Below are positions 1 through 64,000 of a stretch of DNA of 64,000 nt, piece after piece. Below the pieces are notes generated by a model that worked only from the letters and a program-made list of their open reading frames with translations, did no database searches and was not told the DNA's origin. Source of the DNA: Polaromonas sp. (GTDB lineage Bacteria > Pseudomonadota > Gammaproteobacteria > Burkholderiales > Burkholderiaceae_C). Position numbers and translations under genes: made by a program. How positions within the stretch are numbered: position 1 is the first letter of the stretch; each line of letters begins with the position of its first letter. The DNA is taken from the NCBI RefSeq assembly GCF_029945925.1, contig NZ_JAQSDN010000049.1:33679-97678 (forward strand). Direction: 5' to 3'.

Positions 1-1723
1 TTTGTTCGAGGCCGGACGCCTGCAGCAAGGGCCGGCTGCGGCTGGTTTCCACGTCGGCCAGAAAGGGGGCGAACACCTCGGCGCGTACTGGCAGGCCCTG
101 CACCGCCTGCGCCAGACGCGGCTGCAAAACCTCCGCCGGCGGCAGGCTGGCCTGGCGCGCGCGCTGCGTCGCCGTGCTCGGAAGGTAGCGGCTCGGGCTT
201 TCAAACCCGGCGAGTTCGCCCTGGTCCACCTGCGCTTGCAGCAGCGCGGACACCTGTTCGGCGGACACCAGCACCGATTCCCGGCTGGTGCCGGAGATGA
301 CCACGACGTAACGCACATCGGGGGCGCCCATGTCGGCGCGCAGGCTTTCGTCGAGTGCGATGTCGGCTTGCGACACCGGGCTGAGCGAGGAAATTTTTTC
401 GTTGAGCAGGGTGTCGCGGTGGGTCGCGAGGACGGCGCAGGCGGCCAGCAGCAGCAGAGCCGCCGGCCAGCGCAGCGCTGCGGCGCGCCGCGTCAGCTGG
501 CTGAGCACGCGGCCGATGGCCGAGATGTCGTGGATGCGAAACTGCGCCGGCAACAGGTGTGGCAGGACAAAACGCGTCATGACCGCTGCGGCCACCAGTC
601 CGGCAATGGCGTACAGGCCCAGCTGCGCCAGGCCGGGAAAGCCCGACAGCAGCAGCGAGGCAAAGCCGAAGATCGAGGTCAGCACGCCCAGCCGGATCGT
701 CGGCCAGAAGCGCTTGACCCAGCTTTCCTGCCCGGCGTCCGCCTGTTCGGATTGCACAAACAGATAAATGGAATAGTCCACCGCCTCGCCGATCAGCGCG
801 GTGCCGAAGCCCAGCGTGATGCCGTGCACCGCGCCGAAGCCCAGGCTGACGGCGGCCACGCCTGCCAGCACGCCGCTGAGAACCGGCAGAAAACCCAGCG
901 CCAGCGCGGTCGCCGAGCGGTACACCAGCAGCAGCAGCGTGGCAATGATCACCACGCTGATCAGCGAGAGGCGGCTGACCTGGCTTTTGATGGCTTCGCG
1001 CGAAGTGACCGAAAAGACGCCGGGCCCGGTCATCACCAGCTTCGCGGCGGGGCTGTCCCGGCGTGCCGTGTCGAAGGCCTGCCGGATGGCGGCCATGGCG
1101 CTTTGCTGGGCGTCGGTGTCGGACCCGTCGGCGCGCGTCTGCATCAGCATCAGGGCGCGGGCACCGTCTCGCGAGGCCCAGGCGCCGTCGATCAGGCGCG
1201 GCTGCGTGCCGCTGTCCAGCTGACCGAGCAGTTGCACCATTTCGCCGGTCGGGTCGCGCGGCAGCAGGGACTTGACCATCAGCCCGGCCGGCGAGGCCAG
1301 CAGGTCTATGCTTTCGGCCAGGGCCGCATGCAGGCCGTCAGTGCTGAAGCGTTCAGGCGTGACGAGTGGACTGAGCAGGTAGCGGTTGTTGAACAGGTAA
1401 GTGCGGTCGCGCTCCTTGTTGACGGGCTCACCGTTGTTGACGGCGATAAAAGCCGGGTCGGCGCGCAGGGTGCGGGCGACCTCTTTGGACAGGCGGGCGC
1501 GGGCCGGCCCGTCCTCTCCCTCGATGCCGACCAGGATCAGGCGCGAGGCCAGGCCGTCCTTCAGCTGGTCCATCAGGAGCTGCTGTTCGGCCGTCGGGTT
1601 GCGCGGCATGAAGGCCGACAGGTCCGTGGTGATCTGTGTGCGGCTGATGATGGCGCCGCAGGCCAGCAAAAAGGCCAGCCACAACCAGACCGGCAGAAAC
1701 CGACGCTGGAGCAAGCGGTTCAT
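1..1723 (-). CDS. MMPL/RND-superfamily exporter, N-terminal part (gene runs off the left window edge)
   Basis: Reverse complement from ATG at 1723 reads MNRLLQRRFLPVWLWLAFLLACGAIISRTQITTDLSAFMPRNPTAEQQLLMDQLKDGLASRLILVGIEG...; absent from the ORF track because no stop lies in the window. Neighbours fit an aryl-polyene-type cluster. Confidence 0.8.
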   Translation of the reverse strand, partial: MNRLLQRRFLPVWLWLAFLLACGAIISRTQITTDLSAFMPRNPTAEQQLLMDQLKDGLASRLILVGIEGEDGPARARLSKEVARTLRADPAFIAVNNGEPVNKERDRTYLFNNRYLLSPLVTPERFSTDGLHAALAESIDLLASPAGLMVKSLLPRDPTGEMVQLLGQLDSGTQPRLIDGAWASRDGARALMLMQTRADGSDTDAQQSAMAAIRQAFDTARRDSPAAKLVMTGPGVFSVTSREAIKSQVSRLSLISVVIIATLLLLVYRSATALALGFLPVLSGVLAGVAAVSLGFGAVHGITLGFGTALIGEAVDYSIYLFVQSEQADAGQESWVKRFWPTIRLGVLTSIFGFASLLLSGFPGLAQLGLYAIAGLVAAAVMTRFVLPHLLPAQFRIHDISAIGRVLSQLTRRAAALRWPAALLLLAACAVLATHRDTLLNEKISSLSPVSQADIALDESLRADMGAPDVRYVVVISGTSRESVLVSAEQVSALLQAQVDQGELAGFESPSRYLPSTATQRARQASLPPAEVLQPRLAQAVQGLPVRAEVFAPFLADVETSRSRPLLQASGLEQ

Positions 1724-2325
1724 TTCGCGGCCAGCTTGTCAATCACCATGACCGAGCGGTCCTTGTCGGTCTGCTCGATTTCAATGGTCCTGACCTCGGC
1801 GTGGCTGCCGCCGATGCGGATGCGCTGCACCACTTCCAGCATTTTTGTTTCGATGGGACGCAGGGTCAGGGTCCAGCGCTCCTCGGAACCTTCGAGGTCG
1901 AGGTTGTAGACACGCCGGAGCGCGACCATGTCGCCGGCCAGGGTGCCGCGTATGCTTTCGGTGAAGGCGACCAGTTCCGGGTAGTCCTGCAGGCGCAGCA
2001 CCATGCGGCGTTTGCCGCGTTCGACGGTGAGGCTGCTGCCTTCAATCAGCAGCGACTCCGGCCGGGGCTTGAGTGTGCGTTTTTCCAGCCGGTCGGGCGC
2101 GGTGTAGAGCAGTTCGCCGGACGACTCCACGGGTGCCTCGAGCAGGGCGATGTATTTCTTTTCGACAAAGCTGGCGCGGCCCGACTTGTTTTTCGCCAGG
2201 CCCTGCATCAGCTGGGTCACATCCCAAGCGGCGAAGGCGGGGCTGACGCTGAGGGCCAGCAGCAGGCCGGCGCCGGCCAGCCAGGTTGTTCGTGACGGGG
2301 TGGTCGGGCGGAGTGCATCAGTCAT
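1720..2325 (-). CDS. LolA-like outer-membrane lipoprotein carrier family protein
   Basis: Signal peptide (LLLALSVSPAFA) then LolA-like FVEKKYIALLEAPVESSGELLYTAPDRLEKRT; likely start MTDALRP. Overlaps the MMPL start. Confidence 0.8.
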   Translation of the reverse strand: MTDALRPTTPSRTTWLAGAGLLLALSVSPAFAAWDVTQLMQGLAKNKSGRASFVEKKYIALLEAPVESSGELLYTAPDRLEKRTLKPRPESLLIEGSSLTVERGKRRMVLRLQDYPELVAFTESIRGTLAGDMVALRRVYNLDLEGSEERWTLTLRPIETKMLEVVQRIRIGGSHAEVRTIEIEQTDKDRSVMVIDKLAAK

Positions 2326-3299
2326 GGGGTCGGACCGGGTTGGGACGCAGGTGCCGGTTGGCCGGTCTGCCAGAAATTGAAAAAATTGAACCAGTTGTAG
2401 GGCGCCGCGCGGCAATGCTGCTCCAGCAGTTCGGCGTAGCGCAGCATCGCGGCCTGCACCGCCGCTTCGCGCCCGCCTGCAGGAATGGTGGAGAAATCGG
2501 CCAGCGTTTCAAAATGGATATCGTAGCGATTGCCGCCGCCATACAGGCCGACCATGAACAGCACCGGCCGCCGCAGGATGGCTGCCATGCGAAACGGCCC
2601 CACGGGAATCTCGGCCGGCTCACCGAGAAAGGGCACGGAACGCGTGGTGTCCCGGTTCAGGCAACGGTCGGCCAGCATGCCGACCACGCTGCCGGCCTCG
2701 ATCAGCTCGTGGACGCGCAACATCGAATCCGCATGCCCCAGTGCCACGATGTCCTGCTGCGCCGCCGGGTTGATGGCGCTCAGGGCGGCATTGATCTTGC
2801 GCGCGTTTTCCTCGTACATCACCATGGCCACGCGCAGGCCCGGCTGCCGCCGGCCGACGGCGCGCAGCACCTCGAAACTGCCCACATGCGCGCCCATCAG
2901 GAACACGCCTTTGCGGTCCGCCGTGAGTTCGGCCACGAGGTGCTCCTGGTGGATGCGGATGTCGAAAAGGTCGAAGCGGTCGTTGATCAGGTAGACCCGG
3001 TCGTGGATCACGGAGGCGAAGCTGAAAAATTGCCGGAACACATGGCGCCAGCCGACCCGCGCTCCCGCCGGCAGCGCCAGCGCGCGGTGCAGGTAGTCGC
3101 GCGATGCGCGGCGGGCGGACGCGTTGGCCACCAGAAAGTAGGCGGCAATGCCATACAGCACGCAGCGGCCCGCGCTGCGGCCCAGGCGCAGAGAAATCCA
3201 GGTCATCACGCGCAGCATCAGCATGTTGCTGCGCTCCGGGCGATCCCGCCAGGCGGCCTGGCGGCCCGCAGTGGACGGACCGGTCGGTGCCTGGCTCAT
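2322..3299 (-). CDS. LpxL/HtrB-like acyltransferase
   Basis: 325 aa; GAHVGSFEVLRA and NRDTTRSVPFLGEPAEIPVGPFRMA are typical of lysophospholipid acyltransferases. Confidence 0.8.
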   Translation of the reverse strand: MSQAPTGPSTAGRQAAWRDRPERSNMLMLRVMTWISLRLGRSAGRCVLYGIAAYFLVANASARRASRDYLHRALALPAGARVGWRHVFRQFFSFASVIHDRVYLINDRFDLFDIRIHQEHLVAELTADRKGVFLMGAHVGSFEVLRAVGRRQPGLRVAMVMYEENARKINAALSAINPAAQQDIVALGHADSMLRVHELIEAGSVVGMLADRCLNRDTTRSVPFLGEPAEIPVGPFRMAAILRRPVLFMVGLYGGGNRYDIHFETLADFSTIPAGGREAAVQAAMLRYAELLEQHCRAAPYNWFNFFNFWQTGQPAPASQPGPTP

Positions 3300-3622
3300 G
3301 GGACACTTTCGAAGACAAAGGTGCCGGTGGCCACCTGCCGGCCACCGCCGGAAATGTCAAAACGTGTCTGCCCTGCAGGGGTCGCCGAGCAGGCAATCGT
3401 CAATGTCTCGCCGGGCAGCACAGGGCTGAGGAATTTGGCCGAGGCGATCTGGCAGCGCAGCACCCGGCCCCGGTCGTCCGCTGCGTTCATTCGTGACTGT
3501 CCGGCGGCGTGCAGGGCGGCATCGAGCAGCAACACGCCCGGCACCATGGGCCGGCCCGGGAAGTGGCCGGCAAAAGCGGGGTGGTCGGCGGCAAAACAGA
3601 CCGTCGTGGCTTCACTCTGCAC
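3296..3622 (-). CDS. FabZ-like 3-hydroxyacyl-ACP dehydratase (hotdog fold)
   Basis: FAADHPAFAGHFPGRPMVPGVLLLDAALHAAG motif; GTG at 3622 is a likely start (the track ORF extends to 3682). Confidence 0.75.
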   Translation of the reverse strand: MQSEATTVCFAADHPAFAGHFPGRPMVPGVLLLDAALHAAGQSRMNAADDRGRVLRCQIASAKFLSPVLPGETLTIACSATPAGQTRFDISGGGRQVATGTFVFESVP

Positions 3623-4991
3623 GGGGCGGGCCTTCCTGGGCGGCAGGACTCTGGTGTAAACGGGCCAGCGCCTCCAGGACATCGCGCGGCAGCTTGCCGG
3701 TGGCGTTGCGTGGCAGGGCGTCGAGCAGGACCAGCGGGCGCGGCAGGAAGATGCTGTCTATCCGTTCCTTCAGCGCGGCCTGCACGGCGGCTGCCGTCAT
3801 GTCGGGGGCGACGACAAACGCCACCAGCCGTACCACGGTCTCGTGGCCGCTGTCGTCAGGCATGAAAAACGCGCCGTCGAGCACACCGGGGATGCTGTTG
3901 AGGTGATGGTTCAGGTAGGCCAGTGAGTTGCGCTTGCCGGCGATATTGACCAGGTCCTCAAGACGGCCGTGCAGCAGAAAATGGCGGTTGTCGATGGCCT
4001 GCAGCACATCGTTGAGCGGCACCACCTGTTCGACATGGCCGCCGCAGGCCCACATGCGCTCATCGTGCGGTGTCAGCGTCACCAGCGGAAACAGCTCCCA
4101 CTCGGCGGTTTGCGCGGTTCGCCGCGATGCGATCTGGCCGGTTTCGGTGGAGCCGTAAATCTCGAACAGCGGGGCCTCAAAACGGGCTTCGCAGCTTTGC
4201 GCAAGCTGCGGGGCCATGGGCGCCGTGGCCGACACCACGAGGTCCAGCGCGGGCAGTTCGATGTTGGAGGCCAGCAGCACGCGCAGATGCACGGGGGTGC
4301 TGACCAGCATGCGCGGGCGTGTGACGGACTTGACGGCGCTGACGATGTCGGCCGGGTAAAACGGCTGGCCGGCATGCAAGGCCCCGCCGCTTTGCATGGG
4401 CAGCAGGACCGTCGACTCAAAGCCGAACATGTGCTGCGGCGGCACCGTGCCGACGACGGTGCAGGGCGCGGCCTCGTCCAGGCCCAGCCGCAGCGCCTCG
4501 CCGCGCGCGCTGCGCACCAGCGAGCCCCAGGTCTTGCGGTGCGGCAGCGGCTGGCCGGTCGAGCCCGAGGTGAACACGTCGGCGACTGCCTGTTCGCCGG
4601 GGAGCAAGGGGATGTCGCAGGGCGCTTCAGGATCCGTGTGGGAGGGGCCGTGGGCAAACGCATCCTGGTAGGCAAAACCGGGCAGCTCGATCGCGTGGGG
4701 GGCATCGGCCAGGCAGAACACATCGGGCGCCAGGGTGCGCAGCTGGCGCATCATTTCCGGCGTGTGGGTGGGCGGCAGCAGGCTGATCTTCTGCGTCAGC
4801 AAGGCGGCGCCGAGGCCGACCGCGAAGTGGTAGCGGTCGCTGCAGGCATTGAGCATGTGTTTGCCCGGCGGCAGCGATGCGGCCAGCTGCTTCACATCGC
4901 CCAGGTACTGGCGGACCGTGACGATCTCCCCATAGCGCCAGGCCAGGATGTCGTCACCACGGGTGTGGCTGATGAGCGCGTAGGTCGTCAT
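3612..4991 (-). CDS. AMP-dependent acyl-CoA synthetase/ligase of an aryl-polyene-type cluster
   Basis: DVFTSGSTGQPLPHRKTW AMP-binding motif and GRLEDLVNIAGKRNSL; likely start MTTYALISHTRGDD. Confidence 0.8.
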   Translation of the reverse strand: MTTYALISHTRGDDILAWRYGEIVTVRQYLGDVKQLAASLPPGKHMLNACSDRYHFAVGLGAALLTQKISLLPPTHTPEMMRQLRTLAPDVFCLADAPHAIELPGFAYQDAFAHGPSHTDPEAPCDIPLLPGEQAVADVFTSGSTGQPLPHRKTWGSLVRSARGEALRLGLDEAAPCTVVGTVPPQHMFGFESTVLLPMQSGGALHAGQPFYPADIVSAVKSVTRPRMLVSTPVHLRVLLASNIELPALDLVVSATAPMAPQLAQSCEARFEAPLFEIYGSTETGQIASRRTAQTAEWELFPLVTLTPHDERMWACGGHVEQVVPLNDVLQAIDNRHFLLHGRLEDLVNIAGKRNSLAYLNHHLNSIPGVLDGAFFMPDDSGHETVVRLVAFVVAPDMTAAAVQAALKERIDSIFLPRPLVLLDALPRNATGKLPRDVLEALARLHQSPAAQEGPPRAE

Positions 4992-5050
4992 GGGCTGGGA
5001 TAGGCTAGGGGCTTGAGCGGGCAAGATGTTGCAGCAGCGCGGTGGGCCTG

Positions 5051-5722
5051 TCAGGACGAGGGTGGCAGCCCGCCCGCGCTGGCCTGCCGGTAGGCGCGAA
5101 TCGCCTCCAGCGGACCGGACCGGTCGGATGGGGCCAGCAGCAACAGGCGCGCCGCGTATTCGGCAGAGAACATCATGACCAGCAGCGGCAGGTTCAGCAG
5201 GTTGGCAAAAGCCGACCAGACGCTGACCGGGGCAAGCCAGAACAGCAGCAGCGACAGCGTGGTCATGACGGTGAAATACAGGGTCCAGGCCCAGGTGACC
5301 TGCCGGGTGTAACGGGCCAGGGCGGGCGACAGGCTGCCGTGAATCATGGCGGCAAACCGCGAGACCATGGGTTGCTGGCCGGCGCGCAGGGTACGCGCGA
5401 AGGTCAGGCCCAGCAGCGCCTGCATGCCGGCATGTTGCAGCAGAAACACCCAGTTGTAGTGCTGCACGAGCCAGCCGCTCACGGCATACAGCAGGGCGCT
5501 GCCGGCCAGGCACAGCAGCAGCATCCAGGGCCGCTGCGGCGAGCGCCAGGCCAGCACGAGGGCCAGCGCGATCAGCGGCGCCATGGCCACCGCTGCGTCC
5601 AGCAGGTCGGGGTGGGGGTCGGCTGACGCAAGATGCGCCAGCACCGGGTAGGCGGCGCAGACGGCGGCAATGGCTGCCCAGCGGACGCCGCGCAGCACTT
5701 TTGCCGTCAAGCCAGGCTTCAC
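5051..5722 (-). CDS. COG4648-like integral membrane protein
   Basis: 223 aa, several hydrophobic helices, between the ligase and the ACP as in aryl-polyene-type clusters. Confidence 0.65.
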   Translation of the reverse strand: MKPGLTAKVLRGVRWAAIAAVCAAYPVLAHLASADPHPDLLDAAVAMAPLIALALVLAWRSPQRPWMLLLCLAGSALLYAVSGWLVQHYNWVFLLQHAGMQALLGLTFARTLRAGQQPMVSRFAAMIHGSLSPALARYTRQVTWAWTLYFTVMTTLSLLLFWLAPVSVWSAFANLLNLPLLVMMFSAEYAARLLLLAPSDRSGPLEAIRAYRQASAGGLPPSS

Positions 5723-6033
5723 TTCGTTCTTTGCAGCGCGATGTGGTCGCTCAGGCTGCGCAGCGACTGGAAGATGGCGGTGTTGTCCTCATGGTCCGCG
5801 CGCAGCTGCAGGCCATAACGCTTGGACAGGACCAGCGCGATTTCCAGGATGTCGATCGAGTCCAGCCCCAGGCCCTCGCCGTACAGCGGCTCATCGGGCA
5901 GGATGTCCGCGGCAGCGGTTTCCAGATTCAGGGAAGTGACCACCAGTTCGGCCACTTCACGCATCAGCGCAGCATCGGCTGCAGGCGCTGCAGAAGGTTG
6001 TAGGGAGGAGTCTGGCATCGTGGTTATGGGCAT
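5719..6033 (-). CDS. acyl carrier protein
   Basis: GEGLGLDSIDILEIAL phosphopantetheine-site motif. Confidence 0.85.
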   Translation of the reverse strand: MPITTMPDSSLQPSAAPAADAALMREVAELVVTSLNLETAAADILPDEPLYGEGLGLDSIDILEIALVLSKRYGLQLRADHEDNTAIFQSLRSLSDHIALQRTK

Positions 6034-6221
6034 GGATTTTCAGGGTGGCGGGGCGTTGCGCCGGTGCGGCCAACCCCGCGGTTCAGTGATGTTTTGATGG
6101 TAACTGACATTGTTTTTTACACACTGTGTGGCTGTAGGTGGCCACCCCTGGAGTGTGTCAGATCGAAACGAAACAAGACGTAAAAAGTACCCCCGAAAAC
6201 ACGGTGGCAGCGGGTCCTGGT

Positions 6222-7172
6222 CTAGCCGGCCTCGCTGTCACCGGATTTCGCGGCCCGCGGGGCGCGGGGCACCGACAGGGTCTGGGTCTGGATGGGCGCT
6301 GCGGCCTCGGCAGGCAGGGCGGCATCGAGCACGGCCTGGCGCACGCTGGCCTTGTCGCCGGCGCCTGCAAATTTGCTGTACTTGCCAAGCGTGGTCACCA
6401 GCTGGCCGTAGATGCGCGGGTTGCCGGCCACACATTCACCGTGGTCCATGAAGTCGGATTCGCCGGTGAAGTTGCCGATCAGGCCACCGGCTTCGGTGAC
6501 CAGCAGCGAGCCGGCCGCCACGTCCCAGGGCTGCAGGCCGCTTTCAAAAAAGCCGTCGCTGAAACCGGAGGCCACATAGGCCAGGTCCAGCGCAGCGGCA
6601 CCGGGGCGGCGCACGCCGGCGCACTGGCTCATGACTTCGCCGAGCGCGTTGAGGTAGGTCTTGAGCTTGTCGCCGGGCCGGTAGGGGAAACCGGTGGAGA
6701 TCAGGCATTCCTGCAGGCGGGTACGTTTGGCGACCCGGATGCGGCGGTCGTTGACGTAGGCGCCGCGGCCCTTGCTGGCGCTGTAGATGTCATTGCGGGT
6801 GGGGTCATACACCACCGCCTGCTCGACCTTGCCGCGCACGGTCAGGGCAATGCTCACGCAGTAAAACGGGAAACCGTGGATGAAATTGGTGGTGCCGTCC
6901 AGCGGGTCAATGACCCACACGAATTCGGAATCCTTGGCGCCGTGTTCGCTGCCCGACTCTTCGGCCAGGATGCCGTGGCCGGGGTAGGCGGTCAGCAGGG
7001 TCTCGATGATGATCGCTTCGGCCGCATGGTCGACTTCGGTGACGAAGTCGTTGGTCTGCTTGGCCGAAACACGGACCGCTTCCACATCAAGCGCAGCACG
7101 GTTGATGATGGCGCCGGCGGCGCGTGCAGCCTTGACGGCCACATTGAGCATGGGGTGGAGATTGCTGGACAT
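6222..7172 (-). CDS. suhB: inositol monophosphatase family protein
   Basis: [24 protein letters not shown] and [17 protein letters not shown] motifs. Confidence 0.92.
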
Positions 7173-7273
7173 ATAGGGCTAAGAAAGAGCGGAAGGGCTG
7201 CGGCCCGGTAACCGGGGGCAGGCGACAATAACGCCATTTTACCGGCTCGGGCCGGTTACCCGGCTTTTTATCC

Positions 7274-8206
7274 ATGAAAACGCGCTTTATCCTGATCAAC
7301 ACCAGCCACGCCGGCAACGTCGGCGCCGCCGCCCGTGCCATGAAAGTCATGGGGTTCGGCGACCTGGTGCTGGTGGCGCCGCGCTGGGACAATGTGCTCA
7401 GGCGCGAGGAAACCATCCAGCGTTCCAGCGGGGCGCTGGACGTGCTGAAGAATGCCCGCATCGTCGCCACGCTGGACGAGGCGCTGGACGGCATGACCCA
7501 TTTGTGCGCCACGGCCATGACACCGCGCGACTTCGGTCCGCCCACACGGGCGCCGCGCGAGCATTTCGCCGAGTTGCTGGGTACTGCCGATCTACTATCA
7601 AAAAGAGAGCTGACTGCGCCCACGGGACAAGGGCTGGAGGCCAATTCCGATTCAAAACCCGACGGGGTGGCCTTTTTGTTCGGTTCCGAGCGTTTCGGCA
7701 TGCAAAACGAAGACGTCTACCGCTGCCACGTGGCGTTGAGCATCCCGACCGACCCGAAGTTCGGCTCGCTCAACCTGGCCGCGGCGGTGCAGCTGATTGC
7801 CTACGACTGGCGCGAGGCGCTGGGCGGTTTTGGCGTGCAGGCGGCCACGCCCGAACCCCGGCTGGCCGATGCCGCCGCCGTGGCCGGCATGCTCGGGCAC
7901 TGGGAGCAGGCGCTGGCCGACATCGGCTTTCTGGACCCGGCGTCACCGAAGAAGCTGATGCCGCGCCTGAACCAGCTGTTCAACCGCGCGCAGCTGAGCC
8001 CCGAAGAGATCCATATCCTGCGCGGCGTGGCCAAGGCCATGTGCCAGAAAGCCCACGAAGCTGCCGCGCCGCAGCGCAGGGCCGCCCCAAGCGAGGCGAG
8101 CCCCCTCGGGGGGCATCCTTCGACAGGCTCAGGACGAACGGATTCTTGCGAGGGTGGGGGCGCCGGCATCACGGGCGCGCCAGCAGAGTCAGCCGCCAAG
8201 CCATAA
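7274..8206 (+). CDS. trmJ: tRNA (cytidine/uridine-2'-O-)-methyltransferase TrmJ
   Basis: SpoU-type NTSHAGNVGAAARAMKVMGFGDLVLV and FLFGSERFGMQNED; contains a repeat-derived in-frame insert and a repeat-derived C-terminus. Confidence 0.88.
   Translation: MKTRFILINTSHAGNVGAAARAMKVMGFGDLVLVAPRWDNVLRREETIQRSSGALDVLKNARIVATLDEALDGMTHLCATAMTPRDFGPPTRAPREHFAELLGTADLLSKRELTAPTGQGLEANSDSKPDGVAFLFGSERFGMQNEDVYRCHVALSIPTDPKFGSLNLAAAVQLIAYDWREALGGFGVQAATPEPRLADAAAVAGMLGHWEQALADIGFLDPASPKKLMPRLNQLFNRAQLSPEEIHILRGVAKAMCQKAHEAAAPQRRAAPSEASPLGGHPSTGSGRTDSCEGGGAGITGAPAESAAKP
7592..7660 (+). repeat. ~68-bp dispersed repeat family A, copy 1 (in frame inside trmJ)
   Basis: CTACTATCAAAAAGAGAGCTGACTGCGCCCACGGGACAAGGGCTGGAGGCCAATTCCGATTCAAAA aligns with copies at 9465, 14813 and 16668. 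Confidence 0.7.
8081..8142. repeat. Palindromic GGCCGCCCC...GCCCCCTCGGGGGGC element followed by CCTTCGACAGGCTCAGGACGAACGG repeat
   Basis: Related to elements at ~37880-38010 and ~54050 (CCCCCTCGGGGGG core) and 17176-17247 (TTCGACAGGCTCAG). Confidence 0.65.
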
Positions 8207-8215
8207 ACTCGCAGC

Positions 8216-8992
8216 ATGTTCTCCAGACTCCGCTCCGACATCCAGTGCATTCTTGAACGCGACCCGGCCGCACGCAGCGGCTGGGAAGTGCTGACCTGTT
8301 ACCCCGGCCTGCACGCGATCATTCTTCACCGGGGCGCGCACTGGTGCTGGACCCACGAGCTCAAATGGCCGGGGCGTTTCATCTCGCACATCGCGCGCTG
8401 GCTGACGGGCATCGAGATCCACCCCGGCGCCATCATCGGTGAACGTGTGTTTTTCGACCACGCCATGGGTGTGGTGGTCGGCGAAACCGCCGAAATCGGC
8501 GACGGCTGCACGATTTACCAGGGTGTGACCCTGGGCGGCACCTCGCTCTACAAGGGCGCGAAACGCCATCCGACCCTGGGAAAAAACGTCGTGGTGAGCG
8601 CTGGCGCCAAGGTGCTGGGCGGCTTTCTGGTCGGCGACGGCGCCAAGATCGGCAGCAATGCCGTCGTGATCAAGCCGGTGCCGGCCGGTGCAACGGCGGT
8701 CGGCATCCCGGCGCGCATCATTCCGTCGAAAACCGGCGAAAGCGCCGATGTCACGACGGCGCCAAGCCCGTTCCTAGCCTACGGCATCACGCTGGAGGAC
8801 GATCCGGTGTCCCAGGCGATGAAGGGCCTGATCGACAACGCTTCCTCGCAGGAGCACCAGATTGCGCTGCTCTGGCAGGCGATCGAGAAGCTGTCGGAAA
8901 ACGGGAAGGCGCACCGGGACTGCGTGCCGGATGATGCGGCGCTGCAGGAGACCTTTGAGGCTGAGAAGTTGAATCAGTTGATGGGGAAGTAA
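8216..8992 (+). CDS. cysE: serine O-acetyltransferase
   Basis: Left-handed beta-helix [54 protein letters not shown]. Confidence 0.93.
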
Positions 8993-9029
8993 GGGCCGGC
9001 CTTTGCAAGCCTGCGCCTTTCGGGTGCTT

Positions 9030-9430
9030 TGGACAAGCCGGGACTCGCCCCGGCGGGCGACTTACTTTTCTTTGCTTTGCCAAAGAAACCTAAGGAAAAG
9101 AAAGGCGACCCGATGGTCTGGGTCCCTCCGCTTCGCTCCAGGCAGCCTGCGGTGCTCGACAAAAGCGGGGTCTCGCTCGAACTCGGCTTCGCCTCAAACA
9201 ATCGCGAGCCCTGATCCGCTTTTGCCTGCGCTCCTCGGCCCAGCCCGACGGGTGGGGGGAACAAATGCGGGTGCGGGGAGACATGACGCGCGCAGCGCGT
9301 CATGTCGGAGTCAAGCGGCCGTGATGTTTGCACGCGAGCGCAGCACACACGGCCAAATGAAGCTCCCTCCATCGCCCAGCGGGGCGAGGGAGGGCGGGGG
9401 GAGGGAGTGGGGAGTCACGCCTACTGTCCT
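9030..9430. repeat. Non-coding repeat-rich intergenic region (TTACTTTTCTTTGC...GAAAGGCGACCC type)
   Basis: CTTACTTTTCTTTGCTTTGCCAAAGAAACCTAAGGAAAAGAAAGGCGACCC plus palindrome ATGACGCGCGCAGCGCGTCAT; overlapping ORFs on both strands with no family signature. Confidence 0.5.
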
Positions 9431-9464
9431 GAGCAGACCGCGGATGCAGCGTGATGCAAGAGAT

Positions 9465-9533
9465 GCTATCGAATCAATAGCTATCAGCGCCCGCCACACA
9501 AGGGGAAAGTGCCGATTTGATATAAAGAATCAG
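9465..9533 (+). repeat. ~68-bp dispersed repeat family A, copy 2 (downstream of mog)
   Basis: GCTATCGAATCAATAGCTATCAGCGCCCGCCACACAAGGGGAAAGTGCCGATTTGATATAAAGAATCAGG. Confidence 0.65.
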
Positions 9534-10120
9534 GCAGAAGCCGCCCGGATCGCCGATTTGGGCCGGAATGCCTTGCACACCGCCTCGTCGGTTTCCAGGT
9601 AAGGCCCGCCAATCAGGTCGATGCAATACGGCACGGCGGCAAAAATGCCGGCGACCGCTTGCGAACCGTCGGCATTTTTCAGGCCTTCGAGTGTTTCGGC
9701 AATCGCCTTGGGCTGGCCGGGCAGGTTCAGGATCAGGCTCTGGCCGCGGATCACGGCGACCTGGCGTGACAGGATGGCGGTGGGCACGAACTTCAGGCTG
9801 ATCTGGCGCATCTGCTCGCCAAAACCCGGCATTTCCTTGTGGCCGACCGCCAGCGTCGCTTCGGGCGTCACGTCGCGCAGGGCGGGCCCGGTACCGCCGG
9901 TGGTCAGCACCAGCGCGCAGCCGGCATCGACCAGTTCGATCAGGGTGGCGCTGATTTGCGCCTGCTCGTCGGGAATCAGGCGCTCTGCAAATTCAACCGG
10001 GTTGCGCAGCGCGCGGCCCAGCCAGTCTTTCAGCGCGGGCAGGCCCTTGTCTTCGTAGACGCCGCTGGACGCCCGGTCGCTGACCGAGACGATGCCGATT
10101 TTCACTGCATCGTGGGCCAT
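9530..10120 (-). CDS. mog: molybdopterin adenylyltransferase
   Basis: MAHDAVKIGIVSVSDRASSGVYEDKGLPAL...VLTTGGTGPALRDVTPEATLAV. Confidence 0.92.
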   Translation of the reverse strand: MAHDAVKIGIVSVSDRASSGVYEDKGLPALKDWLGRALRNPVEFAERLIPDEQAQISATLIELVDAGCALVLTTGGTGPALRDVTPEATLAVGHKEMPGFGEQMRQISLKFVPTAILSRQVAVIRGQSLILNLPGQPKAIAETLEGLKNADGSQAVAGIFAAVPYCIDLIGGPYLETDEAVCKAFRPKSAIRAASA

Positions 10121-10122
10121 GG

Positions 10123-10710
10123 TCAGGGAGCCTCCGGTGCCAGCGTCTGCCGCACCAGCTGGAAAATCTCGCGGTAGGACTTGCCGTGGCGCGGCGCTTC
10201 GCCCGGTTTTTCGGGCTTGGCGTCCTTGCGGGCCTGGCGCACCAGGGCGCGCAGCTGCTGCGAATCAGTGTCCGGGTGTTCTGCCAGCCAGTCGCCCATT
10301 GCATCGTCGGAGGCGATCAGCTTGTCGCGCCACTGCTCGGCCAGGTGCAGCGCCAGCGTGAGCTGCGCCGAGCCGTTTTTCTGCTCGTCGATCGCCGCGC
10401 GAATCGGTTCGGTGTCCAGCGGGCGCATCAGCTTGCCGATGAACTGCATCTGGCGCCGTTTGCCCTCGAAATTGGTGATTTTTTTGGCCTGGGCGATGGC
10501 ATCGAGCAGTTTTTCGGGCAGGTCCAGGCGCGCCATCAGGTCGGCACGCAGGGTGAGCAGGGCTTCGCCGAGGGCCTGTTTTTCGTCGGCTTCGGCCTTG
10601 AGCTGGGTTTTGCTGGGCGGGCCGACTTCTTCCAGCGCAATTTCTTCGGGTTTCACGAAGCGGCCGTGGGACCAGTAGCCCTTGATAGCCTTGGGAGTCT
10701 TGTTGTTCAT
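10123..10710 (-). CDS. yjgA: DUF615 ribosome-associated protein YjgA/DarP
   Basis: KAIKGYWSHGRFVKP..., FEGKRRQMQFIGKLMR typical of the family. Confidence 0.88.
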   Translation of the reverse strand: MNNKTPKAIKGYWSHGRFVKPEEIALEEVGPPSKTQLKAEADEKQALGEALLTLRADLMARLDLPEKLLDAIAQAKKITNFEGKRRQMQFIGKLMRPLDTEPIRAAIDEQKNGSAQLTLALHLAEQWRDKLIASDDAMGDWLAEHPDTDSQQLRALVRQARKDAKPEKPGEAPRHGKSYREIFQLVRQTLAPEAP

Positions 10711-10735
10711 AGCAGTCAGTATCATAGCTACCCAT

Positions 10736-12148
10736 ATGACCCTCAAGACTTCCAAGACATCCTCCGGCGCCAAACAGGCGACCCGGCCCTCGCCCCAACC
10801 GGAAAAGGGCTTCAGTTACCACCGTGACTTTTTCGAGGAACTGGTGGACAGCGCCCTCGCGCACGCCAAAAAAATCGGTGCCACCGATGCCGCCGCCGAG
10901 GCTTCCGAAGGCTGCGGCCTGAGTGTCAGCGTGCGCAAGGGTGAACTTGAAAATGTGGAGCGCAACCGCGACAAGTCGCTGGGCATCACGGTGTATGTGG
11001 GCCAGAAACGCGGCAACGCCTCGACCAGCGACTTTTCGAAAGCAGCGATCGAGCAGACCGTGAAGGCGGCCTACGACATCGCGCGTTTCACCGCCGAAGA
11101 CAAAACCTCCGGCCTGCCGGCCGACCGCGACATCGCCCGCGTGCACCCCGAGCTGGACCTGTTCCACCCCTGGGCCATCGACTCGGAAGGCGCAGCCCGC
11201 CTGGCGCTGCAATGCGAGGCGGCCGCCCTGGGCACCAGCAAACGCATCACCAACAGCGAAGGTGCGGGTGTGTCGGCCCAGCAAAGCCATTTTTTCAGCG
11301 CGCACACGCGCGGTTTCCGCGGCGGTTATGCCAGCTCGCGCCACAGCATCTCCGTCGCGCCTATCGCGGGCAAGGGCAGCCAGATGCAGCGTGATGCCTG
11401 GTACAGCTCCATGCGTGACGCCAGCGAACTGGCCAGCCCCGAGGCGGTCGGTCGTTACGCCGCCGAACGCGCCTTGGCGCGCCTGAACAGCCGCAAGATC
11501 AAGACCGTGCAGTGCCCGGTGCTGTTCGAGTCGCCGCTGGCCGCCGGCCTGCTGGGCGGCTTTGTGCAGGCCGTCAGCGGCGGTGCGCTGTACCGCAAAA
11601 GCACTTTTCTGCTGAACAGCCTGGGCAAGCCGGCGTTTCCCGACCACATCGACATCAGCGAAGACCCGCACCTGCGCAAGGGCAAGGGCAGCGCGCCGTT
11701 TGACGAAGAAGGTGTGAAAACGCGCGCGCGCAAGGTGGTCGAGGCCGGCATCGTGCGCGGCTACTTTTTAAGCACTTATTCGGCGCGCAAGCTCGGCATG
11801 CGCACCACCGGCAATGCTGGCGGCTCGCACAACCTGGTGCTGAGCAGCCGCCAGACGAAAGCCGGTGACGACCTCGACGCCATGCTCAAAAAGCTGGGCA
11901 CCGGCCTGTTTGTGACCGAACTGATGGGCCAGGGCGTGAACTATGTGACGGGCGACTACTCGCGCGGCGCCTCGGGTTTCTGGGTCGAGAAAGGGCAGAT
12001 TGCCTTTCCGGTGGAAGAAATCACGATTGCCGGCAACCTCAAGGACATGCTGATGGGCATCCAGGCCGTGGGTGCCGATGTCTACAACTACGGCGCCAAG
12101 AGTGTGGGCTCCATCCTGATCAACAGGATGAAGGTAGCCGGAAGTTAA
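10736..12148 (+). CDS. pmbA: metalloprotease PmbA/TldE family
   Basis: GLSVSVRKGELENVERNRDKSLGITVYVGQKRG...TGNAGGSHNLVLSS...VTGDYSRGASGFWVEKG; ATG at 10736. Confidence 0.92.
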   Translation: MTLKTSKTSSGAKQATRPSPQPEKGFSYHRDFFEELVDSALAHAKKIGATDAAAEASEGCGLSVSVRKGELENVERNRDKSLGITVYVGQKRGNASTSDFSKAAIEQTVKAAYDIARFTAEDKTSGLPADRDIARVHPELDLFHPWAIDSEGAARLALQCEAAALGTSKRITNSEGAGVSAQQSHFFSAHTRGFRGGYASSRHSISVAPIAGKGSQMQRDAWYSSMRDASELASPEAVGRYAAERALARLNSRKIKTVQCPVLFESPLAAGLLGGFVQAVSGGALYRKSTFLLNSLGKPAFPDHIDISEDPHLRKGKGSAPFDEEGVKTRARKVVEAGIVRGYFLSTYSARKLGMRTTGNAGGSHNLVLSSRQTKAGDDLDAMLKKLGTGLFVTELMGQGVNYVTGDYSRGASGFWVEKGQIAFPVEEITIAGNLKDMLMGIQAVGADVYNYGAKSVGSILINRMKVAGS

Positions 12149-12168
12149 ATACAGATTCGAAAGCGGCA

Positions 12169-13062
12169 ATGGAAAACTCAATTGATGTTAGTACTTTGCT
12201 GCGGTTTGACTCACCCAAGGATTTTTCAAGTCGACGAGCCTACCAAGCCGAGATCGATTCTTCTGTGCATCAGCTAGAGCGAATTCTGGGAGGCTATTCT
12301 TTTGGCAAAGATAACTACACACAGTGTGGCCTAAAGGGATGTCGGACATTGCACGGGAAAGGCTATGTCGTTCAAACTTTGGATGGCATCGAGACCAATA
12401 TAGGTAAAGACTGTGGAACAAGGCATTTCGGGCAACGATTTGAAGACTTGGAAGGGCAATTCACTCGATTAGTGGAGGAGTCAGCCAGGCGCGATAGGGT
12501 GCAAGACGCAATTCGGCAAAAGGACGCCACCGTCCAAAAGACCGTAACCTTGCTGAAGGACTGTCGGAGCTGGGAAGCTGAGGTAGACAGGTTATTCAAG
12601 GAGCTTGATAGAGAGTCATCGCTTATCAGCGTGCTTCGAGCTGCGATGAGAACTGACGGAGCTCTGGTTGTTGACCGGCAACTCTCGGCGGCGGAGAGAG
12701 AGCTTTCTGGGGGCAGCCAACGGTACATCCGTGAGACGGTTGGACGTCTCTATGGTCTTTCAGTTCTTGGGATGAAAAAAGTATCAATTGAGCTTCAAGC
12801 TGAGGCCCTAGTCCCACTTCACGAGCTTAGCGATGATCAGCTTAGCGCCATGTCAGCCAGTGCGATCAGAACAAAAGCACAGTGGCTGAGCGAGCTCGAA
12901 GCCACATTGCTACGCGCCGAATCCTATATTCGATCTGCGCGAGAATTTTGTAGCCAGCAAAACTGGCGGACCTTTTCCCAAGCATTTGACGCTGGTCGTC
13001 ATAAGACAACGGATCGCGGGCGTGCAATATTGAAGCGACTGGCTCAACAAACGCCTGTGTAG
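12169..13062 (+). CDS. hypothetical protein with Cys/His-rich N-terminal motif; AT-richer than neighbours
   Basis: 297-aa ORF starting 21 bp after pmbA; CGLKGCRTLHGKGYVVQTLDGIETNIGKDCGTRHFG then helical/coiled-coil region. Confidence 0.7.
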   Translation: MENSIDVSTLLRFDSPKDFSSRRAYQAEIDSSVHQLERILGGYSFGKDNYTQCGLKGCRTLHGKGYVVQTLDGIETNIGKDCGTRHFGQRFEDLEGQFTRLVEESARRDRVQDAIRQKDATVQKTVTLLKDCRSWEAEVDRLFKELDRESSLISVLRAAMRTDGALVVDRQLSAAERELSGGSQRYIRETVGRLYGLSVLGMKKVSIELQAEALVPLHELSDDQLSAMSASAIRTKAQWLSELEATLLRAESYIRSAREFCSQQNWRTFSQAFDAGRHKTTDRGRAILKRLAQQTPV

Positions 13063-13103
13063 TCGCAGCCTAAAGCGGCTATTTATCCACCAAAGGAGAG
13101 GGT

Positions 13104-13550
13104 TTATCCCGCCAGTGCAGCTTTCACCGCAGCCGAGACCTGGCCCATGTCGGCCTTGCCGGCGAGTTTGGCTTTCACCGCGCCCATGACCTTGCCCATG
13201 TCGCCGGGGCCGCTGGCGCCCAGTTCAGTGACGATGGCCTTGACCTCGGCGGCGACTTCCTCGGCGCTCAGGCGCGCGGGCAGGTAGGCCTGCAGTACCA
13301 CCAGTTCGGCGGCTTCCTTGTCGGCCAGGTCCTTGCGCTCGGCTTTCTGGAAGGCCTCGATCGAGTCCTTGCGCTGCTTGATCAGCTTGTCGACGATGGC
13401 GACCACGGCGGCATCGTCGAGCACCACGCGCTCGTCCACCTCTTTCTGCTTGAGGGCCGCCAGCAGCAGGCGGATGGTGCCCAGGCGCTCGCTGTCCTTG
13501 GCGCGCATGGCGGTTTTCATGTCTTCGGTGATCTGGTCTTTGAGGGACAT
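13104..13550 (-). CDS. yqeY: GatB/YqeY domain protein
   Basis: MSLKDQITEDMKTAMRAKDSERLGTIRLLLAALKQKEVDER...GDMGKVMGAVKAKLAGKADMGQVSAAVK. Confidence 0.92.
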   Translation of the reverse strand: MSLKDQITEDMKTAMRAKDSERLGTIRLLLAALKQKEVDERVVLDDAAVVAIVDKLIKQRKDSIEAFQKAERKDLADKEAAELVVLQAYLPARLSAEEVAAEVKAIVTELGASGPGDMGKVMGAVKAKLAGKADMGQVSAAVKAALAG

Positions 13551-13600
13551 GGCGGTCTCCACGAAACGGGTTGAAAGGTCAAAAAGGCGTCAGAAACACA

Positions 13601-13634
13601 AAAGCCCGCAGAGCGTCCTCGTGCGGGCTTTTTT
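13601..13634 (-). terminator. Rho-independent terminator after rpsU
   Basis: GCCCGC(13604-13609)...GCGGGC(13623-13628) with flanking A/T tracts, between rpsU and yqeY. Confidence 0.7.
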
Positions 13635-13654
13635 GCCGGAGGGCGTGTACTGGC

Positions 13655-13867
13655 TTAGTACAGCTTCTTGGGCAACTGCATCGAGCGGATGCGTTTGTAG
13701 TTGCGCTTGACAGCGGCAGCTTTTTTACGCTTGCGCTCGGCGGTGGGCTTTTCGTAGAACTCGCGCGCGCGCAGGTCGGTCAGCAGACCGAGTTTTTCGA
13801 TGGTGCGCTTGAAACGGCGCAGAGCCACGTCGAAGGGCTCATTGTCTTTTACACGAATAGTCGTCAT
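13655..13867 (-). CDS. rpsU: 30S ribosomal protein S21
   Basis: [55 protein letters not shown]. Confidence 0.97.
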
Positions 13868-14008
13868 TGATGAAGTGATCCAAAATTTTGCGCCCTTAGT
13901 GATCTGATCAGAATCAGGCCGGACGCGGGTTTGCTAGCAAAGCCTTAGATTATAGCGGGATTTCAAGGCAAGTCCTTGAAACACCGATGGACGGCGCACC
14001 CGTACGGG

Positions 14009-15271
14009 TCAGTTTTTTGCCACCGCCCCCGAATTGTCTGCCAGAGCCATCGCACAGGCGTGGGCGCTCGCCCAAGCCCACTGGAAATTGTAACCGCCGA
14101 GCCAACCGGTAACGTCCACCACTTCGCCGATGAAATACAGGCCGGGTTGCTTCGATTCCAGGGTCTGGGACGACAAATCCCGGGTGTCCACACCGCCCAG
14201 CGTCACCTCGGCCTTTTTGTAACCTTCGGTACCGGTCGGTGTCAGTTGCCAGTCGGCCAGCCGGTCGGCCAGCGTCGTCAGGGCCTTGTCGGTGGCCTCG
14301 CTGACGGGTTTTTGCCAGGCCGGGTCGCGGCTGACCCAGGCGTCGGCCAAGCGGGCGGGCACCAGCGCCGCCAGCTCATTGGCGATCAGTTTTTTCGAGC
14401 TCGCCTTGGCGCGCAGCAGCAGGTTCGGCAGGTCCATACCGGGCGCGAGGTTGATGCGCACCGGCTGGCCTTCGCGCCAGAAGCTGGAGATCTGCAGCAC
14501 CGCCGGGCCGCTCAGGCCCCGGTGGGTGAAGAGCAGGTCCTCGGCGAAGACCACGGCTTTTTTTCGTTGTTTGGGGGTCGCGTCCGGCGGTCCGGTTTCG
14601 ATCCGCACCGGCAGGGCCAAGCCGGCCAGCTGGGCATAGGGCGCCCAGGCCTCACCGTCGAAGGTCAGCGGCACCAGCGCGGCACCCGGCTCCACCAGGC
14701 GCAGGCCGAACTGTTTCGCGATGCGGTAACCAAAATCGGTCGCGCCAATCTTGGGGATCGACAGGCCGCCGGTGGCGATGACCAGCTGGGGCGCCTCGAT
14801 CAGTCCCCGGTCGCTCTCTATTTTGTAGCTGCCCGCGCCCGTCCCGTCAGGGCTCGAGTCATATTTGATGCTTGAAACCCGGCAGGGCTGCCAGCGCGTG
14901 ACGCCGCCGGCATCACATTCGGCCAGCAGCAGCGTGATGATGTCCTCCGCCGAGCGGTCGCAAAACAGCTGGCCCTTGTGTTTTTCGTGAAACGGGATGC
15001 CGTGGCGCTGCAGCAGTGCGATGAAGTCCTGCGGTGTGTAGCGCGACAGCGCCGAGCGGCAAAAATGCGGGTTCTCGCTGACGAAGTTGGCGGGCGTGGT
15101 GTCCCGGTTGGTGAAGTTGCAGCGGCCACCGCCCGAGATGCGGATTTTTTCGGCGACTTTCTCGCTGTGGTCCACCAGCAGCACCTTCAGGCCGCGCTGG
15201 CCGGCGAGGCCGGCGCAGAACAGCCCGGCCGCACCGGCACCCACCACCACCACGTCAAATTTTTTGGTCAA
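14009..15271 (-). CDS. HI0933/YhiN-family NAD(P)/FAD-dependent oxidoreductase
   Basis: VVVGAGAAGLFCAGLAGQRGLKVLLVDHSEKVAEKIRISGGGRCNFTN. Confidence 0.92.
   Translation of the reverse strand: MTKKFDVVVVGAGAAGLFCAGLAGQRGLKVLLVDHSEKVAEKIRISGGGRCNFTNRDTTPANFVSENPHFCRSALSRYTPQDFIALLQRHGIPFHEKHKGQLFCDRSAEDIITLLLAECDAGGVTRWQPCRVSSIKYDSSPDGTGAGSYKIESDRGLIEAPQLVIATGGLSIPKIGATDFGYRIAKQFGLRLVEPGAALVPLTFDGEAWAPYAQLAGLALPVRIETGPPDATPKQRKKAVVFAEDLLFTHRGLSGPAVLQISSFWREGQPVRINLAPGMDLPNLLLRAKASSKKLIANELAALVPARLADAWVSRDPAWQKPVSEATDKALTTLADRLADWQLTPTGTEGYKKAEVTLGGVDTRDLSSQTLESKQPGLYFIGEVVDVTGWLGGYNFQWAWASAHACAMALADNSGAVAKN
14813..14880 (+). repeat. ~68-bp dispersed repeat family A, copy 3 (inside the HI0933-family CDS)
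   Basis: CTCTCTATTTTGTAGCTGCCCGCGCCCGTCCCGTCAGGGCTCGAGTCATATTTGATGCTTGAAACCCG. Confidence 0.65.
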
Positions 15272-15401
15272 ATCGGCCTCCAGCCCATGATGGTCGGGCG
15301 CAAGCAGCTATCAAAGATATAGCAAATCAGCCCGACCGGGACAGGGGAGTGTAGCCGGGCGATGCGTGGCCCAAGGCAGCTGCACCCGGGCCGGCGCCCG
15401 T

Positions 15402-16193
15402 TCAGGCGGCGCGAAATTGGGCGGGAGGCTCCGCCGCTGCCGCCACGCCGCTGATCACATCGCCGACGACGATGACTGACGGGCTGGCCAGGCCGGACGC
15501 GCCGATGGCATCGGCCAGCTGGCCCAGCGTGGTGGTGATGTGGCGCTGCGTGGGCAGCGAGGCGTTCTGGATCACGGCCACCGGCGTGGTCGCGGGCAGG
15601 CCGGTCAGCAATTCGCGCTGGATGCGCCCGGCGCCGCTGACGCCCATGTAGATCACCAGCGTGAGTTTGGCCTTGCAGGCCGTGTCGGCCAGCGCGCGCC
15701 AGTCCGTGCCTGCGTCGCCCGGTTTGGCGTGGCCGGTGACGAACACCACGCCGTGCGCATGCTGACGGTGCGTCAACGGAACACCCAGCGAAGTCACCGC
15801 GGCCAGGCCGGCGGTGATGCCGTTGACGACATGGATCTCGATGCCGGCGGCCTGCAGGTGTTCGACCTCTTCGCCGCCGCGGCCGAAGATGAAGGGGTCG
15901 CCGCCCTTGAGGCGCACGACGTTTTCGCCTTCCTTCACGGCCATGATCATCAGTTTTTCGATGAACTCCTGCGGCGTGGATTTGCAGCCGCCGCGTTTGC
16001 CCACATGCACGATGCGCGCACCGGGCTTTGCATAAGCCACGATCTCATCGCTGACCAGGTCGTCGACCAGCAGCACGGTGGCGGCCTGAATCGCCTTGAG
16101 GGCCTTGATGGTCAGCAGTTCCGGATCGCCCGGGCCCGCGCCGACCAGGGTGCAGCGGCCGTTGGGAGGGAGCTTGTTTGCGCAGCTTGTCAT
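15402..16193 (-). CDS. cobA: uroporphyrinogen-III C-methyltransferase (SUMT), copy 1
   Basis: [34 protein letters not shown]..., [18 protein letters not shown]. Confidence 0.92.
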   Translation of the reverse strand: MTSCANKLPPNGRCTLVGAGPGDPELLTIKALKAIQAATVLLVDDLVSDEIVAYAKPGARIVHVGKRGGCKSTPQEFIEKLMIMAVKEGENVVRLKGGDPFIFGRGGEEVEHLQAAGIEIHVVNGITAGLAAVTSLGVPLTHRQHAHGVVFVTGHAKPGDAGTDWRALADTACKAKLTLVIYMGVSGAGRIQRELLTGLPATTPVAVIQNASLPTQRHITTTLGQLADAIGASGLASPSVIVVGDVISGVAAAAEPPAQFRAA

Positions 16194-17095
16194 AGTTGCA
16201 ATGTCAGTTGCAAGATATGTTCCACCTGCCGGGCAATCGATGCCGGCACGGCGTGTGAGCCCGACATCACGGCGCGGATATACGCGGCGGTGCTGTCGCT
16301 GTCGATCGCTGTGGGCAGGTCCGGCACGCTCGCCAGGGTGCCGGGCTGCGCTTCCTGCAGCAGGGTGCGCTTCCCGCCCACAAAGGCTTCCATCTGCGGC
16401 GTGCGGCGCGCGTCGGCCACGACCTCGCCTTCGGTGCCGCGCAGCAGCAGCGCGTTGGCCCGGATCAGCTCGAAGGTCTGGCCCATGGAGATCGCGTATT
16501 CCGGATGGGTGTAGCTGCTGACCACCAGCGCCTTGCCGAGGCAGGGGTTCATGATCTTGACCAGGCTGTGCGCCGGGTTGCGCAGGCCGACGGCACGCCG
16601 CACATCGAGCAGGCGTTTGAGCCCCGGGCACAGCAGCTCGGTGGGGGCAAACACCACCTCGCCATTTGCTATCTTTTTAATAGCTGTCAGTGCAGGTATA
16701 TCAAGGGCTGAAAGCACATTTGATGTAAAAATCCGGCCGGACTCGGTGGCCGTGCCGTGCACCAGCACCGGCAGGCCTTCGCGCGCCAGCAGCAACGCCA
16801 GCAGCGGCGTCAGCACCGGCAGCTTGCGCGCGCCGTTGTAACTCGGCAGTACCACCACGGGTCGCTCACTCGCCGGGAAACGCTGCATGCGCTGGTACGT
16901 CGCGTCCAGGAAGCCGGCCATCTCTTCCGGCGTTTCGCCTTTGATGCGCATGGCCAGGCAAAAGCCGCCAATCTCCAGGTCGGTCACCGTGCCGTCCAGC
17001 ACCTGGCCGAACAGGTCGCAAGCCTGCTCACGCGTGAGCGGCCTGGCGCCGTCTTTGCCGCGGCCTATGACCTTGATGTACTGAGCGATGGACAT
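16190..17095 (-). CDS. ybiB: YbiB/anthranilate phosphoribosyltransferase-like protein
   Basis: GRGKDGARPLTREQACDLFGQVLDGTVTDLEIGGFCLAMRIKGETPEEMAGFLDA. Confidence 0.85.
   Translation of the reverse strand: MSIAQYIKVIGRGKDGARPLTREQACDLFGQVLDGTVTDLEIGGFCLAMRIKGETPEEMAGFLDATYQRMQRFPASERPVVVLPSYNGARKLPVLTPLLALLLAREGLPVLVHGTATESGRIFTSNVLSALDIPALTAIKKIANGEVVFAPTELLCPGLKRLLDVRRAVGLRNPAHSLVKIMNPCLGKALVVSSYTHPEYAISMGQTFELIRANALLLRGTEGEVVADARRTPQMEAFVGGKRTLLQEAQPGTLASVPDLPTAIDSDSTAAYIRAVMSGSHAVPASIARQVEHILQLTLQL
16668..16735 (+). repeat. ~68-bp dispersed repeat family A, copy 4 (inside ybiB)
   Basis: GCTATCTTTTTAATAGCTGTCAGTGCAGGTATATCAAGGGCTGAAAGCACATTTGATGTAAAAATCCGG. Confidence 0.7.
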
Positions 17096-17175
17096 GCTTG
17101 ATTGTCGGTGAAGGCAGATAACTTCCCGTTATGAGCTTATTGAGACTTCCATAAATCATGATGGGCAACTTGCGA

Positions 17176-17247
17176 CCGTTCGCCCTGAGCTTGTCGAAGG
17201 GTCCTTCGTCAAGCTCAGGACAGGCTTCGACAGGCTCAGCCCGAACG
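17176..17247. repeat. Inverted-repeat intergenic element ACCGTTCG...CTGAGCTTGTCGAAGG...CTTCGACAGGCTCAG...CGAACGGT
   Basis: Direct reading; second partial copy at 8118-8142. Confidence 0.75.
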
Positions 17248-17291
17248 GTGTGGTGTTATGCCTTGCAAAAACATCAACAAGCCGGCGTTTG

Positions 17292-20282
17292 TCAGGCGAG
17301 CACCTTGATCGGGATCACGGTGCGGCCGCTGGTGGCGGCCTCGGGCCGGGTTTCAGCGGCGGTCCGGATGATGCGTTTGATCTCGGGCACGCAGGAGCCG
17401 CAGTTGGTGCCGCATTTGAGTTTGTCCTGCAGCACCCGCAGCCGTTCGTCGTCGCTGGCCAGATACCCGGCGCCGCCGGCCGCGTGGGTGATGTCCGTCA
17501 GGCAGGCACCGATCTCGGCATCGGTGACGCTGAAACAGGTGCACACCGGTTTGCCGCGCGACAGCAGGGCCACCGGGGCCTTGGCGCCCGGCAGCAGCAG
17601 CAGGCGGCCGAAACTTTGCGCCGGCAGTTCGTCCAGCAGCAGGGTTTTGATCCAGGCCTGCGCGCTGACATCGCCTGCCAGCACGAAGCCGGCCAGTTCG
17701 GCCTGATCGCCATGACGCACCAGCCGTGCGGTGCGGTGCTGGCCTTTCTTCCTGTCCACGTAACGCAGGGCGTCAGTGCCATCCAGACCCAGAATGGACT
17801 CGATTTTTTCCAGCATGCCTTGCGGAGGCGCCTCAAAACCGGCAGCGCGGAACAACACGCCGGTGCGCTGCCGGCCTGCGTCGCCCAGCGGCACCTCGTT
17901 GGCAAAAGGCACACAGCTGCTAAACGCAAAGGCGGCCATCAAGGGCTTGAGTTGCTCGCGCGCCGCAAGGGCTTGACCCTCGGGCAGCCAGGCCATGGCC
18001 AGCAGCGACCAGGGCAGCTCGGCCTTGAGGATCTTGACGGCCGCGTGTTTGAGCTCGGGTTGTTTCGAGCTCGGGCAATAGGCCGATGTGGTCAGCGCGT
18101 TCACGCCTGCGAGCCGCTCGCCGGTACTCGACAGGCCGCTGAGGTATTCGCTGCCCCAGTGCATCGCCATGAAGGCCTGGCTGACGGCGACTTCGGGCGA
18201 GGCCTGCAGCGGCACCACGATGGAGCCGCGTTTGGAGGTGACGTGCACCAGGTCACCGTCCTTCAGGAGGCGCCGGGCCATGTCCTGCGCATTCATCTGG
18301 AGGGACGGTTCGGCGACGTGGCCAAACAGCCGGCCCAGCGTGCCGGTGCGGCTCATGCCGTGCCACTGGTCGCGCAGGCGGCCGGTGGTCAGCGAGAAGG
18401 GGTAACGCGATTCGCGCGGCTCGGCCACCGGCTTGTAAACCGTGTTGACGAAACGCGCCTTGCCGTCGTCGGTCGGGAAAATGCCGTCTTCGTAGAGCCG
18501 AACCTTGCCGGTGGTTACACCTTCTGGTAGTGGCCACTGCTGCGGCGCGGCTTCGAGCATCGCGTAACTCATGCCGGTGATGTCAAGGTCGCGCCCGCGC
18601 GTGGATTCACGGTGTTCGTTCCAGATGGCTTCCACCGCCGCCACCGCGTCGTGCAGGGAGTAGGGGAAGAGGCTTGGGTACCGGGAGCCCTCACCCCTGC
18701 CCTCTCCCGGAGGGAGAGGGAGTGAGTCCCTGGAGGTAGCGGTTCTTTCTCCTCCTGTCCCCTCTCCCCTTGGGAGAGGGCCAGGGTGAGGGCTCCCCGC
18801 CCCCAGCAACACCTCCAGCCGCTGCGCAAAGGCCACCGCAATCGACCAGTCGTGGCGCGTTTCGCCGGGCGCGGCCACCGCCGGCCGCACCCGGCTGATG
18901 CGGCGTTCGCTGTTGGTGACGGTTCCGGTTTTTTCGCCCCAGGTGGTGGCCGGCAGCAGCAGGTCGGCGTAGTCGCAGGTCGAGGTTGTGGCAAAGGCTT
19001 CCTGCACGATGACCAGCTCCGCACGCTGCAGCGCGCGCCGCACGGTGGCCTGGTCGGGCATGGACTGGGCCGGGTTGGTGCAGACTATCCACAGCGCCTT
19101 GATCTCGCCGTCGGCGGCGGCCTGAAACATTTCGACGGCGGTTTTTCCGGGCTTGTCGGGGACCGAGGGGACGCCCCACAAGGCGGCCACTTCGGCGAGG
19201 TGCTGCGGGTTGGCCAGGTCGCGATGCGCACTCAGCAGGTTCGCGAGACCACCGACCTCGCGCCCGCCCATGGCGTTCGGCTGGCCGGTCAGCGAAAACG
19301 GCCCGGCGCCGGGTTTGCCGATCTGCGCGGTGGCCAGATGCAGGTTGATCAGCGCCGCATTCTTGGCGGTGCCGCTGCTCGACTGGTTCAGGCCCTGGCA
19401 ATACAGGCTCAGGGTCGCGGCGGAAGTGGCAAACAGTTTCGCGGCGGTGAACAAGTCCTCCTTGCTGATGCCGCAGGTCTGCGACACCAGATCGGGCGTG
19501 TAGTCGCGCACCGTGGTTTTCAGCGCGTCAAAACCGTTGGTGTGTTTCGCGATCCAGGCCGGTTGGGTCCAGCCTTCCCACAGCATGCCGTTGAACAACG
19601 AGACATCGGTGCCGGGCTGGATGGGCAGGTAGAGGTCGGCGATGCCCGCGGTGTCGGTGCGGCGCGGGTCGGAGACGATGATTTTCATGGCCGGGTTGGC
19701 GGCTTTGGCATCCTCGATGCGGCGGAACAGGATGGGATGTGCGTAAGCCGTGTTGCTGCCGACGATGAAGATGCACTGCGCATGGTTGACGTCGTCGTAG
19801 CAGCTGGGCGGCGCGTCGGCGCCCAGGGTTTGCTTGTAGCCGGCCACCGCGCTGCTCATGCACAGGCGGGAGTTGGTGTCCACGTTGTTGGTGCCGATCA
19901 GGCCCTTGGCGAGTTTGTTGAAGACGTAGTAATCCTCGGTCAGCAGCTGTCCGGAGACGTAGAAACCGACCGCGTCCGGCCCGTGCTCGCGGATGATGCG
20001 CGCGAAACCGTCACTGGCCACATCGAGCGCGTTGTCCCAGCTGATGCGCTGCGGCGCGGCACCGCGCTGCGCGCGTTGCATCGGATGCAGCAGCCGGGTC
20101 TGCCGCGTGACGATGCTCGACGCGGTCAGGTGCAGGGTGGAGCCCTTGGTGCACAGCCGCCCAAAATTGGCCGGATGCTCCGGGTCGCCGCGCACACCCG
20201 TGATCTCGTCGCCCTGCGACTCGATGATCACGCCGCAGCCCACACCGCAGTAGGGGCAAGTGGAGCGCGTTTCGCGCATCAT
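17292..20282 (-). CDS. nasA: assimilatory nitrate reductase catalytic subunit (Mo-bisMGD, C-terminal BFD-like 2Fe-2S domain)
   Basis: TRSTCPYCGVGCGVIIESQGDEITGVRGDPEHPANFGRLCTKGSTL; C-terminal CTCFSVTDAEIGACLTD...CGTNCGSCVPEIKRI; likely start at MRETRS/MMRETRS. Confidence 0.92.
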   Translation of the reverse strand: MMRETRSTCPYCGVGCGVIIESQGDEITGVRGDPEHPANFGRLCTKGSTLHLTASSIVTRQTRLLHPMQRAQRGAAPQRISWDNALDVASDGFARIIREHGPDAVGFYVSGQLLTEDYYVFNKLAKGLIGTNNVDTNSRLCMSSAVAGYKQTLGADAPPSCYDDVNHAQCIFIVGSNTAYAHPILFRRIEDAKAANPAMKIIVSDPRRTDTAGIADLYLPIQPGTDVSLFNGMLWEGWTQPAWIAKHTNGFDALKTTVRDYTPDLVSQTCGISKEDLFTAAKLFATSAATLSLYCQGLNQSSSGTAKNAALINLHLATAQIGKPGAGPFSLTGQPNAMGGREVGGLANLLSAHRDLANPQHLAEVAALWGVPSVPDKPGKTAVEMFQAAADGEIKALWIVCTNPAQSMPDQATVRRALQRAELVIVQEAFATTSTCDYADLLLPATTWGEKTGTVTNSERRISRVRPAVAAPGETRHDWSIAVAFAQRLEVLLGAGSPHPGPLPRGEGTGGERTATSRDSLPLPPGEGRGEGSRYPSLFPYSLHDAVAAVEAIWNEHRESTRGRDLDITGMSYAMLEAAPQQWPLPEGVTTGKVRLYEDGIFPTDDGKARFVNTVYKPVAEPRESRYPFSLTTGRLRDQWHGMSRTGTLGRLFGHVAEPSLQMNAQDMARRLLKDGDLVHVTSKRGSIVVPLQASPEVAVSQAFMAMHWGSEYLSGLSSTGERLAGVNALTTSAYCPSSKQPELKHAAVKILKAELPWSLLAMAWLPEGQALAAREQLKPLMAAFAFSSCVPFANEVPLGDAGRQRTGVLFRAAGFEAPPQGMLEKIESILGLDGTDALRYVDRKKGQHRTARLVRHGDQAELAGFVLAGDVSAQAWIKTLLLDELPAQSFGRLLLLPGAKAPVALLSRGKPVCTCFSVTDAEIGACLTDITHAAGGAGYLASDDERLRVLQDKLKCGTNCGSCVPEIKRIIRTAAETRPEAATSGRTVIPIKVLA
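18683..18797. repeat. 115-bp palindromic REP-like element with 14-bp perfect terminal inverted repeats, in frame inside nasA
   Basis: GGGAGCCCTCACCC (18683) ... GGGTGAGGGCTCCC (18784-18797); translated as SPHPGPLPRGEG...LPLPPGEGRGEG. Confidence 0.85.
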
Positions 20283-20380
20283 GAATTGCTCCTGCTGCGG
20301 TGTTTCATGGTTATCGCAAAGCGATCCGCGGCTCCAGCCGCGAGATCGCAGAAGGGGCAAGTGGATCTGGTTTCCTTGAC

Positions 20381-20481
20381 CCCCTCTCCCCCTGGGAGAG
20401 GGCAGGGGTGAGGGCTCCCCGTTTTGGCCAGAGTCACGTCGCTGCCCTCACCCTAACCCTCTCCCGGCGGAAGAGGGGACA
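20381..20481. repeat. Second copy of the PHPGPLPRGEG-type REP-like element (nirD-nasA junction)
   Basis: CCCCCTCTCCCCCTGGGAGAGGGCAGGGGTGAGGGCTCCCC...GCCCTCACCCTAACCCTCTCCCGGCGGAAGAGGGG. Confidence 0.8.
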
Positions 20482-20854
20482 AGCGGTTTGGTCCAGCGAC
20501 CGGCGGCGCCAGGTCCAGGGCGAGCGTGGCCAGCTCGACCGGGTCCAGCAGCACCTGGCCGGCTTCGACCTTGCAGGCAAATTTCGGTGTGCAGCCTTCA
20601 TCGGCGCCCTGGGCGCAGCCGTCGGCCAGGCCGATGGTCCAGTTGTGCAGCGGGCAGGCCACACGGGTGCCGAACACGATGCCCTGGCTCAAGGGGCCAC
20701 CCTTGTGCGGGCAGCGGTCCAGCAATGCAAACACCTGGTCCTGGCCGTTGCGGAAAATCGCCACATCCACACCGCGTGGCCTGGCCACCCGGCGCGCGCC
20801 CAGCACGGGGATGTCCTCGACCCGGCAAATCACGGTCCATTCGTTCATCTTCAT
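20453..20854 (-). CDS. nirD: nitrite reductase [NAD(P)H] small subunit (Rieske-like)
   Basis: WTVICRVEDIPVLGARRV...CPHKGGPLSQGIVFGTRVACPLHNWTI; the C-terminal RLSPLPPGEG is repeat-derived. Confidence 0.9.
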   Translation of the reverse strand: MKMNEWTVICRVEDIPVLGARRVARPRGVDVAIFRNGQDQVFALLDRCPHKGGPLSQGIVFGTRVACPLHNWTIGLADGCAQGADEGCTPKFACKVEAGQVLLDPVELATLALDLAPPVAGPNRLSPLPPGEG

Positions 20855-23298
20855 GCCTCCTGCCCCACGGCTTCCAGTTTGGTGAACTGCCGCGCATCGA
20901 CGGACGCCTTGTCGAGCTCGAACCAGGGATCGGGTTCACCGTCGAGCGCGAACTGCAATTGGTCCCAGAGCTTCTTGCGGCCCTCGTGGTCCTCGAGGAT
21001 TTTTTTCTTCACGTAGTCCAGGCCGACGCGGTTCACGTAGTGCACCGTGCGCTCCAGATACCAGCCTTCCTGCCGGTACAGCTCGCAGAAGGCGCCGGTG
21101 TATTCGAGCACCTCGGCGGCGGTCTTGAGCTTGGTGAAAAAATGCGCGACTTCGGTCTTGATGCCGCCGTTGCCGGCGATGTACATCTCCCAGCCCGAGT
21201 CGACGGCGATGATGCCGACGTCCTTGATGCCGGATTCGGCGCAGTTGCGCGGGCAACCTGACACCGCGAACTTGACCTTGTGCGGCGCGTACATGCGCCA
21301 CATCGCGCGCTCCAGGTCCTTGCCCATCTGTGTGCTGTCCTGCGTGCCCATGCGGCACCACTCGCTGCCGACGCAGGTTTTCACCGTGCGCAGCGCCTTG
21401 GCATAGGCATGGCCGGAGGGCATGCCGATGTCCTTCCAGACGTTCTGCAGGTCTTCCTTTTTTACGCCCAGCAGGTCGATGCGCTGGCCGCCGGTGACCT
21501 TGACCGTCGGGATCTTGTACTTGTCCACCGCATCGGCGATGCGGCGCAGCTCGCTGGCTGTGGTTTCGCCGCCCCACATGCGCGGGATCACGCTGTAGGT
21601 GCCGTCTTTCTGGATGTTGGCATGGCTGCGCTCGTTGATGTAGCGGCTTTGCGGATCGTCTTTGGCTTCCTTGGGCCAGATGCTGATCAGGTAGTAGTTG
21701 ACGGCCGGGCGGCAGCTCGCGCAGCCGTTCGGTGTGCGCCATTCCATGAATTTGAAGGTATCGGCGATGGTCATCAGCTTGTTGTTGCGGATGGCATCGC
21801 GCACCGCCTGATGGCCGTGGTCGGTGCAGCCGCACATGGCCTTGAGCTTGGGCGTGGCCGAGTAGTCGCCGCCCGCGGTGGCCATCAGGATCTGCTCGAC
21901 CAGACCGGTGCAGGAGCCGCAGGAGGCGCTGGCCTTGGTGTGTTTGCGCACCTCGTCGAGCGTGAACAGGCCTTTTTCCTTGATGGCCTTGCAGATGGTG
22001 CCCTTGGTCACGCCGTTGCAGCCGCAGACCTCGGCCTCCATGGGCATGGCCGCCGCCTTGTTGTGGCCTTCATGGCCGGCGTCGCCGATGTTGGACTCGC
22101 CGAACATCAGTTTGTCGCGGATGTCGCCGACGCTGCGGCCGTCGCGCAGCAACTTGAAGTAATACGAGCCGTCCACGGTGTCGCCGTAGAGGCAGGCGCC
22201 AATGAGCTTGTCGTCCCGGATGACCAGCTTTTTGTAGACTCCGCCGAAGGGGTCGCTCATGACGATTTCTTCGGTGCCTTCGCCGCCCATGAACTCGCCG
22301 GCCGAGAACAGGTCGATGCCGGTCACTTTCAGTTTGGTCGATGTCAGCGAGCCGGTGTAGCGGCCAATGCCGAACTGCGCCAGGTGGTTGGCTGCGACCT
22401 TGGCCTGCTCGAACAGCGGTGCCACCAGGCCATAGGCGATGCCGCGGTGGGCAGCGCATTCGCCCACGCTGTAGATGCGCGCGTCGGTCACCGTCTGCAT
22501 GGTGTCGTTGACGACGATGCCCTTGTTGCAGTGCAGGCGCATTTTTTCGGCGAGTTCGGTGTTCGGGCGTATGCCGACCGCCATGACCACGAGGTCAGTG
22601 GCCACTTCTGTGCCGTCCTTGAATTTGATGGTGATGACCCGTCCGTCCGGACCACCCACCAGCTCTTGGGTCTGCGCACCCATCAGGAACTTCAGGCCGC
22701 GGTCTTCCAGTGACTTCTGCAGCAGCTTGCCGGCCACGCTGTCGAGCTGGCGCTCCATGAGGGTGGGCATCACATGCACCACGCTGACGTCCATGCCGCG
22801 CAGCATCAGGCCGTTGGCGGCCTCCAGGCCGAGCAGGCCGCCGCCGATCACCACAGCCTTTTTGTACTTGACCGATGCATCGATCATGGCGTTGGTATCG
22901 GCGATGTCGCGGTAGGCAATCACGCCCTTCAGGTCCTTGCCGGGCACGGGCAGGATGAAAGGGTTGGAGCCGGTGCACATCAGCAGGCGGTCGTAGCCTT
23001 CCTCGGTCCCGTCTTCGGCGCGCACCACGCGCCGGATGCGGTCGACCTCCATGACTTTCTTGCCGGCGTGCAGGGTGATGTGCTTGTCCTTGTACCAGTC
23101 CCAGCTGTTGAGCACGATCTCGTCGAGGGTCTGCTCACCGGCCAGCACGGGGGAAAGCAGGATGCGGTTGTAGTTGGGATGCGGCTCGGCGCCGAACACC
23201 GTGATGTCATACAGCTCGGGCGCAACCTTGAGCAGTTCCTCGATGGTACGGACGCCCGCCATGCCGTTGCCGACCATGACCAGTTTTGATTTTTTCAT
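20851..23298 (-). CDS. nirB: nitrite reductase [NAD(P)H] large subunit
   Basis: MKKSKLVMVGNGMAGVRTIEELLKVAPELYDITVFGAEPHPNYNRILLSPVL...; sirohaem/4Fe-4S motif GCPRNCAESGIKD. Confidence 0.94.
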   Translation of the reverse strand: MKKSKLVMVGNGMAGVRTIEELLKVAPELYDITVFGAEPHPNYNRILLSPVLAGEQTLDEIVLNSWDWYKDKHITLHAGKKVMEVDRIRRVVRAEDGTEEGYDRLLMCTGSNPFILPVPGKDLKGVIAYRDIADTNAMIDASVKYKKAVVIGGGLLGLEAANGLMLRGMDVSVVHVMPTLMERQLDSVAGKLLQKSLEDRGLKFLMGAQTQELVGGPDGRVITIKFKDGTEVATDLVVMAVGIRPNTELAEKMRLHCNKGIVVNDTMQTVTDARIYSVGECAAHRGIAYGLVAPLFEQAKVAANHLAQFGIGRYTGSLTSTKLKVTGIDLFSAGEFMGGEGTEEIVMSDPFGGVYKKLVIRDDKLIGACLYGDTVDGSYYFKLLRDGRSVGDIRDKLMFGESNIGDAGHEGHNKAAAMPMEAEVCGCNGVTKGTICKAIKEKGLFTLDEVRKHTKASASCGSCTGLVEQILMATAGGDYSATPKLKAMCGCTDHGHQAVRDAIRNNKLMTIADTFKFMEWRTPNGCASCRPAVNYYLISIWPKEAKDDPQSRYINERSHANIQKDGTYSVIPRMWGGETTASELRRIADAVDKYKIPTVKVTGGQRIDLLGVKKEDLQNVWKDIGMPSGHAYAKALRTVKTCVGSEWCRMGTQDSTQMGKDLERAMWRMYAPHKVKFAVSGCPRNCAESGIKDVGIIAVDSGWEMYIAGNGGIKTEVAHFFTKLKTAAEVLEYTGAFCELYRQEGWYLERTVHYVNRVGLDYVKKKILEDHEGRKKLWDQLQFALDGEPDPWFELDKASVDARQFTKLEAVGQEA

Positions 23299-23745
23299 CG
23301 TGCCACTCCAATGGGGGCCGGTGCCGTAGGCGCAAGCGCCAAAGCCGTGCCGGCTTGCGAAAAATGGGGGGTGAAGACCATGATGTTCTCTCCTGCAGAA
23401 CAGGGACCCGGCTGTGGCCGGTATGAGGGACACCAATACGCACGTCGTTATGCGCAGAACCCGCAATGTGCTGGTTGCGGGTGGGCGCGTCGTTGCGCCC
23501 GTGAAGGTCTACGCAAAAGTTGTGCCATGAGGCGTCATGGGTGGCGCGCCTCAAGGCGTGGCCGTGGCGCGCACGGGAAGGCCGGCCTTTTCTACCCGTG
23601 CACTGCACTCAGCCCGATGCAGCGCTGGTTGCCGCATGGGTCCGGGTGGTTCGCCGTCTGCACCAAAGGCGGGCATGCGCAGGGCTTGTCATGGTGCAGG
23701 GTGTGCCCCCGTCTCGGGAGGCTGGCTGGAAAGAGGCCTTGACGC

Positions 23746-24882
23746 TTAAAGCCCGACGCCCAGCACCTCGGTGCCATCCACGGCACCGCTGCGGCCCGGC
23801 AGGGAAAAGCGCTTGCGCCGCCCTGTCTTCACGGCGCCGGCGACCTCGCGCAGCAAGGTGGCGCTCGCCGCAATCTTCCAGCCGGCCGAGGTGGCCTGCT
23901 TCTGCAGCTGCAGAGTGGTGCTGACGCTTTCGCCGACCGGCAGAACCTGGGCGTTGCCCCACAACGGGTCCTCCAGTTTGGCCAGCGTCACCGGGCCGCT
24001 GTTCAGGCCCACACAGATTTCAAAACGCGGCAGCGAGCGCCCGGAAAAATGGCTGAGCAAAAAGCCCTGCACCCGCTGGGCGGCGTCGATCAGGCCCAAG
24101 GCCGCCCGGGTGGCACGCAGGCCGTGGTTGACGGTCTCGGTGTCCGTGCTGTCCACGAACACGGCCAGCAGGCCTTCGCCGACAAACTGCATGTGGAAGA
24201 CGCCGAAAAGATAGAGGGTATCGCCCGCATTCTTGTAAAACTCGCGCACGACCTCGCTGAGTTCCGTGCTGGAGAGTTTTTCAGCCAGCGCCGGGAAGTT
24301 GACCACGTCGACAAAGAGAACGCTGGCGCTGGAAAACCTGCGGTCCGCGACCAGCGTTTCCGCCGAGGGCCATTTGTCGGCGAGTTCGGCCAGCATTCTT
24401 TTTTCATAGAGGCTGCCCAGCTTCTTTTCCTGTTCCCTCAGGGCCTGCCCGATTGCTGCGCCGACCGCCTGCTCCTGGACGGACTGGCGCATCAGCTGCT
24501 TGTTGAGCTGGGTGGCGGTTGCTGCCAGCAGTTCCTCGAAAACCAGGGGTTTGGTCAGGTAGTCGTCCGCGCCGCTGGTCATGCCGGTGCGGACGTGGGC
24601 GCGTTCCTGCAGCGAGGTCAGCAGGATGACGGGTGTGGCCTGGATGGCGGGGTCGTTGCGCAGCGCCTGCAACATGGCAAAACCGTCCATCACGGGCATG
24701 TTGACATCGCTGACCACCAGGTCGGGTGCGTTGCCCCGCACCAGCGCCAGCCCGGCGGCGCCGTTGTCCGCCTCCACAACCTCATAACCCTCAAAGCGCA
24801 AGGCAGCCGCGATCAGGGTGCGGATCGCCTCATCGTCATCAATGACCACAATCAGGGCCATCTCTTTATTCCATGAAAACAA
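23746..24882 (-). CDS. response regulator receiver + class III nucleotide-cyclase-like output domain
   Basis: IVVIDDDEAIRTLIAAALRFEGYEVVEADNG...PDLVVSDVNMPVMDGF then SSASVLFVDVVNFPALAEKLSSTEL...FVGEGLLAVF. Confidence 0.75.
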   Translation of the reverse strand: MFSWNKEMALIVVIDDDEAIRTLIAAALRFEGYEVVEADNGAAGLALVRGNAPDLVVSDVNMPVMDGFAMLQALRNDPAIQATPVILLTSLQERAHVRTGMTSGADDYLTKPLVFEELLAATATQLNKQLMRQSVQEQAVGAAIGQALREQEKKLGSLYEKRMLAELADKWPSAETLVADRRFSSASVLFVDVVNFPALAEKLSSTELSEVVREFYKNAGDTLYLFGVFHMQFVGEGLLAVFVDSTDTETVNHGLRATRAALGLIDAAQRVQGFLLSHFSGRSLPRFEICVGLNSGPVTLAKLEDPLWGNAQVLPVGESVSTTLQLQKQATSAGWKIAASATLLREVAGAVKTGRRKRFSLPGRSGAVDGTEVLGVGL

Positions 24883-25013
24883 GCGTCATGGCCGGAAGCT
24901 TACCAGCGCGGTTGGCATGCCGGCGACAGGCCCCACGTTCGCCAGGCCGGCCTGTCCCCGTTCGGCCTGCTGCGGTGTCAGTCACACCGGGTGGTGCGCC
25001 CTGCGTCTGCCGG

Positions 25014-25823
25014 TCAGGCGGCTTTTTCGACGTGGCCCTGGCGCGTGTAGAGGAAATCGATCACCGCCTTGCGGTAATGCAGGTACTCGGAGCTTTCGGC
25101 CAGCGCCACCCGGTCGCGCGGGCGGGGCAGGGCCACGCTCAGCACTTCGCCGATGGTGGCCGAGGGGCCGTTGGTCATCATCACGATGCGGTCGGACAGC
25201 AGCACGGCTTCGTCCACGTCGTGCGTCACCATCACCACCGTGCTCTGGGTGTTGGCAACGATCTGCAACAGCTCATCCTGCAGTTTGGCACGTGTCAGGG
25301 CGTCGAGGGCGCCAAACGGTTCGTCCAGCAGCAACACCTTGGGCTCCATGCACAGTGCGCGGGCAATGCCGACGCGCTGCTTCATGCCACCCGAGATTTC
25401 GCCGGGGCGTTTTTGCGCCGCAGCGGTGAGACCGACCATGGCCAGCGCCGCGTCGGTGCGGGCCTTGAGTTGCGCCTTGTTCTCTTTGGCTGCAAACACC
25501 CGCTCCACCGCAAGGTAGACATTTTCAAAACAGGTGAGCCAGGGCAGCAGAGAGTGGTTCTGGAACACCACCGCGCGCTCGGGGCCCGGACCGGAGATTT
25601 CGCGGTTGGCGCACAGCAGCGTGCCTTGCGTTGGCGTGGTCAGGCCGGCAATCAGGTTGAGCAGCGTGGACTTGCCGCAGCCCGAGTGGCCGATCAGCGC
25701 CACAAACTCGCCCTTGGCGACCGTCAGGTTGATGTTCTGCAATGCGCAGAACGGGCCTTTTTTGGTCTTGAAGGTCTGCTCGACGCCCTGGATCTCGATG
25801 TATTTGGTGGTCAATGAACTCAT
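25014..25823 (-). CDS. nrtD: nitrate ABC transporter ATP-binding protein
   Basis: LIGHSGCGKSTLLNLIAGL, EISGGMKQRVGIARAL, LLLDEPFGALDALTR. Confidence 0.88.
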   Translation of the reverse strand: MSSLTTKYIEIQGVEQTFKTKKGPFCALQNINLTVAKGEFVALIGHSGCGKSTLLNLIAGLTTPTQGTLLCANREISGPGPERAVVFQNHSLLPWLTCFENVYLAVERVFAAKENKAQLKARTDAALAMVGLTAAAQKRPGEISGGMKQRVGIARALCMEPKVLLLDEPFGALDALTRAKLQDELLQIVANTQSTVVMVTHDVDEAVLLSDRIVMMTNGPSATIGEVLSVALPRPRDRVALAESSEYLHYRKAVIDFLYTRQGHVEKAA

Positions 25824-25852
25824 GATGCGTCCTTGGTTGGCAGGCCGGAGGC

Positions 25853-26818
25853 CTAGCTTTTCACTTCTTCAAACGTAAAGGCCGTGGCGATCTTGATCAG
25901 CACAAATTCCAGCACCAGCCCGACGATGCCGATCACGAAAATTGCGATGATGATGTTCTTGACATTGAGGTTGTTCCATTCGTCCCAGACCCAGAAGCCG
26001 ATGCCGACACCGCCGGTCAACATTTCTGCCGCGACGATGACCAGCCAGGCGGTGCCAACGGCCAGCCGTACACCGGTCAGCATGTAAGGCAGTACGGCGG
26101 GAAAGAGGATCCTGGTGACGATCTTCCATTCGCTGAGGTTGAGCACGCGCGCCACGTTCATGTAGTCCTGCGGCACGCGCTGCACGCCGACGGCGGTGTT
26201 GATGATCATGGGCCAGATCGAACAGATGAAGATGGTCCAGATGGCGGCCGGATCGGCGCCCTTGAACACCAGCAGGCCGATTGGCAGCCAGGCCAGCGGC
26301 GACACCGGACGCAGCAGGCTGATCAGGGGGTTGAACATGCGGCTCAGGAAGGTGAAGCGGCCAATCATGAAACCCACCGGAATGCCCACCACGGCCGCCA
26401 GGCCGAAGCCCATGGCCACGCGCTTGAGCGAGGACAGCACGTTCCATCCCACACCCTGGTCGTTCGGCCCCTTGCTGTAGAACGGGTCCTTGAAGATTTC
26501 GATGGCCTGGATAAAAGTGTCTTTCGGCGAGGGAATGCTGGCGCCGGTGCCCATGGACACCAGTTCCCAGACCAGTACCAGCAAACCCATGCCGAGCAGC
26601 GGCGGCAGAATGCCCAGCCAGAGCCAGGAGGCATCGCGCGAGGATTTGGCGGCGGCCGCCGCCGGTGAGCTGGTTTTCATGTCATTTTGGGCTGTAGCCC
26701 CCGTAGGGTAAGGGGAACAAGCTATTAATTGTGTAGCGGCTGATTCCCTGGGTTTGTCCGCGTTGCGGCCCGCCGGGGCGGCTGCTTCGAGCGGGCTGTG
26801 GAAGACGGCACTGACCAT
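25853..26818 (-). CDS. nrtB: nitrate ABC transporter permease
   Basis: LRPVSPLAWLPIGLLVFKGADPAAIWTIFICSIWPMIINTAVG; start may be MKTSSPAAAAAKS (~26680). Confidence 0.88.
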   Translation of the reverse strand: MVSAVFHSPLEAAAPAGRNADKPRESAATQLIACSPYPTGATAQNDMKTSSPAAAAAKSSRDASWLWLGILPPLLGMGLLVLVWELVSMGTGASIPSPKDTFIQAIEIFKDPFYSKGPNDQGVGWNVLSSLKRVAMGFGLAAVVGIPVGFMIGRFTFLSRMFNPLISLLRPVSPLAWLPIGLLVFKGADPAAIWTIFICSIWPMIINTAVGVQRVPQDYMNVARVLNLSEWKIVTRILFPAVLPYMLTGVRLAVGTAWLVIVAAEMLTGGVGIGFWVWDEWNNLNVKNIIIAIFVIGIVGLVLEFVLIKIATAFTFEEVKS

Positions 26819-26842
26819 GGTGATCTCCTTGATGCAGCCTGA

Positions 26843-28096
26843 TCAGGCCCGGATTTTGAAAGAATCGGCATATTTCTTCGGGTCCTTGCCGTCCCAGACC
26901 GTGCCGTCCATCAGCTTGTGGCTGCGCATCACGTCCTTGGGCACGCTGACCTTGGCGGCAGCGGCGGCGTCCTTGTAGATGTCGATCTGGTTGATCTGTT
27001 TGGCCAGGCCCAGGTAGTCCGGGTGGTCCTTGATCAGGCCCCAGCGCTTGTGTTGCGTCAGGAACCACATGCCGTCGGACAGGTAAGGGAAGTTGACCGC
27101 ACCGTCGTTGAAGAACTTCATGTAGTTCGGGTCATCCCAGGTCTTGCCCATGCCGTTCTGGTAGCGGCCCAGGATGCGCTGGTTGATCGCGTCGACGCTG
27201 GTGTTGACGTAGCTTTTTTCGGCAATCGTCTCGGCCATCTTGTTCTTGTTGGAGAGGCTGGCGTCTATCCATTTGCCGGCCTCGATGATGGCGGCCGTCA
27301 CGGCGCGTGCGGTGTTCGGGTATTTTTTGGCGAAGTCGGCCGTCGTGCCCAGCACCTTTTCGGGGTGATCCTTCCAGATGTCCTGCGTGGTGGTGGCGGT
27401 CACGCCGATGCCGTCGATGATGGCGCGGTGGTTCCAGGGTTCACCCACGCAAAAGCCGTCCATGTTGCCGATGCGCATATTGGCCACCATCTGCGGCGGC
27501 GGCACGGTGATGACCTTGGCGTCCTTCATCGGGTTGATACCGTTGGCGGCCAGCCAGTAGTACAGCCACATGGCATGGGTGCCGGTGGGGAAGGTCTGCG
27601 CGAAGGTGTATTCCCGCTTGTCGGAGGCCATCAGCCTGGCCAGACCGGCCCCGTCCACGGCGCCCTTGTCCGCGATTTTTTTGGACAGCGTGATGGCCTG
27701 CCCGTTGTGGTTCAGGTTCATCAGCACGGCCATGTCCTTTTTCGGGCCCGCCGTGCCCATGTGAACGCCGTAAATCAGGCCGTACAGCACGTGGGCGAAG
27801 TCGAGTTCGCCGTTGACCAGCTTGTCGCGCACCCCGGGCCAGCTCGCTTCCTTGCTCGGGATGATGGTCACGCCGTGTTTCTTGTCAAAACCCATGACCG
27901 AGGCCATGACCACGCTGGCGCAATCGGTCAGCGGGATGAAGCCGATCTTGACTTCCTTCTTCTCCGGCGCGTCGGATCCGGCCGCCCAGGCGCCCGGGTT
28001 GCCGATGCCGAAGGTGGCGGCGCCGCCCAGTGCGCCGGCCTGGCGGATGAAGTCGCGGCGTGTCGGCTTGCCTGGAGCGGGGGAGGTTTGCGTCAT
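26843..28096 (-). CDS. nrtA: nitrate ABC transporter substrate-binding protein (Tat signal)
   Basis: TRRDFIRQAGALGGAATFGIG; CVGEPWNHRAIIDGIGVTATTTQDIWKDHPEKVLG. Confidence 0.9.
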   Translation of the reverse strand: MTQTSPAPGKPTRRDFIRQAGALGGAATFGIGNPGAWAAGSDAPEKKEVKIGFIPLTDCASVVMASVMGFDKKHGVTIIPSKEASWPGVRDKLVNGELDFAHVLYGLIYGVHMGTAGPKKDMAVLMNLNHNGQAITLSKKIADKGAVDGAGLARLMASDKREYTFAQTFPTGTHAMWLYYWLAANGINPMKDAKVITVPPPQMVANMRIGNMDGFCVGEPWNHRAIIDGIGVTATTTQDIWKDHPEKVLGTTADFAKKYPNTARAVTAAIIEAGKWIDASLSNKNKMAETIAEKSYVNTSVDAINQRILGRYQNGMGKTWDDPNYMKFFNDGAVNFPYLSDGMWFLTQHKRWGLIKDHPDYLGLAKQINQIDIYKDAAAAAKVSVPKDVMRSHKLMDGTVWDGKDPKKYADSFKIRA

Positions 28097-28149
28097 GTGG
28101 AACTCCTTGAGTGACAAAACAGAAGACTGAAAAAAGAAACGCGAAAAAT

Positions 28150-28215
28150 CAAAGAGGAAAAACAAAACGGCGCCCATTTCGGGCCTGCGCAAGCAGGCTG
28201 GAAATGGACGCCGTT
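28150..28215 (-). promoter_or_regulatory. Leader terminator hairpin upstream of nrtA, candidate NasR(ANTAR)-controlled attenuator
   Basis: Minus strand AACGGCGTCCATTTC-cag-CCTGCTTGCGCAGG-ccc-GAAATGGGCGCCGTT followed by TTGTTTTTCC, in the ~340-nt leader between a NIT-ANTAR gene and nrtA. Confidence 0.7.
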
Positions 28216-28438
28216 GTCCCGGTGAAGCCGTGGAAGACTTTTGAAACGGACCGCCGTTGGCCCCTTCATGCCATTAACCAAGCAGCAACCGTGCCAGATG
28301 ATTTCAATGCGGAGGTCGGGCTGGTGTTTGCCTCTGAAAAACGGCCTGGCGCGGCGGCGCCGGGGATGCAGGACACGTTCAGCCGGGGTGCGCCATCATG
28401 GTGCGGATGCCCTCAGGCGGCACAGGCCTTGTGCTGAA

Positions 28439-29710
28439 TCAGGGCGTTCCGGTGGCCAGGTAGTCCGCCATGGCCAGCACGGCTTCGGCCACGTCGGTCA
28501 GGCGGCGGTTCTGGTTCATGGCGGTTTGCCTGAGCATCTTGTAGGCCTCTTCTTCACTGAGCTTGCGGTGCGCCATCAGCAGGCCCTTGGCGCGTTCGAT
28601 GAGCTTTCGCTCGTTGAGAGAGGCGCGCGCCGTCTCCAGCTCGTCGCTCATGGCCTGTAGCCGGCTCGCCTGGTCCTGGACCAGCTCGAGGATGGAACGG
28701 TCCAGGTGCGGGCCGTAAGAAGTGGCCGAGGGACCGGTCTGGCCCGTTCCTGCCGGCAGGCTGCCACCCTTTGCCGTGAGTGCGGCGAGGATCATCTGGT
28801 GGTCGCGCAGTTCGGCGCGGGCCTGCACGATCTTCTGTTCGCACAGCTGCAGCAGCTCGGCGGCCAGCTGGTCTTCGACGGTTTTCATGGCATCGATGCG
28901 GTGGGTGCAGCAGTCGAACCAGGTCTGGCTCAGGTTGGGGTCGAGGACGCCGGTTGCCACCGAGCAGGCGATGCGGCGCAGGCGTTCCAGGTCTGCCAGC
29001 GTGGCGGTGCTCTGGCTGGTCTGCCAGAGTTCGCGCAGCGCCAGCGTCGAAAAGTCGCTGAACACCTGCACGCAGCGTTCCTGCGACTGGATCAGGTGCA
29101 GCCATTGCTGCTGGCGCTGGCTGTCGGTCTGGCCCGAAGCGAAGGTGGCCGCGCCAAACGCGCGCTCCTGGCCGGCAAACTCCTTGCCCTGCATGAAGTT
29201 GAACATGGCCACCAGCAGCCGCGAAATCTCGGGGTTGGTGGCGCTGTCGGCCGCTTCAAAGACCACGGCCAGCAGGCCGGCGATCAGCTTGACAAATGCC
29301 GCCGTGGCCTCCGCCGCGGCCACTTCCTGCGCCCTGATGCGGGCCCGCAGGGCGGGCAGGGCGTCGAGTTCGTGCAGGACAAAGGCAATGCGGCTGAACA
29401 GCCGGGCGCCGTTGTTCAGGTGGCCGGCATCGGTGTCCAGGCGGTCGAAGCTGGCGCGCAGCTCGTCCTCGACCTGCTGGCAATCGAGCACCTGGCGAGG
29501 CAGCTGCGCGGCAAACCGGGCGCCCTGCGAGCCCAGAAAAACATTGGAAATGCCGCGTTCCTTCTGCAGCACGTGGACCAGCCGCCCGATCACGTTGACC
29601 AGCGCGCTGGTGCGCGTGAGTTGCTCGAGGTCGTTGATTTCGCAGCGCCTGGCGGCAATCAGAAAGCTCAATCCGGATTTCATCGTTTCAGTCAAAGGGA
29701 GGTCCGTCAT
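28439..29710 (-). CDS. nasR: NasR-like nitrate/nitrite-sensing (NIT) + ANTAR antitermination regulator
   Basis: NIT-like [27 protein letters not shown]-terminal [52 protein letters not shown]. Confidence 0.85.
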
Positions 29711-29789
29711 TGTCCAGCAACATTCATGCCCCGGGCCGCTTCCGGCCCGGACCGGGGCGAACGGCGCACCGCGCTTTACACTGGAGGCC

Positions 29790-30827
29790 ATGCTTGTACT
29801 GGGAATTGAATCGAGTTGTGACGAAACCGGCGTGGCGCTTGTCGATGCCTCGGGGCAGGGCGTGCCGGCTTTGCTGGCGCACGCGCTGCACAGCCAGATC
29901 GACATGCACCAGGCCTACGGCGGCGTGGTGCCCGAACTGGCCAGCCGCGACCACATCCGCCGTGTGTTGCCGCTGATCAGCGAGGTGCTGGGTCAGGCGC
30001 GGCGTTCGCTGGCCGATGTGGACGTGGTGGCCTACACGCGCGGCCCGGGCCTGGCCGGCGCGCTGCTGGTGGGCGCCGGCGTGGCCTGTTCGCTGGCAGC
30101 GGCGCTGGGCAAGCCGGTGATGGGGGTGCATCACCTCGAAGGGCATTTGCTCTCGCCTTTTTTGAGCGCCGATCCGCCGCAGTTTTCATTTGTGGCGCTG
30201 CTGGTGTCCGGCGGCCACACCCAGCTGATGCGGGTGAACCGGGTGGGCAGTTACGAGTTGCTGGGTGAAACCATTGACGATGCCGCCGGTGAGGCCTTTG
30301 ACAAGTCAGCCAAGTTGCTGGGCCTGCCTTATCCTGGCGGGCCGCACCTGGCCAAGCTGGCGCTGGGCGGCGACGCCCAGGCCTTCAAGTTGCCCCGGCC
30401 CCTGCTGCACAGCGGCGACCTCGATTTTTCATTTTCCGGCCTCAAAACCGCGGTGCTGACGCAGGCAAAAAAACTCGGTGAGCCCATGGGCGAGCAGGCC
30501 CGGGCCGACCTGGCGGCCTCGACGCAGGCGGCCATTGTGGAAGTGCTGGTCAAAAAATCGTTGAAAGCGCTGGAGCAGACCGGCCTGAAGCGGCTGGTGG
30601 TGGCCGGCGGCGTGGGGGCCAATACCCTGCTGCGTGAACAGCTCAACGCGGCCTGCGCGACAAAGGGTATTCGGGTGCATTACCCCGAAATGCATTTGTG
30701 CACCGACAACGGCGCCATGATCGCGCTGGCGGCCGGCATGCGGCTGCAGGCAGGCCTGGAAAGCCTGCAGCGCGGCTACACCTTTGACGTGAAGCCGCGC
30801 TGGGGTCTGGCGGAGATCGCGGTCTAG
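29790..30827 (+). CDS. tsaD: tRNA N6-adenosine threonylcarbamoyltransferase
   Basis: [22 protein letters not shown]...[26 protein letters not shown] at 29790. Confidence 0.95.
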
Positions 30828-31104
30828 GCTTGATGCCCGTTGTGCAGCCGGCTCGGTGGCCGGTCAGCGGCATCCCCTTGTTGACGGGGATTTCCCCTCA
30901 AGCGTCAACCTCAACACGCTGTTTTCCAGTCTGGCGCTGCTGGCTGCAGCGTCGTTCTGGCTGGCTATGCGCCGCACATTGCCTTCGACGCCGATCTCAG
31001 GCTGCACTCTTGTCAGACCCGGAAAACATCCCCCGGCTGGGTGACACATGACTGGCTGCCCGCCACCGGAGGCAGGGTGTCGCCAGCAAGGGCAAAAACC
31101 CCAT

Positions 31105-31152
31105 TATCCATATGGGTTACGCAGCATCACCCTTCGCGGTGATAGACGGAGC
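31105..31152 (+). promoter_or_regulatory. Conserved ~48-bp promoter-like element, copy upstream of tusA-dsrE2
   Basis: TATCCATATGGGTTACGCAGCATCACCCTTCGCGGTGATAGACGGAGC; gap-free alignment with 57571-57618 and the complement of 39372-39419. Confidence 0.7.
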
Positions 31153-31194
31153 GCGACAGCTACTAAAAAATCAATCTCTACAGCGGACACGGTG

Positions 31195-31237
31195 CCTGTT
31201 GCCGGGGATGGTTTGTGGTTTCCGCCGCAGCAACAGG
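31195..31237 (+). other. Inverted repeat in the tusA 5' leader
   Basis: CCTGTTGC(31195-31202) ... GCAACAGG(31230-31237), perfect 8-bp arms. Confidence 0.5.
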
Positions 31238-31267
31238 TTGCAATCATTGAATCAACGGAGACAAGAC

Positions 31268-31495
31268 ATGGAATTCAACAAGGAATTTGACGCATCTGGC
31301 ATGGCCTGCCCGCTGCCCATCGTGAAAACCAAGAAGGCGCTGGCCGACATGAGTTCCGGGCAGGTGCTGCGCGTCATCGCCACTGATCCCGGATCGGTCT
31401 GCGATATGGCCGCCTTTGCCGAGCAGACCGGCAACACACTGCTGGAACAAGGCACCGAAAGCGGCAAGCACGTCTTCTATCTCAAGAAAGCCTGA
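31268..31495 (+). CDS. tusA: sulfur carrier protein TusA
   Basis: FDASGMACPLPIVKTKKALADMSSGQVLRVIATDPGSV (CPxP motif). Confidence 0.95.
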   Translation: MEFNKEFDASGMACPLPIVKTKKALADMSSGQVLRVIATDPGSVCDMAAFAEQTGNTLLEQGTESGKHVFYLKKA

Positions 31496-31535
31496 GCCCG
31501 AGAGCGCAGCTCAACACACCCCGGAGCACATACGC

Positions 31536-32006
31536 ATGGCAAGCAAAAAAATGGCGCTGATCGCCACCAAAGGCACGCTGGACATGGCCTATCCGCCTTT
31601 CATCCTGGCGTCCACTGCGGCAGCGCTGGGCTGGGAGGTCCAGATTTTTTTTACCTTCTACGGACTTCAGTTGCTGCGCAAGAGCCTGGATGGCGTCAAG
31701 ATCAGCCCGCTGGCCAATCCCGCCATGCCCATGCCTGTGCCGATGCCGGTCATGGTGCAGATGCTGCCGGGCATGGAATCCATGGCCACGATGATGATGA
31801 AGAACAAGATGAAGTCCAAAGGCGTGGCGTCCTTGCAGGAACTGCGTGACCTCTGTCTCGAGGCGGAGGTCAAGTTTGTCGCTTGCCAGATGACGGTGGA
31901 CCTGTTCGAGTTTGAGACCAGCGAGTTCATCAAGGATGTGGAGTACGGCGGCGCCGCCACCTTCATGAAGTTTGCGGGCGAATCCGACGTCTGCCTGTTT
32001 ATTTGA
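31536..32006 (+). CDS. dsrE2: DsrE2-like protein (DsrE/DsrF/DrsH-like family)
   Basis: KMALIATKGTLDMAYPPFILASTAAALGWEVQIFFTFYGLQLL...KFVACQMTVDLFEF; tusA-dsrE2 pairing. Confidence 0.9.
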   Translation: MASKKMALIATKGTLDMAYPPFILASTAAALGWEVQIFFTFYGLQLLRKSLDGVKISPLANPAMPMPVPMPVMVQMLPGMESMATMMMKNKMKSKGVASLQELRDLCLEAEVKFVACQMTVDLFEFETSEFIKDVEYGGAATFMKFAGESDVCLFI

Positions 32007-32299
32007 GAAACCCTGTTGCCGGTACAGCCTGTGCCGGCATCCACCAACTGCGAAGCCATCCCGGACGGGATCGGCAGTGTGACAGTACGGTCAAAACCGA
32101 AATAGAACAAGGTCATGAAAAAAATCTGCTCCTGTGCTCTACCCTGCCTGGCTTGTCACAGGCTGGCCTGCCGGCCTTGGGAACGGCGCAGGTCATGGGC
32201 ATCTTCAGTGTCTCCTGAAAGCATTCGGGACACGCTCACCCGCGTCGCGGGTGGCGACGAACGAAGCAAGCCGTCATTTTCCAGTCTGGAGCGTTTGAC

Positions 32300-33403
32300 A
32301 TGAGCGAAGCAATCAGCCCAGCCACCATGGTCGTATGGGGCGGCTTTGTTCTGGCCTTTATTTTTGGCGCAGTCGCCAACAAGACCAACTTCTGCACCAT
32401 GGGGGCTATCTCTGACATTGTCAACATGGCGCACTGGGGGCGCATGCGCATGTGGCTTCTCACGATTGCGGTGGCCGTGGTGGGTTCCAACCTGCTGTAT
32501 TACTTTGGCCTGATCGATCTCTCCAAGTCCGTCTATCAACGCCCGTCGCTGAGCTGGCTTTCCATGCTGCTGGGGGGCTTTCTGTTTGGCGTGGGTATGA
32601 CGATCGCGGCGGGCTGCACCAACAAGAATCTGGTGCGCCTGGGCGGCGGCAGTGTGCGCTCGCTGGTGGTGCTGGTATTTCTGGCGATTTCGGCTTACAT
32701 GACGCTCAAGGGCTTGTTCGGCCAGTGGCGTGCCAGCTATCTGGATACGGTGGTGCTCGACTTGTCCCAATGGGGTCTGACCACGCAGGGGCTGTCGCAA
32801 ATTCTGGCCAGGCTGACCGGCCTGCCCGAAAAAACCGCCTTGCTCACCACCGCGCTGTTGGCAGGTCTGGGTCTGCTGGTGTTCGTCTTCAAGGACAAAC
32901 GCTTTCGCGGCAATCTGTCACAAGTGACCGGCGCGATTGTTCTTGGTTTGCTGATCGTCGCGGCCTGGTTTCTGACCGGGAACATCGGCTATGGTGAAAA
33001 CCCCGATACGCTGGAAACCGTGTATTTCGCGACCAACACCCGCACGCTGGAATCGCTGAGCTTTGTCGCGCCAACGGCTTTCAGCCTGGAGCTGCTGATG
33101 TTGTGGACGGACAAGTCGATGCGTGTGACGTTTGGTATCGCTACGGTGATCGGTGTTGTGCTCGGCTCCTTTGCCTATGCCGTCAGCACGCGGCAGTTTC
33201 GCTGGGAAGGTTTTGCCTCGCTGGAAGATTTGCGCACCCAGCTGACAGGCGCAGTGCTGATGGGTTTCGGTGGCGTCACAGCGCTTGGCTGCACCATTGG
33301 CCAGGGTCTCTCGGGCGTCTCCACCCTGGCGCTGGGCTCGTTCATTGCGCTGACGGGCATCGTCTCCGGCGCGGTCGTCACGATGAAGTGGCAGCAGCGC
33401 TGA
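32300..33403 (+). CDS. YeeE/YedE family (DUF395) sulfur-compound transporter
   Basis: NKTNFCTMGAISDIVN, TIAAGCTNKNLVRLGGGSVRSL, GGVTALGCTIGQGLSGVSTLALGS repeats. Confidence 0.9.
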   Translation: MSEAISPATMVVWGGFVLAFIFGAVANKTNFCTMGAISDIVNMAHWGRMRMWLLTIAVAVVGSNLLYYFGLIDLSKSVYQRPSLSWLSMLLGGFLFGVGMTIAAGCTNKNLVRLGGGSVRSLVVLVFLAISAYMTLKGLFGQWRASYLDTVVLDLSQWGLTTQGLSQILARLTGLPEKTALLTTALLAGLGLLVFVFKDKRFRGNLSQVTGAIVLGLLIVAAWFLTGNIGYGENPDTLETVYFATNTRTLESLSFVAPTAFSLELLMLWTDKSMRVTFGIATVIGVVLGSFAYAVSTRQFRWEGFASLEDLRTQLTGAVLMGFGGVTALGCTIGQGLSGVSTLALGSFIALTGIVSGAVVTMKWQQR

Positions 33404-33439
33404 AAAGGCGCACGGCTCTTGTGGCCCGGCGGCCTGGCA

Positions 33440-33606
33440 CTAGTACTGCAGCACGGAAGTAGCGAAACAAAATGAAAGTGATGACTTCGTGCCCAGGGCA
33501 AGGCGCAAGCCGCAGCGAAGGCTGTGCGCCTTCGCAAGGATTGCAACGCCGCCATGGGTGCGAAGGCGCGCTTTCATGTTTCGATATTTTCGGGTTGCAG
33601 TACTAG
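33440..33606. mobile_element. MITE-like element with ~37-bp imperfect terminal inverted repeats
   Basis: Left CTAGTACTGCAGCACGGAAGTAGCGAAACAAAATGAAAG; complement of right CTAGTACTGCAACCCGAAAATATCGAAACATGAAAG; no conserved coding potential. Confidence 0.8.
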
Positions 33607-34046
33607 GGCTTGGGTGTCTGGGCGCGGCGCCGCGGCTGCCACGCCATCATGCTGGCGACAATCTCTCCCCAGGGCAACTCCAGCAGGCTCGCATCGTTGC
33701 GCTTGGCCTTTTGCACCATGGCATGGACGTCAGCCGTGGGCGCCGCCACCGCGGCCTGCAAGCCGCGCAGGCCGCCGCATTGCAGCTGCATGGCTTTGGC
33801 GTGGACCAGGGGAACACCCGGGCGGGGCAGGCGCAGCGCGAACGTAGCCCGCTCACGGAACAGGCTTTCCAGCGTCGTGCAGTTGATACGGGCCACTTCA
33901 AGCGAGCAGGCGACGACTTCGCGCTCGGCCAGCGCGTGCCGGCTGGCCAGTTCGCACTGGGCACAGCCCGCCAGAAGGGCCCTCTCGAACACACAGGGTG
34001 AGAGGTTGAGGGTCCGGCGTGACGCGTGATACGCAGGCTCATCCAC
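33603..34046 (-). CDS. conserved-looking hypothetical protein of the Cas6-like operon
   Basis: ORF up to 34121; GTG at 34046 avoids overlap with the upstream gene. SPCVFERALLAGCAQCELASRHALAEREVVACS...INCTTLESLFRERATF...MQLQCGGLRGLQ; stop codon is supplied by the MITE end. Confidence 0.6.
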   Translation of the reverse strand: MDEPAYHASRRTLNLSPCVFERALLAGCAQCELASRHALAEREVVACSLEVARINCTTLESLFRERATFALRLPRPGVPLVHAKAMQLQCGGLRGLQAAVAAPTADVHAMVQKAKRNDASLLELPWGEIVASMMAWQPRRRAQTPKP

Positions 34047-34056
34047 GGTGAGGATC

Positions 34057-34275
34057 TCAGTCGTCGCCCCTGGGTCCCGGCGTGCGAACCTGGCACAACA
34101 GGTCTTCGGCCTGCAGCTCATTGTCTGCGAACATGATTTTTATTTTTCCCGGCGAGTCGACCGTCTGTTCGGCACGCAGTCGCTTGGCATGGATGGACGC
34201 TTGCTGGAAGGTTCCGGACTCGGACAGTTTTTCCAGCTGCGCGAAGGGTTTGATCAGGTAGATGTAGTAGGGCAT
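34057..34275 (-). CDS. small hypothetical protein (72 aa)
   Basis: MPYYIYLIKPFAQLEKLSESGTFQQASIHAKRLRAEQTVDSPGKIKIMFADNELQAEDLLCQVR; same strand, tight operon spacing. Confidence 0.7.
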   Translation of the reverse strand: MPYYIYLIKPFAQLEKLSESGTFQQASIHAKRLRAEQTVDSPGKIKIMFADNELQAEDLLCQVRTPGPRGDD

Positions 34276-34306
34276 GGGTCGGATTCAATCTGTCGGGGTG
34301 ACGACT

Positions 34307-34696
34307 TCAGATGTAGTGTTTGGAAGCGCGCCGGCGCCCCGGCAGGGCCTTCTGGATAATGACGCCGCGCACGGCGCTCAGGTCCGGCAGCGGCGCATCG
34401 GCGAAAGCCGGGTTCAGCGGGTGCAGCACCCAGCCGGTACCAGCGCGCAGCAGTTGCCTGAAGGTCCAGGCTTGCTGGTGCCAGGCCAGCACATAGGAGC
34501 CGTCCCGGGCCATTCCGTCGGGCTCGATGATGATGATCTCGCCCTCGTTGAACTCGGGTGCCATGCTGTGGCCCAGCACCATCAGCGCAAAGGACTCGCC
34601 GCCCGCGCAGTCGGGCACCAGGGTATCGGCCGCTGGGGAAGTCGCATCGGCATAGGTGCTCCCATGCGATGTTGAGGAATCCGGGCCTGGCAGCAT
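34307..34696 (-). CDS. S24/LexA-type peptidase-fold protein without HTH domain
   Basis: ALMVLGHSMAPEFNEGEIIIIEPDG...DGSYVLAWHQQAWTFRQLLRAGTGWVLHPLNPAF. Confidence 0.75.
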   Translation of the reverse strand: MLPGPDSSTSHGSTYADATSPAADTLVPDCAGGESFALMVLGHSMAPEFNEGEIIIIEPDGMARDGSYVLAWHQQAWTFRQLLRAGTGWVLHPLNPAFADAPLPDLSAVRGVIIQKALPGRRRASKHYI

Positions 34697-34723
34697 GTGA
34701 AAACTCGGTAAATAGGTGTCGAC

Positions 34724-36199
34724 TCACAGCACCTGGGTGACTATTTGGGCCGCTGCGACGCCTGCCGCGCGCAGTTCATCATGCAGTGTGCTGACAAAGC
34801 CAGCGGGCCCGGCCAGATAGAAATCACAGTCAATGTCAAACAGGTCGGCCCGCATGGCTTGGGCGATCTGCCGGGCGCCGACTGCAACATCTGCATGTGA
34901 CACCAACTCAAATTCAAACTGGTCCAGCGCCTCGGACCAGGCGCGGCACTGGTTGCTGAAGAAATGCCCATCGCTGCCCGTGGCCAGCCAGAACAGCGAG
35001 AGCGAAGGCGCCGCATCCAGCGACAGCGCATGCTCGATCAGGCTTTTGATGGGCGCGAAGCCGCCATCGCAGGCGGCGAATACCAGCGGACGGTGTCCAT
35101 CGGCCAATACGAACTCACCCGTTGGCCCCAACACCCTGACGGCGGCGCCGGGCTGGATATCACCCGCAAACAGGTGCCGCGCCAGAGCGTCGGACTCATC
35201 GCGGGAAATGAAAAAGAGCAGATTCCGGTCGTCACAGGGACAACTGGCTATCGGGTGGGTGGCATGCGCATCGCCTTGCCCTGGCATCGTCCACCCCAGC
35301 GACACCGACTGGCCGGCCAGGAAGCGCAGCCTGTGCGTACGCGGCGTCTGCAGATGCAGCAGCCGCGTATCGGGCGCCTGTGCAGTCACGGCTCTCACTT
35401 GCGCCACGATGTGCTGTTCAGGGATATCCAGCGGCCCGCTGGCCTCCAGCAGCTCCAGCGTGAGCTCGCTGCTGGCGGCGGTGTTGCAGCACATCAGGGT
35501 GTAGCCCTGGGTTTTTTCTGCTTCCGACAGGGCGTAGTCAAAGTGCTGGGTTTTCACAACCTCGCCGGAAATCACGCGCACCTTGCACATGCCGCAACTG
35601 CCATTGCCGCAGCCGTAGTTGAGTTTGAGCCCGGCCTGCAGCCCCGACTGCAACAGGGTGGCACGCCCCTCCACCGAGAATTCGTGCCCACTGGGGCGCA
35701 CCGTCACCTGTGCCGACATCACTTTGAGCATATCGTCCATCACCTCCAGCAAATCGACTGATTCGGTGGCCAACGCCTGCGCCAGGCCCTGGGTAACCTG
35801 TTGTTCCAGCGCCTGCCAGGTGGCATCGCCAGGACGCTTTGCGGCCAGTTCCCGAATGCGCTGTTGCAGCGCGATCACCAGGCCGTGGTAACGCTGCAGG
35901 TGCTTGCGCACGTCGGCCAGTTCCTGGCTTTGCGCAAACAGCCGCTGCGCCAGCACTTCCTGGCTGGGCAACATGCGCTCGCGCACGCGCCTGCCGAATG
36001 CTTCGTCCCGGATTTGCGCCACGCGCTCCAGCAAACCGGATTCCTCAAGCTTGGCGCCGGGGTACAGGCGCAGCAAGGCATCGGTGGACACCAGTCCGTC
36101 ACTCAGGACCAGCGTGCCGTCGCGCACCTGTTGCTGCAGCACCCCGCGCGCCACGCCCACCAACTGGGCGGCACGCCATACGCTGACCTGATGTGACAT
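34724..36199 (-). CDS. HTH-like/coiled-coil N-terminus + 2Fe-2S ferredoxin + FNR-type reductase fusion
   Basis: N-term SVWRAAQLVGVARGVLQQQVRDGTL; ferredoxin LNYGCGNGSCGMCKVRVISGEVV...TLMCCNTA; NAD-binding C-term RVLGPTGEFVL, FYLAGPAGFVSTLHDEL. Confidence 0.8.
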   Translation of the reverse strand: MSHQVSVWRAAQLVGVARGVLQQQVRDGTLVLSDGLVSTDALLRLYPGAKLEESGLLERVAQIRDEAFGRRVRERMLPSQEVLAQRLFAQSQELADVRKHLQRYHGLVIALQQRIRELAAKRPGDATWQALEQQVTQGLAQALATESVDLLEVMDDMLKVMSAQVTVRPSGHEFSVEGRATLLQSGLQAGLKLNYGCGNGSCGMCKVRVISGEVVKTQHFDYALSEAEKTQGYTLMCCNTAASSELTLELLEASGPLDIPEQHIVAQVRAVTAQAPDTRLLHLQTPRTHRLRFLAGQSVSLGWTMPGQGDAHATHPIASCPCDDRNLLFFISRDESDALARHLFAGDIQPGAAVRVLGPTGEFVLADGHRPLVFAACDGGFAPIKSLIEHALSLDAAPSLSLFWLATGSDGHFFSNQCRAWSEALDQFEFELVSHADVAVGARQIAQAMRADLFDIDCDFYLAGPAGFVSTLHDELRAAGVAAAQIVTQVL

Positions 36200-36219
36200 G
36201 GTGCTCTTCCGCTATTGTT

Positions 36220-37185
36220 TTAGTAGCTTCTTGCGCCCTGTTTAAAAGGGTCGAAAGCTGATTTGCCAAATGAAACCGGTGCAGTGGCGCCGGCCCTGGC
36301 TGGCCCGGGCGAACGGATGCGATCGAGATACCGGGCACGGTACAGCAGCCGGGGGTGCTCGGGATCGTCCGCAAAGCCGGCGCGGTCGTGCAACACGTTG
36401 TTACACACCAGCCCCATGCCGGGCTCGAGTCGCACACGAATCCGGTGCGGCCCGTCAGACCCCAGCAACTGCTCCAGGAAAGCGACCGCCGCGCGCGTTG
36501 GCGCATCGTCCTTCCACTGCACACTGCGAGTGCGTGCCGTGTAGCGCATGTGCAGCGCGCCGCTGGATTCATCTACCGAGAACACCGGCCCGGACTGCTC
36601 GGCGCGCGCCACACCGTCTTCATCAAGCCGCTCGGGAATGGTCATGGCGTCGGGCGCCATGAGCGCGCGCACCCAGTCCGGGTTGGCTTCGCGCACAGCG
36701 ATGTAGGCCATCTCGTGGTCCATCAGGGCGTTCTCGCCGCCTGCGGCGGCCGCCCGCACACAATGCAGAATCATCGCCCGGATGTGCCGGGACTGCGGGT
36801 GATAGTAGCCATCGGTATGCCACTTGATCGGCCGGTTGGTATAGGGAATGAACGCGGTGCGATCACCCACCTTCGTCGCCACCTCGATCTGCGAAATACC
36901 GTCTTCGTCGGCCAGCCAGTTGCCGTCCAGACGGTGCAGCCCTAACTGCTGCGCCAGTTGGCGAGGAATAGCCTTGTCCGGGCCATACACCGGGCTGCGG
37001 TAGATCGCCATATTGGCCGTGGCACAGCGTTGCAGCAGCGCTTGCCGTTCGGCATCACTGAGGCTGCGGGGGTCGGTCACGTCAACCACCAGGTCCTGCG
37101 CGCGGGGCGGATGGCTGGCGCGCTTGGCGTCACGCCAGCGCTGGTAGGCGGCTGGGGCTTCAAGGTCGAACGGCGTGTTCATCAT
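36220..37185 (-). CDS. TauD/TfdA-family Fe(II)/2-oxoglutarate dioxygenase-like protein
   Basis: IKWHTDGYYHPQSRHIRAMILHCV (HxD), LVCNNVLHDRAGF, RLLYRARYLDRI; start MMNTPFDLEAP. Confidence 0.8.
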   Translation of the reverse strand: MMNTPFDLEAPAAYQRWRDAKRASHPPRAQDLVVDVTDPRSLSDAERQALLQRCATANMAIYRSPVYGPDKAIPRQLAQQLGLHRLDGNWLADEDGISQIEVATKVGDRTAFIPYTNRPIKWHTDGYYHPQSRHIRAMILHCVRAAAAGGENALMDHEMAYIAVREANPDWVRALMAPDAMTIPERLDEDGVARAEQSGPVFSVDESSGALHMRYTARTRSVQWKDDAPTRAAVAFLEQLLGSDGPHRIRVRLEPGMGLVCNNVLHDRAGFADDPEHPRLLYRARYLDRIRSPGPARAGATAPVSFGKSAFDPFKQGARSY

Positions 37186-37195
37186 GGCACTGTGC

Positions 37196-37813
37196 TCAGT
37201 CGCCGGATGTGGCGGTGCGGGCGGCGCGCGGCGCGCGCGCTTCGGTGGACAGCACGTCCTGCATGGCGCGCTGCAGCATTTCCACGGCCTCGGGTACTTC
37301 GGTGGCCATGATCTGATCAACCACCCAGCGCTGGTCCTTTTGCGGCATGAGCGCCTCGATGCGATGCCCGAGGTAGCGAACGAAGGCAAAGTCCGGCCCG
37401 TCGGGGCCAAAGCCAAACTCGGCGTAGTGGTCTGCCAGCTCGTTGAACAGGTCAATGAATTCGTCATAGTGACTGGGCTGGCCCGCAGGTGGTTCGCCCA
37501 GCAGGTTGTCCTCGTTCTCCTGCAACACCTCGGCCAGACGCCTTACCAATGCATGGATGAACTCGCCACGCTCCTCAGAGCCCATGCGCTCAAACGCCAT
37601 GCGGTCCAGCACATGGGCCAGAAATACCAGCACCTCACGCGTGAAGGCAAAGTACTGCGGCCCGATGTCGATGTCAAAGTGGGCCGAGCGCATCTGCTTG
37701 AGCATGTTCTGCGTCACGCGCCAGACGATGAAGGCCATCGCACTGGCGGTTTGCTGCGGGGTCTTGGCGGTTCCTGAGCGGAACCACTGGCTCTTGATTC
37801 TGATGTTGGCCAT
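37196..37813 (-). CDS. conserved-looking hypothetical protein (205 aa, helical)
   Basis: MANIRIKSQWFRSGTAKTPQQTASAMAFIVWRVTQNMLKQMRSAHFDIDIGPQYFAFTREVLVFLAHVLDRMAF; operonic. Confidence 0.7.
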   Translation of the reverse strand: MANIRIKSQWFRSGTAKTPQQTASAMAFIVWRVTQNMLKQMRSAHFDIDIGPQYFAFTREVLVFLAHVLDRMAFERMGSEERGEFIHALVRRLAEVLQENEDNLLGEPPAGQPSHYDEFIDLFNELADHYAEFGFGPDGPDFAFVRYLGHRIEALMPQKDQRWVVDQIMATEVPEAVEMLQRAMQDVLSTEARAPRAARTATSGD

Positions 37814-37850
37814 ATCAAACCAGCGAACGTGGGGGCCATGTCAAGCCACC

Positions 37851-38034
37851 ACACGCAGTGGCAAGCGTGGGGGCGAGCTTCTCCGCCGGGCCGCCCCAAG
37901 GAGAAGCAGCCCCCTCGGGGGGCAGCGCAGCACACGCAGTGGCAAGCGTGGGGGCGAGCTTCTCCGCCGGGCCGCCCCCAGGAGAAGCAGCCCCCTCGGG
38001 GGGCAGCGCAGCACACGCAGTGGCAAGCGTGGGG
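37851..38034. repeat. 81-bp direct tandem repeat (two full units plus partial third)
   Basis: ACACGCAGTGGCAAGCGTGGGGGC begins at 37851, 37932 and 38013; each unit contains GGCCGCCCC...AGCCCCCTCGGGGGGC. Confidence 0.9.
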
Positions 38035-38042
38035 GCCATATC

Positions 38043-38372
38043 TCAATAGCCACCCTTGCCCAAGGGCTGCGGCAAGGCCGCTACCTTGGGACCTTGCTTG
38101 GCGGGCCCTGTCGGAAACAGATCGTAGAGATACTTGCTGTCCACTTCAGGGCGTATGTCGGCCATGCCCTTGAGCATGGCACGGAAATTCGGCGTGTGGC
38201 CGTTTTCGCGGTACTGGTCGCGCAGGTAGTTGATAACTTCCCAGTGCGCATCGGTCAACTCGATGTGTTCGGCCGAGGCGATGACGCGCACCGCCTCATC
38301 GTCAAATACCGGCTCAAGCAGGTAGCCCTGATCGTCGGTCTCGTGCTCCACGCCATGGATGTTGTAGCTCAT
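38043..38372 (-). CDS. DsrC/TusE-family paralogue lacking cysteines
   Basis: DDQGYLLEPVFDDEAVRVIASAEHIELTDAHWEVINYLRDQYRENGHTPNFRAMLKGMADIRPEVDSKYLYDLFPTGPAKQGPKVAALPQPLGKGGY. Confidence 0.9.
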   Translation of the reverse strand: MSYNIHGVEHETDDQGYLLEPVFDDEAVRVIASAEHIELTDAHWEVINYLRDQYRENGHTPNFRAMLKGMADIRPEVDSKYLYDLFPTGPAKQGPKVAALPQPLGKGGY

Positions 38373-38409
38373 TTTTACGTCTCCGTTTCTTCAGTTGCCC
38401 AGGAAACCC

Positions 38410-39024
38410 CTACACCGCCGCCGCTGACCTGTGCGGCACAAATATCCCGCAACCCAGCAGCCGGTGCGGCCCCAGGCCATGCTGCTGCAGACGCAGCGAT
38501 TGTTCCGGCGGCAGTGCGTGCAGCATCAGGCTGAAGGTGTCCAGTACACGGCCTGACGCCAGCACGCGTTGGCGCTTGCCGCATACCCGCTCGCCGCCAA
38601 TGGCCAACTCGGCCAGTTCCCGATCCACCGCCGCCATGAACGTCATTTCGTCCGCGCTGCCTGCCGCCACCCTGTACGCATACAGGGTGGAGTGGGGCAG
38701 CAGCTCGCGCAGGTGCGGTCGCCCCAAGCGCAGGAGATGGGCACCCACAGTCAGGTCAAGCCCTGCCAGCGCCAGCAGTTCGTCCGCGCGCTCCGCCCCC
38801 ACCCGCAGCAACAAGCACGTTCGCCGGGACAGCAGGGCATGTTCGTCGCTGCCCTGCACCACCTTGATGGGATGTATGCCTGCCACAGGATCTGTGTCCA
38901 GCCAGGGTAACTGCGCACACAGGCCCTGTTGCAGCGCCTGTGCATGGTCGCGCGGCAATATCTGCCCCTGGATGGGAAACGCAGCGTCCACCGCCGCCTT
39001 GTCCGGTGCTTGCGGGGGGCTCAT
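38410..39024 (-). CDS. Cas6/Cmx6-like protein (no CRISPR array or other cas genes in the window)
   Basis: FPIQGQILPRDHAQALQQGLCAQLPWL...GIHPIKVV...RRTCLLLRVG...LYAYRV...C-terminal RLQQHGLGPHRLLGCGIFVPHRS (Cas6-type Gly-rich loop). Confidence 0.65.
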   Translation of the reverse strand: MSPPQAPDKAAVDAAFPIQGQILPRDHAQALQQGLCAQLPWLDTDPVAGIHPIKVVQGSDEHALLSRRTCLLLRVGAERADELLALAGLDLTVGAHLLRLGRPHLRELLPHSTLYAYRVAAGSADEMTFMAAVDRELAELAIGGERVCGKRQRVLASGRVLDTFSLMLHALPPEQSLRLQQHGLGPHRLLGCGIFVPHRSAAAV

Positions 39025-39260
39025 TCCGGCTCCTGGGTTGGGGGCACCGTCTGGGGCTGCGTCTGCGCCCAGCGCAGCAAGGCCTCGCCCCAAAGGCGCG
39101 CCGTCTGAGGGTCGATTTCAAACACCGTGAAACGGCTTTTCTCGCGTATACGCGTACGTAGCAGACTCATGCCGCCCGCGTCATAGTCCAGCTGCTGCAA
39201 TTCGATGACCTGCCCGCCGAGCGGACTGATCAGCTTTTCAAGCGGAGTAACGGTCGTCAT
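39021..39260 (-). CDS. small hypothetical protein (79 aa), first gene of the Cas6-like operon
   Basis: MTTVTPLEKLISPLGGQVIELQQLDYDAGGMSLLRTRIREKSRFTVFEIDPQTARLWGEALLRWA; ATGA overlap with the next gene; 111 nt downstream of the shared promoter element. Confidence 0.65.
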   Translation of the reverse strand: MTTVTPLEKLISPLGGQVIELQQLDYDAGGMSLLRTRIREKSRFTVFEIDPQTARLWGEALLRWAQTQPQTVPPTQEPE

Positions 39261-39348
39261 GTGGCCAGTCTTTAACTCTCTGCCGACCATCCTGGTGCAA
39301 CTGCGTCGTGAAAGTCCACGCCGCCGGACCGGATAAATCGTCGGTACT

Positions 39349-39366
39349 GCCATTGGGCGCAATGGC
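39349..39366 (-). other. Perfect 7-bp hairpin in the 5' leader of the Cas6-like operon
   Basis: GCCATTG-CGCC-CAATGGC (minus strand). Confidence 0.55.
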
Positions 39367-39371
39367 GGGCC

Positions 39372-39419
39372 GTGCCGTCTATAACCGGCACGGGTGGGGG
39401 CATATAGCTCTAATGGGTA
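39372..39419 (-). promoter_or_regulatory. Conserved ~48-bp promoter-like element, copy driving the Cas6-like minus-strand operon
   Basis: Minus strand TACCCATTAGAGCTATATGCCCCCACCCGTGCCGGTTATAGACGGCAC. Confidence 0.7.
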
Positions 39420-39577
39420 GCACAGAATAATCAACGAGGGTGATATCGCAGCACGCAGGGGCAACCGTACTATTTGCTCCAGAGTTGACCGTGAACCGGC
39501 CCGAAGAGGCAGACGTCAACAAGGCCACGTTGATTTCGATGGGCGCACCCGCTCACCCCCTTGACAGGAGACACACC

Positions 39578-40858
39578 ATGAGCAAGAAACCGCACGACAC
39601 CCCCATGCTTGACCAGTTGGAGGCCGGTCCGTGGCCCAGCTTTGTCACCGGTCTGAAGCGTCTGGCCAAAGAGAGCGACTATATGACCGACCTGATGGGT
39701 CAGCTGGAGCACTCCTACAAAACCCGCAAGGGCTACTGGAAGGGCGGAACGGTGGGGGTGTTTGGCTACGGCGGCGGCGTGATTCCGCGCTTCTCCGAAG
39801 TCGCTGAGATGTTCCCGGCCTCCAGGGAATTCCACACCCTGCGGGTACAGCCACCGGCGGGCATGCACTACAACACCGATGTGTTGCGCAAGATGTGTGA
39901 CATCTGGGAGCGTCACGGTTCTGGCCTGATCGCCTTTCACGGTCAGTCCGGTGACATCATGTTCCAGGGTGCCAGCACGGCGAACGTGCAGGGTGCATTC
40001 GATGAGCTGAATGAACTGGGCTTTGACCTCGGTGGTGCCGGCCCGGCGGTGCGTACCTCCATGTCCTGCGTCGGTGCGGCGCGCTGCGAGCAGTCCTGCT
40101 TTGACGAAGCGCGGGCGCATCGCCAGGTGGTCAACACCTTCCTGGATGACATGCACCGCCCGGCGCTGCCGTACAAGTTCAAGTTCAAGTTTTCGGGATG
40201 CCCGAATGACTGCATGAATTCCATCCAGCGTGCGGATATGGCGGTCATTGGCACCTGGCGCGACAACATGCGTACCGACGAACCCCTTGCCCGCAAATGG
40301 TTCGCCAAACACGGCATGACCGAACTGGTGAACGATGTGGTCAGCCGTTGCCCGACCAAGGCCATCATGCTCAAGGAGACCAAGGACGTCTCCAAGGGGC
40401 CAAAGATTTCCAGCGTCGCCCTGAACGACACGCAGTCGCTGGAAATCGACAACGCCAACTGCGTGCGCTGCATGCATTGCATCAACGTCATGACCGGTGC
40501 CTTGGCCACGGGTACGGACAAGGGTGTGACGGTGCTGATGGGGGGCAAGCGCACGCTCAAGATCGGTGACCTGATGGGCACCGTGGTGACGCCCTTCATG
40601 CCGATGAAGACCGATGAGGATTACCAGGCTCTGGTGGAACTGGCCCAGAAGTCTATCGACTTCTTTGCCGAGAACGCACTGGAACACGAGCGTACCGGCG
40701 AGATGATCGAGCGCATCGGCCTGGTCAACTTCCTGGAAGGTATCGGTCTGGAGATCGATCCCAACATGGTTTCCACGCCGCGCACCAACCCCTATGTCCG
40801 CACCGACGGCTGGGACGACGAGGTGGCCAAGATCAATGCCCGCAAGGCGGCGGCCTGA
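39578..40858 (+). CDS. dsrA: reverse dissimilatory sulfite reductase alpha subunit
   Basis: SGCPNDCMNSIQRADMAVIGTWRD, CVGAARCEQSCFDEARA, ferredoxin domain CVRCMHCINVM; ATG at 39578. Confidence 0.96.
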   Translation: MSKKPHDTPMLDQLEAGPWPSFVTGLKRLAKESDYMTDLMGQLEHSYKTRKGYWKGGTVGVFGYGGGVIPRFSEVAEMFPASREFHTLRVQPPAGMHYNTDVLRKMCDIWERHGSGLIAFHGQSGDIMFQGASTANVQGAFDELNELGFDLGGAGPAVRTSMSCVGAARCEQSCFDEARAHRQVVNTFLDDMHRPALPYKFKFKFSGCPNDCMNSIQRADMAVIGTWRDNMRTDEPLARKWFAKHGMTELVNDVVSRCPTKAIMLKETKDVSKGPKISSVALNDTQSLEIDNANCVRCMHCINVMTGALATGTDKGVTVLMGGKRTLKIGDLMGTVVTPFMPMKTDEDYQALVELAQKSIDFFAENALEHERTGEMIERIGLVNFLEGIGLEIDPNMVSTPRTNPYVRTDGWDDEVAKINARKAAA

Positions 40859-40885
40859 AATTCTGACGAACACAGGAAGACCAAC

Positions 40886-41956
40886 ATGGCAACCATGCGC
40901 ACCCCCATCGAGAGCGGCGTACCCGATAACAAGCAGTACCTGCATCCGCTGATGCTCAAGAACTACGGTAACTGGAAGTACCACGACCGGCCCCGGCCGG
41001 GTGTTTTGCACCATGTGTCGCACACCGGCGACGAAATCTGGACGGTGCGCGCCGGCACGCAGCGTCAGATGGACCTGTTCACCATCCGAAAGCTGTGCGA
41101 CATTGCCGACGCCTATGCCGATGGCCATGTGCGCTTCACGATTCGCAGCAACATCGAGTACATGGTCTCCGACCCCGCGCGCGTGGCTCCGTTGGTTGAA
41201 GCGCTCACCAGCAATGGCTTTCCGGTGGGCGGCACCGGCAATTCCGTATCGGCGATTGCGCACACCCAGGGCTGGCTGCACTGCGACATTCCGGGCACCG
41301 ACGCCTCGGGCGCGGTCAAGGCCCTGATGGACGACCTGCATGCCGAGTTCATCAAGGAAGAAATGCCCAATCGGGTGCATCTGTCCACCTCGTGCTGCGA
41401 GATCAACTGCGGCGGTCAGGCGGACATCGCGATCATCATCCAGCACACCAAGCCGCCCAAAATCAACCATGATCTGGTGGCCAATATGTGCGAACGCCCC
41501 ACCGTGGTGGCGCGTTGCCCGGTTGCGGCCATCCGGCCCGCCATGGTCAATGGCAAGCCGTCGCTGGAAATTGATGAAGCCAAATGCATGTGCTGCGGTG
41601 CCTGCTATCCACCCTGTCCTCCGATGCAGATCAACGACCCCGAGCACAGCAAGCTGGCGATCTGGGTGGGTGGCAAGAACTCCAATGCGCGCGGCAAACC
41701 TACCTTCATGAAGATGGTGGCCTCGGGTCTGCCCAACAACCCGCCGCGCTGGCCCGAGGTGTCGGCCATGGTCAAGAAAATTCTCTACACCTACAAGGAA
41801 GATGCGCGTTCCTGGGAGCGGGTGTCGGACTGGATCGAGCGCATCGGCTGGCCGCAATTTTTCGAGAAGTGCGATCTGCCCTTTACCAAGTACCTGATTG
41901 ATGACTGGCGCGGCGCCCGCTCCAGCCTGAATGCTTCAACCCACATCCGTTTTTGA
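40886..41956 (+). CDS. dsrB: reverse dissimilatory sulfite reductase beta subunit
   Basis: NGFPVGGTGNSVSAIAHTQGWLHCDIPGTDASG, STSCCEINCGGQADIAIIIQHTKPPKINHD, CMCCGACYPPCPPMQI. Confidence 0.96.
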   Translation: MATMRTPIESGVPDNKQYLHPLMLKNYGNWKYHDRPRPGVLHHVSHTGDEIWTVRAGTQRQMDLFTIRKLCDIADAYADGHVRFTIRSNIEYMVSDPARVAPLVEALTSNGFPVGGTGNSVSAIAHTQGWLHCDIPGTDASGAVKALMDDLHAEFIKEEMPNRVHLSTSCCEINCGGQADIAIIIQHTKPPKINHDLVANMCERPTVVARCPVAAIRPAMVNGKPSLEIDEAKCMCCGACYPPCPPMQINDPEHSKLAIWVGGKNSNARGKPTFMKMVASGLPNNPPRWPEVSAMVKKILYTYKEDARSWERVSDWIERIGWPQFFEKCDLPFTKYLIDDWRGARSSLNASTHIRF

Positions 41957-41978
41957 CTGATACCGGAATAAACCCACC

Positions 41979-42338
41979 ATGAAATTCGGTTTACTTGTGA
42001 GCGAAGGGCCCTATACGCACCAGGCGTCCGACACGGCCTATCAGTTCGCGGCAGCGGTGTTGGCCAAAGGCCATGAAATCCAGCGCGTGTTTTTTTACCA
42101 CGACGGTGTCAATAACGCGACCCGCCTCACCGAGCCACCGCAGGACGACCGCCATGTGGTGAACCGCTGGTCAGCCCTGGCTGCAGAGCACAAGGTGGAC
42201 CTGGTGGTGTGTGTGGCGGCGGCCTTGCGCCGTGGCATCAAGGAAGAAGTTCTGGCGCCGGGCTTTCGCATCTCGGGTTTGGGCCAACTGGCGGATAGCG
42301 GCATCAAGGCCGATCGCCTGATCACGTTTGGCGACTAA
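41979..42338 (+). CDS. dsrE: sulfurtransferase subunit DsrE
   Basis: KFGLLVSEGPYTHQASDTAYQFAAAVLAKGHEI; DLVVCVAAALRRGI retains the conserved Cys. Confidence 0.95.
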   Translation: MKFGLLVSEGPYTHQASDTAYQFAAAVLAKGHEIQRVFFYHDGVNNATRLTEPPQDDRHVVNRWSALAAEHKVDLVVCVAAALRRGIKEEVLAPGFRISGLGQLADSGIKADRLITFGD

Positions 42339-42362
42339 TTGACTACAGGGAAGACACCCGAC

Positions 42363-42758
42363 ATGAGTGAACAGCAAACAAATCCGGCGGCCGGCCCCAA
42401 AGTGAAGAAATTCATGTTCGTGAACCGCAAGGCACCCTACGGCACCATTTATGCCCTGGAAAGCCTGGAGGTTGTCTTGATCACCGCCACTTTTGATCAG
42501 GACGTGAGCCTTGTGTTCATCGACGACGGTGTCTATGAACTGGTCAAGGGACAACAAACCAAGGGCATAGGGATCAAGAACTTCTCACCCAGCTACCGTG
42601 CGCTCGACGGCTACGACGTGGAAAAGCTTTATGTCGATAGCACCTCGCTGGCGCAGCGCGGGTTGACCGAAAAGGACCTGCTGGTTCCCGTCGAAGTGCT
42701 CGACGCCCAGCAAATGGGTCAGCTCATGCAGCAACAGGACGTGATCCTGAGCTTCTGA
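42363..42758 (+). CDS. dsrF: sulfurtransferase subunit DsrF
   Basis: KKFMFVNRKAPYGTIYALESLEVVLITATFDQDVSLVFIDDGVYELVKGQ. Confidence 0.94.
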   Translation: MSEQQTNPAAGPKVKKFMFVNRKAPYGTIYALESLEVVLITATFDQDVSLVFIDDGVYELVKGQQTKGIGIKNFSPSYRALDGYDVEKLYVDSTSLAQRGLTEKDLLVPVEVLDAQQMGQLMQQQDVILSF

Positions 42759-42776
42759 AAACAAAGGACAAGACCC

Positions 42777-43076
42777 ATGTTGCACATCATCAATAAATCG
42801 CCTTTCCAGACCAGCACCCTGGACACTTGTTTGCGCATGGCCCAAGCCGGCAACGCCGTGCTGTTCATTGAAGACGGCATTTACGCCGCTACCGCAGGCA
42901 GCGCTGCCGAATCCCGTGTGCGCCAGGCCTGCACCACGCTCAAGGTCTATGCCTTGCAAGCCGACATGGATGCCCGCGGCGTGACTGGAAAACTGATCGA
43001 CGGCGTCACGCTGGTCGACTACGGCGGCTTTGTGGACCTGGCCGTGGGACACAAGACCTCGCACTCGTGGCTGTGA
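42777..43076 (+). CDS. dsrH: sulfurtransferase subunit DsrH
   Basis: MLHIINKSPFQTSTLDTCLRMAQAGNAVLFIEDGIYAA. Confidence 0.94.
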   Translation: MLHIINKSPFQTSTLDTCLRMAQAGNAVLFIEDGIYAATAGSAAESRVRQACTTLKVYALQADMDARGVTGKLIDGVTLVDYGGFVDLAVGHKTSHSWL

Positions 43077-43117
43077 GCTGAACACGATTCGCTACCCCTT
43101 TTTTACTGGAGAAATAC

Positions 43118-43450
43118 ATGAGCTTTGAGATCAACGGCAAGACCTACGACACCGACGAAGAGGGCTACCTACTGAATCTGGCCGACTGGACCACCGATGC
43201 CGCCGCGCATCTGGCGGAAGAAGAAAAAGTGGCGCTGACCGACAACCACTGGGAAGTGATCAACTTCCTGCGCGAGTATTACAACGAGTACCAGATTGCG
43301 CCCGCCGTGCGCGTGCTGACCAAGGCCATCGGCAAGCAGTTTGGTGAAGAAAAAGGCAACAGCAAGTACCTGTATGACCTGTTTCCCTATGGCCCGGCCA
43401 AGCAGGCCTGCAAGATCGCCGGTCTGCCCAAACCCACCGGTTGTATCTGA
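43118..43450 (+). CDS. dsrC: canonical DsrC
   Basis: C-terminal GPAKQACKIAGLPKPTGCI (CysB-X10-CysA). Confidence 0.96.
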   Translation: MSFEINGKTYDTDEEGYLLNLADWTTDAAAHLAEEEKVALTDNHWEVINFLREYYNEYQIAPAVRVLTKAIGKQFGEEKGNSKYLYDLFPYGPAKQACKIAGLPKPTGCI

Positions 43451-43508
43451 ATGAAGAAGCGGTATTCCCCCGGTTTCTGACACGTCGATTAACCCCCCGG
43501 TACCACCC

Positions 43509-44243
43509 ATGTCGCTGCTGACGATTTTCTATGCGGTCCTGTTCTACGTCGCCTCCCTGGTGTTCGTCGTCGGATTGACGCTGAAGATTCGCAGCTACGC
43601 GAAAACGCCGGCGCCACTGAGGATTCCCACCACACCAGCGCCTATGACTTCCGCCGGTGTGGGCTGGCGCATGGCCCGCGAGGTTGTGTTTTTCGAGAGC
43701 CTGTTCAAGTCCAGCAAGTGGACCTGGATCTTCGGCTGGACTTTTCATGCCGCGCTGCTGCTGGTGCTGCTGCGCCACCTGCGGTATTTTCAGGAGCCGG
43801 TGTGGTTGCCTGTCGTCTTGATCCAGCCTTTTGGCACTTATGCGGGCTTTGCTTTTGTTGCGGCCCTGGGCGGCTTGTGGGCACGGCGCTGGCTGGTGGA
43901 TCGCGTGCGCTACATCTCCACGCCGTCCGACCATTTGATGCTTGCCTTGCTGCTGGCCATCGGAATGACCGGGCTCGGTATGCGCTTTGTGGCGCATACC
44001 GACATCGTCGCCGTCAAGGCATTCATGCTCGGCCTGATGCGGTTTGACTGGCAGCCCTTGCCGACCGACCCGGTGCTGCTGGTGCATCTGGCGCTGGTTG
44101 CACTGCTCATGATCATCTTTCCCATCAGCAAGCTGTTGCATGCACCAGGCCTGTTTTTCAGCCCCACCCGCAATCAGGCCGACAACGCCCGCGAAGTCCG
44201 GCATGTCTCGGCCTGGGCCGCCGCGCTGGACAAACGACCCTGA
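43509..44243 (+). CDS. dsrM: DsrM, membrane cytochrome b subunit
   Basis: NarI-like membrane protein between dsrC and dsrK. Confidence 0.93.
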   Translation: MSLLTIFYAVLFYVASLVFVVGLTLKIRSYAKTPAPLRIPTTPAPMTSAGVGWRMAREVVFFESLFKSSKWTWIFGWTFHAALLLVLLRHLRYFQEPVWLPVVLIQPFGTYAGFAFVAALGGLWARRWLVDRVRYISTPSDHLMLALLLAIGMTGLGMRFVAHTDIVAVKAFMLGLMRFDWQPLPTDPVLLVHLALVALLMIIFPISKLLHAPGLFFSPTRNQADNAREVRHVSAWAAALDKRP

Positions 44244-44258
44244 GCACCCACCATCATC

Positions 44259-45752
44259 ATGGCCACCGCCGCATTTGAAACCCCCAAGCTCAAGAGCTAC
44301 CCGGTCATCCCGCTGGTACAGGTGGGGGCCACGTCGCACCTCAAACCTTTTGTGGCGGGTGCGCCGATTCAGAAGGCGCTTGGCTTCCCCGAAGAACTGG
44401 TGGAGGACTGGCAGGCAAAAGCCCTGGCCAAAATGGGCGAGCTGCTGGGCAAATACCGCTCGCTTCAGGTCTATATGGACGCCTGCGTGCATTGCGGCGC
44501 CTGCTCTGACAAGTGCCACTATTTTCTGGGCACCGGAGACCCGAAGAACATGCCGGTGGCGCGCCAGGATCTGATGCGCAAGATCTACCGGCGTTACTTC
44601 ACGTTTGCGGGCAAGTGGTTCCCCAAGCTGGTGGGTGCGGTAGACCTGACGCGCGAAGTGCTCGACGAGTGGTACAGCTATTTCAACCAGTGCTCGGAAT
44701 GCCGTCGCTGCTCGGTGTTCTGCCCTTACGGCATCGACACTGCCGAGGTCACCATGGCCGCCCGCGAGATCATGGACTCCATCGGCATGGGGCAAAAATA
44801 CTCGAACGAAATCATCGGCAAGGTGCACCGCATCGGCAACAACCTGGGTATCCCGGGGCCGGCGCTGGAAAACACGCTGGAAGGCCTGGAAGAAGACACC
44901 AAAGACGAAACCGGTCTGGACATCAAGTTCCCGCTTGACGTCAAGGGCGCCGAGGTATTGCTGATAACGCCTTCGGCCGACTTCTTCTCCGAACCCCACG
45001 TGGAGAGCCTGATCGGCTACGCGAAGGTGTTCCACGCCGCGGGGATCAGCTGGACGCTGAGTTCGCACGCCTCGGAGGCTGGCAATTTCGGCATGTTCAT
45101 CGGCAACTACGAGCAGATGCGCAATATTTCTTTGCGGGTGCGTGAAGCCGCACTGGAACTCGGGGTCAAGCGCATCGTGGTGGGCGAGTGCGGTCATGCC
45201 TGGCGTGTCGCTTACAGCTTCTGGAACACGCTGATTGGACCTTTCGACTATCTCGATCAACGTTACCCGGTGCCGCAGCATATCTGCGAGTTCACCGATG
45301 ACCTGATTCAGCGCGGCGCGCTCAGCTTCAACAAAGACGCCAACGACGATCGGATCATCACCTTCCATGATTCCTGCAACGTGGCGCGTGCCTCGCGCAT
45401 GGGCAACATGCCGGGCGGACAGTTCATCATTCCGCGGCGAATCATCACGTCCGTGGCCAATCGCTTCCATGACATGGCGCCGCAAACCATCCATGAAAGC
45501 ACTTTTTGCTGCGGGGGTGGCGGTGGCTTGCTGACGGACGATCTGATGGAGTTGCGCGTCAAGGGTGCATTGCCTCGCATGGAGGCCTTGAAGAACGTCG
45601 TGGACGACCACGGCGTGAATTTCATGGCCACGATCTGCGCCATTTGCAAAGCCCAATTCACCAAGGTATTGCCCTACTACGGCTTCAACATGAGCATGGT
45701 GGGTGGTGTGCACCAGCTGGTCAGCAAGGCGATCCGCCTGGGTGACAAGTAG
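44259..45752 (+). CDS. dsrK: DsrK, HdrD-like iron-sulfur protein
   Basis: CVHCGACSDKCHYFLGTGD, CSECRRCSVFCPYGID, CGHAWRV, FCCGGGGGLLTDD. Confidence 0.95.
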   Translation: MATAAFETPKLKSYPVIPLVQVGATSHLKPFVAGAPIQKALGFPEELVEDWQAKALAKMGELLGKYRSLQVYMDACVHCGACSDKCHYFLGTGDPKNMPVARQDLMRKIYRRYFTFAGKWFPKLVGAVDLTREVLDEWYSYFNQCSECRRCSVFCPYGIDTAEVTMAAREIMDSIGMGQKYSNEIIGKVHRIGNNLGIPGPALENTLEGLEEDTKDETGLDIKFPLDVKGAEVLLITPSADFFSEPHVESLIGYAKVFHAAGISWTLSSHASEAGNFGMFIGNYEQMRNISLRVREAALELGVKRIVVGECGHAWRVAYSFWNTLIGPFDYLDQRYPVPQHICEFTDDLIQRGALSFNKDANDDRIITFHDSCNVARASRMGNMPGGQFIIPRRIITSVANRFHDMAPQTIHESTFCCGGGGGLLTDDLMELRVKGALPRMEALKNVVDDHGVNFMATICAICKAQFTKVLPYYGFNMSMVGGVHQLVSKAIRLGDK

Positions 45753-45795
45753 CCCCGCCCGCTTGCTGCAAATACAAACATCAGGAGACTCCAAC

Positions 45796-47754
45796 ATGTC
45801 CGCGCCCAATGAATCCGTCGCCGTCAAACCACTGACCTTCCGTCGCTACAAGGACGGCGACGACAAGGTCGGGTCCTGGCAAAAAGAGATTTTTGATGCA
45901 GGCCACTCGCACAAGTGTCCCACCTACATTCAAAGCACGCCACCGTGTCAGGGCAGCTGCCCCGCCGGTGAGGACATTCGCGGCTACCTCAACATCGTGC
46001 GCGGCATCGAGAAGCCGCCCACTGGCATGGTCTGGCAGGAATACGCATTCCGCCGGCTGACGCAGGCCAACCCCTTCCCCTCCGTCATGGGGCGGGTTTG
46101 TCCGGCCCCCTGCGAGTCAGGTTGCAACCGCAACCAGGTGGAGGATTTCGTCGGCATCAACTCCGTCGAACACTTCCTGGGCGACTACGCGATTGAAAAT
46201 GGACTCGCTTACCCCAAGCCGACCACCCAGACCGGGAAAAAAGTTGCCGTGATAGGCGGCGGGCCGGCTGGCTTGTCAACGGCGTACCAATTGGCACTCA
46301 AGGGACACGAAGTCACCGTATTCGATGAGCGTGCAGAGCTCGGCGGCATGATGCGTTATGGCATTCCGGGCTTTCGCACGCCGCGTGATGTGCTGGACGC
46401 CGAGATCCAGCGTATTCTGGACCTGGGCGTCAAAACGCGCATGAACTGCCGCATCGGCACCGACATCAGCATGGCCCAGATTCGTGCTGAATTCGACGCG
46501 GTGTTTCTGGGGCTGGGTGCACAAGCCGGTCGTGCCTTGCCGGTCGAGGGTGCGGACGCGCCCAACTGCGTGACGGCTACCTCCTTCCTCAAGGCCTTCA
46601 ATGATGGCCGTCTGCGCCATGTGGGCAAGCGCGTCGTGGTGGTCGGGGGTGGCGATACGTCGATTGACGTCGCCACGGTGGCGCGCCGCCTGGGTCACAT
46701 CGACAAGATACACGAGTCCGATCGACCCGAGCGCGCCATTGCCGGCCATGTGGCACACGATGTGGCGGAGGCTTCGGCTCGCCAGGGCGCAGAGGTGACC
46801 TTGACCACCATCTTCTCCGTGGACAAGATGCAGGCTACCAAACACGAGGTCGAGCAAGCCCTGGCCGAAGGCATTGCCATCCGCGGCGGCATGGCCCCGG
46901 TGGCGGTGGTGCGCGGGCCGGACGGTCGCGCCATTGCACTGCGCGTGATGCAATGCGAGGCCAAGGTCGTGGGCGGGCGACTCGAGATCAGGAACATCGA
47001 GGGCACGGAAGAGGACATTCCCGCCGACCTGATCGTCTCGGCCATAGGCCAGGCGGTGGATTTCACCGGGCTGGACGAATTCAACAACGGCAAAGGTGCC
47101 ATCAGCAGCGACAAGAACTACCAGGTGCAGGGTCAGCCCGGATTTTTTGTGGGCGGCGACGTGGTACGCCCGCACCTGCTGACAACTGCGATCGGGCATG
47201 GCGCGATCGCGGCTGACGGCATTGACCGCTTTCTGCAGAACGAAGCGCTGGAGAAACGTCCCAAGATCGACGTGCATGCCTTTGATCTGAAGCGAAAGAT
47301 GCTGGAAAAGGGGTATGCCTTCAGTGAAGTGCACGAACCCATACGCGGCACGGACAAGAGCAGCGCAGCGATTCACAATTTTGACAACCGCTCGGACCGC
47401 TATGTGATTTCCCACAAGGAATTGTTCCTGGGCCACTTTCCGTACGTGGCGCGCAACCGCCGTGGCATGGTCACGCTGACTGCCGAGCAGGCACTGAATA
47501 ATTTCGAGGAGCGGCTGCAATCCCTTCTGGAGGCCCAGGCCGTCGCCGAGTCCAAGCGCTGCATGAGTTGTGGTCAGTGTTTCGAGTGCGACAACTGCGT
47601 GGTCTATTGCCCGCAGGTGGCGGTGTTCAAGGTGCCAAAATCCAAGTCCACGATGGGACGTTATGTGGACACCGACTACAGCAAGTGCATCGGCTGCCAC
47701 ATCTGCGCCGATGTCTGTCCCACCGGCTATATCCAGATGGGACTGGGAGATTAG
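45796..47754 (+). CDS. dsrL: DsrL, NAD(P)H:acceptor oxidoreductase
   Basis: PPCQGSCPAGEDIRGYLN, VAVIGGGPAGLSTAYQLALKGHEVTVFDE, C-terminal CIGCHICADVCPTGYI. Confidence 0.95.
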   Translation: MSAPNESVAVKPLTFRRYKDGDDKVGSWQKEIFDAGHSHKCPTYIQSTPPCQGSCPAGEDIRGYLNIVRGIEKPPTGMVWQEYAFRRLTQANPFPSVMGRVCPAPCESGCNRNQVEDFVGINSVEHFLGDYAIENGLAYPKPTTQTGKKVAVIGGGPAGLSTAYQLALKGHEVTVFDERAELGGMMRYGIPGFRTPRDVLDAEIQRILDLGVKTRMNCRIGTDISMAQIRAEFDAVFLGLGAQAGRALPVEGADAPNCVTATSFLKAFNDGRLRHVGKRVVVVGGGDTSIDVATVARRLGHIDKIHESDRPERAIAGHVAHDVAEASARQGAEVTLTTIFSVDKMQATKHEVEQALAEGIAIRGGMAPVAVVRGPDGRAIALRVMQCEAKVVGGRLEIRNIEGTEEDIPADLIVSAIGQAVDFTGLDEFNNGKGAISSDKNYQVQGQPGFFVGGDVVRPHLLTTAIGHGAIAADGIDRFLQNEALEKRPKIDVHAFDLKRKMLEKGYAFSEVHEPIRGTDKSSAAIHNFDNRSDRYVISHKELFLGHFPYVARNRRGMVTLTAEQALNNFEERLQSLLEAQAVAESKRCMSCGQCFECDNCVVYCPQVAVFKVPKSKSTMGRYVDTDYSKCIGCHICADVCPTGYIQMGLGD

Positions 47755-47758
47755 CGGT

Positions 47759-48265
47759 ATGGCTGAACTTGGCGCGCTTAGCCGGGCCGTTGCCGGAAGT
47801 TTGTGCAGTTTGGCCCTGTTGCTGCCTGCAGGTCCGGCAGCGTGGGCGCAGGCATTGGCGCCTTCTCCCGCGGCCAGCCGTGTGCCGCAGCCTGTGATCG
47901 AGCCGGCGCGTGGCGACAAATGTGTGGAAGACCCCGCATTCATGCGGCGTAACCACATGGAGCTGCTCAAGCACCAGCGCGACGACACACTGCGCGGCGG
48001 GATTCGCACCGGGAAGTACAGCCTGAAGGCCTGCATAGTCTGTCATGCCAGTCAAACCACTGGCAGTGTGACTGCAGCGAGCACCAACTTTTGCATCAAT
48101 TGTCATACCTACGCAGCGGTAAAAATTGACTGTTTCGGCTGCCACGCCAGCAAACCGCCCCAGACATCCTTCCATTCCCTGCTGCCCCAGCATGGCAAAC
48201 CAGGTGAGCCGCCGCTGAGTCTGCAATTGCGGCAGATGGTGATGCAGCAACAACTCAAGCCATGA
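47759..48265 (+). CDS. dsrJ: DsrJ, periplasmic triheme cytochrome c
   Basis: Signal peptide; CIVCH, CINCH, CFGCH. Confidence 0.93.
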   Translation: MAELGALSRAVAGSLCSLALLLPAGPAAWAQALAPSPAASRVPQPVIEPARGDKCVEDPAFMRRNHMELLKHQRDDTLRGGIRTGKYSLKACIVCHASQTTGSVTAASTNFCINCHTYAAVKIDCFGCHASKPPQTSFHSLLPQHGKPGEPPLSLQLRQMVMQQQLKP

Positions 48266-49041
48266 AGAAGGACAGCACAAGCCCATCGACCGGAACGACT
48301 GACGCCAAGACCGGTCGACGTGGTTTTCTGGGCGTCGCTGCAGCCGGTCTGGCGGGGGTCATGATCGCGCCCGGTGTCCGGCTGATCGAGATCGCGCAGG
48401 CCGGACCCCCAGCCAGCGCACCCAGCCCGGGTGCAAGTAACAAAGTCCGATGGGGCATGCTGATTGACAGCGGCAAATGCACCAGCGGCTGCACCGACTG
48501 CGTTACCGCTTGCAATACCGAAAATGGACTTTCGGGGGGCACCCGGACGACCGATTCACAGTGGATTCGGAAGATAGAAATCAAGGAAGTCCGGACCGGA
48601 AAAACGCAGTCTCTGCCCGTGATGTGCCAGCATTGTGCCGAGCCGCCTTGCGTGGATGTGTGTCCCACCGGCGCCTCCTTCAAGCGCGCAGACGGGATTG
48701 TGCTGGTGGACAAGCACACCTGCATTGGTTGCCGCTATTGCGTGATGGCCTGCCCGTACAAGGCGCGCTCCTTCGTCCATGAGCCGCAGAATGATCAGAA
48801 GCCGGATGTGCCGCGTGGCATGGGGACGGTGGAAGGTTGCACCCTGTGTGTGCACAAGGTGGACCGCGGCGAGCAACCCGCATGCGTCAGCGCCTGCTCC
48901 GACGCAGGTCATGGTGCCATGGTGTTTGGCGACCTGAACGACCCGAACAGCGAAATCTCCCGACGTGTGGCGAGTTACCCCTCGCGCCAGATTCGTGAAG
49001 ACCTGAATCTGAACACCGGTGTGCGCTACACCGGCATTTGA
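48262..49041 (+). CDS. dsrO: DsrO, periplasmic ferredoxin-like protein (Tat)
   Basis: TGRRGFLGVAAAGLAGVMIAPG; multiple CxxCxxC 4Fe-4S motifs. Confidence 0.94.
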   Translation: MKKDSTSPSTGTTDAKTGRRGFLGVAAAGLAGVMIAPGVRLIEIAQAGPPASAPSPGASNKVRWGMLIDSGKCTSGCTDCVTACNTENGLSGGTRTTDSQWIRKIEIKEVRTGKTQSLPVMCQHCAEPPCVDVCPTGASFKRADGIVLVDKHTCIGCRYCVMACPYKARSFVHEPQNDQKPDVPRGMGTVEGCTLCVHKVDRGEQPACVSACSDAGHGAMVFGDLNDPNSEISRRVASYPSRQIREDLNLNTGVRYTGI

Positions 49042-50285
49042 AGCAACAAGGCATGATCCCCATGAAAAGCACGCTGCGTGAACTGCAAGGCGCCAGTCCC
49101 GGCTACTACCTGTTGCTCGGGGGCTTGGCGCTGGTCACCTTGTCCGGCCTGGGGGCGGCCTGGTTCATGGAACACCATGGCCACATCGTGACCGGCATGA
49201 ACAACCAGGTCGTCTGGGGACTGCCCCACGTATTTGCGGTGTTTCTGGTGGTGGCCGCATCGGGCGCGCTGAATGTGGCCTCCATGGCCTCGGTATTCGG
49301 CAAGGCGGAATTCAAACCGCTGGGCCCGCTGTCCGGGCTGCTGGCGATCGCGTTGCTGCTCGGTGGCTTGACCGTGTTGATGCTCGATCTGGGCCGCCCC
49401 GACCGCTTGGTTGTGGCCATGACGCACTTCAACTTCAAGTCCATTTTCGCGTTGAACATCTTTCTCTATTCGGGATTCATGGGTTTTGTCATCGCCTATT
49501 TGTGGACCATGATGGAGCGGCGCATGAACCGCTACACGCCGCTGGCGGGTTTGTTCGCCTTTGTCTGGCGCATGGCGCTGACCACCGGGACCGGCTCGAT
49601 TTTTGGTTTTCTGGTGGCCCGTCAAGCCTATGATTCGGCACTGCTGGCACCCTTGTTCATTGCGCTGTCGCTCAGTTATGGCCTGGCCGTATTCATTCTG
49701 GTCCTGATGCTGGCTTTTCAGGGCAGTGGTCGCCCTCTGGGCGATGCATTGATGGCACGGTTTGCGCGGCTGCAGGTGATTTTTATTGCGGCAGGCCTTT
49801 ATTTTGTACTGGTCTATCACCTGACCAATCTGTACTTCACCAAGCACCACGATTTCGAACGCTTCATCCTGCTGGAAGGAGGCTTGCACACCATCCTGTT
49901 CTGGTTGGGTCAGGTGTTGCTGGGCGGTGTGCTGCCGATGCTGCTACTGTTGCATCCGCGCATTGGCCAGATGCGTTTGCGCATTGCAGCAAGCGCCACC
50001 CTGGTGGTGGGGGGAGGGTTTGCGCAGATGTACGTCACCATCATCGGTGGGCAAGCGTTCCCGCTGGTGTTGTTCCCTGGCCGGCAAGTGAGCAGCAGCT
50101 TTTTTGACGGCGTGGTAAATCCCTACTCGCCCAGCCTGCCGGAGTGGCTGCTGGGTTTTGGCGGCGTCGCCATCGCGGGCCTGATCGTCACACTGGCGTT
50201 GAAATTTCTGGGCTTTCTGCCCGAGCGCCTGGACGACGCCGCGCTACAGGCAAGCAGCGCAGCGAACGCGGCCGTGAGTACCTGA
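49038..50285 (+). CDS. dsrP: DsrP, NrfD-family membrane protein
   Basis: Polytopic; GMNNQVVWGLPHVFAVFLVVAASGALNVASMASVF; follows dsrO. Confidence 0.93.
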   Translation: MKQQGMIPMKSTLRELQGASPGYYLLLGGLALVTLSGLGAAWFMEHHGHIVTGMNNQVVWGLPHVFAVFLVVAASGALNVASMASVFGKAEFKPLGPLSGLLAIALLLGGLTVLMLDLGRPDRLVVAMTHFNFKSIFALNIFLYSGFMGFVIAYLWTMMERRMNRYTPLAGLFAFVWRMALTTGTGSIFGFLVARQAYDSALLAPLFIALSLSYGLAVFILVLMLAFQGSGRPLGDALMARFARLQVIFIAAGLYFVLVYHLTNLYFTKHHDFERFILLEGGLHTILFWLGQVLLGGVLPMLLLLHPRIGQMRLRIAASATLVVGGGFAQMYVTIIGGQAFPLVLFPGRQVSSSFFDGVVNPYSPSLPEWLLGFGGVAIAGLIVTLALKFLGFLPERLDDAALQASSAANAAVST

Positions 50286-50297
50286 AACCGATCCGGC

Positions 50298-52046
50298 ATG
50301 TCACGCTTTCTGGTTTCGGCTGCGCACAAATCTTCGGGCAAGACAACCATCACGGTGGGCCTGTGCGCCGCCTTGTCGACCAAAGGCCTGGCCGTGCAGC
50401 CTTTCAAAAAAGGGCCGGACTACATCGACCCCCTGTGGCTGAGTCAGGCCAGCGGACGCGACTGCTTTAACCTCGACCCCTACCTGATGACGCCTGAGCA
50501 GATCACCACCTGCTTCACCCGCCACGCTGCGCAGGCTGATATCAGCATCGTGGAAGGCAACAAAGGTTTGTACGATGGCCTGGCACTGGACGGCAGCAAC
50601 AGCAACGCCGCACTGGCGCAGTTGCTGGACCTGCCCGTGCTGCTGGTGCTGGACGCCCGCGGCATGACACGCGGCATCGCGCCGCTGATTCTGGGCTACC
50701 AGGCATTTGATCCGCGCATCCGCATTGCCGGTGTCATCCTCAACCAGTTGGGCGGTGCCCGTCACGAATCCAAGCTGCGTGCGGTGATTGAACATTACAC
50801 CGATGTGCCGGTGCTGGGCGCCATCGCGCACGATCCGCGTCTGGCGGTGGTGGAGCGCCATCTTGGACTGATGCCCAGCCATGAACTCGATGACGCCGCG
50901 CAGCGCGTGCGCGCCATGGCTGAACTGATTGCCGCGCAGCTTGATTTGCCTCGGGTGTTGCAGCTTGCCGCGAGTGTCGCACCATTGCCGCCGACACCAT
51001 CGGCGCAACCGGCAGTGCAGGCGGCGACACCGCAGCCACGCGTTCGCATCGGTCTGGCGCGCGACAAGGCCTTTGGCTTTTACTACCCGGACGACCTGAT
51101 CGCCCTGGAAGCGGCCGGGGCCGAGATTGTGCCCTTCAATACTTTGCAGGACGCTTGCCTGCCTGAAGTGGATGGTCTGTTTATCGGCGGCGGTTTCCCG
51201 GAAATGTTCATGCCGCAGTTGCAGGCTAATGCCCCCATGCGCCAAAGCATACGCTCCGCCATTGAAGGGGGGATGCCCGTCTATGCCGAATGTGGCGGTC
51301 TCATGTATCTCGCACGCACACTTCGATGGCACGACGATGTTTACCAGATGGTGGGCGCACTTCCTGCGGATGTGCTGGTGCACGAGCGCCCCGTGGGTCG
51401 CGGCTATATGGAACTGCAGACGACGGCCGATGCGCCTTGGTCTGCCCGCGCGGGCGCCGCGCCGCAAACCCTGCGCGGGCACGAGTTCCACTACTCCAGC
51501 CTGGAAAACCTGGCGCCGGACCTGAAATTCGCCTATCGCGTGATGCGCGGGCATGGCGTGGATGGCCAGCGCGACGGCATCGTCTACCGAAACGTGCTCG
51601 CCTCCTACGCCCACCTGCGCAGCGGGGCGGGCACGGAATGGGCGCCGCAGTTTGTCGCCTTTGTACGCACGCTCAGCATCGCGTCGAAGCCGCAGGTCAG
51701 CGCGGTCGCGCGCAGCGTGCTGGTCCATGGCCAACCCGTTGCTACCGACTCTGAAGGCTATTTGAAAAACCTGGATGATTGGTCTGAGGACTTTGCACGG
51801 ATACAGGCGAAGGCGGAAAACCTGGCGCTGACCGATGAACATTGGCAAGTGATCCTTTTTTTGCGGGCGTACTTCGAGGAGCACAGGGTGCAGGCGCAGG
51901 TACGCGCGATGATTTGGCACTTTGCCAAAGTTTGGGGGACTGAACATGGCAACAACCATTACCTTCACACGCTTTTTCCGGTTGGTGGACCGCAAAAGCA
52001 AGGCAACCGTTTGGCCGGTCTGTTGAAGACCAAGGGTGAACATTGA
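50298..52046 (+). CDS. dsrN: DsrN (cobyrinate a,c-diamide synthase-like, CbiA) fused to a C-terminal Cys-less DsrC/TusE domain
   Basis: CbiA: VSAAHKSSGKTTITVGLCAALSTKGLAVQPFKKGPDYIDPLWL, GLFIGGGFPEMF, YAECGGLMYL; from ~aa 470 DsrC-like VATDSEGYLKNLDDWSEDFARIQAKAENLALTDEHWQVILFLRAYFEEHRVQAQVRAMIWHFAKVWGTEHGNNHYLHTLFPVGGPQKQG. Confidence 0.92.
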   Translation: MSRFLVSAAHKSSGKTTITVGLCAALSTKGLAVQPFKKGPDYIDPLWLSQASGRDCFNLDPYLMTPEQITTCFTRHAAQADISIVEGNKGLYDGLALDGSNSNAALAQLLDLPVLLVLDARGMTRGIAPLILGYQAFDPRIRIAGVILNQLGGARHESKLRAVIEHYTDVPVLGAIAHDPRLAVVERHLGLMPSHELDDAAQRVRAMAELIAAQLDLPRVLQLAASVAPLPPTPSAQPAVQAATPQPRVRIGLARDKAFGFYYPDDLIALEAAGAEIVPFNTLQDACLPEVDGLFIGGGFPEMFMPQLQANAPMRQSIRSAIEGGMPVYAECGGLMYLARTLRWHDDVYQMVGALPADVLVHERPVGRGYMELQTTADAPWSARAGAAPQTLRGHEFHYSSLENLAPDLKFAYRVMRGHGVDGQRDGIVYRNVLASYAHLRSGAGTEWAPQFVAFVRTLSIASKPQVSAVARSVLVHGQPVATDSEGYLKNLDDWSEDFARIQAKAENLALTDEHWQVILFLRAYFEEHRVQAQVRAMIWHFAKVWGTEHGNNHYLHTLFPVGGPQKQGNRLAGLLKTKGEH

Positions 52047-52091
52047 TATATCGGACAGAAATCACTGTCCCCAACTGATCAGGAGTACGAC

Positions 52092-52469
52092 ATGTTTACA
52101 TTAAGCAGCGCCGCTGCACGGCAAATCCAGCAGGCAGCCATCGCCAGTGGCGCCCAGGAGATGGTTTTGCGCATTGCTGCCAGGGTCGACGCCGACGGCT
52201 CAATGCAATACGGCATGGGTTTTGACGACCCGAGCGAAGAAGACATGAAGCTTGACCTGGACGGTGTGGCGGTCGTGATCGCCGACGAACACCAGGAATT
52301 GCTGAATGAAATCTTGCTGGACTACGTGGAACTCCAGCCCGGCGAGTTCAACTTTATTTTCATTGATGGCCGGCAGTCCCAGGATGCGCCCGAGCAAGCG
52401 TTGTCCGGCGGTTGCGGCAGTGGGGGCTGCAGCGGTGGTGGCTGCGGCAGTACCAAAAGAACGCATTGA
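52092..52469 (+). CDS. dsrR: DsrR-like A-type/IscA-like protein with Gly-Cys-rich tail
   Basis: [51 protein letters not shown]...[20 protein letters not shown]; after dsrN. Confidence 0.85.
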
Positions 52470-53257
52470 AAACCGACAACACGACCCTCTTGTCTGGTGC
52501 CGGGTGCGTTTATCTGGTGGGCGCCGGCCCCGGTGATCCGGAGCTGTTGACGCTGCGCGCTGTGCGCCTGCTGCAGCGGACTGACGTGGTCGTCTATGAC
52601 CACCTGGTGTCCAGTGCGGTGCTGGACTTTGTGTCGCCCACCGCCGAACGCATCTACGCGGGCAAGCGCCGCAACGAGCACACCATGCGGCAAGAGGAGA
52701 TCAACGCGCTGCTTGTCAAACTCGCCCGCGAAGGCCGGCAGGTGGTGCGCCTCAAGGGCGGCGATCCGTTCATCTTTGGGCGCGGCGGCGAGGAGTTGCA
52801 GGCGCTGGCGGCTCATGGCATTGCCTTTGAGGTGGTGCCCGGCGTGACAGCCGCCTCGGGCGTGTCCAGCTACGCCGGCATCCCTCTGACGCATCGCGAC
52901 TACGCGCAAAGCTGCCTGTTTGTGACCGGCCATCTCAAGGACGGCACGGCCGACCTCGACTGGCCCAGCCTGGTCAGACCACGCCAGACGGTCGTGATCT
53001 ATATGGGTCTGGGTGGACTGCCCGAGATTTGCCGCCAGATGATGCAGCACGGTGCTGCCCCCACGCTGCCCATTGCCGTGATTCAGGACGGTACGATCAC
53101 GACCCAGAAAGTCGTTACCGGAACCTTGGCTGACATGCCAGAACTTGTGGCCGAGCAGGGCCTGAAATCACCGTGCCTGACGATCATCGGTGAGGTTGTC
53201 AGACTGCATGAGACGCTGGCGTGGTTCCATCCATCGATAGCGCTCACAATAGCGTGA
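52466..53257 (+). CDS. uroporphyrinogen-III C-methyltransferase (SUMT), copy 2, in dsr operon
   Basis: [56 protein letters not shown] at 52466 overlapping the dsrR stop is a likely start (ORF extends to 52412). Confidence 0.92.
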
Positions 53258-53343
53258 AGACATGCATTTTTGAAGAACGCATCCGCATGACAGTTTTCGA
53301 GACTGGTTTGGAGAAAACCTTACCTGCCTGAAGGGACTGAATC

Positions 53344-54027
53344 TTGGATTTTCTGAATTTCGCCCGTGGCCCGGCGCTGAGCTTTGCCCTCGTCGTGTTC
53401 GTGCTGGGCACGCTATGGCGTCTGGGCGGCATTCTGCGGCGACCGCGCATGCGGGACCTCTCGCCACCGCGCCCGGGCGCGCCTTCGAACCTGACGGGCG
53501 CACTGCGCGCCATCGTGCGCGGCATGTGGCCGCGCAGGGAGTTCGGTCAAGCGGCGCTGGTCACGAGCATCAACGGCTACGTCTTCCACATCGGGCTCGC
53601 ACTGGTGTTTTTCGGCTACGCGCCGCACATCGCGCTCATACGTCGCATCACCGGCCTGTCGTGGCCGGCCTTGCCTGACATGGTGATGTACCTCGCTGCC
53701 GGCGCCACCATCGTCTCGCTGCTGCTGGCGCTGTTGTTCCGCTTGACGGACCCGGTGCTCAGGAGGATCTCCAACGCCGACGACATGATTACCTGGACCA
53801 TCACTTTCCTGCCCCTCGTCACAGGCATGGCGGTGGTGGGCGAGCCCTCTGCAGCCATTCTGGCGCGCGACCACGTGATCTACGCTGGCCCGCTGGCCGT
53901 TCACCTGCTGACGCTGGAACTGCTGCTGATCTGGTTTCCGTTCGGCAAGCTCATGCACGCCTTCCTGTTCGTCTTCTCGCGCGGCGCCACCGGCGTGCGG
54001 TTCAGCCATCGGGGCGTCAAGTTATGA
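53344..54027 (+). CDS. second DsrM-like/NarI-like membrane subunit
   Basis: 227 aa, polytopic, TSINGYVFHIGLALVFFGYAPHIALI, LLTLELLLIWFPFGKLMHAFLF; paired with an HdrD/DsrK-like gene. Confidence 0.8.
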   Translation: MDFLNFARGPALSFALVVFVLGTLWRLGGILRRPRMRDLSPPRPGAPSNLTGALRAIVRGMWPRREFGQAALVTSINGYVFHIGLALVFFGYAPHIALIRRITGLSWPALPDMVMYLAAGATIVSLLLALLFRLTDPVLRRISNADDMITWTITFLPLVTGMAVVGEPSAAILARDHVIYAGPLAVHLLTLELLLIWFPFGKLMHAFLFVFSRGATGVRFSHRGVKL

Positions 54028-54034
54028 GCGCCGT

Positions 54035-54096
54035 ACGGCAGCTCCGAAGGTGCTCGCTCCCCCTCGGGGGGACGGCCCGCAGGGTCAAGGGGGGCA
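54035..54096. repeat. CTCCCCCTCGGGGGGACGGCCCGC...AAGGGGGGC palindromic repeat between dsrM2-like and dsrK2-like genes
   Basis: Direct reading; shares the CCCCCTCGGGGGG core with 8081 and 37851 loci. Confidence 0.65.
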
Positions 54097-54097
54097 C

Positions 54098-55402
54098 ATG
54101 ACGACGGCGACCGACGTAACACCTGCCTTCGACCAGCAGGGCGAGCAGAGCGACGAAGTGCGCGTCGATGCGGCCATGCGCAGCTTCGTGTCGGATTTCG
54201 GCGTCACCGCCGCGCTGCACATGGAGTCCTGCGTGCGCTGCGGCCTGTGCGCGCAGGCCTGTCACTTCCATGTGGCCACTGGCGATGCCAAGTACACGCC
54301 TATCCACAAGCTCGAGCCCTTCCGCCGCGCCTATCTGCGTGAGGCCAGCCCGTTTGCGCCTCTGGTGCGCGCGCTCGGTCTGGTCAAGAAGCCAAGCATC
54401 ACCGACCTGCAGCATTGGCAGGAACTGCTCTACGACTCCTGCAATATGTGCGGCCGCTGTACCGTGGTTTGCCCTATGGGCATCGACATCGCCGAACTGG
54501 TGAAGGAAGCCCGCCACGGCATGTTCAAGGCCGGGCTGGTGCCGGATCGGCTGGCGCTGATGGACCGCACGGCCCGGCAGTGGGGCAGCACCGCGACACC
54601 GGGCGAAGACTTGCCCGACATCCTGGCCGAGGTGTCTGCCGAGCACGGCGTCGTGATTCCCTGCGACCTGGACAGCGCCGACATCCTGGTCACCGCCGCG
54701 CCCGCTGAATTGGGCGAACACACCAAGGCGCTGGCGGACGCTGCCAGGATCCTCAACCGCATTGGGGCCAGGTGGACCATGCACCAGGGCGGCTTCGACG
54801 CGTCCAACATCGGCTTCAACAATGGCGACCTGGAGTTGCAGGAGAAGCTCACGCGCGCGCTGATCGACACCGCGGTGAAGATAGGCGCCAGGACGGTGAT
54901 CTTGCCCGAGTGCGGCCATGCCTACGGCGCGGCGCGCTGGGAGGCGGCCAAGTGGTACGGCCAGGCACTGCCGGTGCGCATCATTCACATGACCGAGTTC
55001 CTGGACGAGTTGATCGCAAGCCAGCAGATCCGCGTCAACAAGATTGGTGAGACCGTGACTTTCCACGACCCTTGCCAGATCGTGCGCCGCGGTGGGCTGG
55101 AGGCGGCGGCGCGCCGCGTGCTGGCGGCGCTCGGCTTCGAGCTGATCGAGCTCAAGGACCATGGGGTCACGGGTTATTGCTGCGGCGGTGGCGGCGGCGT
55201 GGTGTCGAACCAGCGCGCCACACCCTTACGCCATAAGGTATTCGAGATGAAGAAGCAGCAGGTCGAAGCGACCGGCGCCCAGCGCTTCGTCACGAGCTGC
55301 GGCCAATGCCGTATCGCGCTCGAGATGGGTGCCAAACATGCGCACTGGGACAAACCGGCCGAGAGCCTGCTGGAACTCGTAGCCGACAATCTCGCCGATT
55401 GA
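54098..55402 (+). CDS. second DsrK-like (HdrD-like) 4Fe-4S protein
   Basis: CVRCGLCAQACHF, CNMCGRCTVVCPMGID, CGHAYGAARWEA, GYCCGGGGGVVSNQ. Confidence 0.88.
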   Translation: MTTATDVTPAFDQQGEQSDEVRVDAAMRSFVSDFGVTAALHMESCVRCGLCAQACHFHVATGDAKYTPIHKLEPFRRAYLREASPFAPLVRALGLVKKPSITDLQHWQELLYDSCNMCGRCTVVCPMGIDIAELVKEARHGMFKAGLVPDRLALMDRTARQWGSTATPGEDLPDILAEVSAEHGVVIPCDLDSADILVTAAPAELGEHTKALADAARILNRIGARWTMHQGGFDASNIGFNNGDLELQEKLTRALIDTAVKIGARTVILPECGHAYGAARWEAAKWYGQALPVRIIHMTEFLDELIASQQIRVNKIGETVTFHDPCQIVRRGGLEAAARRVLAALGFELIELKDHGVTGYCCGGGGGVVSNQRATPLRHKVFEMKKQQVEATGAQRFVTSCGQCRIALEMGAKHAHWDKPAESLLELVADNLAD

Positions 55403-55523
55403 GGAACAGGCGGGGCTGCGATGGGATCGAACGCCAGGAACCAGACCCTGGCCAGATCCGAAACCATGAACAAGACTGGGGTGGGCGGATCGGCCGTTTG
55501 TACCACCTCCTGTCATGCCAGGA

Positions 55524-56222
55524 TCAGCCTTTGGCTTTTTGACTGGCCTCACCCGCCGCCTTGACCCCGTCCGGCGAGCTGTGGTACTCAAACGCAAACA
55601 CCGCCGCTTCGACCCGCGAGCGCAGATTGAGCTTGTCCATGATGTGGCGCACGTGCAGTTTGACCGTGTTGTGGCTGATATCCAGCGCTTTGGCAATAAC
55701 CTTGTTGCTCTGGCCGCGTGCGACGTGGTCGAGCACCTCGCGCTCGCGCTCGGTAAGCGAGGCCACCAGGGCGCCCTTGACCGATCCCTTGGGACCGGAT
55801 TGCAGTATTTGCGCGAGTTTCAGCGTCATGGCCGAGGCCACAACCATCTCGCCGCGTGCGGCCCTTGCGATGGCGTTGATGATCTCCTCTGGCTCCATGT
55901 CCTTGAGCAGGTAGCCTCGCACACCGGCGCGCAGTGCGGCGGACATGTCGTCTTCGCTGTCACTCATGGTCAGTATGACAACCGGGGTTTCACAACCCTC
56001 TGCGCGAATCAGGCGCAACAGACTCAAGCCGTCGGTCTTGGCCAGACGCAAGTCCAGCACCATCAGGTCGGGTTGTTGCTCCCGTAGCATAGGCGCCACC
56101 TGCGCAGGGTCGCCCGTGGACCCCACCACCACCATGTCACCTCGGTGTTCCAGCAGCTCGGACAGGCCGTTACGGCACAGCGTGTGATCGTCCACCAGCA
56201 TCACCCGGGTCTTGGCCGTCAT
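55524..56222 (-). CDS. NarL/FixJ-family response regulator
   Basis: VMLVDDHTLCRNGLSELL, PDLMVLDLRL; LuxR-type LTEREREVLDHVARGQSNKVIAKALDISHNTVKLHVRHIMDKLNLRSRVEAAVFA. Confidence 0.92.
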   Translation of the reverse strand: MTAKTRVMLVDDHTLCRNGLSELLEHRGDMVVVGSTGDPAQVAPMLREQQPDLMVLDLRLAKTDGLSLLRLIRAEGCETPVVILTMSDSEDDMSAALRAGVRGYLLKDMEPEEIINAIARAARGEMVVASAMTLKLAQILQSGPKGSVKGALVASLTEREREVLDHVARGQSNKVIAKALDISHNTVKLHVRHIMDKLNLRSRVEAAVFAFEYHSSPDGVKAAGEASQKAKG

Positions 56223-57427
56223 GTAGCGTGCTCCCCAGTGGCAGGATTGGCAGGGAGTACCAGGCGTACCCGGGTGCCGCCCCCTTCATTCCTGCCGACC
56301 TCCAGACTTCCGCCCAGGCGCTGCGTTCTGCCCTGCATGATTTCCAGTCCGAAATGGGCCGCTGCTGCCGGTTCTGCCATGCTTGCTCCCCCGAATAGCT
56401 CGGCCATGCCCCGTCCATCGTCCTCGATCAGGAACTCGAGCTGTCGGGGCGTTTTGTCAATCGCCAGAACGGCGCGGCTGGCCATCGAATGCTTCGCGAT
56501 ATTGGCCAGCGCTTCCTGAATGATGTGAAACACCTGCGCTTCCTGTTCGTCGGTCAGGTTCAGATTCTGCGCCGAATTCCTGATTTCCAGTGTGATGCCA
56601 GTGCGGTCAAGGAAGCCGTCGGCGATACCATGGAGCGCGTGCAGCAGGCCCAGTGGATCCATGCGGGTGCGAAAGTAGGTCATGACCTCGCGCAAATTGT
56701 CATGCACATCACCCACGGCCTTCTTGACATCCGAAAAGTATTTGAGCGAGCGCTGGTCATCATGAGCCAGCAGGGCATCGTTGAGCAAGGGCAGTCGCAT
56801 TTTGACGTAAGCCAATGTCTGCGCAATGGCGTCATGCACTTCATTAAGCATTTCCTGGCGCTCTTTCATCACCGTCACGCGCAGGCGCTCGCGCTCAATC
56901 CGGGCATTGTGCAGGGCCAGTCCCAACAACTGGCCAATCAGGCGCAATATGGTCTGCGTCTGCGGGTCAATCTGGGCATTGGCTTCAAAAAACAGGTTGT
57001 AAATCCCCAGTACCTGTTTGCCGTGGGGCAGCGATATGGCCAGCACGCTCTTGCATTGCAGTCCGAAATAGGCGTTGCTACCGTGTCGGTCGCAGGATCG
57101 CACGTCGTCCACCCAGACCAAAACGTCGGTACCGGCGGCGATACCGCACATGCCGCAGTCGCGCTCCACCAGCCGTTCGGTGCTCAGCACATGCGGCGGC
57201 AAGCCTTGCTGCGCTACCAGCCGCATATATTGCCCGTCGTCGGTCAGGACGCGCACGGCCCCGGCCTGGGCTCCGGCCAGCGCAACGATGGAAACCAGAA
57301 AGCGCTCCAGTAGCGGCTCCAGATCACTACCTGCAGCAAGTTCCGTCGTCAATTCGGAGACGATAGGATCCCCGTCTGCTGCGGTTGCGGTGGACGCCGG
57401 GGTGAACAGGGTATGGGTCGGATTCAT
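56219..57427 (-). CDS. NarX-type soluble histidine kinase (GAF + HisKA_3 + HATPase) with Cys-rich GAF
   Basis: CGMCGIAAGTDVLVWVDDVRSCDRHGSNAYFGLQCKSV; EMLNEVHDAIAQTLAYVKMRLPLL H-box; FLIEDDGRGM; no TM segment. Confidence 0.88.
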   Translation of the reverse strand: MNPTHTLFTPASTATAADGDPIVSELTTELAAGSDLEPLLERFLVSIVALAGAQAGAVRVLTDDGQYMRLVAQQGLPPHVLSTERLVERDCGMCGIAAGTDVLVWVDDVRSCDRHGSNAYFGLQCKSVLAISLPHGKQVLGIYNLFFEANAQIDPQTQTILRLIGQLLGLALHNARIERERLRVTVMKERQEMLNEVHDAIAQTLAYVKMRLPLLNDALLAHDDQRSLKYFSDVKKAVGDVHDNLREVMTYFRTRMDPLGLLHALHGIADGFLDRTGITLEIRNSAQNLNLTDEQEAQVFHIIQEALANIAKHSMASRAVLAIDKTPRQLEFLIEDDGRGMAELFGGASMAEPAAAAHFGLEIMQGRTQRLGGSLEVGRNEGGGTRVRLVLPANPATGEHAT

Positions 57428-57570
57428 GTTGAGGTAACGAACATGCTAGTTCATTAGTCGGGGCTGATCTATCGTGAAAACCCCCGTGAAACCCCAGGGC
57501 GCCGTGGAATGTCCTGAAAGCGCCAGGTCGGGGCCCGAAATCCGGTTCGGGCAAGGGGTAGCCGCCACGC

Positions 57571-57618
57571 TACCCATTCGGGTTACACCAGCTAACCCGT
57601 GTCGGCTATAGACGGGGC
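57571..57618 (+). promoter_or_regulatory. Conserved ~48-bp promoter-like element, copy upstream of soeABC
   Basis: TACCCATTCGGGTTACACCAGCTAACCCGTGTCGGCTATAGACGGGGC; -35-like TTACAC, 18-bp spacer, -10-like TATAGA. Confidence 0.72.
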
Positions 57619-57621
57619 CGG

Positions 57622-57646
57622 GTGCCCTTGTTTTTAATAGGGGCAC
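57622..57646 (+). other. Inverted repeat in the soeA 5' leader
   Basis: GTGCCC(57622-57627)...GGGCAC(57641-57646). Confidence 0.45.
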
Positions 57647-57732
57647 TCTGAAAATTCTGCCCTTGCACGCTGGTCATGGACCGCTTGCACGGCCTCTTTT
57701 GTTGACCCGCCAGCGAGAAAAGCGCCCACTGC

Positions 57733-60654
57733 ATGTCTGCCACACCGCTTCACGATCCGAGCACTGCGCCGCTGGCCGAAGCCACCACCGAGACGCGCAA
57801 CACAACGTGCTACATGTGTGCCTGTCGTTGCGGCATCCGGGTGCATTTGCGCAACGGCGAGGTCCGCTACATCGAGGGCAACCCGGAGCACCCACTGAAC
57901 CAGGGCGTGATCTGTGCCAAGGGTTCGTCAGGCATCATGAAGCAGTATTCGCCGGCACGTCTGACCAAGCCGCTGCTGCGCAAACCCGGCAGCGAACGGG
58001 GTGATGGCCAGTTCGTCGAGATCGAATGGGACGAGGCCTTGTCGATGCTGGAACAGCGTCTGAAGAAGATCCGTGCCACCGACCCCAAGCAGTTTGCCCT
58101 GTTCACCGGGCGCGACCAGATGCAGGCGCTGACCGGCCTGTTCGCACGCCAGTTCGGCACGCCCAACTACGCCGCGCACGGCGGTTTTTGCTCGGTCAAC
58201 ATGGCGGCCGGGATGATCTACACCATTGGCGGCTCTTTCTGGGAGTTCGGCGGCCCCGATCTGGAACGCGCCAAGCTGTTTGTGATGATAGGTACGGCCG
58301 AGGATCACCACTCCAATCCGATGAAGGTGGCGCTGTCCAAATTCAAGCGCGGCGGCGGGCGCTTTGTTTCCATCAACCCGGTGCGTACCGGCTACTCGGC
58401 CATTGCTGATGAGTGGGTGCCGATTAAGCCGGGAACCGATGGCGCGCTCCTGTTGGCGCTGATCCACGAACTGATTAAGCTGGGCCTGTATGACCGCGAG
58501 TTCCTCGCGCGCTACACCAATGCCGGTCAACTGGTGAATCAGGATGCCGGCAGCGACGACTTCGGCATGATGCTGCGCAACCCGCAGGGCGATGTCGTCA
58601 ATCCGCTGCGCCCAGCCAACTTTTACTGGTGGGACCGGCTCACTGACCGGGACGTCGCCGACCATACGGAAGGCGCTGACCCGGCATTGCTGGGGCACTT
58701 CAAGCTGCCCGACGGCACACCCGCCGTACCGGCCTTTCAGTTGCTGGAAGAGCGCGTCAAGCCCTACACCCCCGAGTGGGCTGAAGGAATTACCGGCATC
58801 CCGGCTGCCACCATCCGGCGCCTGGCGCACGAGATGGGTATCACCGCGCGTGACCAGAAGATCGAGTTACCCATCGCCTGGACCGACTGCTGGGGTCAAC
58901 GCCACGAGTCGGTCACGGGCAACCCGGTGGCTTTCCATGCCATGCGCGGCCTGGCGGCGCACTCCAACGGTTTTCAAACGATTCGCTCGCTGTCGATTCT
59001 GATGTCGCTGCTGGGCACCATCGACCGTCCCGGTGGTTTCCGGCACAAGGCCCCGTATCCGCGTGCGGTGCCGCCGAACGCACGTCCGCCCAAGGGGCCG
59101 CAGGCCGTCAAGCCCGACACCCCGCTGGACGGCGCGCCGCTGGGCTGGCCCGAAAGCCCGGATGATCTGTTCGTGGACGACCAGGGTCAGCCGGTGCGCA
59201 TCGACAAGGGTTTTTCCTGGGAACATCCCTTGTCAGCCCACGGCTTGATGCACAACGTCATCACCAATGCATGGCGCGGCGACCCCTACCGCATCGACAC
59301 CTTGCTGATCTTCATGGCGAACATGGCGTGGAACTCCACCATGAACACCTCCGAAGTGCGCAAGATGCTCAATGACAAGCACTCAGAGGGCGAGAACAGC
59401 GGTGAGTACAAGATCCCCTTCCTGGTGGTGTGCGATGCGTTCCAGTCGGAGATGACGGCCTTTGCCGATCTGATCCTGCCTGACACCACCTATCTGGAGC
59501 GGCACGACTGCATGTCCATGCTGGACCGTCCGATCTCCGAGTTCGATGGTCCGGCAGATTCGGTACGCATCCCCGTGCTCCCGCCTAAAGGCGAGTGCAG
59601 GCCCTTTCAGGAAGTGCTGGTGGAACTGGCGGGTCGGCTCAAGCTACCCGCCTTCACGCTGGCAGACGGCACGCGCAAGTTCAAGAGCTACCCGGACTTC
59701 ATTGTCAACTACGAAACCGCGCCGGGTTCAGGCATCGGTTTTCTGGCAGGCTGGCGTGGCAAAGGCGGCGAAAAGTCCATGCGCGGCGAGCCCAACCCCA
59801 AACAGTGGGAAATGTATGAAAAGAACAACTGCGTGTTCCATTTCGAGATGCCACCGGAACACCAGTACATGCGCAACTGGAACCGCGGCTACATGGAGTG
59901 GGCGCAAAAGGTGGGCATCCGGCGCGACAAGGATCCCATCGTCATCCACATCTACTCAGAGTTCATGCAGGATTTTCGTCGTGCAGCCCAGGGAAAGCGC
60001 CCCGGCAAGCAGCCACCAGACCACTTGCGCAAACGGGTGGAAACCTATTTCGATCCGCTGCCGTTTTATTATGTTCCGCTTGAAGAGCAGGCCACGGACA
60101 CGGCCAGATATCCACTCAACGCCATCACCCAGCGCCCGATGGCGATGTACCACTCCTGGGACTCGCAAAACGCCTGGCTGCGCCAGATCCATGCCCACAA
60201 CTACCTGTTCGTCAATACCAAAACCGCGATCGCGGCAGGTATTGCCGATGGCGGCTGGATGTGGGTGGAGTCCCAATGGGGCAAGGTGCGCTGCATGTGC
60301 CGCTACTCCGAAGCGGTGGAGCCCGGCACGGTCTGGACCTGGAACGCCATCGGCAAATCCGCCGGCGCCTGGAACCTGACCCCCGACGCCAACGAATCGC
60401 AGCGGGGATTCCTGCTCAACCACCTGATTTCGGAAGCCTTGCCACCATCGAGTGCCGGCGCGTCCATTTCCAATTCCGACCCCATCACCGGACAGGCTGC
60501 GTGGTACGACGTACGGGTGCGTATCTACAAGGCGCAGGAGGACGAAGCTGAGCAAACCTGGCCACAGTTCAAGGCGGTGCCCGCCACACCAGGCATGCTG
60601 CAAGTGCTGCCGCGCTGGCTGGCCTGGTTTGCGGGCCGGGGAGGGCGTCAATGA
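57733..60654 (+). CDS. soeA: SoeA, cytoplasmic sulfite dehydrogenase molybdopterin subunit
   Basis: NTTCYMCACRCGIRVHLRNGEVRYIEGNPEHPLNQGVICAKG; followed by soeB- and soeC-like genes and a sulfite exporter. Confidence 0.9.
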   Translation: MSATPLHDPSTAPLAEATTETRNTTCYMCACRCGIRVHLRNGEVRYIEGNPEHPLNQGVICAKGSSGIMKQYSPARLTKPLLRKPGSERGDGQFVEIEWDEALSMLEQRLKKIRATDPKQFALFTGRDQMQALTGLFARQFGTPNYAAHGGFCSVNMAAGMIYTIGGSFWEFGGPDLERAKLFVMIGTAEDHHSNPMKVALSKFKRGGGRFVSINPVRTGYSAIADEWVPIKPGTDGALLLALIHELIKLGLYDREFLARYTNAGQLVNQDAGSDDFGMMLRNPQGDVVNPLRPANFYWWDRLTDRDVADHTEGADPALLGHFKLPDGTPAVPAFQLLEERVKPYTPEWAEGITGIPAATIRRLAHEMGITARDQKIELPIAWTDCWGQRHESVTGNPVAFHAMRGLAAHSNGFQTIRSLSILMSLLGTIDRPGGFRHKAPYPRAVPPNARPPKGPQAVKPDTPLDGAPLGWPESPDDLFVDDQGQPVRIDKGFSWEHPLSAHGLMHNVITNAWRGDPYRIDTLLIFMANMAWNSTMNTSEVRKMLNDKHSEGENSGEYKIPFLVVCDAFQSEMTAFADLILPDTTYLERHDCMSMLDRPISEFDGPADSVRIPVLPPKGECRPFQEVLVELAGRLKLPAFTLADGTRKFKSYPDFIVNYETAPGSGIGFLAGWRGKGGEKSMRGEPNPKQWEMYEKNNCVFHFEMPPEHQYMRNWNRGYMEWAQKVGIRRDKDPIVIHIYSEFMQDFRRAAQGKRPGKQPPDHLRKRVETYFDPLPFYYVPLEEQATDTARYPLNAITQRPMAMYHSWDSQNAWLRQIHAHNYLFVNTKTAIAAGIADGGWMWVESQWGKVRCMCRYSEAVEPGTVWTWNAIGKSAGAWNLTPDANESQRGFLLNHLISEALPPSSAGASISNSDPITGQAAWYDVRVRIYKAQEDEAEQTWPQFKAVPATPGMLQVLPRWLAWFAGRGGRQ

Positions 60655-61379
60655 CCCAGCTTGCATTGGTGATCGACCTGAATGTGTGCGTTGGTTGCCA
60701 CGCCTGTGTGACCAGCTGCAAACAATGGAACACATCTGGCGCGGCGGGCGCGCTGGTGGACCTGAACCCCTATGGTGCAGACCCGAACGGCACCTTCTTC
60801 AACCGGGTGCAGACCTTTGAAGTCGGTGAATTTCCGAATACGCAAACGGTGCATTTCCCCAAATCCTGCCTGCATTGTGAAGACCCGCCTTGCGTGCCGG
60901 TGTGTCCCACCGGGGCCAGCTACAAGCGCGCCGAGGACGGCATTGTGCTGGTGGACTACGACAAGTGCATCGGGTGCAAGTACTGCAGCTGGGCTTGCCC
61001 ATACGGCGCGCGCGAGTTTGATGAGCAGCGCAAGGTCATGACCAAATGCACCTTGTGCGTGGACCGTGTCACGGATACCGCACTGCCGGAGAGCGAGCGC
61101 AAGCCCGCCTGTGTTCTGGCCTGTCCAGCCAGCGCCCGCCTGTTCGGTGATGTGCACGATCCGGAATCGGTCGTATCCAGGGCCATCGCCGATAGAGGGG
61201 GGTATCAGCTCATGCCCGAATGGGGAACACGTCCGGCCAACCACTACTTGCCGCGCCGCAAGACCGAAATACGCATTTACCCCGAAGACCTCGAGCGCGT
61301 GGACAACCCGCTGAAGCTGGACGGCAAGCAACCTGAACACGCCCACCGTGATCCGGGGCGCGAAGACTTCGCCACCTGA
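60651..61379 (+). CDS. soeB: SoeB, iron-sulfur subunit
   Basis: CVGCHACVTSCKQWN, CLHCEDPPCVPVCPTGASYKR, CIGCKYCSWACPYGAREFD. Confidence 0.9.
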   Translation: MTQLALVIDLNVCVGCHACVTSCKQWNTSGAAGALVDLNPYGADPNGTFFNRVQTFEVGEFPNTQTVHFPKSCLHCEDPPCVPVCPTGASYKRAEDGIVLVDYDKCIGCKYCSWACPYGAREFDEQRKVMTKCTLCVDRVTDTALPESERKPACVLACPASARLFGDVHDPESVVSRAIADRGGYQLMPEWGTRPANHYLPRRKTEIRIYPEDLERVDNPLKLDGKQPEHAHRDPGREDFAT

Positions 61380-61397
61380 ACCCCAACCCTGCACACC

Positions 61398-62339
61398 ATG
61401 CAACCCGCTTTTTCAGTCATCTTTCTGACCACGCTGATCGGCGCCGCACAAGGACTTTTTCTGGCGCTGTACGGCACCGAGATCTCCGGCGTGGGCGGTC
61501 TCACCCCGGTGCAAAGCCAGCGATTTCTGTTCTCGGGAAGTCTGGTCGCACTCGGGCTGAGCGCTTTGGGTCTGGTCGCCTCATTTTTTCACCTCGGGCA
61601 CCCGGAGCGTGCGTGGCGTTCCGCGGCCATGTGGCGCACTTCCTGGTTGTCACGGGAGGTCATCGTCCTGCCACTTTTCATGCTGGGCCTGTCTCTCTAT
61701 GGTGGCGCTCATTTTCTGGGTTCAAGCCACACCAGGATCATTGGCGCCGCCACCGCATTGGCCTGTCTCGCGCTGTTCGCCTGCACCGCCATGATCTACG
61801 CCTCGGTACGCTTCCTGCAAGAGTGGGCCAGCCCGCTGACCCTGGTGAACTACTTCCTGCTGGGCTGCGCATCGGGCCTGACCCTGGCCACGCTGTTGGT
61901 GGCGAATTTCGACGCGCCCGGCCTGGTCGTGCCTTACGCCATGGCTGCAAGCATGCTGACTCTGCTGGCCTGGGTCAGCCGCAGCGCCTCACTGCTGCGT
62001 AACGCCCGGCTCAAGCCAAAATCCACGCTGCAAAGCGCCATCGGCATCAAACACCCGCGCATCGTGCAAAAGGCCCAGGGTTTCATGGGCGGCTCCTTCA
62101 ATACGCGCGAATTCTTTCATGGCCGCAGCGCAGCCTTGCTGCGTTCGATCAAGTGGGCTTTTCTGCTTCTGGTGTTCCCGCTTCCGCTGCTGTGCCTGGC
62201 CCTTGGCGTATCGGCCTCGTCCACGCCGATGCTGGCTGCGGCCTTTGCACTGCAGTACACCGGCTTGCTGGCGGAGCGCTGGTTCTTTTTTGCCCAGGCC
62301 AACCACCCGCAGAACCTGTACTACCAGACGATCTCCTGA
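61398..62339 (+). CDS. soeC: SoeC, membrane anchor (DmsC-like)
   Basis: Polytopic DmsC-like; FHLGHPERAWRSAAMWRTSWLSREV. Confidence 0.9.
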   Translation: MQPAFSVIFLTTLIGAAQGLFLALYGTEISGVGGLTPVQSQRFLFSGSLVALGLSALGLVASFFHLGHPERAWRSAAMWRTSWLSREVIVLPLFMLGLSLYGGAHFLGSSHTRIIGAATALACLALFACTAMIYASVRFLQEWASPLTLVNYFLLGCASGLTLATLLVANFDAPGLVVPYAMAASMLTLLAWVSRSASLLRNARLKPKSTLQSAIGIKHPRIVQKAQGFMGGSFNTREFFHGRSAALLRSIKWAFLLLVFPLPLLCLALGVSASSTPMLAAAFALQYTGLLAERWFFFAQANHPQNLYYQTIS

Positions 62340-62352
62340 AAGGAACGTTTCC

Positions 62353-62910
62353 ATGCGCAAAATCCTGTGCTCCATGGCCTTACTCGCCAGCCTGAATGCC
62401 TTCGCCGATGCTCCATGGCTGGTCGAGGCGCGCAAGGTCGCTGGCTCGGTGCCCCCCCAATTGCTTCAAGTGCTGAGCGAAGAAATCGCCAAAGGCGGAC
62501 CGGAGTCTGCCATTGGCGTCTGCCGCGAAAAAGCACCGCAGATGGCCAGGACCGCATCGGCGCAAACTGGCTGGGCCATCCGGCGCGTCAGCCTGCGCCA
62601 GCGCAACCCCAAGGCGGTCCCTGATGCATGGGAACAGGCTGCCCTGGAAGACTTTGACCGACGCGCCGCCGCTGGCGAGAGCCCGGCCACACTGGAAAAA
62701 TGGGAGGTCGTGGCACAGGCCGATCGCAAGGAGTATCGCTACATGCGGGCGCTTCCCGTACAGCAGGTATGCCTGGCCTGCCATGGTGCGACGGACACCC
62801 TCAAGCCGGAAGTCATGACGCAATTACGCACGCTGTATCCCGGCGACAGGGGCGTGGGCTATTCGATTGGCCAGATTCGCGGTGCGATGACGATACGCAA
62901 GGCCATGTAA
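62353..62910 (+). CDS. periplasmic DUF3365 (Tll0287-like) c-type haem protein
   Basis: Signal peptide; VCREKAPQMA; EYRYMRALPVQQVCLACHGATDTLKPEV (CxxCH); GYSIGQIRGAMTIRK. Confidence 0.8.
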   Translation: MRKILCSMALLASLNAFADAPWLVEARKVAGSVPPQLLQVLSEEIAKGGPESAIGVCREKAPQMARTASAQTGWAIRRVSLRQRNPKAVPDAWEQAALEDFDRRAAAGESPATLEKWEVVAQADRKEYRYMRALPVQQVCLACHGATDTLKPEVMTQLRTLYPGDRGVGYSIGQIRGAMTIRKAM

Positions 62911-62950
62911 ACCCCAGATCAGCGGCGACGAAACAACCCGATTCCCCTTC

Positions 62951-63934
62951 ATGGACGACGTCGCCACGCGCACACCATCCACTGCGGCATTCCTCAAGCA
63001 GTTGCAATGGGCCGGGATGATGTTGGCCATCCTTGTGCTCCTGGCCGGTCCCGTGCATGCCGCTGGCAATGTGGCACCGGCCAGCATACTGCCCTGGTGG
63101 TTCTGGCCGCTGGCGCTGTTTGTGACCTGTTTTTTCATCGGCATCGTGGCGGTGCCTGCCGGCATTGGGGGTGGCACGCTGTTTGTGCCCATCATCGGAG
63201 GGTTTTTCCCCTTTCATCTGGACTTCGTGCGTGGCGCAGGTTTGCTGGTAGCGCTGGCCAGCGCGCTGGCGGCCGGACCATTGCTGTTGCGCGGTGGCCT
63301 GACCAGCCTGCGCCTGGCGCTGCCGCTGGCGCTTCTGGCCTGCATGAGCTCGATTGCAGGGGCATTGCTCGGTCTGGCGCTTCCCGCCCCGGTGATCCAG
63401 ACAGCGCTGGGACTGATCGTGCTGGGCATTGTGGCGCTCATGCTCGCCGCCAAAAAATCAGAATTCCCCCACGTGGCGCAACCCGACCGGCTGTCTTCGG
63501 CATTGGGAATTCATGGCGTCTTTATTGATGGCGCTTCAGGCCGGTCCATCGACTGGCAGGTACACCGAACGCCTCTGGGGCTGGTGCTGTTTCTGGGCAT
63601 TGGCGTGATGGCCGGGATGTTCGGCATTGGCGCTGGCTGGGCCAATGTGCCGGCCCTGAACCTGCTGATGGGTGCACCGCTGAAGGTGTCGGCGGGTACG
63701 TCCGGGTTGGTGTTGTCGCTGGTCGATTCCTCGGCCGCCTGGGTGTACCTGAACCGCGGCGCGGTATTGCCGATGATCGCCGTGCCCTCAGTCGTAGGCA
63801 TGATGCTGGGTGCGCGGATAGGCGCCCGCCTGCTTCATGTGCTCAAGGGATCGGTCATCCGCAAGATGGTCATCACCCTGCTGCTGTTTGCAGGCATACG
63901 CGCCCTGTTCAAAGGCTTGGGCCTGTGGGTCTGA
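62951..63934 (+). CDS. TauE/SafE-family sulfite/organosulfonate exporter
   Basis: Polytopic; VPAGIGGGTLFVPIIGGFFPFHLDFVRGAGLLVALASALAAGPLLLR; FGIGAGWANVPALNLLMGAPLKVSAGTSGLVLS. Confidence 0.85.
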   Translation: MDDVATRTPSTAAFLKQLQWAGMMLAILVLLAGPVHAAGNVAPASILPWWFWPLALFVTCFFIGIVAVPAGIGGGTLFVPIIGGFFPFHLDFVRGAGLLVALASALAAGPLLLRGGLTSLRLALPLALLACMSSIAGALLGLALPAPVIQTALGLIVLGIVALMLAAKKSEFPHVAQPDRLSSALGIHGVFIDGASGRSIDWQVHRTPLGLVLFLGIGVMAGMFGIGAGWANVPALNLLMGAPLKVSAGTSGLVLSLVDSSAAWVYLNRGAVLPMIAVPSVVGMMLGARIGARLLHVLKGSVIRKMVITLLLFAGIRALFKGLGLWV

Positions 63935-63947
63935 AAGCGAGCGATCG

Positions 63948-64000
63948 ATGAGCACCGCAAACTCTACGAATGCCCAGCAGCAACAAGCCGAGGCCAGGCG
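63948..64000 (+). CDS. start of a further ORF cut by the window end (MSTANSTNAQQQQAEAR...)
   Basis: ATG 14 bp after the exporter stop, open to the edge; identity cannot be assigned. Confidence 0.35.
   Translation, partial: MSTANSTNAQQQQAEAR

Follow-up and report, generated by a model that had tools for sequence, protein, structure and literature searches.

The nine minus-strand open reading frames o1–o9 at positions 33603–39260 of the Polaromonas sp. contig NZ_JAQSDN010000049.1 window (the whole 64-kb stretch of DNA that was analysed; Table 1) almost certainly constitute a real operon dedicated to dsr. The reverse Dsr (rDsr) pathway of sulfur oxidation drives a large part of sulfur cycling in sediments, at vents, in symbioses and in wastewater, and in almost every sampled beta- and gammaproteobacterial carrier this operon adjoins dsrAB, with no function assigned to it. 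The pairing of a Cas6-family protein (o2) with a sulfur-blind look-alike of DsrC (o3) points to an additional layer of control of sulfur oxidation.

Table 1. Features of the operon and its promoter region, in window coordinates.
Feature	Position	Strand	Best match or remark
o1, DUF6967, 79 aa, first gene	39021..39260	-	PF22295, 6e-27
o2, Cas6-family protein, 204 aa	38410..39024	-	PF09559 1e-56; TIGR02807
o3, RspA-type DsrC homologue, 109 aa	38043..38372	-	DsrC-like 7e-30
81-bp tandem repeat, 2.3 copies	37847..38036	.	fills o3–o4 gap
o4, 205-aa all-alpha protein	37196..37813	-	no significant Pfam match; no PDB fold match
o5, TauD/gamma-butyrobetaine-hydroxylase-like 2OG-Fe(II) dioxygenase, 321 aa	36220..37185	-	TauD 1e-20
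o6, HTH + coiled region + [2Fe-2S] ferredoxin + FNR-type reductase fusion, 491 aa	34724..36199	-	Fer2 7e-15
o7, S24/LexA-C-terminal-like domain, 129 aa, no HTH	34307..34696	-	Peptidase_S24 4e-15
o8, 72-aa conserved protein, MPYYIYR...AExELQAEDLL...GDD	34057..34275	-	no Pfam match
o9, ~147 aa, Cys-rich, five conserved Cys, GTG start by homology	33603..34046	-	no Pfam match
dsrA, divergent neighbour, outside operon	39578..40858	+	
Palindrome CTACCC-N4-GAGCTA of operon promoter	39404..39419	-	
-10-like block, ACCC-N4-CGGTTATAGACGG	39375..39395	-	~21 nt past palindrome

The tight spacing of the nine genes, claimed in the preliminary description, is confirmed for all of the operon except one gap. 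The start and stop codons of o1 and o2 overlap by 4 nt (ATGA), and most of the other gaps within o1–o9 are 10–37 nt long, the exception being the 229 nt between o3 and o4. With this spacing, o1–o9 are presumably carried on one transcript. As dsrA begins at position 39578 on the plus strand, the intergenic region that separates it from o1 is 317 nt long. The gene calls required some revision. The first gene, previously listed as unknown, is a member of DUF6967, and the last one, listed as a Cys-rich protein of ~150 aa, is indeed rich in cysteine, but homology moves its start to the GTG at 34046, which gives 147 aa.

Conservation of the neighbourhood beyond this strain, which had been proposed as a check, was found at several levels. 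The relative L074 has all nine genes in identical order between dsrA and yeeE/dsrE2. The core in 20 further Burkholderiales loci is DUF6967–Cas6–RspA–(rhodanese or double-TusA)–o4–TauD; its divergence from dsrA and the order DUF6967, Cas6, RspA and o4 hold in 20/20 of them, with DUF6967 undetected in one, and of the core genes TauD is the one most often missing (found in 15/20). In other Gammaproteobacteria (a name used here in the GTDB sense, betaproteobacteria included), dsrBA diverges from TauD–c12–Cas6–RspA…o4. The genes also track dsrA. Among 274 genomes, PF09559 occurs in 87 of the 94 with dsrA vs 4 of the 180 others, so that 87 genomes have both and 176 have neither; PF09559 and o4 are together in 87 genomes as well, and o4 is a phyletic marker of dsrA+ genomes. 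PF09559 was found in 33/36 dsrA+ Burkholderiales, nearly always ~1 kb or less from dsrA, and 42 of the 55 Cas6 contig loci that have enough upstream DNA show a divergent dsrA within 5 kb. The full-length o6 fusion is present in 52/300 Burkholderiales genomes, and all 52 carriers are dsrA+. Since o6–o9 are absent or located elsewhere in most relatives, the nine genes represent two modules that were brought together in this family. The sampled dsrA+ Pseudomonadota outside Gammaproteobacteria lack the module, and hence rDsr can run without it. Judged by this distribution, o1–o9 is a lineage-specific companion of rDsr and no core requirement.

The operon was also thought to carry a shared promoter element, and the same element indeed precedes two other sulfur-oxidation operons, dsrE2 and soeABC. 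The element ACCCNTNNCGGYKATAGACGG matches the window three times with 0 mismatches, where 0.09 matches are expected at ≤3 mismatches. Exactly two of these copies lie outside the operon promoter, one before dsrE2 (31104) and one before soeA (57570), and the -10-like block recurs in both of these promoters (31129 and 57595). A related palindrome adjoins dsrA across Gammaproteobacteria: TATCCC-N4-GGGATA, with at most one mismatch, was found in 30/49 dsrA divergent regions vs 1/490 shuffles, and its form beside dsrA in Burkholderiales is CTACCC-N4-GGGKTA. It is quite likely that the promoter element co-regulates the o1–o9 operon. Candidates for a factor that binds it (TACCC-N4-GRGYTA) are o6 and a NarL-type regulator encoded at 55524–56222.

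The RNA-processing fold attributed to the second gene agrees with our analysis, in which o2 keeps the RNase hallmarks outside of any CRISPR context. Its TIGR02807 score is 148.7 bits (cut-off 98.85), and it resembles the Cas6 of type I-MYXAN / I-B CRISPR systems (TIGR02807, PF09559) over its full length, including a true Cas6 of known structure (PDB 8fcj chain B, E 3.5e-27). It retains Arg74, a C-terminal Gly-rich loop, GxG..R..GCGxF, and His27, which aligns with the catalytic His of Cas6. The equivalent of His27 (window numbering) is present in 99% of 102 dsr-linked and in 5/5 CRISPR-linked Cas6 sequences, and the loop is common to both groups. The dsr-linked proteins differ from CRISPR Cas6 in being tied to dsr, with no cas genes among their conserved neighbours and no repeat-spacer array within the 64-kb window, and in being preceded directly by a small gene, either DUF6967 or c12. 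The latter encodes a 63-aa protein, precedes Cas6 in non-Burkholderiales Gammaproteobacteria and is the positional equivalent of DUF6967, an equivalence claimed by position alone, as the comparison of the two profiles gave a probability of 1.5%. The c12 structure model (pLDDT 89.9, pTM 0.73) had no fold match in a structure search.

That o2 is called Cas6/Cmx6 with a score above the TIGR02807 cut-off, and that true CRISPR-linked homologues occur in cyanobacteria, could mean that it is a CRISPR remnant or a trans-acting Cas6 placed beside dsr by chance. However, the dsr-linked sequences form a clade of their own with 100% support, apart from the CRISPR-linked ones, and have their own invariant residues (L037 numbering: W36, H46, G56-W57, R72, E131, K151, G155, H204-K205). 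Furthermore, the site beside dsrA is identical across dozens of families, and cas1 is found in just 31 of 60 Cas6+ genomes and is thus missing in about half of the carriers, including the host genome, in which PF01867 had no match. With the motifs kept and no array in the window, we rejected this explanation as extremely improbable. Instead, Cas6 of the o2 type probably acts on RNA outside CRISPR. If its substrate is cellular RNA, o2 would exemplify a CRISPR protein that was domesticated for a metabolic role and has been conserved in many families.

Unfortunately, the search for such a substrate gave no clear candidate. An Rfam search returned no match, folding of the intergenic regions revealed no conserved hairpin of the Cas6-substrate kind, and the best candidate, the RspA–c22 leader, showed no covarying hairpin when aligned and folded. 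There is no consistent 5' hairpin in the leaders that follow the three window promoters; the soeA leader alone folds unusually well (z -3.7), and hence the three have no common structure. The 81-bp repeat was rejected as a Cas6 target because it is not conserved, the RspA–o4 gap of L074 being only ~10 nt long.

The DsrC homologue o3 (TIGR03342, DsrC/TusE, 92.6 bits vs a cut-off of 53.5) contains no Cys, as had been claimed, and has Gly at both aligned DsrC cysteine positions. We take it to be of the type called RspA, the Cys-less branch of the DsrC/TusE family, whose description fits a protein of the DsrC fold family that lacks both cysteines in a dsrAB organism. Like DsrC/TusE, RspA has the core residues W44, R51, P61, R64 and F86-P87 and a C-terminal arm. 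This arm is longer, however, has Gly for both arm cysteines and ends with KGGY, which is invariant in 21/21 sequences of one alignment and 43/43 of another. In DsrC the penultimate Cys is strictly conserved (PMC3397948), and DsrAB organisms have the second Cys as well. As both are missing, RspA cannot carry sulfur.

This bears on an unlikely alternative in which the products of the operon, in parallel to the Tus pathway, thiolate and hydroxylate RNA, probably tRNA: sulfane sulfur would come from rhodanese or double-TusA, the DsrC/TusE fold would serve as adaptor, the Cas6 fold, which binds RNA, would provide RNA specificity and TauD would hydroxylate. TusE, a member of the DsrC family, does pass sulfur to MnmA for tRNA thiolation (PMC3397948). 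Furthermore, most Burkholderiales loci have a rhodanese (PF00581 x2, 13/20) or a double-TusA (PF01206 x2, 5/20) between RspA and o4, and in 9 other loci from Gammaproteobacteria a rhodanese lies close to Cas6. However, an RspA unable to carry sulfur fits such a system poorly, and the operons of the window and of L074 contain no sulfurtransferase gene, the 81-bp repeat of the window standing where relatives have rhodanese or double-TusA. The cluster has no conserved MnmA-like protein or RNA-modifying enzyme of another known kind, and the strict tie to dsrA is left unexplained.

The strict co-occurrence with dsrA would be accounted for if the operon served the maturation, quality control or repair of rDsrAB or of its cofactors (siroheme amide, Fe-S). 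Its parts would then be a chaperone-like MoxR/VWA pair, a ferredoxin reductase, oxygenases and a placeholder, shaped like DsrC, that occupies the cleft of DsrAB while the enzyme is assembled. RspA does keep the core residues of DsrC, its arm is about as long, and several relatives have MoxR-VWA (DUF2201) genes together with o4 or o6. DUF6866 and 2OG-oxygenase genes also occur in relatives; with the rhodanese, double-TusA and MoxR/VWA genes they are the most informative partners there, and the preliminary description names none of them. We nevertheless regard a maturation or repair role as rather improbable: the conserved catalytic His and Gly-loop of Cas6 would have no part in it, the sampled dsrA+ genomes outside Gammaproteobacteria do without the module, and MoxR/VWA turned up neither in the operon of the window nor beside Burkholderiales Cas6.

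The remaining genes contribute a protein without a recognizable domain family and several redox or regulatory domains. The o4 structure model is confident (pLDDT 90.5, pTM 0.85), and its comparison with the PDB gave no fold match (best E 0.07, TM 0.23). In o5, the facial triad H123-x-D125...H266 is conserved in ≥92% of 61 sequences. This intact 2OG-Fe(II) site, of the gamma-butyrobetaine/trimethyllysine-hydroxylase type, would also suit a metabolic side pathway, in which TauD acts on an organosulfur or trimethylammonium substrate to free sulfite or some other product and is served by the other genes. Such a pathway is very unlikely, as neither a transporter nor any additional catabolic enzyme is present, TauD is undetected in 5/20 Burkholderiales loci, and Cas6 and RspA are left unexplained. 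The HTH-like part noted earlier in o6 is supported by an N-terminal HTH_17 match in 15/19 homologues (Pfam), while a PDB search with this N-terminus gave nothing significant. The rest of o6 has the Fer2-FAD-NAD domain order of BenC/AntC-type reductases (BenC model 6e-33), from which it differs by the added HTH and coiled region and by scores under every equivalog cut-off. The LexA-protease assignment of o7 stands in part. The S24 fold and, in 7/7 homologues, the nucleophile Ser in G(D/H)SMxPEF are shared with LexA/UmuD peptidases, but o7 has no DNA-binding domain, and Arg occupies, again in 7/7, what we take from the E. coli LexA motif to be the position of the general-base Lys. As this canonical catalytic Lys is lost, protease action of o7 is doubtful.

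The reading we favor, if only tentatively, is that o1–o9 form a module which controls rDsr in response to sulfur/redox state, probably at the level of RNA. We infer RNA processing and sulfur responsiveness from the sequence-level support, namely linkage to dsrAB, co-occurrence with dsrA, the shared promoter, an intact Cas6 motif without CRISPR, the Cys-less DsrC with its invariant tail and the frequent sulfurtransferases. Together, DUF6967 (elsewhere c12) and Cas6 would make up a small complex that binds or cleaves RNA; its target would be a cellular RNA, in the simplest case one transcribed from the sulfur regulon. RspA may dock as DsrC does on DsrEFH, DsrAB, DsrK or the Cas6 complex and, being unable to accept sulfur, may report or block the loading state of the sulfur relay. 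The o6 protein would couple transcription to the NADH/redox state and have the S24-like pseudoprotease o7 as its binding partner, and the dioxygenase o5 might hydroxylate some part of the operon's products, a candidate being the KGGY tail of RspA. A more specific version, which we consider doubtful, is that a Cas6 endoribonuclease was taken from CRISPR and fixed together with a tiny partner and the sulfur-blind DsrC, so that RspA would read the sulfur relay and gate the cleavage of regulon RNA; nearly all Dsr-using Beta- and Gammaproteobacteria would then possess this CRISPR-derived sensor/effector, which would serve sulfur oxidation at the RNA level.

Accessory dsr genes (dsrL, dsrN, dsrR and dsrS) and dsr regulation in Allochromatium vinosum were reportedly described by Grimm, Dahl and co-workers in 2010. 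These genes, like o1–o9, are tied to dsr and sulfur oxidation, but o1–o9 are another gene set and are divergently transcribed. No earlier description of the o1–o9 operon was found in the open-access literature. A 2023 study of Dsr synteny covered named Dsr proteins, and a search of its text returned neither Cas6 nor TauD (PMC10504309). The operon offers concrete partners for the question of how the oxidation of stored sulfur is controlled, and its Cas6 accounts for the stray "type I-MYXAN Cas6" annotation that genomes of sulfur oxidisers can receive.

The nine-gene minus-strand operon that the preliminary description placed divergently from dsrA is confirmed (see the table), and it belongs to a widely conserved and previously undescribed companion system of the dsr genes, the mechanism of which is speculative. 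The genes, numbered o1 to o9 in the order of transcription, are closely spaced throughout with a single exception, a gap of 229 nt between o3 (rspA, encoding a DsrC relative without cysteines) and o4, which is occupied by an 81-bp tandem repeat. This repeat has strong internal inverted repeats, does not occur in L074, a relative that has all nine genes in the same order, and takes the position of the rhodanese or double-TusA gene of relatives.

Features of the window and their assignment by profile
Feature	Position	Strand	Assignment by profile
dsr cluster	dsrA 39578 to dsrN 50298-52046	plus	
soeABC	from 57733		
NarXL-like two-component system	55524-57427	divergent from soeABC	
nine-gene operon	39260 to 33603	minus, opposite to the dsr cluster	
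o1		minus	DUF6967
o2	38410-39024	minus	Cas6 (PF09559, TIGR02807)
81-bp tandem repeat	37847-38036		
o3		minus	DsrC relative
o4		minus	without family
o5		minus	TauD
o6		minus	ferredoxin-FNR, additional N-terminus
o7		minus	S24
o8, o9		minus	without family

The neighborhood is conserved beyond this strain. In a sample of 274 genomes from many families of the Gammaproteobacteria (in the GTDB sense, Burkholderiales included), dsrA, counted with its fragments, was found in 94, PF09559 in 91 and o4 in 90. The first two occurred together in 87 genomes, and several of the mismatches between them are incomplete genomes. Fisher's test gives 2e-57 for this association, a value that ignores relatedness. 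PF09559 is present in 33 of the 36 dsrA-positive Burkholderiales genomes and absent from the sampled dsrA-positive genomes outside the class. Hence, judged by gene content, the dsr companion module is limited to this lineage.

In all 20 Burkholderiales loci that were read, dsrA diverges from a series consisting of Cas6, RspA, a variable gene and o4, with DUF6967 in front of Cas6 in nearly all loci and TauD behind o4 in most; the variable gene mostly codes for a tandem rhodanese or for a double-TusA protein. In other Gammaproteobacteria, dsrBA diverges from TauD, c12 (a 63-residue protein that is the positional counterpart of DUF6967), Cas6 and RspA, which are followed by 2OG oxygenases, DUF6866 and o4. 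Beggiatoales-like genomes keep the c12-Cas6 pair with no dsr genes adjoining, and therefore c12 and Cas6 probably function jointly. A typical gammaproteobacterial dsr-Cas6 region was also met in L127, a record titled 'Halobacteria archaeon', whose contig is probably mis-binned.

By their distribution, o6 to o9 are a second gene set, separate from the first. Full-length o6 was found in 52 of 300 Burkholderiales genomes, every one of them dsrA-positive, often at another site of the genome together with MoxR, VWA (DUF2201), S24, o8 and o9. The host and L074 have the two sets fused into a single operon. Close to o4 or o6, the dsrA-positive genomes L061, L049, L066 and L076-L079 repeatedly have a MoxR ATPase, a DUF2201 VWA protein and a 379-residue protein without a Pfam family. 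Outside Burkholderiales, o9 is located close to o4, on the other strand (L139, L140 and L144), accompanied by o8 in L139 and L140, and hence the o8-o9 pair probably predates the host lineage.

A 16-bp palindrome, TATCCC-N4-GGGATA, is located in the dsrA/TauD intergenic region. Allowing at most one mismatch, it is found in 30 of 49 such regions, but in only 1 of 490 shuffles. Toward dsrA, a second block (CACCCC...GGGT) and a -10-like box (TAGAMT) come after it; its Burkholderiales form is CTACCC-N4-GGGKTA. In the window, the element precedes the nine-gene operon, the TusA/dsrE2 genes and soeA, and ATAGACGG is found about 21 nt downstream of each of these three copies. The genome of L074 contains only two exact matches, at dsrA and upstream of dsrE2, and half of the palindrome together with a TATAGT box is also found 5' of the gene c22 in relatives. 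These occurrences support co-regulation of the operon with sulfur oxidation, which we consider likely. The N4 spacing and the position of the palindrome suggest an activator of the Crp/Fnr or NarL type as a candidate for binding it. The NarXL-like system is a candidate regulator for the copy at 57570.

Besides the association with dsrA, the sequences reveal which active sites are intact and which are lost. The dsr-linked Cas6 proteins retain a catalytic His and a Gly-rich loop, both of which they share with CRISPR-linked homologues encoded on cyanobacterial plasmids; for two of these homologues, the full cas context was read. The dsr-linked proteins form a single clade of their own (100% support) and possess their own invariant residues. 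A genome search found cas1 to be missing from half of the Cas6 carriers, the host among them. Both o2 and its dsr-linked homologues pass the NCBIfam cut-off of 'type I-MYXAN CRISPR-associated protein Cas6/Cmx6', and as a result automatic annotation misleadingly points to CRISPR. In RspA, Gly occupies both cysteine sites and all complete copies end in KGGY. The metal triad of TauD is intact, and the HTH domain of o6 is backed by matches across homologues. In the S24 protein o7, the Ser is retained and the Lys is replaced by Arg. The predicted model of o4 is confident and consists of six helices, with no match in the PDB.

The Cas6 motif, the sulfur-blind DsrC relative, the sulfurtransferases among the partners and the HTH protein with its redox coupling lead us to infer that the module would control sulfur oxidation via RNA. 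Post-transcriptional control of dsr genes has reportedly been seen in Allochromatium. No RNA target was found by intergenic folding, in Rfam, in the RspA-c22 leader or in the leaders of the three window promoters. The original sulfur-responsive, RNA-processing reading is thus partly supported: conservation, the tie to dsrA, the shared element and the RNase hallmarks of a Cas6 without CRISPR context speak in favor, and the substituted Lys makes protease action of the S24 protein doubtful.

DsrN carries a third DsrC-like domain, added at its C-terminus (109 bits), which is also devoid of the arm cysteines and ends in KTKGEH. The DsrN proteins of the Burkholderiales relatives L088 and L093 are 466-473 residues long and have no DsrC-like extension.
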